A stretch of 42,081 bases of DNA from the NCBI GenBank assembly GCA_025457685.1, contig JALOTV010000001.1, positions 1 through 42,081 on the forward strand, in the 5' to 3' direction. Below, in pieces: positions 1 through 42,081 of this stretch. The position numbers were made by a program, and so were the translations under genes. Position 1 is the stretch's first letter; each line of letters begins with the position of its first letter. This DNA is from Opitutaceae bacterium (GTDB taxonomy: Bacteria; Verrucomicrobiota; Verrucomicrobiia; Opitutales; Opitutaceae). The notes beneath the pieces were generated by a model. It was given only the letters and a program-made list of their open reading frames with translations. It was not told the DNA's origin and made no database searches.

Positions 1-208
1 CGCCGCGCGACTGATCTGGTGTCGGGTCAGATCAAAAACATGTCCGCGCCCTTGTCCGTGGCTCCGCGAACAACGCTCGTGCTTTACCTTGGCGGCAAAG
101 ATACGCGCAGGGCCGATCTCCCCGGAGAAAAGCCGAAGCGCGCAGGCGGATGGCGTCGTTGATCACGATACCGGTCAGCCACGGTGGGGCCGGTGCGGAG
201 GCGCTGGG

Positions 209-1708
209 TTAGAGGATGGGCACGTCTTCGGGAACTTGGGCGTGGAGGGGCGGCTTGGCGAGTCGGGTGGCTGCGTCGAGTTTGAGTTCGGAGGCGGAGC
301 GCAGGGTGATGATGTCGTGTTCGCGGTTGCGGAAGGTGCTCTCGAGTATGGTGACGTCGCGGATGTCTTTGAGGACGGCGCCACGGGTGTTGTCGGTGAC
401 GGTGCAGCGGTGGACGAGAAGTTGTTGGGGGGCGTAGGCCGGGTCGGTGGTGTAGCGGGTGGCGGTGGGGCCGAAGCGTTCGCAGATCACCCAGAGGGCG
501 GTCCGGCCGAGGTGTTCGAAGCGGCAGTCGTGAAGGGCGATGCGGCGGCTGGCATCGTCGATTTGAATGCCGTTGAGGAGCCCGTCGGCGAAGCGGGTGC
601 GCTGCAGGATACCATCGACCACGCGGGTGAGTTTTAGGCATTTGCCGCCGACGGGAGAGGAGAAGTCGGAGTCGGTGATGAGCAGGCGATTGATGCCCAG
701 GAGGTAGCTGTTGTGGTGGAGTTCGCTGTGGTTGCCGCAGTTGTTGATGCGGACGCGGTCGAAGAGGAGGTCGCTGACGCGTTTGATGTGGACGCCGTGG
801 TCGAAGACATCGCGGACCACGAGGTTTTGCAGGAGGATGCGGCCGCCTTGTTTTGCGGGGTCGTCGATGCCGGATGAGATTTCGACGCCGTTGCCGGGGC
901 GTCCGTCGCCGTCTATGGTGAAGTCTTTGAGGACGACGTCGCTGAGCGCGCCCTTGGGGTTGCGGAGGGAGGCACCGGGGAAGTCGGCGGTCTTGCGGAT
1001 GACGGTGTAGTCGCGGCCGGCACCGACGAGGGTGAGGCGGTCACAGAGGGTGAGGGGAGAGGTCAGCGGGTGGATGCCGGAAGCCAGAGCGACGATGCCT
1101 CCGCCGCGTTTCCCGACTAGATCAATGGCTGCCTGAATGGATTCGCCGGGGGCGACCGAGACGGTGAAGTCGAAGGATTGGCGTGGCGTGGAGATGGGGC
1201 TGTAAGCGGTGGTCCAGTGGCTCTCCACGAGAGGAACGAGGTCTGCAGCCAGGGTGACGGGGGCCAGCGCGGGCTTGGGGGTGGAGGGGGCGCTGGCTGT
1301 CTCCTCGGGTATGGTGATGGTGAATGAGCGATCGATCTCGGTGTCGCCTTTGCGCGCAAAAACTTTGAGCAGGACGGTGGCGGGGCCGAGGCTGGAGCGC
1401 GGGCGGGTGACCTTGCCGGTGGAGGTGAGGTGCTCGGCGTCGCTGGACCACCAGCGGAAGGCATAGCCGTCGCCGGAGCGAGCGGGGAGGGCGAGGTCTG
1501 AGGTGAGGTTGGACAGGTCGCCGGTCAAGGTGATGGCATCGAGTCTAAGGCGAAGGCCGTCGCGATCGGTGAGTGCGCCTTGGATGTGAGTTTGGCCGTC
1601 GAGACTGGCATCTTTGTAAAGGCGGAGAAAGGCGCCATCGAAGGGCCTGTCAGCGAGGAGGGCGCAGGGGGTGACGATGGCGAAGAGCGTGACGCGGAAA
1701 AGGTGCAT
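209..1708 (-). CDS. Secreted right-handed beta-helix (pectate-lyase-like) protein with N-terminal bacterial Ig-like segment
   Basis: ORF 209..1786; start moved to ATG at 1708 (MHLFRVTLFAIVTPCALLA signal-like). 'SIQAAIDLVGKRGGGIVALASGIHPLTSPLTLCDRLTLVGAGRDYTVI' followed by repeated beta-helix-like strands; preceded by 'ATVLLKVFARKGDTEIDRSFTITIPE' Ig-like segment. Confidence 0.75.
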   Translation of the reverse strand: MHLFRVTLFAIVTPCALLADRPFDGAFLRLYKDASLDGQTHIQGALTDRDGLRLRLDAITLTGDLSNLTSDLALPARSGDGYAFRWWSSDAEHLTSTGKVTRPRSSLGPATVLLKVFARKGDTEIDRSFTITIPEETASAPSTPKPALAPVTLAADLVPLVESHWTTAYSPISTPRQSFDFTVSVAPGESIQAAIDLVGKRGGGIVALASGIHPLTSPLTLCDRLTLVGAGRDYTVIRKTADFPGASLRNPKGALSDVVLKDFTIDGDGRPGNGVEISSGIDDPAKQGGRILLQNLVVRDVFDHGVHIKRVSDLLFDRVRINNCGNHSELHHNSYLLGINRLLITDSDFSSPVGGKCLKLTRVVDGILQRTRFADGLLNGIQIDDASRRIALHDCRFEHLGRTALWVICERFGPTATRYTTDPAYAPQQLLVHRCTVTDNTRGAVLKDIRDVTILESTFRNREHDIITLRSASELKLDAATRLAKPPLHAQVPEDVPIL

Positions 1709-1939
1709 GAAGGGGGATGAAAAATGCGGAGTAGTGGAGGCGGAACGCGAGGTGTGGGACGGGGCTGTTTTACAGGGTGGAACCATCCATTGCGCGATCC
1801 GATGGGGCTGCGCGGGTGCGGGGAAGTTTACGGCCGTTGCGTGAATGGCTCCTCAGCAACCCGAGCCTGCTCGAAATCCGGGCGGTCCGGAAAAGTGCGT
1901 CCGGTGCGGGCGTGGGGCAGGCGCATGCGGAGACTGCGT

Positions 1940-4117
1940 TTAACGGAGCAGGCGCACGATTCGGGCGGAGAAATCACCGGGGAAGGGAAGGCGCAGTCTA
2001 CCGTCGACAAGATCGGGAGCGGGCTGGCCGGGTTCGCCGAAAGTCTTCGCGATTCGCCAGCCGGAGCCAGGAGGGAGCGGCAGGAAGACGCGGGAGGGAG
2101 CGGAGGCGAAGGCGTGGGCGACGACGAGGGCCTCGTCGCCGGCGGGTGAGACCCGGACCATGGCTTGCCAGCCGCGAGGGTGGCGCCAGCTTTCGCCGAG
2201 TTCACGGTGCAGGCGGCTGACGCCGTGTTTGATCACCGGCGCGACCTCGCCGTAGAGGCGTTGGGCGTCGAGGGTGATATTCCACTGATCGGCGGAGAGG
2301 CCGGCGACATCGCCGGACAGGCACATGCGGCCGAGGAAGGTGGCGGCGAGCGAATAGACCAGGCGGCGCTCGGTGTCCGACGGATGCAGCACGGCCCAGA
2401 TCTGACTCTGGCGCGGCAGCATGAGCCGATGGAGATTGGCGGCGATGAGCGGGATCTCCACGAGCTCGTGGGCATCGGAGAAAGACGACATGGCGCTGCG
2501 TGCGAGCATGGAGGGCTCCAGGCGGTGGCCGCCGGAGGAGCAGTTCTCGATCACGAGGTGGGGGAGGCGTTCGCGCAGGCGGTCGAGGAAGCGGTAGGTG
2601 GCGAGCACCTGGCGGCGCAGGCCCTCGCCGAGGGAGGCGCGGTCGGGCGTCTCGTTGCCCAGACCGAGGGTCTCGTTGTAGTCGATTTTCAGATACCCGA
2701 AGCCGCCGCGGTCGAGGCGGTCGATGATCTTTTCCTCCAGATAGGCGAAGGCCCACGGATCGGTGAGATCCCAGAAGCGGCGGTGGCGGACGGTGACGGG
2801 GATGCCGTCGCGCTTGAGGAAGTGGTCGGCGAGGGAGAAGGCGGTGGAGGTGTCGCCCACGGTCTCCATCTCGAACCAGAGGCCCGGGATGATGCCGCGT
2901 TCGCGGATGGCGGCGGCGGCGGCCTCGATGCCTTGCGGGAAGAGTTTGGCGCTGGGGATCCAGTCGCCGTGGCCGCTGCCCCAGTCGCCGCCGTCGGGCT
3001 TATACCAGCCGGCGTCGATGACGAGGGTCTTGACCGGGGAGCCTTTGAGACGGTCGGCGAGGGCAACGAGCTTGGCGTGGGACGGATCGCCCCAGGTGGT
3101 GCACCATTCGTTAAAGATGACGGGCAGGGTGTGCTCGCGCTCGGGGTGGGTGTCGGCGGGGCGGTGTTGGAGGTCGGTGAGGCGGTCGCAGGCGGCGTCG
3201 AGGTCGCCGGCCACGCAGGTGAGGTAGGCGGGCGGGGCGTCGAGGCGTTGGCCGGGGGCGACGACGGCGGTCCAGTGGCCAAACTCGCGGTCGGCGAGGC
3301 CGCCGGAGAGGCAGGCGTCGTCGTTTTGGCGGGCGATCTCCATCTGCCAGGAACCGGCCCAGCCGATCTGGGCGGCCCAAATGACGCCGACCTCGGTGTC
3401 TTCAAGGGCGACGAAGGGGAACCAGCGGCGCACGGGCATGGTGCCGACCTGGCCGAAGCGTTCGCTGAAAAGGCCTGCGCCGGACCAGGAGCGCTCGAGG
3501 TGGAGCTGTTCGAGGGTCTCGACGACGTGGCGGCCCTCGGCGCTCCAAGCGGAGCGGAAGCGGTGGGCGCGCAGGCGGCCCGGGGCGTCGGCGCGGGCGA
3601 AGGGGGTGAGGCCGCCGAGGGAGAAGCTGGTCAACAGTTCCAGCGTGACGGGGGCGGAGCCCGCGTTGACGAAGGCGCACTCGATGGTGACGGCGGCGTC
3701 GCCGTCGTGCCAGGAGAGGCGGTGTTCGATGCGGTGGCCGGTGGCGGCGTCGAGGAGGGTGGTGAGGACGGTCTGGCGACCGGTGGCGGCGTCGCGCGAG
3801 TGGGCTTGTGCGTGGTATTTGAAGTCGGCGTTGGCCGGGGCGGAGCGGAGGGTGTGGCCCTGGGCGAAGGCGCCTGGGTAGGAGTCGCCGACGCGTTTCA
3901 CGTGGACGAGCGGGTCGGGCACGCGGGCGAGAGGCGGGACGGGCTCGGGGCCGGAGTCGATGTAGAACTCGCCGGCGAGGGTCGCGCGCGGCTCGACGAG
4001 AGCGGCGAGTTTCGCGGCGGGGACGAGTTGCAAGGTGACCGCGCCGGAGGCGGCGTCGTGAAGGTAGGCGACGTCTATGTCGGCGATAGACCAGCGGGAG
4101 AGGAGGGTCAGCGGCAT
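1940..4117 (-). CDS. Alpha-galactosidase-like glycoside hydrolase, GH36 family
   Basis: 725 aa, no obvious signal peptide; 'FNEWCTTWGDPS', 'VKTLVIDAGWYKPDGGDWGSGHGDWIPSAKLFPQGI', 'FGYLKIDYNETLG', 'LVIENCSSGGHRLEPSMLARSAMSSFSDAHE' are GH36/clan GH-D type motifs. Confidence 0.85.
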   Translation of the reverse strand: MPLTLLSRWSIADIDVAYLHDAASGAVTLQLVPAAKLAALVEPRATLAGEFYIDSGPEPVPPLARVPDPLVHVKRVGDSYPGAFAQGHTLRSAPANADFKYHAQAHSRDAATGRQTVLTTLLDAATGHRIEHRLSWHDGDAAVTIECAFVNAGSAPVTLELLTSFSLGGLTPFARADAPGRLRAHRFRSAWSAEGRHVVETLEQLHLERSWSGAGLFSERFGQVGTMPVRRWFPFVALEDTEVGVIWAAQIGWAGSWQMEIARQNDDACLSGGLADREFGHWTAVVAPGQRLDAPPAYLTCVAGDLDAACDRLTDLQHRPADTHPEREHTLPVIFNEWCTTWGDPSHAKLVALADRLKGSPVKTLVIDAGWYKPDGGDWGSGHGDWIPSAKLFPQGIEAAAAAIRERGIIPGLWFEMETVGDTSTAFSLADHFLKRDGIPVTVRHRRFWDLTDPWAFAYLEEKIIDRLDRGGFGYLKIDYNETLGLGNETPDRASLGEGLRRQVLATYRFLDRLRERLPHLVIENCSSGGHRLEPSMLARSAMSSFSDAHELVEIPLIAANLHRLMLPRQSQIWAVLHPSDTERRLVYSLAATFLGRMCLSGDVAGLSADQWNITLDAQRLYGEVAPVIKHGVSRLHRELGESWRHPRGWQAMVRVSPAGDEALVVAHAFASAPSRVFLPLPPGSGWRIAKTFGEPGQPAPDLVDGRLRLPFPGDFSARIVRLLR

Positions 4118-4141
4118 GAGTTGAGAGAGTTGAAAATTAAG

Positions 4142-6154
4142 TTAGCGAGTTTCGTTCGCGACCGTCACCGAGCCGAGAAAGTCGCTCAGGGCGGCGGTGA
4201 AGGCGGCGGGTTGTTCGAGGTTGGAGAGATGTCCGGCGTCGGGGATGACGACGCTGCGCAGGGCGGGCAGAACGGCGCGAAAGCGCGCGGCGGATTCCTC
4301 GCGGTGATCGTTGGCGCCCGCGAGCCAGAGCACGGGGGCGGAAGGCGCAGCCTGGCGGATGCGGTCAAGCACGCTGGCACCGAGCAGGTGCGGCGGCTCG
4401 ACGTGCAGGGGTTGCCAAGCGCTCCAGTCGGCGATCATGGCCGAGAGGAGTGGGCGGAGCGCGTCTGCGCGAGGGCCTGCTCCACGTAGCAAGGCTTCGC
4501 GCCAGCGGGTCTTGAGTGTGGCTACGCCTTCGGCGCGGGTTTGTTCGATCTCGGCGAGGCGAGCGGCGAGCCGCTCGCCGTGGAGTGCCTCGCCGCTGCC
4601 CGGGCCGGTATAGACCGTGCCGCTTGCTAGGGTGGCGGAGAGCAGACGCTCGGGGTGCAGGGCGAGAAAGTCGGCGGCGACGAAGGCGCCGAGGGACAGG
4701 CCGACGACATGAGCACGGGCGATGCCGAGTTGATCGAGCAGGGCCGCGAGGTCGCCGGCGTGGGAGAAGGCGCGACCCTCGACGGGATCGTCGGCCAGGC
4801 CGTAGCCGCGAAGGTCGTATCGAATTACCCGATACGACTTGGCGAGATCGGCGAACTGCGGGTCCCACATGCGGCGGTCGAAGGAGTGGCCGTGGAGAAG
4901 GACGACGGTCTCGCCCGCGCCGGCGGCCTCGTAGGGCAAGTCTGCGCCGGGAGCGTGGATGATGCCCTCCTCGAAGCTAGGCAGGTCGCGCGGGGTGGCG
5001 CGCTCGAGCTCGGCGCGCACCATGTCCATGAGCACGTGGGAGGTCCAGAAGCCGGAGAACCCGGCGCGGTTGGCGACGCCGGTGTCCACGTGGGCGACGA
5101 AGACGGCGCGGATATCGTGGCGGCGGTCGATCCACGGGTAGGTGCCGGCCCAACTCGGGCTGCTGACGACGACGGCGTCGCCATGGGCGTCGAGTTGCTC
5201 GCGCCAGACGCCGAGGCCGTAAACGCCGTGGTGCGTCTCGCCGCGAACGCGCTCGACGAACTCCTCGCGTTTCACGCGGGCGCCGCGCACCTGATCGGCG
5301 AGCATCTCGGTGACGGCGCGTTCGGAGAGGATGCGCCGACCTGCGAACACGCCGCCGTCGGCGATCATGGCGAGGAAGCGCGTGTAGTCGTGGAGGGTGC
5401 TCACGGCGCCGCCGGCGATCATCGGCGTGTGACCCGGATCGACGGGGGTGAAGCGCGTGCCGGTGAAGCCCAGCGGGCGGCCGATTTTTTCGGCGAAGAG
5501 GGTTTCCCAGTCTTGGCCCGAGGCGACCTCGGCCATGCGGCCGGCGACCTGCATGGCGAGGCCGCCGTAGTCGAAACGTTCGCCGGGGAGAAACGGCGCG
5601 GGCAGGGGCAGCAGATGGGCGACGGATTCGGCGGTGGTTGGGTAGGCGTCGGTCGGGCGACCCTCGGGCTGGTAGGGCGGGTAGCCCGAGACATGCGAGA
5701 AGAGCTGACGGAGGGTGGCGCGGCCCTTGGGGGCGTCGCCAAATTCGGGCAACCATTTCACGGCGCGGTCGTCGAGGGAGAGCGCGCCGTCGTCGGTGAC
5801 TGCGAGCATGGCGGCGGCGCCGAGCCACTTGCCGGCGGAGGCGATGTAAACGGGGGTGTCGGCGTCGTTGGCGCCGAAGTGGCGTTCGTAGAGCACGCGG
5901 TCGCCCTGCGCGATCCACAGCGAGCAGCCGGGGTAGAAGCCGTGGTCCACCCAGCTTTGCACACGCCGGGTGACAAGCGGGAAGGCGTCAACTGAAGCGG
6001 AAGCGCCGTCGCCGGCCGCTCCGGTCGCGGTGGTCGGGGGAATGGTGAACAGGGGCATGGCGAAGAGCAGCTGGCGAAGCCGTAGGCGCATGCGGGCCAA
6101 GATCCGGACTCCGTCGCCGGGGCGACGCGACGCAGGGGCGGGGGCGGCCTCCAT
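4142..6154 (-). CDS. Bifunctional fusion: serine beta-lactamase-like (class C/esterase) domain plus alpha/beta hydrolase
   Basis: N-terminal half 'YIASAGKWLGAAAML' (SxxK) and 'LFSHVSGYPPYQPEG'; C-terminal half 'VVLLHGHSFDRRMWDPQFADLAKSYRVIRYDLRGYG', 'VVGLSLGAFVAADFL' (GxSxG), 'IPDAGHLSNLEQP'. Start ambiguous: 6154 (ATG next to the upstream stop) or 6091 (MRLRLRQLLFAMPLF, signal-like). Confidence 0.82.
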   Translation of the reverse strand: MEAAPAPASRRPGDGVRILARMRLRLRQLLFAMPLFTIPPTTATGAAGDGASASVDAFPLVTRRVQSWVDHGFYPGCSLWIAQGDRVLYERHFGANDADTPVYIASAGKWLGAAAMLAVTDDGALSLDDRAVKWLPEFGDAPKGRATLRQLFSHVSGYPPYQPEGRPTDAYPTTAESVAHLLPLPAPFLPGERFDYGGLAMQVAGRMAEVASGQDWETLFAEKIGRPLGFTGTRFTPVDPGHTPMIAGGAVSTLHDYTRFLAMIADGGVFAGRRILSERAVTEMLADQVRGARVKREEFVERVRGETHHGVYGLGVWREQLDAHGDAVVVSSPSWAGTYPWIDRRHDIRAVFVAHVDTGVANRAGFSGFWTSHVLMDMVRAELERATPRDLPSFEEGIIHAPGADLPYEAAGAGETVVLLHGHSFDRRMWDPQFADLAKSYRVIRYDLRGYGLADDPVEGRAFSHAGDLAALLDQLGIARAHVVGLSLGAFVAADFLALHPERLLSATLASGTVYTGPGSGEALHGERLAARLAEIEQTRAEGVATLKTRWREALLRGAGPRADALRPLLSAMIADWSAWQPLHVEPPHLLGASVLDRIRQAAPSAPVLWLAGANDHREESAARFRAVLPALRSVVIPDAGHLSNLEQPAAFTAALSDFLGSVTVANETR

Positions 6155-6155
6155 G

Positions 6156-7694
6156 TCAGGATTTTTTATCGGGTTCGGGGATGGTCTCGATGCCGGCGGC
6201 TTGGTGGCGGGCGTCGAGCTGGGCGCAGACCTCGGCCATGATTTTTTCGGTCAGGGGGAAGCGCAGGGCCATGATGAAGGCGCCGCCCGAGAAGAGGATG
6301 TAGGGGATGATGGCGAGCCAGTAGAGGCGGTTGAGCACGTGCTCGGGCTGGGCGGCCTGGGTGGTGTCGAGACCGGACCAGACCACCATGTAGCCGACGA
6401 GGAGGGCGCAGAGGGAGATTTCGATCTTTTGGACGAAGCTCATCACCGCGGTGAAGAGGCCCTCGCGGCGTTGGCCGGTGATGATTTCGTCCACGTCGCA
6501 GATGTCGGGCATGATGGCCTGGGAGATGGTGTTGCCGATACCGATGAGCATGATGGTAAGCAGGGCGGGCAGCAGCATCAGGTAGGGGTGGGCGGGATTA
6601 TAGGCGAAGGGCAGGGTGAGGGCGGCTCCGAGGGAGCCGCCGGTGGCGAGGAGCAGGCCTCCCTTTTTGCCGATCCAGCGGCTGATGGGTTTTATCAGGG
6701 GAATCATCCCGAAGCCCCAGAGTGTGCCGATGGTGCTGCCGATGCCGGTGATCTTGAAGGCGAGGCTCTTGTCGCCGAGGCAGACGTAGTAAACGCCCAG
6801 GAAAACCAGGATGCCTCCGGCGGTGCGGTCTCCGAGGGTCTGAAAAACCTTGATGAACATCAGATTCATGAAGGCCTTGTTTTTCAGGGTGGTTTTGAGC
6901 GCGGGCAGCATCGGCACGCGCTTCTTCTTCACGGCGGTGTTGAGGTGGCTGAAACGCTCCTTGCAGACCAGAACGGTCACGGAGGCGGAGGCGATGGCGA
7001 GGACGCCGACAAAGCCGGCGATCCAGCGGATGCCGTTTATCTCGTTGGTCGGCGAGCCGGGCGCGGCGACGAAGGCAGCGTGCCCGACGGCCTTTAGTTT
7101 TTCCCAATCGAAGCCGGCGGCGAGCAGGTCGTTGAACGTGTTGACGACGCCGTGTTCAAAGAGCGGTCGCAACGCCAGCCAGTAAACCCAGGCGTTGCCG
7201 AGCAGGACGATCTGCAGGAAAAGCGTGCCGATGGCGGACACCTTGGAGCGTTCGTGATAATCGTCGGTGAGCTCGTAGCCGATGGCGTTCCACGACATGG
7301 CGAACAGGCCCCACGCGGTGTAGAACAGCACGCCGAACAGGAAGAGATAGACGAGCTGGGCGGTGGCACTCCACGAGCGATCAGCCCACCAGAGGAGGGA
7401 GAGGAAGACGGCGCCCAGCACGGAGCCGAGGACGAGGAAGGGTTTGCGACGGCCCCAGCGGGTGTTGGCGTTGTCGGAGATGTGGCCGAGCAGCGGATCG
7501 GTGATACCGTCGATCAGGCGTGGCAACATGATGGCCCAGGCCACAAGCGACGCGTTCAGGGAGAAGCCAATGGTGAAGATGGCGGTCGCCTGTCCGTAGG
7601 TGCAGATGAGTGCGTGGTTGGCGATGGCGCCCACGCCCCAAGCCCAGATCTGGCGACCGGGCGCGGTGTAGGGTTGCCGAGAGTGGGGGCGCAT
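6156..7694 (-). CDS. MFS sugar symporter, GPH (MelB-like) family
   Basis: 512 aa, multiple hydrophobic helices; 'LPRLIDGITDPLLGHISDNANTRWGRRKPFLVLGS' is a characteristic GPH-family loop. Confidence 0.85.
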   Translation of the reverse strand: MRPHSRQPYTAPGRQIWAWGVGAIANHALICTYGQATAIFTIGFSLNASLVAWAIMLPRLIDGITDPLLGHISDNANTRWGRRKPFLVLGSVLGAVFLSLLWWADRSWSATAQLVYLFLFGVLFYTAWGLFAMSWNAIGYELTDDYHERSKVSAIGTLFLQIVLLGNAWVYWLALRPLFEHGVVNTFNDLLAAGFDWEKLKAVGHAAFVAAPGSPTNEINGIRWIAGFVGVLAIASASVTVLVCKERFSHLNTAVKKKRVPMLPALKTTLKNKAFMNLMFIKVFQTLGDRTAGGILVFLGVYYVCLGDKSLAFKITGIGSTIGTLWGFGMIPLIKPISRWIGKKGGLLLATGGSLGAALTLPFAYNPAHPYLMLLPALLTIMLIGIGNTISQAIMPDICDVDEIITGQRREGLFTAVMSFVQKIEISLCALLVGYMVVWSGLDTTQAAQPEHVLNRLYWLAIIPYILFSGGAFIMALRFPLTEKIMAEVCAQLDARHQAAGIETIPEPDKKS

Positions 7695-7984
7695 GGGGAC
7701 TCGGCAACGATGCGGGAAGTGCCGCGGGAAGAAATCATCCGCGAAGTTTCATTGTTAACCCCGCATGACTTCGCAGGCGGCATCCCTCGGCGTTTGCTTA
7801 ACAGTGGAATCAAACTCGGTTTTGCGCGGAAGGCGGGGGCCCGTTTTACGAGTCACGGTCCATTGTCCGTCGTCCGTTCAGCCGCTCTCCCCACACGCAC
7901 TCGTGCGAGTCGGTCACGGTCGGAGAGCGAGTGCGGAGCGGACGAGCCTGCGACCAACAACAACTTCCCCCGTCGCGAATCCTT

Positions 7985-8764
7985 ATGAACCCCATGCTCC
8001 CCATCTCGGTCCTTGTCTCGTTCGTCGCCGTGTTCGCCGCGCGCGCGGCCGTCCCCGCGCCGATCTACGAGGAAAATTTCAACATGCGGCATGACCGTGT
8101 GCGCCTGGTGAATGGCGCCGCGCTGGGCGGGCCGGGCACGGGCGTCTCGGGCATGTTGGGCGATCGTGCCTACATGGGCGCGCCCAGAAGCACGGAGCAG
8201 GAGCCCAACAGTCCGGTGGCCTATGCGATAGCGCCCATCGCGGATCGCGAGCTTGGCGCATTTACCTGCGCGTTCTGGTATTTCCTCGATGAGCAGACTC
8301 CCGACCTGCAAGTCCTGGCGGAGACGGCGGGCGCGGGTTTTTTTCTACACCGGAACGGTTTTGAGATACGATTGGCCGGAAACTCGCCCGAGATTCGAAC
8401 GCGGATTTTCGCGACCGGCTCTCGGGGAACGTGGTGCGACTGGACGGCTTCCGGTCGCTGGATATTCGTGGCCTTTACCTGGCGGCAGGAGCAGAACCGG
8501 ATGGAAGTTTACCAAGGCACCTTCGATGGCGCCGTCACTTTGGTGCGCGAGATGCGTCGCGATGTGCCGACTTCACCGCTGGGCGTGCGCGATTCGGTGA
8601 TCTCGAGGCCGGAAACGCTGGGCAACACTTACACGCCCAAGCACGATCGACCCTTGGCTGGTCGGATGGATAATTTTCGCTTCTACGATCGGGTGTTGGA
8701 CCAAGCCCAGGTGGAGCGTTTGCGCTTGGCGGATGTCGGTAACCGCCCTGTTTCGCCGGAGTGA
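7985..8764 (+). CDS. Secreted LamG-like (concanavalin A-like fold) protein
   Basis: Start chosen at ATG 7985 (MNPMLPISVLVSFVAVFAARA signal-like); 'AFTCAFWYFLDEQTPDLQVLAE', 'RWIFVAFTWRQEQNRMEVYQGT', 'GRMDNFRFYDRVLDQAQVERL' is typical LamG ending. Confidence 0.7.
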   Translation: MNPMLPISVLVSFVAVFAARAAVPAPIYEENFNMRHDRVRLVNGAALGGPGTGVSGMLGDRAYMGAPRSTEQEPNSPVAYAIAPIADRELGAFTCAFWYFLDEQTPDLQVLAETAGAGFFLHRNGFEIRLAGNSPEIRTRIFATGSRGTWCDWTASGRWIFVAFTWRQEQNRMEVYQGTFDGAVTLVREMRRDVPTSPLGVRDSVISRPETLGNTYTPKHDRPLAGRMDNFRFYDRVLDQAQVERLRLADVGNRPVSPE

Positions 8765-8816
8765 TCACGCGCCCAGAAAGTGCGGCACCTAAAACTCACC
8801 GAACACGTTTCCAGCC

Positions 8817-10451
8817 ATGATTCACAATCCCGTTCTGCCAGGTTTTCGCCCCGATCCGTCGATCTGCCGAGTGGGCGAGGACTACTACCTGGCCACTTCC
8901 ACCTTCGAATGGTTCCCGGGCGTGATGCTGCACCACTCCCGCGATCTCGCGCACTGGCGTCCGATCGGGCACGCGCTCACGCGCGCCTCGCAGTTGGACC
9001 TGCGCGGCGTGGATTGCTCTGCCGGCTCGTGGGCGCCGTCGCTCAGCCATGCCGACGGCAAATTCTGGCTGATCTACACCAACGTGGTGACCACCGGGAT
9101 GGGCCGGCCTTTCAAGGACCCGCATGTGTTTCTCGTCACGGCGGAGCGCATCGAGGGACCCTGGTCGGAGCCGGTGAAGCTGGATGCGATCGGGTTCGAC
9201 CCGTCGCTATTTCATGATGACGACGGACGGAAGTGGTTGCTCAACATGCAGTGGGATTTTCGTCCCGGACGGCATCGCTTCGCCGGGATTGTGATCCAGA
9301 GATTCGATCCGGCCACCGGCCGCCTCACCGGGCCGGTGCGCGAGCTCCTGCGCAAGGAAAACATTCTTTGCGAGGGCCCCAACCTGTATAAGGAAAATGG
9401 ATACTACTACCTGATGCTGGCCGAGGGCGGCACCGGCTGGAACCACGGCATCTCCATGGCACGCTCCCGCTCGCTTTTCGGCCCCTACGAGCTGGATCCG
9501 GCCGAAGCGGTGCTGACCACGCGGCATCACCCCGGCCATGCGCTGCAAAAGGCCGGGCACGGCGAACTGGTCCGCACGCCGGCTGGCGAGTGGTGGCTAG
9601 CGCATCTGTGCAGCCGACCGCTGCGCCCCCGGGCGGCGGCCAACGCCGGATCGCCCGACAAGACGGCCAGCGCGGCCGCCCACGCGGGGGATCGGTGCGT
9701 GTTGGGACGCGAGGCGGCCTTGCAACGCGTCGTGTGGTCGGCCGATGGCTGGCTGCGCCTGGCCCATGGCGGCGTGCTCCCCGCCGAGGAGTTGCCGATG
9801 CCGGCCGGGATGAAGCCGCATCCCTGGCCGGCGCTTCCGGCGCGGACAGACTTTGTCGGGGCCGACTCGCTCGACGCCCGCTGGCAGTCCCTGCGTAGGC
9901 CGGTGGACGGCGCCTGGGCCGATTTTGTCGCGCGTCCAGGCTGGTTGCGCCTGGCGGGCGGAGAGTCGCCGCATTCCCTGCGCGATCAGAATTTTTTGGC
10001 GCGGCGCCTCGAAACTACCCGCGCCGTCGCGACGACTCGGGTCGCCTTCGCTCCGACTCGTTTCACCCAGTTCGCGGGGCTGGCCTGCTGGTATGACATC
10101 CGCACGAACTACGCCCTGCGCGTGACGCATGACGACAGGCTCGGTCGAGTGGTGAAGGTCCAGCTCAGCGATGATTTCGCGTATGCCGAACCCGAGGATG
10201 CGGTGCTGTCGATCAACGACTGGCCGGATGCGGTCTGGCTGCGCGCGGAGATCGATCGCGCGGAGCTGCGCTTTCTCGCTTCGCCCGACGGTGTGGCATG
10301 GACGCCGATCGGCGGGCTTTTCGACTTCTCCAAGGTGTCCGATGATTACGGCTCCAAGCTGCATTTCACTGGCGCGATGGTGGGCATCGGTTGCCACGAC
10401 GTGGCGGGGCAGGGGGCTTTTGCCGATTTCGAGTTTTTCGAGCTAGGCTGA
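8817..10451 (+). CDS. Glycoside hydrolase GH43 family (beta-xylosidase/arabinofuranosidase-like) with C-terminal beta-sandwich
   Basis: 'MIHNPVLPGFRPDPSICRVGEDYYLATSTFEWFPGVMLHHSRDLAHW', 'GSWAPSLSHADGKFWLIYT', 'LCEGPNLYKENGYYYLMLAEGGTGWNH'. Confidence 0.9.
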   Translation: MIHNPVLPGFRPDPSICRVGEDYYLATSTFEWFPGVMLHHSRDLAHWRPIGHALTRASQLDLRGVDCSAGSWAPSLSHADGKFWLIYTNVVTTGMGRPFKDPHVFLVTAERIEGPWSEPVKLDAIGFDPSLFHDDDGRKWLLNMQWDFRPGRHRFAGIVIQRFDPATGRLTGPVRELLRKENILCEGPNLYKENGYYYLMLAEGGTGWNHGISMARSRSLFGPYELDPAEAVLTTRHHPGHALQKAGHGELVRTPAGEWWLAHLCSRPLRPRAAANAGSPDKTASAAAHAGDRCVLGREAALQRVVWSADGWLRLAHGGVLPAEELPMPAGMKPHPWPALPARTDFVGADSLDARWQSLRRPVDGAWADFVARPGWLRLAGGESPHSLRDQNFLARRLETTRAVATTRVAFAPTRFTQFAGLACWYDIRTNYALRVTHDDRLGRVVKVQLSDDFAYAEPEDAVLSINDWPDAVWLRAEIDRAELRFLASPDGVAWTPIGGLFDFSKVSDDYGSKLHFTGAMVGIGCHDVAGQGAFADFEFFELG

Positions 10452-10550
10452 CTCAAAAATCGTGCCGGCCGGCGCAGGCCAAACTCGCGCGCTGGGTGGG
10501 ACGAGATGTGGGCCGAGCGAGACGACGTATTTCCTCGCGACGCGTGCACG

Positions 10551-10583
10551 AAAAAGGGGTGACGCCATATGGGCGTCACCCCT
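10551..10583 (-). terminator. Intrinsic terminator for the minus-strand PEP-CTERM gene
   Basis: Perfect 12-bp stem AGGGGTGACGCC (10555-10566) / GGCGTCACCCCT (10572-10583), 5-nt loop, followed on the minus strand by a T5 tract (10555-10551). Confidence 0.85.
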
Positions 10584-10608
10584 GGGTAAATGGCCGAGCC
10601 ACCGCGAA

Positions 10609-12219
10609 TCAACGAGCCGTGCGGCGCCGACGCAGGCTGACGGCCGCCAAGGCGCCGAGACCGGCGAAAGCAGCAAAGGCGGACGGCTCGGGGATCGCGG
10701 CCACGTTAAGATAGATATCGTTGCCCGATTGGAAAAGCGTGGCGCCCGCGTAGGCTTCGAGACCGGTGCCTATGCTTAGGCCGCTGGTGATCAGACTGCC
10801 GGAAAACGATGCGCCGGTGAACGCGCTGCCCAAGGTGAGGCCGTTATAGTTGGTGTTGGTGTCGCCATCGAAGAGCAGGTAGTCGCCGGCGGACAGCACG
10901 CCGGAGGTGCGGTCGGTGAAGTTGATCACGTTGCCGTTGAACCCTGCTTCGACCACGCTGGCGTTGCCGACGAAAGCGATCCGATCGGAAGCCAACCCCG
11001 CGCCGAGGTCAAAGGCGAGGAGCGCGCCGGAGCTTAGCCAGAGGTTGGTGCGGGCCGAGGCGGTTTGGTCGAAGGTGAGCGTGCCCACGCCGCCGTCGCC
11101 CGGGGCGACGATGCCGCCGGATTTCACATCGACCATGATGCCGCCGCCGGTGGCGTCGTAGGGTTTGATCGTGCCGGTGCCGCCGAGCGTTGCGCCGGAG
11201 TTGACGACGTAGGCACCGCGAGTCGTTAGCGCGGCAAGGCCTGCACCGGAAGTCGAGGTGTCGGCGATGTGCGTGCCGTTAACGAGGAGTGTGCCATCGT
11301 TGATCGTGGTCGTGCCGGCGTAGATGTTGGCGCCACTGAATTTCTGAGTGCCCGTGCCGTTTTTGATAATGGCGATGCGGGAATTCTCCAGCGCAGCGCC
11401 GGTATCCATGATGTTCGCGCCGATTTTACCAGCAAAGGTGTAGCTGGTCGAAGCGGCCGTGTTGATCGTGAGATTGCCAGTGGCGGTGGCGTTATCACCG
11501 CCACTGATGATCGTGGTGCTGTCAGAGCTGGACAGACCACCGATGGTCTGATCGCGAGTGGTGTTTGAGTTGCTCACGCCGACCGCACGGATGTAAGTCC
11601 CGTTACTGAGGACGAGTTCGCTGGCTGAGGGGAGCACATTAGCGTTTTCGGTCGTGAAGCGGCCGGCGTCCAAGGTAAGTGCCCCTGTGAAGCTGGTCCA
11701 AGTTACGGCGCCGCCGATGCGCACGGAGGAGCCGACGCCAGTCCAAGTTACACCCGAGGCGACGGAGAGCTTGAGGCCTTGCGAGCCGGTGATGGTGGCT
11801 CCGTTTATCTGAAGTGGAATGTCGATCGTATCCCCAGACTGACCGATGTTGATCGTGGGGGTGCCGGAGCTGGTGGCGAAGGTCCACGTGCCAGATCCGA
11901 GGCTGATTCGATTGTCTGTGCCAGAGCCAGTATCGCTAAAATTGATGGTGCCGAGGGTGACGCCGGATGTAGTGATATTAACATTACCGGTTAAATTCTG
12001 CTGAATGGTGGCGATTGCACCGGTGCCGCTGGGGACAGTGCCACCGTCCCAATTGCTAGTGGTTTCCCACGTAGTCGTGACTCCAGTGAGGGCGCCCGAG
12101 CTGCTCCATGAGCCGTCGGTGGCATAGGCGAGGGGGACGAGGGGACAAGTGGCGGCTATGGCCACGAGGGATAGGAGACGGCGCGTGGGCGAAGACAGGC
12201 GGTGCTGAGCTGATTTCAT
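10609..12219 (-). CDS. PEP-CTERM sorted, autotransporter-associated beta-strand repeat protein
   Basis: C-terminus 'AIPEPSAFAAFAGLGALAAVSLRRRRTAR' (PEP motif, TM helix, Arg-rich tail); 'GTQKFSGANIYAGTTTINDGTLLVNG' typical of these passenger repeats. Start moved to ATG 12219 (MKSAQHRLSSPTRRLLSLVAIAATCPLVPLAYA). Confidence 0.85.
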   Translation of the reverse strand: MKSAQHRLSSPTRRLLSLVAIAATCPLVPLAYATDGSWSSSGALTGVTTTWETTSNWDGGTVPSGTGAIATIQQNLTGNVNITTSGVTLGTINFSDTGSGTDNRISLGSGTWTFATSSGTPTINIGQSGDTIDIPLQINGATITGSQGLKLSVASGVTWTGVGSSVRIGGAVTWTSFTGALTLDAGRFTTENANVLPSASELVLSNGTYIRAVGVSNSNTTRDQTIGGLSSSDSTTIISGGDNATATGNLTINTAASTSYTFAGKIGANIMDTGAALENSRIAIIKNGTGTQKFSGANIYAGTTTINDGTLLVNGTHIADTSTSGAGLAALTTRGAYVVNSGATLGGTGTIKPYDATGGGIMVDVKSGGIVAPGDGGVGTLTFDQTASARTNLWLSSGALLAFDLGAGLASDRIAFVGNASVVEAGFNGNVINFTDRTSGVLSAGDYLLFDGDTNTNYNGLTLGSAFTGASFSGSLITSGLSIGTGLEAYAGATLFQSGNDIYLNVAAIPEPSAFAAFAGLGALAAVSLRRRRTAR

Positions 12220-12303
12220 GTGTGGGGTGGTGGACAAAAAGGGTTGGGGGGAATGTCCGATTTGCACGCAGCCGAAGTAATACGAGCGGGGCAATTTTGC
12301 CGT

Positions 12304-12399
12304 TGTTTACACTGGAAACACTGATGTGTGAAAGATGGGCGCTGTTTCCCTATTCGACGCACGGCGGTCGTGAAAATGGTTGGTTTTACAATGTAAACG
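12304..12399. promoter_or_regulatory. Candidate paired operator (two pseudo-palindromic half-elements in inverted orientation)
   Basis: TGTTTACACTGGAAAC at 12304..12319 and GTTTTACAATGTAAACG at 12383..12399 (reverse complement CGTTTACATTGTAAAAC); closely resembles the pair at 29646..29711. Confidence 0.55.
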
Positions 12400-12551
12400 G
12401 CGAAAGGGTAGCGGTGTCTCGGCGTATGGATTTCGTGCGAGTCACCCCACTCTGTTTCCCGTCGAGCCCTGCGTGTTCCGGACGCCGCGTTTCAGGCGTC
12501 ATCGCCCGCGATACAGGCGCGTCTAACAACCCCGCTTTACCTCTTACCCCC

Positions 12552-13700
12552 ATGTCTTGCCGCGTAACGATGCGCGATATCGCGAACCTTGTAGGACTCG
12601 ATCCTTCGACGGTGTCGCTCGCGCTGCGCGATCATCCGCGCATCGCGGCGGCGACCCGGGAGCGTGTGCGGCGTGCGGCGGCCAAGCTGGGCTATGCGCC
12701 AGATCCGTTGCTAAGCGCACTGGCGAGTTACCGGCGCAACGTTCATGAGAGGCCGGTGACCGCGACGCTGGGTTGGGTGAACCGCTGGAGTCCACCGAAG
12801 CGGTTGCATGAGTTTCGCGAGTTTGACGCTTGTCGCCGGATCTCATCGACGAGCTGGAGCAGATCGCGAATCTCACCAACGAGTTTGCTTTGGCCCTGGA
12901 TAGGGAACGCGCGGCGATGTTGGTGAAACACATGCCGGCGGGATTTGTGGCGACGCCGCTTGGCGACATTTTGTCTGCGTCGCTGGTTCAAGGAGGATCG
13001 GGCGGGCGCGGCCGAATGGATGGCGAAAAATCCGGATCCTTCGCCCGTGGCCGCGGCTGGTTTGATGCAGGGCTGGTTCGGCGAGGATGCGGAGCAGGCG
13101 CGCGCCTATGTCGGCGGGCTGGAGCCCGGAGTCTGGCGCGACAACGTGGCGACGTCGGTGGCCGAGGACGCGATTGTGGCTGAAAATCCGTCTGAGACCT
13201 TACGGTTTCTGGAGTTTGTCGGCGTCGAGAATTCGCGTCGCCTGGAAGTGCAGGAGTGGGCGGCGCTCGCGTGGGGGAAAAGTTCATACGCCGAGGCGAG
13301 TGCGTGGGCGGCGCAGGCGGTGGCGCCGGAGCAGAGGGAGCGCCTGCTCGCGGCGGTAAATGTCGGCTATGCGAACACGGATCCGCTGGCGGCGGCCGAG
13401 TCGCTTTTGGCCATGGTGAAAAACCGTGCGGTCGTCGCACCCGCGCTAGGCTCGATCATGCGGATCTGGGCGGCGAAGGAGCCGACGGAGGCGGCGGAGT
13501 TTGTCGCTTCGTTTCCGGCCAGTGCGGAGCAAAAGCTGGCGGTCGGGGAGTTGCTTGAGGTGTGGGGGCGGCTGGACGAGGCCTCGGCGCGCGGCTGGCT
13601 GGAAAAGTTATCCGATGCCGAAGCGCGCGACCATGCGGAGCTGGTCATGGCCCGTATAAAGGCCGGATACGTTCCGGAGGAGAAGCAACCGAACGGTTAG
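12552..13700 (+). pseudogene. Chimeric remnant: LacI-family N-terminal DNA-binding region joined out of frame to the C-terminal part of a W/A-rich helical repeat protein
   Basis: Frame of 12552: 'MRDIANLVGLDPSTVSLALRDHPRIAAATRERVRRAAAKLGYAPDPLLSALASYRR...LHEFREFDA' then homology-like sequence ends at ~12826. A second frame from ~12830 reads 'LIDELEQIANLTNEFALALDRERAAMLVKHMPAGFVATPLGDIL', then the first frame again from ~12968 reads 'LRRWFKEDRAGAAEWMAKNPDPSP...' to 13700. Confidence 0.65.
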
Positions 13701-13743
13701 GGTGTGTGTGCGCTGAACCGACGGACGGGAGCGGTGGCCCGCC

Positions 13744-16700
13744 TCACTCCACCACACCGTGGAGACGCAGTTCGGACATGTTGCAAAACCAAGCGCCGGG
13801 ATTGACCACGCGGACGTAGCGGTAGCGGCGACGGTTGTCGCGCGCGGGAAGGGATTGCCAGTCGGTCGTCGCGGTCGCGACCGATGTCAGGGCGGTCCAC
13901 GTTTTCAGGTCGTCGGAGCCTTCGACGACGGTGCCGCCGATGCGGCTGAAGTTGCGATCCTGGCGGGCGAGCAGCTCGACACGCGACAGTCGCGCGCGTT
14001 TGGCCGGACCGAAATCGAGCGTCAGGCTCTCGGCCGAGCCGCCGCCTGTGGCGCGGATGTCGGTGAACGTGGAGGCGTCGCCATCGAGGAGAATTTTGAG
14101 CCAGCGGTTACCCTCGGCCACGGGTGCGCCGGAGACCGGATCGAGCACGCGCGCGAGGTCGGGAAGATTGCGGAGCAGTGTCGAGTCGTCGCCGAGCAGC
14201 AGGCGGGATTCGTCGGTGGTGAGGAGGATCGGATCGGCGGCCGATCCGTCGGGGCGCTCGTAGTCGATACGGAAGGTTATCCAGCCTGGCGCGGACTTTT
14301 CGCGGAGCATGGTTGCCTCCGCCAGATACGACGAGGCGGTGAGCTGTTTGACCTGGGCGGTCGTGCCCTGGATGGAGGCGCGAAGTTTGCGCACGGGGCC
14401 GCGGGTGGTGATCTCGAGTCTGGCGATATCGCCAGGGACGATACGGTTTTGAATCGAGCCGGGGGAGGAGAGCGTGGCGGACTCGATGAGATTGCCGATC
14501 TCAACTCGGCGGGCGTGGAGACGAAGTTCAGAGGGTTCGAAGATTCCGCTGCTGGTTTTTTGGATGCGCAGGAAACGGTAGGGGCGGGTGCGCTGGGTGG
14601 GGAGCACTTCCACGCGGACGATGCCGGTGGACATCTCGCTTTGTCCGGAAGTCAGGCGGGTCCATTCGCGGCCGTCGTTGGAGCCCAAGAGCACGGTGCC
14701 GGCGGCGCGTTCCTCGAAATTCAGGCGGCCCTCGATGGAGAAGGCGTCCACGGCGACTTTGAAGTCGGGGCCGAAGTCGAGGGTGTAGTTGCCGTCGCGG
14801 GCGAGGGTGAAGACGGGGAAGGTGTCGTCGTTGGCGTCGGCGAGAAGGGCGAGGTTTTGGCCGGCGTCGGGCGAGGTGGAGGTCTTGACGTAATCGAGGC
14901 TGCCGTCGGCGAGCCGGGGCGAGAGCGGTTCAAGGGCGCGGATGGCGGACTGGAGGGCGGCGAAGGCGGCGTGGCGCGTGTCCGCATCGGCGGAGGTCGG
15001 CAGGGCGTCGAGCGCGGCGAGGGCTGCGTCGAGACGTTGACGCGAGGCGCGGACGTAATCGATGGCGGGATCGTAGTCGGCTTTTAGCGCGGCGACGGCG
15101 GTGTCGAAGTCGGGGGCGACGTCGAGGATGACGAATTTGGCGGCGGTGGCGCGGTCATCGCCGGCGGCGACGACAAAACGGTGTTGGCCTGCGGTGGGTT
15201 TCCACGTGAAGGCGCCCGATTGGTTGATCGATGCGCCGGCGGGGGCGGCGTGCAGGCTGTAGGCGAGGGCGACGTCTTTGCCGGGGGGGGCGGAAAAATT
15301 GAGGGTGAACGGCTGGCCGGCATAGGCGCGGGCGCGGAGGACGGTGTCGGGCTGGACGAAGCGAGGCGGGGCGAGGTGGGTTTCCGCGTCCTGCACTAGT
15401 TCCGCCAGGTCTAGCACGAGTCCGGGCGAGGGGGCGACGCGGAGGAATGCGATGTTTTCGAGCGTCTCGTAGGCGCCGAGCTCGTAGGTCGAGTAGATCC
15501 AGCGTCCTCCGGTGTCGGGGATGATCCAGGGTTGAGTGAAGCCTTGGATTTCGAGGTGGGCCGGGCGGTTGGAGCGCACGCGCAGGGCGAGGGTTTTGGA
15601 CGGGGTGGCGGCGCTGAGGATGTTGAGGCGGGCGGGCTCGGTCGTCGGGGCAACGCGCACGAAGACGGAGTCGTCCTCGCGCACGACGGTGACGGAGGGC
15701 GTAAGCGCGGTGACGCGGCGCTCCAGCGCAATGATGCCGGGCGTGGTCGGCGGCAGGAGGAGAGCAGCACCCATTTCCTCGGCCTGTTTGGGCAGGCGCA
15801 GCCAGTCGAGATCCTCGATGCGCTTCAGAAAGAGCTCGTGAAAGTGGGGGGCGGCGGAGGCGACATCCACGCCGCGCTCGTATTTGTAATAAAAATACAG
15901 ATGCCAGAAGGTGAAGGTGGTCAGGCGGCCGCGGTATTGGTCGGAGAGGCGCGGGTAGATGCGGCGGACAGTGCCATCGGGGGCCATGTCGTAGGCGACG
16001 GGAATCCAGCGGGTATCATAGCCTAGTATCCAGCGGGCGGCGTAGTCGGCGACCTTGAGGATGCGGTCGTCGAGAAACTCGAAGGGGCCGACGGCATTAG
16101 ACGCGGTGGAGGGCTCGCCGGAGACGGGGTCCACCTTGGTGCCCTGGGCCATCATAAGCATGGAAATGTGGACGAAGAGGTTCACGTCCTCGGCGGCGTG
16201 GGCGCCGTCGCGGCCGAGCTCGACGAGTTGGACCTGGGGCTCGACTTTTTTGCCGGTGAGGGCGTCGGTGTCCACGAGGCGGGCGAGTTGTTTGATGGAG
16301 CCGTCCCAGCCGGGGTTGGGGGCGGTTTTGTTGACGGTGAACCATTCTACGCGCTGGTCGTAGCCCTCGCGATCGTTGGTGAAGATGAAGGCCGACATCG
16401 CGCCGTGGAGGGCGAAGTTGTTTTGGTTCATGAACCAGCCGTTGGAATACATCACCTTTTGGACCGTGGGCGTGATCAGGTTGTGGGTGAGGCGGCGGGT
16501 GTCGTCCTCGGTCCAGCGGAGGGCGGGGTTATTCACGCTGGTGTATCGGATGATCTCGGCGCCGTTGAGCAGGCGATGAAGCGGCCAGCCGGTGTGGATG
16601 TGGCCGTCGGGGTAGTAGCTGGCCTTGGTCGGATCCATGCGCGACCAAACGCGCAGGATGCGGAGGGCGTTGGCGCGGTAGGTCTCGTCGCCGGTGAAGA

Positions 16701-17103
16701 AATACATGAGCGCCTGGGTCTGGGCGCGGCGCCCGTCCACGCCGAGACGGGTCATGACGCCGCGGTTGTTGAGACCGTCCGCGTCGGGGTAGCCGGGCCG
16801 TTCGGCGCTCTCGTTGCGGCAGGCGACGTCGCGCGCGGCGTCGGGGCTGAGGGCCATCGCGCGATAGTAGGACGCCCAAGGCTCCTTGCCGGCGATGGTC
16901 TGGGCGCGGGCGAGATCGAGGTTTTCCTTGGTGTAGCCGATGCCGGGGTGGACGAAGCCGTTGGTCACCACGCGCTCGATGCGGACGCTCTCGTTGGCGG
17001 CCGGCACGGCGGCGTTCTGCGCGCGGAGAATGCCGTGCAGTGACAGGCCGAGCAGGATGAGCGCGGACACAAAGCGGGCGAGGAAAGGGCGTGGGATTTG
17101 CAT
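13744..17103 (-). CDS. Large secreted alginate-lyase-like protein with discoidin-like (F5/8 type C) C-terminal domains
   Basis: Start moved to ATG 17103 (MQIPRPFLARFVSALILLGLSLHGILRAQ signal). 'ALMYFFTGDETYRANALRILRVWSRMDPTK...YYPDGHIHTGWPLHRLLNGAEIIRY' alginate-lyase-type helices; C-terminal 'VLLGSNDGREWTRLTSGQ...RPYRFLRIQKTSSGIFEPSELRLHA' and 'VVEGSDDLKTWTALTS...YRYVRVVNPGAWFCNMSELRLHG' discoidin-like. Confidence 0.8.
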   Translation of the reverse strand: MQIPRPFLARFVSALILLGLSLHGILRAQNAAVPAANESVRIERVVTNGFVHPGIGYTKENLDLARAQTIAGKEPWASYYRAMALSPDAARDVACRNESAERPGYPDADGLNNRGVMTRLGVDGRRAQTQALMYFFTGDETYRANALRILRVWSRMDPTKASYYPDGHIHTGWPLHRLLNGAEIIRYTSVNNPALRWTEDDTRRLTHNLITPTVQKVMYSNGWFMNQNNFALHGAMSAFIFTNDREGYDQRVEWFTVNKTAPNPGWDGSIKQLARLVDTDALTGKKVEPQVQLVELGRDGAHAAEDVNLFVHISMLMMAQGTKVDPVSGEPSTASNAVGPFEFLDDRILKVADYAARWILGYDTRWIPVAYDMAPDGTVRRIYPRLSDQYRGRLTTFTFWHLYFYYKYERGVDVASAAPHFHELFLKRIEDLDWLRLPKQAEEMGAALLLPPTTPGIIALERRVTALTPSVTVVREDDSVFVRVAPTTEPARLNILSAATPSKTLALRVRSNRPAHLEIQGFTQPWIIPDTGGRWIYSTYELGAYETLENIAFLRVAPSPGLVLDLAELVQDAETHLAPPRFVQPDTVLRARAYAGQPFTLNFSAPPGKDVALAYSLHAAPAGASINQSGAFTWKPTAGQHRFVVAAGDDRATAAKFVILDVAPDFDTAVAALKADYDPAIDYVRASRQRLDAALAALDALPTSADADTRHAAFAALQSAIRALEPLSPRLADGSLDYVKTSTSPDAGQNLALLADANDDTFPVFTLARDGNYTLDFGPDFKVAVDAFSIEGRLNFEERAAGTVLLGSNDGREWTRLTSGQSEMSTGIVRVEVLPTQRTRPYRFLRIQKTSSGIFEPSELRLHARRVEIGNLIESATLSSPGSIQNRIVPGDIARLEITTRGPVRKLRASIQGTTAQVKQLTASSYLAEATMLREKSAPGWITFRIDYERPDGSAADPILLTTDESRLLLGDDSTLLRNLPDLARVLDPVSGAPVAEGNRWLKILLDGDASTFTDIRATGGGSAESLTLDFGPAKRARLSRVELLARQDRNFSRIGGTVVEGSDDLKTWTALTSVATATTDWQSLPARDNRRRYRYVRVVNPGAWFCNMSELRLHGVVE

Positions 17104-17245
17104 GAACGAGCGGATGGAGGTGCGGCGGCTAAGCCTGACCGGCGCGGAGGCGGGGAAGGGGAAAACTAGCTTGGCGAAAACCAAGCATCGTCCCTGGCGG
17201 AGGTGCAAAGGCCCCGGGGCTTACATTGTTAAACGCCCGCGATTC

Positions 17246-19567
17246 TCAGGGGCGTGCGATCACGACGCGCGGGTCTTTCGCGGGGTCGAGAATTTCACCG
17301 CGGTAGCGCAGGTGAGGAACAAAACCGGTGCGTGGCGTGACGACGGCGCGGACGAATTCACCGTGTTTCCATACAAGCTCGACCTCGCAGGCGCCGCGGG
17401 CGCGCAGACCCTTGACCGATCCGGTCGGCCAGGCGGAGGGCAGGGCGGGGAGAAGGTCGATACCGCCGGCGTGGGACTGGACGAGCATCTCGGCGACGCC
17501 GGCGACGTAGCCGAAGTTGCCGTCGATCTGGAAGGGTGGGTGGGCGCAAAGGAGGTTGGGGTAGAGGCCGCCGGAGTTTTCCATGCCCATCTTCTGGTCG
17601 CGGGTGAAATTCATGAAGGCGCGCAGGAGTTTGTAGGCGCGGTCGCCGTCTTGGAGGCGGGCCCAGAAATTGATTTTCCAAGCGCGGGACCAGCCGGTGC
17701 CGCCGTCGCCGCGCGCGTCGAGGGAGACGCGGGCTGCCTTGAAGAACTCGGGCGTGCCGGTGGCGGTGAATTGGCGGCCGGGATGGACACCGAATAGGTG
17801 GGAGACGTGGCGGTGGGTGTTACGCGGGTCGTCGATATCCGCCTCCCATTCCTGGAGCTGGCCCCATCGGCCGATCTTGGGCGCGAGCAGGCGTGCGCGC
17901 CGGGCTGCGATGCGGTCGCGGTAGTCCCGGTCTATGTCGAGGGCGTCGGCGGCTTCGAGGTAGTTGGTGAACAGATCGTGGACGAGTTGGAGGTCGTAGG
18001 AGATGGCCTCGACCTCCGGGCCGTGCTCGGGGGACCAGCCCTTGGGGGTGACGAGGGTGCCGTCGGGGCGATCGATCAGCAGGGCATCCCAGAAGCGGAC
18101 GACCTCGTGGATGACGGGGTAAGCGATCTCGCGGAGGTAGGTCTTATCGAGCGAGAAGGCGTAGTGTTCCCAGAAGTGTTGGGCGTGCCAGGCGCTGGCG
18201 ACGTTGTTCCACTTGTAGCTGCCGCCGCCGAAGACCCCGTGCTCGGTGCGTAGGGTCCAGCCCTCCTTTGCGGCGGAAAACAGGGGCTCCTCGCGAGTGC
18301 GCTGGCGAGCGACGGGGATCTGGCTGACGACGTAGTCGAGGAAGACGCGGTGCGACTCGGCTAGGTTGGCCGGTTCGGTCGGCCAGTGGTTCATCTGGAC
18401 GTTGATGTTGGTGTGGTAGTCGCCGCGCCAGGCGGGGAAGTTGGTGTCGTTCCAGAGGCCTTGGAGATTGGCGGGGAGGGAGCCGGGGCGGGCGCTGGCG
18501 ATCATGAGGTAGCGGCCATAGTTGAGCACGAGTTCCTCAAGGTCGGGGTCGATGTTCGGGTTCGCGGTGTAAGCTTGCAGGCGGCGGTCGGTGGGCTGGG
18601 CGGCGATGGCGGTGGCGGTGTCGCCGATATCAACGGCGAAGCGGCGATAGACGGAGCGGTAGTCGGCGAGGTGCTCTTGATAAACGCGGGAGAGGGTGCC
18701 GGCGGAAACGGGCGCTAGTCGGGCGGCGACGCGCTCGGCGGGATCGCCCTCGCGGCGCCAACCGCGAGCGGAGTCGGCGAGGTAGTCGGTGTCGGCGGCG
18801 AGGACGAGGGTGACGCTGTCGCAGTTTTTGAATACGATGGAAGCCGCGACCGGGCGGCGGACGACGAGGTTGGCGGACTTGGCGCCGGCGGCGGGGCCGG
18901 GAGTTTCGGCGATGTCGGGTAGGTCGGCGAAAAGTTCGGCGTGGGCGACGGAGTCGAAGTCGTCGGTCCGGGCGGAGCCGCCGCCGGTCATGACCTTGAC
19001 GGCAGAGGCGTAGCGGAGGCCAGAGGCGCCCAGCCGTCCGGCGGCGGAGAGGGTATCGTCCGAGGCCGAGGGCTCGGCTTGGTGCATATCGGTGAGCCAG
19101 ACACGGCCGGATAGGGCGCCGGGTTTGTCGGCGGCGATGCGATAAACGATCACGCCGCCAGGGCGGCTGGCGAAGGCGGTGCGGGTATAGGTGACGCCGT
19201 CCTTGCGGTAGGTGACCTTGAGGGTGGCGGCGTCGAGGTCTAGCTCGCGGCGGTAGTCGGTGACGTCTCTATGACCGAGCTGGATAAAAATGTCGCCTAA
19301 GCTTTGGTAGCGGCCGGTGTCTTTTTCGGAGCCGATCCAGAGGGTGTCGTGGTTAAACTGGATACGCTCGATATCGGTGAGGCCGAAGAGCATGGCACCG
19401 AGCGAGCCGTTGCCCAGGGGGAGCGCCTCGGTCATCCATGATTTAGCGGGTGCGTCATACCAAAGGATCGAGCCGGCGTTTGGCGCGGAGGCCTGGGCGA
19501 GGCCGAGCGAGGCGGCCAAAGGGAGCACTAAAGAGGCGAGGCAGTGGTTCGGGGCGGGGATTCGCAT
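17246..19567 (-). CDS. Secreted alpha-L-fucosidase-like glycoside hydrolase, GH95 family
   Basis: 'LWYDAPAKSWMTEALPLGNGSLGAMLFGLTDIERIQFNHDTLWIGSEKDTGRYQSLGDIFI', 'NLQGLWNDTNFPAWRGDYHTNINVQMNHWPTEPANLAES', 'GWSRAWKINFWARLQDGDRAY', 'IDGNFGYVAGVAEMLVQSHAGGIDLLPALPSAWPTGSVKGLRARGACEVEL'. Confidence 0.93.
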   Translation of the reverse strand: MRIPAPNHCLASLVLPLAASLGLAQASAPNAGSILWYDAPAKSWMTEALPLGNGSLGAMLFGLTDIERIQFNHDTLWIGSEKDTGRYQSLGDIFIQLGHRDVTDYRRELDLDAATLKVTYRKDGVTYTRTAFASRPGGVIVYRIAADKPGALSGRVWLTDMHQAEPSASDDTLSAAGRLGASGLRYASAVKVMTGGGSARTDDFDSVAHAELFADLPDIAETPGPAAGAKSANLVVRRPVAASIVFKNCDSVTLVLAADTDYLADSARGWRREGDPAERVAARLAPVSAGTLSRVYQEHLADYRSVYRRFAVDIGDTATAIAAQPTDRRLQAYTANPNIDPDLEELVLNYGRYLMIASARPGSLPANLQGLWNDTNFPAWRGDYHTNINVQMNHWPTEPANLAESHRVFLDYVVSQIPVARQRTREEPLFSAAKEGWTLRTEHGVFGGGSYKWNNVASAWHAQHFWEHYAFSLDKTYLREIAYPVIHEVVRFWDALLIDRPDGTLVTPKGWSPEHGPEVEAISYDLQLVHDLFTNYLEAADALDIDRDYRDRIAARRARLLAPKIGRWGQLQEWEADIDDPRNTHRHVSHLFGVHPGRQFTATGTPEFFKAARVSLDARGDGGTGWSRAWKINFWARLQDGDRAYKLLRAFMNFTRDQKMGMENSGGLYPNLLCAHPPFQIDGNFGYVAGVAEMLVQSHAGGIDLLPALPSAWPTGSVKGLRARGACEVELVWKHGEFVRAVVTPRTGFVPHLRYRGEILDPAKDPRVVIARP

Positions 19568-19668
19568 GTGAGGGTCAGGTTGCAGGAAGGCGCGTTCGGG
19601 CGGACTTGTCGCAAGGAGTGAAGGCAGAAGTAAGCCGACGGGCGCGAGACGCGGCTACGGCTAATATT

Positions 19669-19697
19669 GCCTCACCTTAACGATTACACCGTGAGGC
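19669..19697. promoter_or_regulatory. Inverted repeat upstream of the GH95 gene
   Basis: GCCTCAC (19669-19675) / GTGAGGC (19691-19697), perfect 7-bp arms with 15-nt spacer, 102 bp upstream of the GH95 start. Confidence 0.4.
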
Positions 19698-19952
19698 GAG
19701 TAGCGAGGTGCAAGCGACGTGGAGTTTACCCCTTAAACTAGGGCGGCGGTTGTCGGGCCGTCCGCGTCGCAATCCGAAATCCGCAGGAAGGCTGGCGTCG
19801 GTGGATTGGGGGGATTCGGCGGTGCGTCAGCTGTCCGGCTCGGAAATGCAAGGCGGGGGCCCTGCGGCCAAACGGCGACCGTTGGGCGCAACTCTTCGTC
19901 GAGACGACAAGCGCCACTGGCCTACGATCTACCCGTTTCTGCGGCGGGTGGA

Positions 19953-22900
19953 TCAGGCGCGCAACGAGTAGGCGAGCGTGTGCTTGCCGGCCGGAATGCG
20001 GTGTTCGGGCAGGGCATCGGGGCCGCAGGTGGCGGTGCCGAGGCCGCGCTGAGCGACGTCGAGATAGAGGATGGTTTCCGCGCGCGGTCGGAGATCGGTC
20101 GTGTGTCGACACGCGAAAAGCTCTTCGGCGGTGAAGTGGGTGGCGTTGAATTCGAGGGTGGGCGCGCCCTCGACGCGGAGCGTGGCGGGGCGGCGTCCGC
20201 TGGTGGAGAGTTCCAGCCAGCGCACGTCGGTGTGGTGGCCGTGCTCCTGGGGCAGGACGTAGTCAACGTATTCGCCCGCGACGGTGTTTTCCCACACGCC
20301 GAGGTCGGCGGCGGCTTTGCGATCGGAGTAGTTTTCGAAGGGTCCGCGGCCGAAGTAGGCAAGTCGCTCGAAGCCGGGGACGATATCTAGGCGCACGCCG
20401 ATGCGGGGCAGGTCGTCGTAGTCCTTGGCGATCAGGAACTCGTTGGCGACCTCGATGCGTCCGTCGGGATGCACCGTGTAACGATGGACGTGACTCACAT
20501 CCCGCCAGTTGTCGCGCAGGCGCGTGGTGGCTTGGTGGGCGAGGGTGACGGTGACGGAACCATCGTGGGCGGACGCGGCGACCTCGAAGCGCGAGGGCCG
20601 GTGAAGGATGCCTTTTTCGAGGCCGAGAGGGAGCCAGCGGCCGAGGGCGGTGTTGCCCTGTTTCTCGCGCAGGCGGATGCCGTCGTTGTCGGTGGCGGCG
20701 CGCCAGAGCTCGACGAGCGGGCCGCGGGCTAGGCGCTCGCGACCGTCGCGGCGGAGAGACGACAGCGTGCCGGTGGCGCGGTCAAAGGTGGCTACGAGAC
20801 CGGAGGCGGCGAGGGCGACGCCGCCGAGAGTCTCGGTCGTCGTGACGGCGGCGGAGGAGCTGAAAATCCGCGATTTGAGATTGGCGATGCGGCGCGAGGC
20901 GCGCGCGGGGAGGGCGAGCTGGGTGGAGGCGACGACGTGGCCGGCGTCGGCCCAGGCGGTGTCGCGGGCGAGGAAGAACTCCACGATGAGGTGGAACTCC
21001 CGCGCGTCGGCGGGCAGCGTGCCGAGGGCGAGCGAGACGTCGCGCTCGGCGCCGGGGGGCAGGTTTTTGAGCGAGGAGGCGGGGATGTTCGCGGTGCGCA
21101 CGGCCTCGCCGTCGGCCTGGAGCGTCCAGCGCGCGCGGAGGCCGGCGGATTCGAGGGTGGAGAAGTCGAGCTCGTTGCGCACACGGATGCGCGCGGACCG
21201 GCCGGTGGCGGCGGAGACGAGTGCGACGGCGACGGGCTGCGCGAGGCGGTGGTGTTCGTGGCAGGCGGGGTGGGGTATCCGGTCGGCGGACACCATGCCG
21301 TCGCAGACGAAGTTGAGGTCGTTGGGCTGATCGCCGAAGTCGCCGCCAAAGGCGAAGAACTCGCGGCCATCGGCGGTCTTTTGCCGCAGGCCGTGGTCGC
21401 ACCATTCCCAGATGAAGCCGCCCTGGATGCCGGCACGGGACTTGAAGAGACGGTAGTAGTCGGAGAGGGAGCCGTTGGAGTTGCCCATGGCGTGGCTGTA
21501 TTCGCAGAGGATTACAGGGCGGGCCAGCGGGTGCAGGGGAGTGGGCAGCGGCTTGGCGTCGGGCCGGACGCGAACCGGCTTTATTCTGTCGAGGCCGGGG
21601 TAGGAGGCGAGGAGTTCGGCGCGGGATTGTTCCGGCGCGGGCGGGCAGTGTTTGTCGGCAAAATCGAGCCAATCATTCAGTTCCTGGATGCCCGGATACA
21701 TCGGGCAGATGAGGTCGGTGGCGGAAGAGCCGTGCGCCCAGGTGAGGGCGGACTGCCAGCGGGCGATGGCTCCCTCGTAGTGGAGGGGGCGCGACGGGTC
21801 GAAGTGGCGGATCCAGCCGGCGGCGGCGTCGTGCGGCGGGCCGTAGCCGGACTCATTACCCAATGACCAGGCGATGACGGAGGGGTGATTGATGTCGCGG
21901 ATCACCATGCGCATGGCGCGATCGAGCCAAGCGGTGGCGTAGCGGGCGTCCTCGCACAGGACGTTGGAGAGGTCGTGCGACTCGGCGTTGGCCTCGTCGA
22001 TCGCGTAGAGGCCGAGTTCGTCGCAGAGGTCGAGAAAACGCGGGTCGTGCGGGTAGTGGGAGAGGCGGACGGCGTTGAAGTTGAACCTCTTCATCAAGAC
22101 CACGTCCCGGCGCATCGTCTCGTGGGGGACGGCCTTGGCGCGGTCGGGATGGTGCTCGTGGTGGTTGACACCCTTGATGAGCACGCGGCGGCCGTTGATG
22201 AGCAGATCGCGATCACGGACCTCGATCTTGCGGAAGCCGACGCGCACGGCGGCGTGCGAGCCGGGGACGCCGGTGGCGCGGGGCGGAGCGAGGGAGACGA
22301 GCAGAGTGTAGAGCTCGGGGCTCTCGTGCGACCAAAGGCGTAGTTGTTTTTTGGTGACGGCGAGGCGGAGGCGGGCGTGGTTGAGATCGAAGTCCTGGGA
22401 GCGGCGCAGGTGGACGACCCCGGCGACGGCGGGTGACTCGAGCACGTCGCGACCTTCGGGATCCAGCAGGCGCACCGACACCCGCGTGTCGGGCAAGGCG
22501 CGGTCTTTGACGGGGAAGCCGACCTTGACCAGCACCTCGAGTTCGGCGGTGTGCGCGTCGAGATCGACCTCAGTGCTCGTCTTGATGTTGGCGAGGTGGA
22601 TGCGCGGCGTGGCGTAGAGGAAAACCTCGCGCGGCAGACCGCCGAGTCGCCACATGTCCTGATCCTCGAGAAACGAGGCGTCGGAATATTGGACGACGAC
22701 GGCGACCAGTTCGTGTTCGACGCCCGGACGCACCAACGCGGTGACATCGAATTCGGCGGGCAGGCGCGAGTCCTTGGACACGCCCACCAGACGGCTATCG
22801 AGATAGACGGCGAGCACGGAGTCGGCCGAGGCGAAGTGGAGGACCACGCGACGGTCATCCCAGCCGGCAGGCACGGAGAAGGTTCGCCGATAGACGCCGG

Positions 22901-23252
22901 TTGGGTTGTCGTCGGGGGTGAAGGGCGGCGTCTCCCGGAACGGCATGTTGAAGTTCGTGTAGTGCGGGAAGTGATACCCGTGCATCTGCCAATTCGCGGG
23001 CACCGGGATCTCGGCCCAGCCGGTGTCGCCGGAGGACCTGTCGTTCACAAAAGCCAGGGCCTCGCCTGGGCCCTTGAAGAGCCGGAACCGCCAGATTCCG
23101 TCAAGTGTCTGGAACCAGGGTGATTTTTCGCGCTTGCCGGCGAGGGCTCGTCGCGCGTCGGGATAGGCGTCGAAGCTGGCGCGGGCCGGTAGTTTGTTTA
23201 GCGAGGTGAATTCCGGGTTTTCCCAAATTCGTGGTATGCCATCTACGCTCAT
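19953..23252 (-). CDS. lacZ: Beta-galactosidase, GH2 family (LacZ-like, five-domain)
   Basis: 1099 aa; 'NWQMHGYHFPHYTNFNMPFRETPPFTPDDNPTGVYRRTFSVP', 'HHEHHPDRAKAVPHETMRRDVVLMKRFNFNAVRLSHYPHDPRFLDLCDELGLYAIDEANAESHD', 'SLGNESGYG', 'FIWEWCDHGLR', 'FGRGPFENYSDRKAAADLGVWENTV'. Confidence 0.93.
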   Translation of the reverse strand: MSVDGIPRIWENPEFTSLNKLPARASFDAYPDARRALAGKREKSPWFQTLDGIWRFRLFKGPGEALAFVNDRSSGDTGWAEIPVPANWQMHGYHFPHYTNFNMPFRETPPFTPDDNPTGVYRRTFSVPAGWDDRRVVLHFASADSVLAVYLDSRLVGVSKDSRLPAEFDVTALVRPGVEHELVAVVVQYSDASFLEDQDMWRLGGLPREVFLYATPRIHLANIKTSTEVDLDAHTAELEVLVKVGFPVKDRALPDTRVSVRLLDPEGRDVLESPAVAGVVHLRRSQDFDLNHARLRLAVTKKQLRLWSHESPELYTLLVSLAPPRATGVPGSHAAVRVGFRKIEVRDRDLLINGRRVLIKGVNHHEHHPDRAKAVPHETMRRDVVLMKRFNFNAVRLSHYPHDPRFLDLCDELGLYAIDEANAESHDLSNVLCEDARYATAWLDRAMRMVIRDINHPSVIAWSLGNESGYGPPHDAAAGWIRHFDPSRPLHYEGAIARWQSALTWAHGSSATDLICPMYPGIQELNDWLDFADKHCPPAPEQSRAELLASYPGLDRIKPVRVRPDAKPLPTPLHPLARPVILCEYSHAMGNSNGSLSDYYRLFKSRAGIQGGFIWEWCDHGLRQKTADGREFFAFGGDFGDQPNDLNFVCDGMVSADRIPHPACHEHHRLAQPVAVALVSAATGRSARIRVRNELDFSTLESAGLRARWTLQADGEAVRTANIPASSLKNLPPGAERDVSLALGTLPADAREFHLIVEFFLARDTAWADAGHVVASTQLALPARASRRIANLKSRIFSSSAAVTTTETLGGVALAASGLVATFDRATGTLSSLRRDGRERLARGPLVELWRAATDNDGIRLREKQGNTALGRWLPLGLEKGILHRPSRFEVAASAHDGSVTVTLAHQATTRLRDNWRDVSHVHRYTVHPDGRIEVANEFLIAKDYDDLPRIGVRLDIVPGFERLAYFGRGPFENYSDRKAAADLGVWENTVAGEYVDYVLPQEHGHHTDVRWLELSTSGRRPATLRVEGAPTLEFNATHFTAEELFACRHTTDLRPRAETILYLDVAQRGLGTATCGPDALPEHRIPAGKHTLAYSLRA

Positions 23253-23290
23253 GGAGGGCGGCTAATCTAAGAGGGAGGCGAAGTCGTTCC

Positions 23291-24358
23291 TCAGGCCATG
23301 CGGTGGGACATTTCTTGCGTGATACGCCAGCACAGCGGGCGGTCGTGCAGGAAACGTTGCAGTTCCTCGACCATGTAGCTGCCAAGTCGGCTGCATTCGC
23401 TGCCGTGCGAGCCGGCGATGTGGGGGGTGACGATGACGTTGGGCAGAGCGAAAAGCGGGTCGGACGGCTCCGGAGGCTCGGGGTTGGTGACGTCGAGGAC
23501 GGCCGTCAGGTCGGGGCGTTCGCGCAAGGCGGCGACAACCGCCGGTTGATCGAGGATGACGCCACGCGCGGTGTTTATCAGCGTGGCCTCGGGTTTCATG
23601 AGTCGGACGAGATCTCCACCGATGAAGCCGATGGTTTCCGGCAGAACCGGAGTGTGGATGGAGACGACGTCGCTAAGCCGGAATAATTCGTCGAGGGGGA
23701 CGGACTTCACGCCGCTTATGGCGGCTTCGTCGGCCGACAGGTAGGGGCAGTAAACGAGCACGCGCAGATCGTAGGAGGCGAGCAGGTCCACCACGCGTCG
23801 CGCGATCATACCGAAGGACACAAGGCCGATCGTGGCCCTGAAAGCACCGGGGATAGGACGGGTATGGTCGCCCCAGCCTTCGCCCTGGCGGGCGAGGGCG
23901 GCGCGACGCCAGAATTGCTTCAAGCCAAGCATGGCGACCGCGACGGTGTATTCGGCGACCGGCACGGCGTTGGCGGCGTAGGCGCTGCAGATGGGAATAT
24001 CCCGCTTCCAGAAGGCGTCGCTGGTGCAGTAGCGCACCGAACCAGCCGCATAAAATATGGCCTTCAGTCGCGGTGTGGCGGCCATGAACTCGGCGTCGTA
24101 AACCGGTGATTTCCAGCCCGAGAAGATAAACTCGACGTCGAACAGGACATCCTTGTGCCTGCGCCAGTTTTCCGGGGTTAAGATAACGTCTTCGCGCACA
24201 TCGACCAGTTTCGCGATCCGTTCGCGGTCTTCCTTGGCGTAGACCAAGTCAATGGCCGCGGGATCCAGGGCGAACACGCCGCGGGGTGAACTTTCACCGG
24301 CGGATGGTGATGTGCGCAGAGAGGTTTCCAGCGAAAGGGAATGAGGGGGATGTGACAT
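23291..24358 (-). CDS. D-2-hydroxyacid dehydrogenase family (NAD-binding)
   Basis: 'RATIGLVSFGMIARRVVDLLASYDLRVLVYCPYL', 'DELFRLSDVVSIHTPVLPETIGFIGGDLVRLMKPEATLINTARGVILDQPAVVAAL', 'LPNVIVTPHIAGSHGSECSRLGSY'. Start set at ATG 24358 (MSHPPHSLSL). Confidence 0.88.
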   Translation of the reverse strand: MSHPPHSLSLETSLRTSPSAGESSPRGVFALDPAAIDLVYAKEDRERIAKLVDVREDVILTPENWRRHKDVLFDVEFIFSGWKSPVYDAEFMAATPRLKAIFYAAGSVRYCTSDAFWKRDIPICSAYAANAVPVAEYTVAVAMLGLKQFWRRAALARQGEGWGDHTRPIPGAFRATIGLVSFGMIARRVVDLLASYDLRVLVYCPYLSADEAAISGVKSVPLDELFRLSDVVSIHTPVLPETIGFIGGDLVRLMKPEATLINTARGVILDQPAVVAALRERPDLTAVLDVTNPEPPEPSDPLFALPNVIVTPHIAGSHGSECSRLGSYMVEELQRFLHDRPLCWRITQEMSHRMA

Positions 24359-24510
24359 GTTCTGCACCCGGAGTATGGATGCGACAATTCTGCCGAACCG
24401 GGCGCGCAAGGTAAAAGGCATCCTTGCTTTCTTTGGTAACTTGCCCGTTGCTTCAGCGCACCCGACGGCGGTCCCGACGGTGTAGTTCGTCGCCTCGCCG
24501 CATCGCAAAC

Positions 24511-25578
24511 ATGAGTTCGAAAAATGCCTCCTCCCGTCTGCACAGACCTTCTTTGCGCGACATAGCAAACGAACTTGGATTATCGCATGTGGCTGTATCC
24601 CTGGCTATGCGCGGCTCGACGAGAATTTCCGAAGCCACGCGAAAGGCGGTGCAGGCCACGGCTGAGCGACTAGGTTACAGGCCCGATCCTATGCTGGCCT
24701 CCCTCGTGGCCTACCGGCGGGGCAAGTCGGGCGTGAGCATTCGCTCATGCATAGGCTGGATCAACATGTGGGAGGACCCCAAGGCCTTGCGGCGGTTCAA
24801 GGAGTTTGACGGCTACTGGCTTGGCGCGAAGGACGCGGCGGAGCGGCTCGGCTATAATCTTGAGGAATTTCGCTGGCAGCGCGGCAAGTCGGGGGCGCGT
24901 TTGCAGTCAATCTTGGAGACTCGCGGCGTGCGAGGTCTGTTGATCCCACCCCACGGCGGAGAGTTGCAGTTGCCGGACTTTGATTGGAACCGGTTTTCGC
25001 TCGTGAGATTCGGTTCCTCGGTCACGAACCTGCCGGCGCATACCGTGACCAGCGACCAGAGCCACTGCGCGCGCCTCGCCTGCCAAAAGGCCTTCGCCTA
25101 TGGATACAAGCGCGTGGGCTACGTGACCGACGACGCCTTCGAGCGCAGCACGGGCGGACATTTTCGCGAAGGCTATCTGAACGCGCAGGAGGAGTTCGCC
25201 GTGCCCGGCGACCGGCTAAACACCCTCGTGCTGGAACCGGACGCCCGGCGAAACCAGGCGCAGTTCACGAAGTGGCTGGCGCGGGAAAAGCCCCAGGCTA
25301 TCTTCACGACTTCGCCTCGTCTGCTCGGCATCATGAACGGTCTCGGCCTGCGCGTGCCGGATGATCTGGCGGTGGCGACGACGAGTGTGCTCGACGGTAA
25401 TTTCGACGCCGGTGCGGACCAAAATTCCCCCGAGATAGGTCGCGTCGCGGTGAGCACGCTCGCCGCGCTGGTGCTCGAAAATGAGCGCGGTATCCCGCAA
25501 TACCAGCGACGCATCCTTGTCGAAGGCCGCTGGGTGGATGGCAAAAGCTTGCCACGCCGAGTCGCGACCACGGCTTAA
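24511..25578 (+). CDS. LacI-family transcriptional regulator (intact)
   Basis: Start at ATG 24511; 'PSLRDIANELGLSHVAVSLAMRGSTRISEATRKAVQATAERLGYRPDPMLASLVAYRR' HTH and hinge; full periplasmic-binding-like effector domain. Divergent from the hydroxyacid dehydrogenase. Confidence 0.9.
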   Translation: MSSKNASSRLHRPSLRDIANELGLSHVAVSLAMRGSTRISEATRKAVQATAERLGYRPDPMLASLVAYRRGKSGVSIRSCIGWINMWEDPKALRRFKEFDGYWLGAKDAAERLGYNLEEFRWQRGKSGARLQSILETRGVRGLLIPPHGGELQLPDFDWNRFSLVRFGSSVTNLPAHTVTSDQSHCARLACQKAFAYGYKRVGYVTDDAFERSTGGHFREGYLNAQEEFAVPGDRLNTLVLEPDARRNQAQFTKWLAREKPQAIFTTSPRLLGIMNGLGLRVPDDLAVATTSVLDGNFDAGADQNSPEIGRVAVSTLAALVLENERGIPQYQRRILVEGRWVDGKSLPRRVATTA

Positions 25579-25607
25579 TTTATCCGCCGCACTCGCGTTC
25601 CGGAAAA

Positions 25608-28600
25608 TCAGGGCGCGGCGGAGACGGCGACGCGGAGAAAGCGGCGGGGCGATGCCGCCACGGGGCGGGTATCGCTCACCGAGAGCGGGCCGGCCAGATT
25701 TTGCGCGCCGATACTGTGCCAGATTTCGGCCCACGGACCGTCGAGTTCGTCGCCGGCGTGAACGGCGTAGCGAAGGAACGGATCGTTCACCCGGGAAAAA
25801 TCCAAACGCAGGCGCCGCCCGTCACCAGCGTCGTCAAGCGTGATCGCGGGCGCGGCGCGCGATGCGGCGGAGAGGGGAGAGGAGCCGAGTGCATATTCCA
25901 GCAAATTGGCCAAGCCATCGCCATCGGCGTCGGCGGCGTCGGCCGCCTCGCCCGCGTTGGCCGATGTGCCGAAGACCGACATGCGCCAGACCATGAGCGG
26001 GGTCGGTGTAGAAGCGGAAACCAATTGGGATGCCACGCCGGGCCCCGCTGAGTTAATGCTGGATACCGTGTAATGGTAGGTCGCGCCTGCGGTGAGGCCG
26101 GTGTCGCGCCAGGATGCGCCGGACACTTGATTGGCGACGATGGTGAACGGGCCGGCGGCGGAGAAGGCGCGCATTATCCGGTAGCTCACGTCCGGATGGT
26201 CGACCGGCGTCCATGACAACGCGATGGCACCCGGCCCGTCCGGGATCGCGGCAAGGCCCCCGGGTGCGGGCGCGGTGCGACCGACGATCTGGAAGCCGGC
26301 GACCTTGAGCCTTTGCGTGCCGCCGTTGATGTTGACCGCGGTAAAGGTCGCGGTGAGAGGACCGGAGAGATTTTCGAAGCGCACGTAGTTGCCGAGTTCG
26401 ACATCCATGCCCGAGCCCAGCGTGGTGGAACTCGCCCGCAGGTAGTCACCGGGACCGGCTACCCGCGTGGCTGTGCCCGTGCGGACGAAGTAGGTGGTGT
26501 CGCCGATGGTGAAGCGCCCACCGCGATCGTTGGCCCCGGGCGTGTTTTCATCGGGATGGACGTAGAAGTAGACGTCGTAGTTCGCGTGCGGTATGCCGGT
26601 GACCGTCAATGTGGCGGGGGTGCCGCCGAACTTGTCCAGCACGGTGCGGAAAAGGGAGGCCTCGTCTCCGAGCGAACCTCCTCGATCACTGAAGCCGCCT
26701 GAATTGCCGTTGGTCAGCGTGGCGGTGACTCCGGTGACGGGGCGTCCGGCGGCGTCCAGCAATCCGGATTCGATAGTGCCGCCGGAAAAGTTGTTCCAAC
26801 GGGTGGCGCGAACGCCGGGTGCGCCGGCACGGTCGGACTCGACCATTGTTGCTCCGCTTGTCGGAGCGAGGTTAATGGAGAGGACGGCTGCGGCAGAGCC
26901 CGCTAGAATGGAGTTGGCATGTGATGGGTAGCTCTCGCCGTGCGAGTTCGTCGCGGTGACCGTGTAGTGGTAGGTCAGGCCCGGGAATGTGTTGGTATCC
27001 ACGAAAGTGGTGCCGGTCGCGGCGACGGCGATCACGTCGAATGGACCTTCCGGTGAGGTGGAGCGTCGGATGGTGTAACCCGTCGCACCGGAGGCGGGAG
27101 CCCATGTGAGCTCCGGTCCCTCCGTGCTTAGCGCGAGTTCGAGCCATGCGGGCGTGGCTGGCGCAGGTGCGGCATCGGATACGGCGTCCAGGGCCAGGAC
27201 CACCGTGCTTCGCGGCGGCACGGCAATGGTGGAGCCTGATTTGGATGCACCCGTGACGAGATCGGTGGCCGACACGAAATCCCTCGGTGTGCGCAAGTCG
27301 CGGGTGCGCTCGGCGGAGAGGTTGAGACCGAAGAGAAATCGCCCAAAGCGAAACGCGTAAAAATCCGGCCGCCCGCGAAACGGATCGTCGCGCGAAGCCC
27401 CGGGGGGCGAGTTGCCAAGTGGCAGCTTCTCGCCGGCGTAGGCGTTGCGCGGAGGGGCGGGCGGAACGTATAAGTCGGCCTCGGGCTTGTCCACGCGGTT
27501 GGGGCGGACAAAGAATCGCCCGCTGAAATCAAACAGAGGCGTGGTCTCCATGGTGCCGATCTGGTCCCAGACGCCGTTGGTGTAGTGGAACCGCGCCACG
27601 CCGTTTATCCCCGTGCCGGCTTTCGCCTGCCAGTAGGGCGCTATCCAAAGGCGCTCGGAGCCTTTTTGTGCGGCGACCACGCCGTTGACCTCGTCCGCCC
27701 AGGCAAAATCCGGCCGGCCGTCGCCCATCGGGAGTCGGTGCCCCGGGTCGGTTGCGCGGGCGACGACGGCGTAATCGGCGAAGACGTCCAGTGCGTTGAG
27801 CGTGGCGTAACCGCCCTGGGTCAAGGAGGGGAAGAATTGTCCGTCGGCCAGCATCTGCTTGGCGTAGCCGATGGCGAGGGGATCCAGGGTGGTGGCGGCG
27901 GTGAGCATGCCGGCGAGGGCGCCGGTGCGGTCGCCGTAGGCCGATTCGCCCCCGAAGCCGTTGCCGTCTGATTCGCCCGCGCCGCGCCAGGCAAGGTAGC
28001 CTATGGCGGCCATGCGCGGGTGGTGCAGCAAACCGGCGGGCTCGACCGCCGGACGGCGAAAGGCGGCGCGGGCGCGGAGCATGAGGGCCGCTTGGTCACG
28101 TAGGGCGGGGTCGCCGCTGAGGCGGTGGAAACGCGCCACGTAACTCTGAAGTTCACCGTAGTTCGTGCCGACATAGCCCCATTCGCGGGTCAGCCCCTTG
28201 GGTGTGACTTGGAAGTAGTCATCCCCATATGGCCGGCTGGAGCCTCCTCCCGGCAGATCGGAGCCAAGCCATGGCCGCAGCCCGGCCGCCTCGTGAAGGT
28301 AGCGCAGCGCCTCGGCCTCGGGCCAGGCGCGAGGGTCGCCGAGCGCACGCAGACCGAGGTTGGCTTTATATATGTTTTGGTCGGCGAGCATGCCTTGATT
28401 GGTCAGGGCGCGACCGTCCCGGTTATATCTCCCAAACTCGCGGCTGGCGTGCAGCATGTCCGCCCAGCCATGCCGGCGAAGGCGTGTGCCACCGGCGCCG
28501 AAGTCGACGAGCGTGTCCAGTTCCGGCGCGAGTTCCGCGGACAGCCGTTGAATAGCGTATCCAATGGGCCCATACAAACCACCCCAGTCGTCATCAACCC

Positions 28601-29567
28601 GTCCGGGATTGGCGGCGTAGTCGGTTGCGTGCAGGTCGATCAACTCCCGCACCCGGAGCGGAACGGCCGGATTCAAGTAGCCGGGCAGCGCGACTTGAAA
28701 CGGGTCGATCCTCCCGTCCACATGGTAGGAGCAGGCGAGAAATTCCACGCCGCCGGGAGTGAAATTGGAGGACGCGAGCGAGGGGGCGGTGTTTAGGCGA
28801 TTGTTGATTTGTCCCCGCACGGAGGCGAAATACGCGCTGTTGGATCCGAGCTGGCTCGTCGCCGACAGCGCCGGTCTGGGCGTGGTGACCGGTTCCGTTC
28901 CCTGGACCTCGCCGACCGGGTCGAGCCGCGGCTCGATGTGCGTATAGGCGCGATATATGCCGCGACTGGGCGCCTTCATGGTGAATTGGTAATTGCCGCC
29001 ATCGCCCTCGTAGCCGGCGCCGAGCGCATAAATCCGACCGCTGGCGATTATCCTGAAAGTGAGCGACTCCCTCCCCTGGGTCATCCAGAGGGGCAGCAGC
29101 ACGGTGGAGTAAAAAAAGCGACCCGGCAGGCTGGGACCGTAGCTGTCGTCGGTGAGGTTGGCTTGGTGGTCACCCTCGTGCCGATAACCGATTTGATATT
29201 CCACCCCGTCGAGCAGCACATAAACGTAGAGTCTGCCCTTCGACAGGTCGCCACGAGCGTCGTCGCCGCCCCAGAGCTTGGCGGAAAAGTAAGTCCGCCT
29301 GGTAGGATGGACCGCCAGGGTGAAGGTGGCCGAGCCGCCATAGATGCTCTCCGTTTCGCGCGGCTGAAAAACGCGATGCGGTTGGGCGAGAAGCGTGCCG
29401 CTCGGACCGGTGGCGACGGCGGAGTATTCCGCAACAAGACCGTGCTCGTTCTCCGACGCAGGATCACCAAAAATCACCTGGTCGAGCGCCGGCGCGGCCG
29501 ACGCGGCTGCGACAACCATGAACAATGCGGACAAAAGGCGTCTTGGGAAAACGAGGGGGAAATTCAT
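25608..29567 (-). CDS. Large secreted modular protein: unassigned N-terminal (putative alpha/alpha-toroid, enzyme-like) region, FN3, module X, FN3, TSP3-like C-terminal tail
   Basis: Start moved to ATG 29567 (MNFPLVFPRRLLSALFMVVAAASAAPA). Helical repeats such as 'GYVGTNYGELQSYVARFHRLSGDPALRDQAALMLRARAAF'; FN3-like 'PELTWAPASGATGYTIRRSTSPEGPFDVIAVAATGTTFVDTNTFPGLTYHYTVTATNSHGES'; tail 'DADGDGLANLLEYALGSSPLS...RRFLRVAVS'. Confidence 0.75.
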   Translation of the reverse strand: MNFPLVFPRRLLSALFMVVAAASAAPALDQVIFGDPASENEHGLVAEYSAVATGPSGTLLAQPHRVFQPRETESIYGGSATFTLAVHPTRRTYFSAKLWGGDDARGDLSKGRLYVYVLLDGVEYQIGYRHEGDHQANLTDDSYGPSLPGRFFYSTVLLPLWMTQGRESLTFRIIASGRIYALGAGYEGDGGNYQFTMKAPSRGIYRAYTHIEPRLDPVGEVQGTEPVTTPRPALSATSQLGSNSAYFASVRGQINNRLNTAPSLASSNFTPGGVEFLACSYHVDGRIDPFQVALPGYLNPAVPLRVRELIDLHATDYAANPGRVDDDWGGLYGPIGYAIQRLSAELAPELDTLVDFGAGGTRLRRHGWADMLHASREFGRYNRDGRALTNQGMLADQNIYKANLGLRALGDPRAWPEAEALRYLHEAAGLRPWLGSDLPGGGSSRPYGDDYFQVTPKGLTREWGYVGTNYGELQSYVARFHRLSGDPALRDQAALMLRARAAFRRPAVEPAGLLHHPRMAAIGYLAWRGAGESDGNGFGGESAYGDRTGALAGMLTAATTLDPLAIGYAKQMLADGQFFPSLTQGGYATLNALDVFADYAVVARATDPGHRLPMGDGRPDFAWADEVNGVVAAQKGSERLWIAPYWQAKAGTGINGVARFHYTNGVWDQIGTMETTPLFDFSGRFFVRPNRVDKPEADLYVPPAPPRNAYAGEKLPLGNSPPGASRDDPFRGRPDFYAFRFGRFLFGLNLSAERTRDLRTPRDFVSATDLVTGASKSGSTIAVPPRSTVVLALDAVSDAAPAPATPAWLELALSTEGPELTWAPASGATGYTIRRSTSPEGPFDVIAVAATGTTFVDTNTFPGLTYHYTVTATNSHGESYPSHANSILAGSAAAVLSINLAPTSGATMVESDRAGAPGVRATRWNNFSGGTIESGLLDAAGRPVTGVTATLTNGNSGGFSDRGGSLGDEASLFRTVLDKFGGTPATLTVTGIPHANYDVYFYVHPDENTPGANDRGGRFTIGDTTYFVRTGTATRVAGPGDYLRASSTTLGSGMDVELGNYVRFENLSGPLTATFTAVNINGGTQRLKVAGFQIVGRTAPAPGGLAAIPDGPGAIALSWTPVDHPDVSYRIMRAFSAAGPFTIVANQVSGASWRDTGLTAGATYHYTVSSINSAGPGVASQLVSASTPTPLMVWRMSVFGTSANAGEAADAADADGDGLANLLEYALGSSPLSAASRAAPAITLDDAGDGRRLRLDFSRVNDPFLRYAVHAGDELDGPWAEIWHSIGAQNLAGPLSVSDTRPVAASPRRFLRVAVSAAP

Positions 29568-29645
29568 GTGGAGAAACCGTCGGCCCCGTGGTCTGCAGGG
29601 TGCGGACAAAATTTGCCGATTGGCTGGTCCGGGCAACGCACAGCC

Positions 29646-29711
29646 TGTTTACACTAGAAACCTCACGTGGGAATTTAGCCGAGGAAGCGCCTGTGTTTTC
29701 CAGTGTAAACA
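29646..29711. promoter_or_regulatory. Candidate paired operator in the divergent intergenic region
   Basis: TGTTTACACTAGAAAC (29646..29661) and GTTTTCCAGTGTAAACA (29695..29711; reverse complement TGTTTACACTGGAAAAC) form a near-perfect inverted repeat with a 33-nt spacer, between the divergent 29567(-) and 29775(+) genes. Confidence 0.6.
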
Positions 29712-29774
29712 TTGGTGCCCTTGTCCAGTCCGGAGTGCTTTGTTGGCATGATGGCAACCCCAACCCTTCCGAAC

Positions 29775-30542
29775 ATGCGTATGTCCCTGCCCATTTTTTC
29801 CGCGAAGTCCCGAGGCCGAGGCTTCACCTTGATCGAGCTTTTGACCGTGATCGCCATCATCGGGATCTTGGCCGCCATTTTGATACCCACGGTCGGATCT
29901 GTCCGGCGCAAAGCGCACCAAAGCAAATCCGTCAGCAACCTGCGTCAGCTCGGCATCGCGATGCGAACCTTCGCCAGCGACAACAAGGACATTTTACCCG
30001 CCGCAAATTACAACACCTCCAACACGGGCGGCGGAAGTTGGGATGAGGTGATCCTGCCCTATCTCTCCATCAAGCCTGACGAAAACGGCGTGGTGGCGCC
30101 ATCGGCCGAGAATCTTTTCTTTCACCCGGGAGACAAGGCGAGGCCCAACGAAAGCCGTGCGCGCCGTTCCTACGCGATGCCTCGCGGTCAAATCTCCCGG
30201 CCGACGCCTGGTTTTTGGATAGGCATACATGACACCAGCCGTCCGTTCCTCCGCCGCGGCACGCCGCTGAGTTTGGTGCCGACGCCTTCGCAGGTCATCC
30301 TGCTCACGACGCGTCGCAACAACGGCGACAACAGCTTCGTGGGATCATGGACCTTTGCGGACATCGGCGATGTTTCCAGTCAGATAGTCGTGCCGGAGCA
30401 GACTGATCGTATAAACGGCAACGGCACGCTCGAGTTCCTGTTTGTGGATGGAAGCGTGAAGGTCATGCGTCCCGAGGCCACTTGGGGCCGTGAGCAATTC
30501 GGCACCGCGTCCAACCCCAAGGGATACTGGCCGGTGCACTGA
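29775..30542 (+). CDS. Prepilin-type N-terminal cleavage/methylation domain protein (pseudopilin-like)
   Basis: 'SRGRGFTLIELLTVIAIIGILAAILIPTVGSVRRKAHQSKSVSNLRQLGIAMRTFASDNKDILPAAN' plus 'GNGTLEFLFVDGSVK' near the C-terminus. Start could be 29775 or 29781. Confidence 0.88.
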   Translation: MRMSLPIFSAKSRGRGFTLIELLTVIAIIGILAAILIPTVGSVRRKAHQSKSVSNLRQLGIAMRTFASDNKDILPAANYNTSNTGGGSWDEVILPYLSIKPDENGVVAPSAENLFFHPGDKARPNESRARRSYAMPRGQISRPTPGFWIGIHDTSRPFLRRGTPLSLVPTPSQVILLTTRRNNGDNSFVGSWTFADIGDVSSQIVVPEQTDRINGNGTLEFLFVDGSVKVMRPEATWGREQFGTASNPKGYWPVH

Positions 30543-30643
30543 TTTCATGGTTCTGCGCCACGCCCTCGTTCTTTGCGGACGCCGGCGTGTTTCCCTGTTC
30601 GCCCATCTTCAAAAACTCCAGCGATCAACCCCTAGATTTCCCC

Positions 30644-33600
30644 ATGTTCCGCTCTTACTTCCCCCGTTTTCGCACTCTGCTCGCCGCCTTGACCGCGATG
30701 GGTGTTTCCCAGGCGCTTAACGCGATCGATGCGATCAGTTTTAATGTGCATGGCATCACCGCCGCGAACTCTCTGCTCGCGCCCACGGCACAGGCTGGTG
30801 CGCCGGCCGCGCGTTCCGCCAATTGGAATTCTTTCTTCGGCGCGCCCGTGACCACGGCCGTCGATGGCAACGGTCGCACCCTCGCGCTTTCCCTCGGCTT
30901 CGTGGTCGGCTCCACCGGCGGCAGCATCTTCGGCGGCGGCAACGCGACCGATGGCGATCCACGGATGTTTGGCAGCTTTTTCGATCAATATAACGGCACC
31001 CCGAGCACCTTTACGATCTCGTCCATACCCTACGCGACCTACGACATTTATGTGTATTGTCTCGATGCGACCACGGGCAACAACCGTGGCGGGTCTGTGA
31101 GCGTTGGGGGTGCGACTAAATTTATCCGCACCGGAATCGCGGCCACCGTCACCACCGCGGACGGTTCCGGCTACCTCGAGGCGACCGACACCGTGAACAA
31201 CGGGGCGACGACCACGCTGGGCAATTACGTGCGATTCACCGGACTATCCGGTTCCTCGCAGACCATATCGACCGTCGCTTTGAACATGGGCGATGCCACG
31301 CAGCGTTTGAAGATCGTCGGCTTCCAGTTGGTAAATACCGGAGCCGCTTTGTCCGCGCCAGCCTCGGCCCCCGCCGCGCCGGGTATCGTCGAGATTGTCC
31401 CGGGCAACCAACGTGCGATCGTGGTTTGGGGCCGCGCGCTCGACGCCACGTCGTATTCGGTGCGCCGCGGCACGTCCGCCTCCGGGCCTTTCGTCGAGGT
31501 CGGGGTCACCGACGCGATGACCACGAAATTCACCGACACCGGTCTCACCAACGGGGACACTTATCACTACGTCGTCGCCGCCATTAACAGCCAGGGAGCC
31601 ACCGAGGGTGCCTCCGCGTCCGCCGTGCCCACCGATGGCGCGTCGCTTCGCGGGGTCGGCGTCCAATTTCGCTCCGGTGGCACGGCCATGGCTGCGGCCA
31701 CCCTAGCGGGTGCGCCGGGCGCCAGGCAGGCGAACTGGAATTCCTTCACCGGCAACACGCTCGATGCGATGAGCACATTGGTGGACAACACCGGCTCGGT
31801 CGTGTCCGGGCTCTCCTTCACCCATGCCGAGGTAAACAACAACTGGACCAACGCCGGCAGTCCTACGGTGAACGACGTCGCCTTGTATTCAGGCCACCAT
31901 GACAAGTTCGACGGCACGGCGGCTAACTTGACCGTGAGCGGCATCCCTTACGCCCGCTACGACGTTTATTTCTACATAAAGGACGATACCCTTGATCGCG
32001 CGGGCAGCGTCAGCATCGGCTCCACCACCTATTTCATCACCAGTATCTATGGCAACGGCGGCGGTCATCCCGCGTCGGATGGCACCGGCTACATCCGCTC
32101 CGCCGACACCGAGGCGACGCTAAACGGCGCGATCTACGACGTCTCAACCATCGCCAAGGGCAATTACGTCAAGTTCGAGGGCGTGACCGGCTCCAGCTTC
32201 ACCGCGAATTATACCGCGCTGGCCACCAGCGCCGCCGCGCGCCGGTTGAAGGTGGCGGGTTTCCAGATCGTGGACACCACGCCGGCCGGTTCCCCGCCGG
32301 CCAGCCCCACGGGCCTCGTCGCCAACGGTGGCGACGCTCAGGTCTCGCTTTCGTGGAATCCTGCGTCATCCGCCACCAGTTACACCGTGAAGCGATCCGA
32401 GTCTTACAACGGCGCCTTTACGGATCTCGCGACCATTGGAGGCACCAGCTACACTGATTCCACTGCGGTAAACGGCACTTTCTATTACTATACGGTCACC
32501 GCGAACAACACCGGCGGCTCCAGCGTCAATGCCACGCCCGTTAGCGCCGTCCCCTTGAATTACGTCCCGCTTGCGATTGGCTTCGACTTGCACGGTCCGG
32601 CCGCAGTCGCGTTGGCGCCCGCTGAGCGAGCTGGGGCGCCTTCCGTTCGTTTGCCCAATTGGAATGGCCTGCCCGTTCCGGTCTCCGAGGCCGGTTTCGT
32701 CACGCCTGGAATCATCGTGGACAGCGCGGGCGCGGCGGTCACCGGCCTCACCCTCACCTACACCAATGGCACGAGCGGAAACGCTGGGGCCTCCTCGGGG
32801 TTGGCCGACGATGCGAAACTCTTTGGCACCTTTGCCGACATTTACGGCGATACGCCCACCTCCACTCCGCCGCAGCTTCCCTCGCGCTTGATCGCGACGG
32901 GCATCCCCTACGCCACCTACGATGTCTATTTCTACATCCGCAACGATGGGGCGGCGCGCGCCGCGGCCATCACGGTCAACGGCACCACTTATTACACCCG
33001 CGGCGGATTGGCCGACCCTCAGGCCAACGGTGCTGGCTATGTGCTAAACCAGGGCACGGACGCGGGGCCTGTTCCCGATCCGCTCGCCGTTCCCACGGTC
33101 GTGTCGACCATTCCCCAGGGCAACATGATTCTGGTCAAGGGCTTGAGCGGAGACCTCGATGCCACGCTTGCCGCCCAGTATGCCGGTGACGCTTTTCCGC
33201 GTCTCAAGCTCGGTGGATTCCAGATCGTGAAGTCCGGTGCGCCCGCGCCTGCTACCACCGCGCCGGCCTCGGTCGTCGGCGTCTCGGTCGTCGGCGGCGT
33301 GGGCCAAAACACCGTGACTTGGTCGCCGGTGAACGGTGCCACGGGTTACCGCGTGGAACGCGCCGACAGCCCGGCCGGGCCCTACGTGGCGCTCGCGACT
33401 GTGTCCGCCTTCGTCAACACCTACACCGACTCCAACCTGCCCGACAACACGACCTATTATTATCAAGTCGTCGCACTGAATTCCGTCGGCGATGCCGTGG
33501 CTTCCTCGGTGGTTTCCGGCACGACCAACCTCGCCCCCGCGACCGGCCTCGCTGCCACCGCCGGCGACGGCCAGGTCACGCTCTCCTGGACCGGCACCGC

Positions 33601-35401
33601 CATCGCCACCGGCTACGAGATCCGGGTGCGCGACGCGGCCGGCGCTTTCCCCGAACTGCCCGCCCAGACGGTCACCGGCACCAGCGCCACCGTCACCGGT
33701 CTGACCAACGGCAACGCCTACTACTTCGTCGTCCGCGTCCGCTCGGGCGTGCTCTCCAGCGCTGACACCGCCGAGGTGTTGTCCGTGCCGGTGAAGCAGT
33801 CCGTGGTCCGCTCCATCGGTCTTAATTTCACCAATGCCGCCGCAGCCATCGCCGCCAACGTCCCGTCTGGCGTGGCGAACTACCGTCAGGGCAACTGGAA
33901 CAACTACCAGGTCACCGCTCCCAACACCGTGGCGGTGCTGGGGCCTGTCGCCGGCTCCTATGTGGACAACACCGGCGTGGCCGTTTCCGGTTTCACCTCC
34001 GAATTCACCAGCAGCGCGAGCTCGACCGGCGCTCGCGGCAAATCGACCGACGACGGCATCTACCGCTCCATGTTCGACCAGAGCGATGCCGGCGCCTCCA
34101 ACGTCGTGCTCTTCGGCATCCCCTATGCCAAATACGACCTGCTGGTCTACGTGTATGATGACAACCTGCGCCGTGTCGGCTCTGTGACGGTCAACGATCT
34201 CAACACGGTTACCACCTACTACATCCGTGGTCTTGGCGAATCAGAGAACCTCGGTAATCCGAACTCCGCCGGTCAAGGCTATGTGCTTGCCAACCAGACC
34301 ACGCTGCCCGCCGGAGGCGCCGTCGCCGCCGCGCAGGGCAACTACCTCCATATCGTCGGCCTCACCTCTCCCGCCGTGCAAGTGGAGTTCACCGCTCTGC
34401 CCGGAGGCGAGGCCACGCGGCGTATCAAGATTGCCGCCGTGCAGGTCGTGAACACCAGCGAATCCACCAGTCTGCCCGCCGCCGCGACCGACTTGGCCGC
34501 CGTCGCGGGCAACGGCCAGGTTGCCTTGAGCTGGACCGCAGCCTCGGCGGTCTCGAGCTACCACGTGCGCCGCTCTGTCGTCGCCGGTGGTCCCTACGAG
34601 ACCATCGCCCGCGACGTCGCCGGATCGACCTACCTCGATACCTCGGTGACCAACGGCGTGACCTACCACTATGTCGTCACCTCGGTCGGTTCCACCGCAG
34701 GCACCGACTCCACCGAGGTCTCCGCCACGCCCAATCTCCCGGCTCCCGCGGCTCCGACCAACCTCGTCGCCATCGGTCGCGACGGTGCGGTCGATCTGAG
34801 CTGGAACGCGGCCGCCACCGCGACGACCTACACGGTCCGTCGGGCGACCACCGCCGGCGGCCCCTACGACGATATCAGCGTCGGCGTGGTCTCGGGCACG
34901 AGCTACACGGATAGTTCCGTGACCAACGGCACGACCTACTACTACGTCGTCGCCGGCGTCGCGGGCACCTCGGTCGGGCCCAACTCGAACCAAGCCTCGG
35001 CCACCCCGAACGGCAATGCTTTGGAAACCTGGCGCCAGTCCTACTTTGGCGCCGGCGCGACCAACACGGGCGCCGCCGCCAACAACGCCGATCCGGACGC
35101 CGACGGTATCGCCAACTTGATCGAATACGCCACGGGCACCGATCCCCTAGTCGCGGGTCCTTCGCCCGTCACGATCGGGCGCTCCGGCAATTCGCTCACG
35201 CTCACCTACACGCGCATCGCCGATCCCTTGCTCATCTACACCGTCGAAGGTGGCGATGATCTCTCAACTTGGAGCACGATCACCGCTGACAATAACCCCA
35301 GCACCGGCGTGCAAAACATCGCCGGTCAGGTGACGGTCATCGACACGGTTTCGTTGACCTCCCAGCCACGCCGTTTCCTGCGGCTGAAGGTCTCTTACTG
35401 A
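30644..35401 (+). CDS. Giant secreted modular protein: four copies of module X alternating with six FN3-like domains and a TSP3-like C-terminal tail
   Basis: Start at ATG 30644 (MFRSYFPRFRTLLAALTAMGVSQALNA signal). FN3-like units e.g. 'APTNLVAIGRDGAVDLSWNAAATATTYTVRRATTAGGPYDDISVGVVSGTSYTDSSVTNGTTYYYVVAG'; tail 'NADPDADGIANLIEYATGTDPLVAG...PRRFLRLKVSY'. Confidence 0.85.
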   Translation: MFRSYFPRFRTLLAALTAMGVSQALNAIDAISFNVHGITAANSLLAPTAQAGAPAARSANWNSFFGAPVTTAVDGNGRTLALSLGFVVGSTGGSIFGGGNATDGDPRMFGSFFDQYNGTPSTFTISSIPYATYDIYVYCLDATTGNNRGGSVSVGGATKFIRTGIAATVTTADGSGYLEATDTVNNGATTTLGNYVRFTGLSGSSQTISTVALNMGDATQRLKIVGFQLVNTGAALSAPASAPAAPGIVEIVPGNQRAIVVWGRALDATSYSVRRGTSASGPFVEVGVTDAMTTKFTDTGLTNGDTYHYVVAAINSQGATEGASASAVPTDGASLRGVGVQFRSGGTAMAAATLAGAPGARQANWNSFTGNTLDAMSTLVDNTGSVVSGLSFTHAEVNNNWTNAGSPTVNDVALYSGHHDKFDGTAANLTVSGIPYARYDVYFYIKDDTLDRAGSVSIGSTTYFITSIYGNGGGHPASDGTGYIRSADTEATLNGAIYDVSTIAKGNYVKFEGVTGSSFTANYTALATSAAARRLKVAGFQIVDTTPAGSPPASPTGLVANGGDAQVSLSWNPASSATSYTVKRSESYNGAFTDLATIGGTSYTDSTAVNGTFYYYTVTANNTGGSSVNATPVSAVPLNYVPLAIGFDLHGPAAVALAPAERAGAPSVRLPNWNGLPVPVSEAGFVTPGIIVDSAGAAVTGLTLTYTNGTSGNAGASSGLADDAKLFGTFADIYGDTPTSTPPQLPSRLIATGIPYATYDVYFYIRNDGAARAAAITVNGTTYYTRGGLADPQANGAGYVLNQGTDAGPVPDPLAVPTVVSTIPQGNMILVKGLSGDLDATLAAQYAGDAFPRLKLGGFQIVKSGAPAPATTAPASVVGVSVVGGVGQNTVTWSPVNGATGYRVERADSPAGPYVALATVSAFVNTYTDSNLPDNTTYYYQVVALNSVGDAVASSVVSGTTNLAPATGLAATAGDGQVTLSWTGTAIATGYEIRVRDAAGAFPELPAQTVTGTSATVTGLTNGNAYYFVVRVRSGVLSSADTAEVLSVPVKQSVVRSIGLNFTNAAAAIAANVPSGVANYRQGNWNNYQVTAPNTVAVLGPVAGSYVDNTGVAVSGFTSEFTSSASSTGARGKSTDDGIYRSMFDQSDAGASNVVLFGIPYAKYDLLVYVYDDNLRRVGSVTVNDLNTVTTYYIRGLGESENLGNPNSAGQGYVLANQTTLPAGGAVAAAQGNYLHIVGLTSPAVQVEFTALPGGEATRRIKIAAVQVVNTSESTSLPAAATDLAAVAGNGQVALSWTAASAVSSYHVRRSVVAGGPYETIARDVAGSTYLDTSVTNGVTYHYVVTSVGSTAGTDSTEVSATPNLPAPAAPTNLVAIGRDGAVDLSWNAAATATTYTVRRATTAGGPYDDISVGVVSGTSYTDSSVTNGTTYYYVVAGVAGTSVGPNSNQASATPNGNALETWRQSYFGAGATNTGAAANNADPDADGIANLIEYATGTDPLVAGPSPVTIGRSGNSLTLTYTRIADPLLIYTVEGGDDLSTWSTITADNNPSTGVQNIAGQVTVIDTVSLTSQPRRFLRLKVSY
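30728..34457 (+). repeat. Four diverged in-frame copies of a ~200-225 aa module (X1 ~30728-31341, X2 ~31645-32281, X3 ~32561-33238, X4 ~33798-34457)
   Basis: Each copy has GAPxxRxxNWNxF, then (S/T/F)GIPYAxYD(V/I/L)xxYxxxD, then GNYVxFxGLSG, then RLK(V/I)xGFQ(I/L)V; boundaries approximate. Confidence 0.75.
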
Positions 35402-35420
35402 CCGGCGCTCCCGCGCATGA

Positions 35421-35447
35421 CGCCCCCGGATGCCCCGGGGCGTTTTT
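35421..35447 (+). terminator. Intrinsic terminator after the giant modular gene
   Basis: CGCCCCCGG atgcc CCGGGGCG hairpin (one bulge) followed by TTTTTGTGTTT, 20 bp after the stop codon. Confidence 0.8.
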
Positions 35448-35976
35448 GTGTTTATAAGTCAACAGGGGCGGGGGCGACTTGGCGAAAGCGACTCCAGCGC
35501 ATCCCCCAAATAGTTCTAGCCGTTGTCTGAGTGGGGTGGGGCGGGACGAGGTATCGAATTTACGGGAGAAAGGCGCGGCTGGAGCGGGAGCACCATAAAC
35601 GCATGCGACAACGGGCGGAGCGGGCGTAGGGCGCGACGCCCGAGGAGATCAGGCGGCGCACTGCGCGCTGACCTTGTCTCTGTGCGGCAACACGAGCGCC
35701 CGCTGGGTAATCAACTTTAATGCCCCGCGCGGGCCAGATGCCGCGAATCGTTTAGGCACATCGCCGCATCGGCTGCCCTGGCAAAGGCGATGTTTACTCT
35801 CTCAGCCTTCTTGATGCTCGGACGTGAACAGTTCTGAGCCCGACTGAGCTCACCGTGGTGCAATGGTGCGCGGGAGCACGAGCTGCTACCATGCGTTTAC
35901 TGCCGTTTCTAAACGCGGACTGAAAAAGATGCATCCGTTGCCAATCCGTTCCCACGGCAAGATTCACCTCTTAAAT

Positions 35977-36051
35977 TGGTGCTCCCGGCGGGAATTGAAC
36001 CCACATCAACGGCTTCGGAGACCGCTACACTATCCATTGTGCTACAGGAGC
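35977..36051 (-). tRNA. tRNA-Arg (anticodon CCG), CCA encoded
   Basis: Minus strand GCTCCTGTAGCACAATGGATAGTGTAGCGGTCTCCGAAGCCGTTGATGTGGGTTCAATTCCCGCCGGGAGCACCA; 7-bp acceptor stem, anticodon loop CTCCGAA, T-loop GGTTCAATTCC. Confidence 0.93.
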
Positions 36052-36134
36052 GTTTGAAGGTCCGTTTCGGACCCTGCAACCGCAGCGCAGCGTGCAAGGG
36101 GCGGCGACGCTGTCGAGCGGTTTGTGCGCGGGAC

Positions 36135-36560
36135 TTACTTCAACAGGTAGCGCACCGCGGCGAAATAGCCTTCGAGGCCCAGTCCGGTGATGACCGCGAC
36201 GCACACCGGAGCGGTCAGCGATTTTTGCCGGAATTCCTCGCGCTTGTAGATATTGGAGATGTGCACCTCCACGGCGCGCAGTCCGGAGCCGGCGAGCGCG
36301 TCGCGCAGGGCCACGCTGGTGTGGGTGAGGGCCGCGCCGTTGATCACGACGCCATCCACTTTGCGATCCGCGAGGGCGGAGATTTTGTCCACCAAGGCGC
36401 CCTCGTGGTTGCTTTGAAAAAACTCGAGGTTGGCGAGGGCGCCGAATTCCGCGCGCATCTGCGTCTCCAGGTCGGCCAGCGTGGCGCGGCCGTAGATTTC
36501 GGGTTCGCGTTTGCCGAGCCGGTCGAGGTTTGGGCCGTTCAAAATAGCGAGGGTCTTCAT
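36135..36560 (-). CDS. aroQ: 3-dehydroquinate dehydratase, type II
   Basis: 'MKTLAILNGPNLDRLGKREPEIYG', 'FFQSNHEGALVDKI', 'GVVINGAALTHTSVALRDAL', 'VEVHISNIYKREEFRQKS' are canonical type II DHQase motifs; start at 36560. Confidence 0.95.
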   Translation of the reverse strand: MKTLAILNGPNLDRLGKREPEIYGRATLADLETQMRAEFGALANLEFFQSNHEGALVDKISALADRKVDGVVINGAALTHTSVALRDALAGSGLRAVEVHISNIYKREEFRQKSLTAPVCVAVITGLGLEGYFAAVRYLLK

Positions 36561-36696
36561 GTGCTTTGCCGCAGGCTTACGGCGGGGGCGGCCGGCCGTC
36601 ACGCCCGGAGTTGTTTTGGCCGTGTCGCGCGCGTTTGCGGCTGAGGGCTTGCGCCATCGTGCAAGTGGGGTCCAATGGCGGCGCTTTCCCGTCGCA

Positions 36697-37515
36697 ATGC
36701 CCGCCGCCAATCCGACCACTCATCGCCGCCCGTCCGGGCTGAAGCTTTTGCAGTGGGGCCTGGGTGCGTGGACCGCGGCGGTTTTTGTCTTTCTGTATCT
36801 CCCGATCCTCGTGCTGGTGGCCTACTCGTTCAACACGTCGCGGCTGAACGTGGTGTGGGAGGGCTTCACGTTTCGCTGGTATGGCGAGTTGTTCGGCCAC
36901 GGACCTCTGATCAAGACGCTCAAAAACAGCCTGATTATTGCCACGCTTTCCACCGTGTTTGCGGTGATCATCGGCACGGCCGGCGCATGGTTGCTGCATC
37001 GCTACCGCTACCGCTTCGCCCGGGCCATCCAGACGCTGATTTTTATCCCGATGGTGATGCCGGAAATTGTTATGGGGATCAGCCTGCTGGTGTTTTTCAC
37101 CACTGTGCAGCTCGATCTCGGCTTCGTCACCGCGGTGATCGCCCACACCACCTTTTGTTTTCCGTTTGTGATGCTCGCGGTGCAGGCGCGGCTGCAGGGC
37201 CTGGACCCGGCGATGGAGGAGGCGGCGCTGGATCTCGGGGCGTCGCCGTGGCAGGCCTTTTGGCTCGTGATCGTGCCATGCCTGCGGCCGGCCATCATCT
37301 CGGGCGCCCTGATGGCGTTCACGCTCTCGATGGACGAGCTCATCATCAGCATCTTCACCACCGATCCGGCGTCCCGGACGTTGCCCATGCAGGTGTTCGG
37401 CATGGCCAAGGTCGGCCTGAACCCGATGCTGAACGCGTTGTCCGCGCTTTTCGTGCTGATCACCATCGCCTCCGTGCTCTTTAGCGAACACCTCCGCAGG
37501 CTCGCGTCGCGGTGA
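36697..37515 (+). CDS. potC: Polyamine ABC transporter permease (PotC-like)
   Basis: 'FLYLPILVLVAYSFNTSRLNVVWEGFTFRWYGELF', 'EEAALDLGASPWQAFWLVIVPCLRPAIISGALMAFTLSMDELIISIFTTDP' (EAA motif). Start set at ATG 36697. Confidence 0.9.
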   Translation: MPAANPTTHRRPSGLKLLQWGLGAWTAAVFVFLYLPILVLVAYSFNTSRLNVVWEGFTFRWYGELFGHGPLIKTLKNSLIIATLSTVFAVIIGTAGAWLLHRYRYRFARAIQTLIFIPMVMPEIVMGISLLVFFTTVQLDLGFVTAVIAHTTFCFPFVMLAVQARLQGLDPAMEEAALDLGASPWQAFWLVIVPCLRPAIISGALMAFTLSMDELIISIFTTDPASRTLPMQVFGMAKVGLNPMLNALSALFVLITIASVLFSEHLRRLASR

Positions 37516-37546
37516 GTTTTCCGGCGCGCTCATTCTCCCAAAAACC

Positions 37547-38590
37547 ATGAACAAAATCATCCGTCTCCTCCTCGTGATCGGGTTGGCCTTCACCGCCGTC
37601 GCGGGCCTGCAGGCCCAGGGCAAACGCAAGGGCACGCTGAACTTCTACGGCTGGTCCGAATACATCCCGCAGTCGGTGCTCGACGGCTTCACCGCCGAGA
37701 CCGGCATCAAGGTGAACTACGAGACGTTTTCCTCGGGCGAGGAGATGCTCGCCAAGCTGCTGGCCGGACGCGGGCGCTACGATCTCATCCAGCCTTCCGA
37801 CTACATCGCCGAGGCCCTGATCCAGGCCGGGCAGCTGCAGGCCCTCGATCTCGCGAAAATCCCCAACCTCAAAAACGTCCTGCCCGAATACCTGAACATG
37901 CCCCACGACCCGGAGCAGAAGTTCACCGTGCCCTACATGATCGGGACGGTGGGCATCGTGGTGAATACCGAAAAGGTGAAGGAGCCGGTGACCGGTTACG
38001 CGGACCTCTTTTCGGAGAAGCACGCGGGCCGCATCGTGGTGGTGGATGACGGCCGTGAACTCGCTGTCGCCGCGTTGTATTCCCTGGGCAAGAACCTGAA
38101 TGATTTCAGCCCCGAAAACCTCGAGGCCATCCGCCCCATCCTCGCCACCTGGTTCGGCCGGGTGAAGCTCTTCGATTCCGACAGCCCGAAGACCGCGCTG
38201 CTCGGCGGCGACGTCGATCTCGGTCTGGTCTGGGGCGGCGAGGCGGCCATCCTCTGGAACGAGGACAAAAAGTTCCAATACGTGCTGCCCAAGGAAGGCG
38301 CCCATATGTTCGTCGATCTCATGGCCATCCCCGCCCGCGCCCGCAACGTGGAGAACGCCCACCTCTTCATCGACTATCTGCTGCGCCCGGAGGTCAGCAA
38401 ACTCATCTCCGACGAGTTCCCCTACACCAATCCCAACGGCGAGGCGCGCAAACTCCTCTCGGCCGAACAACTGGCCAACCCCGCCAGCTACCCGAAGATC
38501 GACCGCAAGCTGGACACCTTCCGCCACCTCGGGGGCGATGCCGGCGCGCGCATCGACGCGTTGATCACCGATCTGAAAAACGCGCGCTGA
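37547..38590 (+). CDS. potD: Polyamine ABC transporter substrate-binding protein (PotD-like)
   Basis: 'GTLNFYGWSEYIPQSVLDGFTAETGIKVNYETFSSGEEMLAKLLAGRGRYDLIQPSDYIAEALI' with N-terminal signal peptide. Confidence 0.93.
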   Translation: MNKIIRLLLVIGLAFTAVAGLQAQGKRKGTLNFYGWSEYIPQSVLDGFTAETGIKVNYETFSSGEEMLAKLLAGRGRYDLIQPSDYIAEALIQAGQLQALDLAKIPNLKNVLPEYLNMPHDPEQKFTVPYMIGTVGIVVNTEKVKEPVTGYADLFSEKHAGRIVVVDDGRELAVAALYSLGKNLNDFSPENLEAIRPILATWFGRVKLFDSDSPKTALLGGDVDLGLVWGGEAAILWNEDKKFQYVLPKEGAHMFVDLMAIPARARNVENAHLFIDYLLRPEVSKLISDEFPYTNPNGEARKLLSAEQLANPASYPKIDRKLDTFRHLGGDAGARIDALITDLKNAR

Positions 38591-38650
38591 TGCCCGTCCT
38601 GGCGCGCGGCGCATTGCGTCCCGCCAAGCCGTCCCCGCACCGCCGCCAGA

Positions 38651-39547
38651 ATGCAGGCCCTCCCGTCGGTAAACTTGGAAAACCCCCACGCGCGTCGGGC
38701 GCGTGCGGGGGCGTGGCTGCTCATCGCGCCTCTGGTGATCTGGCTGGGGCTCTTCGTGGTCGCCCCGCTCGGCATTCTGGTGGCCTACAGCCTGGCTTCG
38801 ACGGGCGAGCTGGGGCAGGTCGAGTTTGCCCTTAATTTTGATAACTACGTCCGGGTCTTTGATCCGATCTATCTCAAGATTTTCGGCCGCTCCATCGCCT
38901 ACGCCGCGCTCACCACCGTGCTCTGTCTGGTGATCGGCTACCCTGTGGCGTGGTATATCGCGCGGCAGCGGCCGGTGGTGCGGAATCGCCTGCTCCTGCT
39001 GGTGATGATCCCGTTTTGGACGAGCTTCCTCATCCGCACCTACGCGTGGATCGCGATCCTGCGCAGCGAGGGCCTGCTCAACGCCACCCTGTCGGCCTCG
39101 GGCGCCATTCCCGCCATTTTTCCCGAGCCGCTGGCCCTGCTTTACACGCCCACCGCCGTGGTGATCGGGCTCGTTTACGCCTACCTGCCGTTCATGATTT
39201 TGCCCATCTACGGAAGCGCGGAGAAGCTCGACCACGCCTTGGTCGAGGCGGCGCACGATCTCGGGGCGGGGCCGCTGCGCGTGTTTCGCGAGGTCATCAT
39301 TCCGCTCACGCGGCCCGGCATCGCGGCGGGCATGCTGCTGGTCTTTGTGCCCGCCATCGGCATGTTCGCGATCACCGATCTGATGGGAGGGGCGCGCGTC
39401 TCGATGATCGGCAACGTCATCCACAACCAGTTTACCAAGGCGCTAAACTACCCGTTCGGCGCCGCCCTCGGCGTCGTGTTCACCCTCCTCTTCGTGCTCA
39501 GCTACGCGCTTCTGCAGTGGCGCGGACGACGCCGAGACCGCGGCTAA
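38651..39547 (+). CDS. potB: Polyamine ABC transporter permease (PotB-like)
   Basis: 'LIAPLVIWLGLFVVAPLGILVAYSL', 'MIPFWTSFLIRTYAWIAILRSEGLLN', 'EAAHDLGAGPLRVFREVIIPLTRPGIAAGMLLVFVPAIGMFAITDLMGG'. Confidence 0.92.
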   Translation: MQALPSVNLENPHARRARAGAWLLIAPLVIWLGLFVVAPLGILVAYSLASTGELGQVEFALNFDNYVRVFDPIYLKIFGRSIAYAALTTVLCLVIGYPVAWYIARQRPVVRNRLLLLVMIPFWTSFLIRTYAWIAILRSEGLLNATLSASGAIPAIFPEPLALLYTPTAVVIGLVYAYLPFMILPIYGSAEKLDHALVEAAHDLGAGPLRVFREVIIPLTRPGIAAGMLLVFVPAIGMFAITDLMGGARVSMIGNVIHNQFTKALNYPFGAALGVVFTLLFVLSYALLQWRGRRRDRG

Positions 39548-39568
39548 AACCGCGACCTGCCCATCCCC

Positions 39569-40645
39569 ATGATAACCATTCGCAACGTGACCAGGCGCTT
39601 CGGCGATTTCGTGGCGGTGAACGACGTGAGCCTCGAGGTGAAGGCCGGCGAGTTTATCACCCTCCTCGGGCCGTCCGGCTGCGGCAAAACCACGCTTCTG
39701 CGCATGCTCTCCGGCTTCGAATCACCCGACTCCGGCGAGATCTGGATCGAGGGCCGCGACGTCACGCGCCTCGCGCCGTATCGGCGCAACGTGAACCAGG
39801 TGTTTCAGAGCTACGCCCTTTTTCCGCACATGACGGTGCGGGAGAATATCGCGTTTGGCCTGCGCATGCAAAAAGTCCCCGCCGACGAGATGCGCCGCCG
39901 GGTGGCCGAGGCCATGGATCTGGTCGCGCTGGGCGGGTATGAGGACCGGCTGCCGCATCAGCTTTCCGGCGGCCAGCGTCAGCGTGTGGCGCTGGCGCGC
40001 GCCATCGTGCCGCGCCCGGCGGTGCTGTTGCTCGACGAGCCGCTTTCCGCGCTCGACGCGAAGTTGCGCCACCAGATGCAGGTCGAGCTGAAGCGGCTGC
40101 AGAAGCGGCTGGGCATGACCTTCGTGTTCGTCACCCACGATCAGGAAGAGGCCCTGACCATGAGCGATCGCATCGCGGTGTTTAATCGCGGACGACTCGA
40201 GCAGCTTGGTCCGGCGACCGAGATTTACCACCGTCCGGGCACCGCGTTCGTGGCGGATTTCCTCGGGGATGCTAACCTACTGGAGGCCGAGTGGCTGGCG
40301 GCCGAGGGCGACAACGTCCGCGTGCGGCTGCGTGGGGGCTTGGAGATCGCCGTGGCGCGGGCGGCGTGGCCGGGCGCGGCGACGCGGGCGGTCGTATCGG
40401 TGCGGCCGGAAAAGGTGTGCATCGCACGCGAGCCCGTCGCCGGGGCGGAGAACGGGTTTCAGGCCACCATCACGGAGGAGATTTTCCAGGGCGCGCTGGA
40501 TCGCCTCGTGGTGCGCACCGACGCGGGCACGACCTTTTCCGTCGTGGTCGCCAACGAGAGCGCGATGATGGAGGCGTTTCACGAAGGGGAGCGCGTCTGG
40601 TGCGGTCTCCATATCGACGACCTCGTCGTGGTGCCCGCCGCGTAG
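39569..40645 (+). CDS. potA: Polyamine ABC transporter ATP-binding protein (PotA-like)
   Basis: Walker A 'GPSGCGKTT', signature 'LSGGQRQRVALARA', Walker B 'AVLLLDEPLSALD', C-terminal TOBE-like segment. Confidence 0.95.
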   Translation: MITIRNVTRRFGDFVAVNDVSLEVKAGEFITLLGPSGCGKTTLLRMLSGFESPDSGEIWIEGRDVTRLAPYRRNVNQVFQSYALFPHMTVRENIAFGLRMQKVPADEMRRRVAEAMDLVALGGYEDRLPHQLSGGQRQRVALARAIVPRPAVLLLDEPLSALDAKLRHQMQVELKRLQKRLGMTFVFVTHDQEEALTMSDRIAVFNRGRLEQLGPATEIYHRPGTAFVADFLGDANLLEAEWLAAEGDNVRVRLRGGLEIAVARAAWPGAATRAVVSVRPEKVCIAREPVAGAENGFQATITEEIFQGALDRLVVRTDAGTTFSVVVANESAMMEAFHEGERVWCGLHIDDLVVVPAA

Positions 40646-40721
40646 GCGCCGAGGGGAGGGCGTGCGGCCGCAGTTGCGGGTCGGGCCACGCGCGCTTACA
40701 TCGCTCCGTTCTTAAATCGCC

Positions 40722-41282
40722 ATGCCGATATACGAATACTACTGCTCCCAAAACCACACGGTTTACCAGTTCTACGCGCGCAGCCTGGCGCAGGGAAAAC
40801 TCACTCCGCGTTGTCCGGATAATCCCAAGTGGCCGCTCAAGCGCGTCGTGTCGCAGTTCGCGTTCACCGGCCGGGCCAAGGAGCCCGTGGCCGGCGACGA
40901 GCAGCCCGCGAGCGAGGGCGGGCCGGACGACGCCCGCATGGAGGCGGCGATGCAGGCGATGGAGAAGGAGTTCGATTCGGTGGATGAAAACGATCCCAAG
41001 GCCATGGCCCGCATGATGCGGCGCATGTCCGAGCTCACGGGCGAAAAGATCGACGGCGAGATGGAGGAGGTGGTGCGAAAACTTGAGGAGGGCGTGGACC
41101 CCGAGGCGCTCGAGGACAGGCTTGGCGCCGGTGCGGGCGACGAAGACTCCGAGGGCGAGTATGGCGAGCCCGGCGGGGCGCCGCGCAGCGAAGCCGAGAA
41201 AAAAGAGGCGCGCATGCGCTGGCGGGTGCGCCGTGCCACCACCGCGCCGAGGCGCGATCCGCAGCTTTACGACTACGAGTGA
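40722..41282 (+). CDS. FmdB-family-like small protein with degenerate zinc ribbon and acidic C-terminal extension
   Basis: 'MPIYEYYCSQNHTVYQFYARS...TPRCPDNPKWPLKRVVSQFAFTG' resembles FmdB 'MPIYEYxCxxCGHxF...CPxCG...RxxS', with Asn at the second and fourth ligand positions. Confidence 0.65.
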   Translation: MPIYEYYCSQNHTVYQFYARSLAQGKLTPRCPDNPKWPLKRVVSQFAFTGRAKEPVAGDEQPASEGGPDDARMEAAMQAMEKEFDSVDENDPKAMARMMRRMSELTGEKIDGEMEEVVRKLEEGVDPEALEDRLGAGAGDEDSEGEYGEPGGAPRSEAEKKEARMRWRVRRATTAPRRDPQLYDYE

Positions 41283-41349
41283 GCGGGCCGCGCGGTTTTG
41301 GTTTTCCACCGGCCGCGTCGCGCGGTTGTATCGTTGATTCTCTTTGCCG

Positions 41350-42081
41350 ATGCACACGCCCGAACTTCTTGACCGTATCTCCGCCGCCAAAGCCGCCGTC
41401 CTCGCGCAAACGGAGTTTCTGCATCGCGAATTTGGGCAGGTGAAGAGCCTCTGGAAGTCGGACGGCACGCGCGTGACCGCGGCAGACATCGCCATTTCGG
41501 AGGGGATTTTCCGCGAGTTGGGCGCGAAGTTTCCCGCCGACGAATACCTGAGCGAAGAGCTCGGCGACGGGGCCGCGCCGGTGGTCATGCAGGCGCGTTT
41601 TGCCTGGGTGCTCGATCCGATCGACGGCACCAACAACTACGCGACGGGCATCCCTTACTGCGCCATCTCGCTGGCGTTGTTGGAGCACGGCGTGCCAGTC
41701 TATGGCGTGATCTACGACCTCGCGCGTCGCACCTTGATGCACGGCGGCCCGGCCTTTGGCGCCTGGGATGGCGAGTCGCCGGTCCGGGTGAACACCGCGA
41801 CGCCGTCCAACCTGCGCATGCTGGGCTTTCACAGCCCTTCGGACAAACGCTTCGCGCCCCATGCGACCAAGTTGGTGGAGCGGTTCAAAATCCGTGGCCT
41901 GGGCAGCAGCACGCTTCACCTCGCCTACGTGGGCGCCGGCCTGCTCGACGCCACGGTGGATCACAACGTCAAGGTCTGGGATATCGCGGCGGCGGTGCCC
42001 TTTTGCCAAGGCGCGGGCGGGGAGGTGCGTTATCTCGACGGTCCCCTGTTTCCGCTGAAAGTTTTCGACCTCAAGATGGGC
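41350..42081 (+). CDS. Inositol monophosphatase / FIG superfamily phosphatase, truncated by window end
   Basis: ORF open to the window end: 'MHTPELLDRISAAKAAVLAQTEFLHREFGQVKSLWKSDGTRVTAADIAISEGIFRELGAKFPADEYLSEELGDGAAP', 'FAWVLDPIDGTNNYATGIPYCAISLALLEHG', 'VWDIAAAVPFCQGAGGEV'. Confidence 0.9.
   Translation, partial: MHTPELLDRISAAKAAVLAQTEFLHREFGQVKSLWKSDGTRVTAADIAISEGIFRELGAKFPADEYLSEELGDGAAPVVMQARFAWVLDPIDGTNNYATGIPYCAISLALLEHGVPVYGVIYDLARRTLMHGGPAFGAWDGESPVRVNTATPSNLRMLGFHSPSDKRFAPHATKLVERFKIRGLGSSTLHLAYVGAGLLDATVDHNVKVWDIAAAVPFCQGAGGEVRYLDGPLFPLKVFDLKMG

Follow-up and report, generated by a model that had tools for sequence, protein, structure and literature searches.

An unnamed module family of predicted beta-sandwich fold alternates with FN3 units in a secreted protein from a carbohydrate-utilization cluster of Opitutaceae

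Genes and domains at the locus

The window, the whole 42,081-nucleotide stretch of Opitutaceae DNA that was analyzed (GCA_025457685.1, contig JALOTV010000001.1, positions 1 to 42,081), encodes glycoside hydrolases (GH95, GH2, GH43, and a GH36-type melibiase), a beta-helix protein, and an alginate-lyase-like protein with F5/8C. Genes for transport and regulation include a sugar MFS transporter, an ABC transporter, and LacI regulators. Within this carbohydrate-utilization cluster sits a gene for a protein with four copies of a module (named X herein). A co-directional pseudopilin gene lies about 100 bp upstream, and the four-X gene diverges from a neighbor that carries a fifth copy (Table 1).

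Table 1. Features of the four-X gene and its neighbors in the window
Feature	Position	Strand	Details
Divergent neighbor gene	25608..29567	-	~800-aa N-terminal region, then F-X5-F-tail
C-terminal tail domain of neighbor	25611..25997	-	47% identical to four-X tail
FN3 unit after X5	26019..26267	-	
Module X5	26274..26891	-	In divergent neighbor gene; pairwise BLAST, five-copy profile
PulG-like pseudopilin	29709..30542	+	N-methylation motif, DUF1559-type
Four-X secreted protein gene	30644..35401	+	1,585 aa counted from ATG
Signal-peptide-like N terminus, four-X protein		+	MFRSYFPRFRTLLAALTAMGVSQALNA, X1 directly after; judged by eye
Module X1	30728..31342	+	Pairwise BLAST, five-copy profile
FN3 unit F1	31352..31639	+	Pfam and PDB matches; boundaries by eye
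Module X2	31640..32281	+	Pairwise BLAST, five-copy profile, AlphaFold2 model
FN3 unit F2	32291..32563	+	Pfam and PDB matches; boundaries by eye
Module X3	32564..33238	+	Pairwise BLAST, five-copy profile
FN3 unit F3	33245..33523	+	Pfam and PDB matches; boundaries by eye
FN3 unit F4	33530..33799	+	Pfam and PDB matches; boundaries by eye
Module X4	33800..34459	+	Pairwise BLAST, five-copy profile
FN3 unit F5	34463..34732	+	Pfam and PDB matches; boundaries by eye
FN3 unit F6	34736..35017	+	Closest PDB chain 3mpc; boundaries by eye
C-terminal tail domain, four-X protein	35021..35398	+	DPDxDG segment, beta-rich-looking part, terminal RRFLRLKVSY at stop

The reading frame is open over 30494-35401 on the forward strand, and the ATG at 30644 was taken as the start of the gene. 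The span of 30728-34457 given in the original prediction holds for the X1 to X4 core and falls short of the whole gene (30644-35401). At 1,585 aa, the secreted protein is on the small side for the term giant used there, but some X-bearing relatives do exceed 9,000 aa. The order that it proposed, X1-F-X2-F-X3-F-F-X4-F-F and the tail, is correct and is preceded by a signal-peptide-like N terminus; the X copies are separated by FN3 units (F), six in all. Pfam fn3 (PF00041) matches the protein with an E-value of 8.2e-22, with five stretches passing individually, and PDB matches cover stretches of all six units. The nearest PDB matches of some units are carbohydrate-active, namely 5g56 (a CBM6 protein) and 9vsf (a beta-1,3-glucanase). 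No recognized catalytic domain was found in the four-X protein using Pfam and NCBIfam.

The fifth copy had been predicted on the minus strand and was found there at 26274-26891. The N-terminal ~800 residues of the protein that carries it (27160-29567, minus strand) produced no useful match in Pfam, NCBIfam, or PDB, and this region may be an enzyme from a family not yet described. Neither of the two window X proteins has a Pfam or NCBIfam match to PEP-CTERM or ends in the PEP motif, transmembrane helix, and basic cluster of such proteins; the four-X protein ends in RRFLRLKVSY and its neighbor in RRFLRVAVSAAP.

Kinship, distribution, and architectures of module X

All motifs quoted for the four diverged copies and their shared blocks were recovered in frame. 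Pairwise BLAST comparisons among X1 to X5 gave identities of 29-40% and E-values of 1e-9 to 1e-32 (for a nominal database size of 1e8 letters). A five-copy profile recovers each of them at E-values of 1e-79 to 1e-90. Judged from these sequence comparisons, the similarity is far beyond chance. With the same profile, a sixth copy that is more divergent was identified in another part of the genome (C191, E-value 3e-33). A family set of 59 modules, comprising the five window copies and 54 relatives, was used for further comparisons. Five residues are invariant across all 59 (G24, W33, Y107, Y112, and Q209, X2 numbering). In a phylogenetic tree, the window copies fall inside one supported 13-member subfamily that also includes modules from other classes and from a Planctomycetota-titled MAG. 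This tree does not show X1 to X4 to be mutual closest relatives, and a constraint grouping them was not rejected (p 0.29). At 29-40% identity they do not appear to be recent duplicates, and recent duplication is neither shown nor rejected by the tree. Copies from the same locus do cluster for a Roseibacillus (L020) and a Planctomycetota (L024).

The claim that X is not a named family was borne out. None of the 59 modules, scanned one by one against Pfam and NCBIfam, gave a match above the cut-off; stray matches reached E-values of 0.02-0.03 at best, and each of these was confined to one or two members. Scans of both window proteins likewise yielded no credible Pfam or NCBIfam match over X. Nothing significant was identified when the 59-row profile was compared to PDB chain sequences, and no match to a defined CBM family was found by sequence in Pfam, NCBIfam, or PDB. 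Seven viral matches in BFVD with E-values <0.001 were partial and uninformative, with few named, and no match was found in plasmid records. No published description of X was found in the open-licence literature. When judged against Pfam, NCBIfam, and PDB, X is a genuine module family that lacks a name, and its structural type is a familiar one.

Its distribution is patchy. The 59-row profile identified X in 44 of 195 Verrucomicrobiota genomes, in 15 of 150 genomes of the family and 8 of 15 of the genus to which the window belongs, and X also occurs in 16 of 246 genomes of a second phylum of Planctomycetota type (G506; locus L026, Phycisphaeraceae), with copy counts from such large genome surveys being at least the numbers given. 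Among the 15 genomes of the genus, the four-X protein was found in the genome of the window only. X is a coherent, widespread module left blank by current annotation. Both phyla count major polysaccharide degraders among their members, and an X profile would allow hundreds of proteins to be annotated in one step.

Relatives place X in a range of architectures. A single X with a PEP-CTERM anchor is recurrent, and Pfam PEP-CTERM is present in 7 of 39 X proteins; the window X proteins differ from these in having an unnamed tail domain in place of that signal. Fusions to enzymes include a protein with X at residues 36-229 followed by a sulfatase at 238-584 (L071) and another in which GH16 precedes X (L087). 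By inspection only, X is joined to an esterase-like alpha/beta hydrolase in three proteins, one from this genome (C191) and two others (L028 and L075). Inspection by eye showed some relatives in which X is accompanied by passenger repeats and PEP-CTERM, others have two or three X with TSP3 segments, and X also accompanies PKD, FN3, Ig, and passenger-repeat domains and occurs in FG-GAP and M56 proteins. About 10 copies are present in one 9,468-aa ORF and eight in part of a 9,797-aa ORF. These very long ORFs come from small genomes (G062 C3, L148 and L149; G026 C17, L146). An ~850-aa protein with an N-terminal X is shared by a group of genomes of ~2.7-3.2 Mb from one genus (L044, L046, L051, L053, and similar loci).

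Predicted fold and proposed role of module X

An AlphaFold2 model of X2 built from the 59-row alignment had a pLDDT of 91.6 and a pTM of 0.91; an earlier model from five sequences only (pLDDT 61.5) was discarded together with its Foldseek result. The retained model is a nearly all-beta sandwich with one short helix, and X is thus predicted to fold independently as a beta-sandwich at the module boundaries, in agreement with the original prediction. Its two refuting checks, for a named-family match and for the lack of an independent fold, were both run and neither refuted it.

Foldseek identified no match to the X2 model in PDB at an E-value <0.001. The most consistent match was to chains of 7EHG (MiXBM), with TM scores of 0.54-0.62 over the target and at most 0.42 over X; 7EHG is listed in a review with the PL8 xanthan lyase of Microbacterium sp. 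XT11 (PMC10881899). Lower rows contain CBM35, CBM6, CBM36, CBM61, and CBM4 modules. Cry toxins, Eph receptors, and ERGIC-53 are also among the top-ranked rows, so that what is matched is the shape of a sandwich in general. The Foldseek results therefore liken X to the CBM beta-sandwich generally, and none of the tests run assigns it to a CBM family. X shares the predicted sandwich with these CBMs and is likewise an accessory module beside enzymes and FN3 units, but it has no sequence similarity to them and is longer (about 205 aa versus about 135). As is expected of a CBM, the confident X2 model makes X a discrete folding unit, and in relatives this unit is fused to sulfatase and GH16 domains.

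X is probably a new carbohydrate-binding or adhesive module family, a role that the original prediction also proposed. We infer glycan binding by X on circumstantial grounds, namely the distant likeness to CBM sandwiches, the GH16 and sulfatase fusions, and the carbohydrate-utilization cluster; a polysaccharide ligand and a surface location are likewise putative. X would be an undescribed ~205-aa beta-sandwich family acting like a carbohydrate-binding module, and the four-X protein a multivalent, non-catalytic surface protein that captures glycans. X1 to X4 would hold polysaccharide, the FN3 units would act as spacers that keep them apart, the tail would direct the protein to the cell surface or the exterior, and substrate would be kept near the enzymes of the same cluster. 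The attachment of X5 to a large, possibly enzymatic region in the neighbor was also counted in favor, as were the carbohydrate-active nearest PDB matches of some FN3 units. Counted against were the many X proteins without an enzyme (PEP-CTERM singles, passenger-repeat, FG-GAP, and M56 proteins), the low TM scores over the whole of X, and the lack of a Foldseek match at the threshold. The most conserved residues seem to have structural roles and did not point to a binding site; for this reason, we put the chances of the glycan-capturing reading at about even.

A somewhat less probable explanation is that X is a structural or adhesive module of a surface matrix, Ig-type-like and with no sugar specificity, with the four-X protein serving as a stalk or biofilm adhesin and lying beside carbohydrate genes by chance. 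The recurrence of X in very long proteins such as the 9,468-aa ORF would fit such a role, as would its company of PKD, FN3, Ig, and passenger-repeat domains, the common single-X PEP-CTERM proteins, and the structural look of the conserved residues, but the sulfatase and GH16 fusions and the cluster context are the arrangement expected of binding modules. It is unlikely that X is a CAZy-numbered carbohydrate-binding family absent from Pfam, NCBIfam, and PDB; its fold resembles those of several CBMs, but no sequence match was found among all PDB chains. Least probable is a kinship of X to malectin or galactose-binding-like domains so remote that it lies beyond the reach of curated models: malectin (PF11721) is of sugar-binding type, occurs in the same phylum, and has a 'Y.V.L.F' motif comparable by eye to the 'Y.V..Y' strand of the X sandwich, but no X has a Pfam match, kinship was rejected when the X profile was aligned to one of 17 malectin domains from that phylum (hhalign probability 0.3%), and in the one protein with both (L094) the Pfam malectin domain (546-686) is separate from X (1362-1562).

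The C-terminal tail domain

The last ~125 residues of both window X proteins form a tail that consists of a DPDxDG segment and a part ending in RRFLRL. Between 11 and 67 copies per genome were identified in the 15 genomes of the genus, with 50 in the window's own incomplete genome. A 40-row profile identified the tail in 126 of 195 Verrucomicrobiota genomes. Matches in the G506 phylum (16 of 149 genomes) are all weak, none is full-length, and most are centered on the DPDxDG segment; the full-length tail thus appears to occur mainly in Verrucomicrobiota. In nearly all ORFs inspected it ends 0-3 residues before the stop; exceptions occur, such as L102 with 338 residues after the domain.

Pfam and NCBIfam matches to 40 tail members are weak or partial only, with TSP3_bac in four and an Amuc_1099 pilus-system model in eleven (best E-value 2e-5), and none is to a sorting-domain model. 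No published description of the tail was found in the open-licence literature. In Bacteroidota, many long secreted proteins finish in a conserved type IX secretion C-terminal domain. The tail resembles these domains in being conserved and in its terminal position on many long proteins, but differs from them in sequence and phylum. The tail reads like a secretion or surface-sorting signal, and we infer such a role for this unnamed domain. This finding may matter more than X: a sorting role of the tail would explain how dozens of long enzymes and adhesins come to lie outside the cell in Verrucomicrobiota, a process for which the open-licence literature yielded no description.

A PulG-like pseudopilin is a possible dedicated export partner of tail proteins. 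A broader proposal, for which our confidence is low, is that X is a new carbohydrate-binding family of Verrucomicrobiota and a Planctomycetota-type phylum and that the tail marks an undescribed Verrucomicrobiota secretion or sorting route, serving tens of long proteins per genome and perhaps having a dedicated pseudopilin. The genome of a verrucomicrobial alginate degrader has 67 homologs of one such pseudopilin, and type II export of its alginate lyases has been suggested (PMC13274419). PulG-like pseudopilin genes lie directly beside tail-bearing genes at four loci, the window, L155, L157, and L163, among the 17 stretches scanned.
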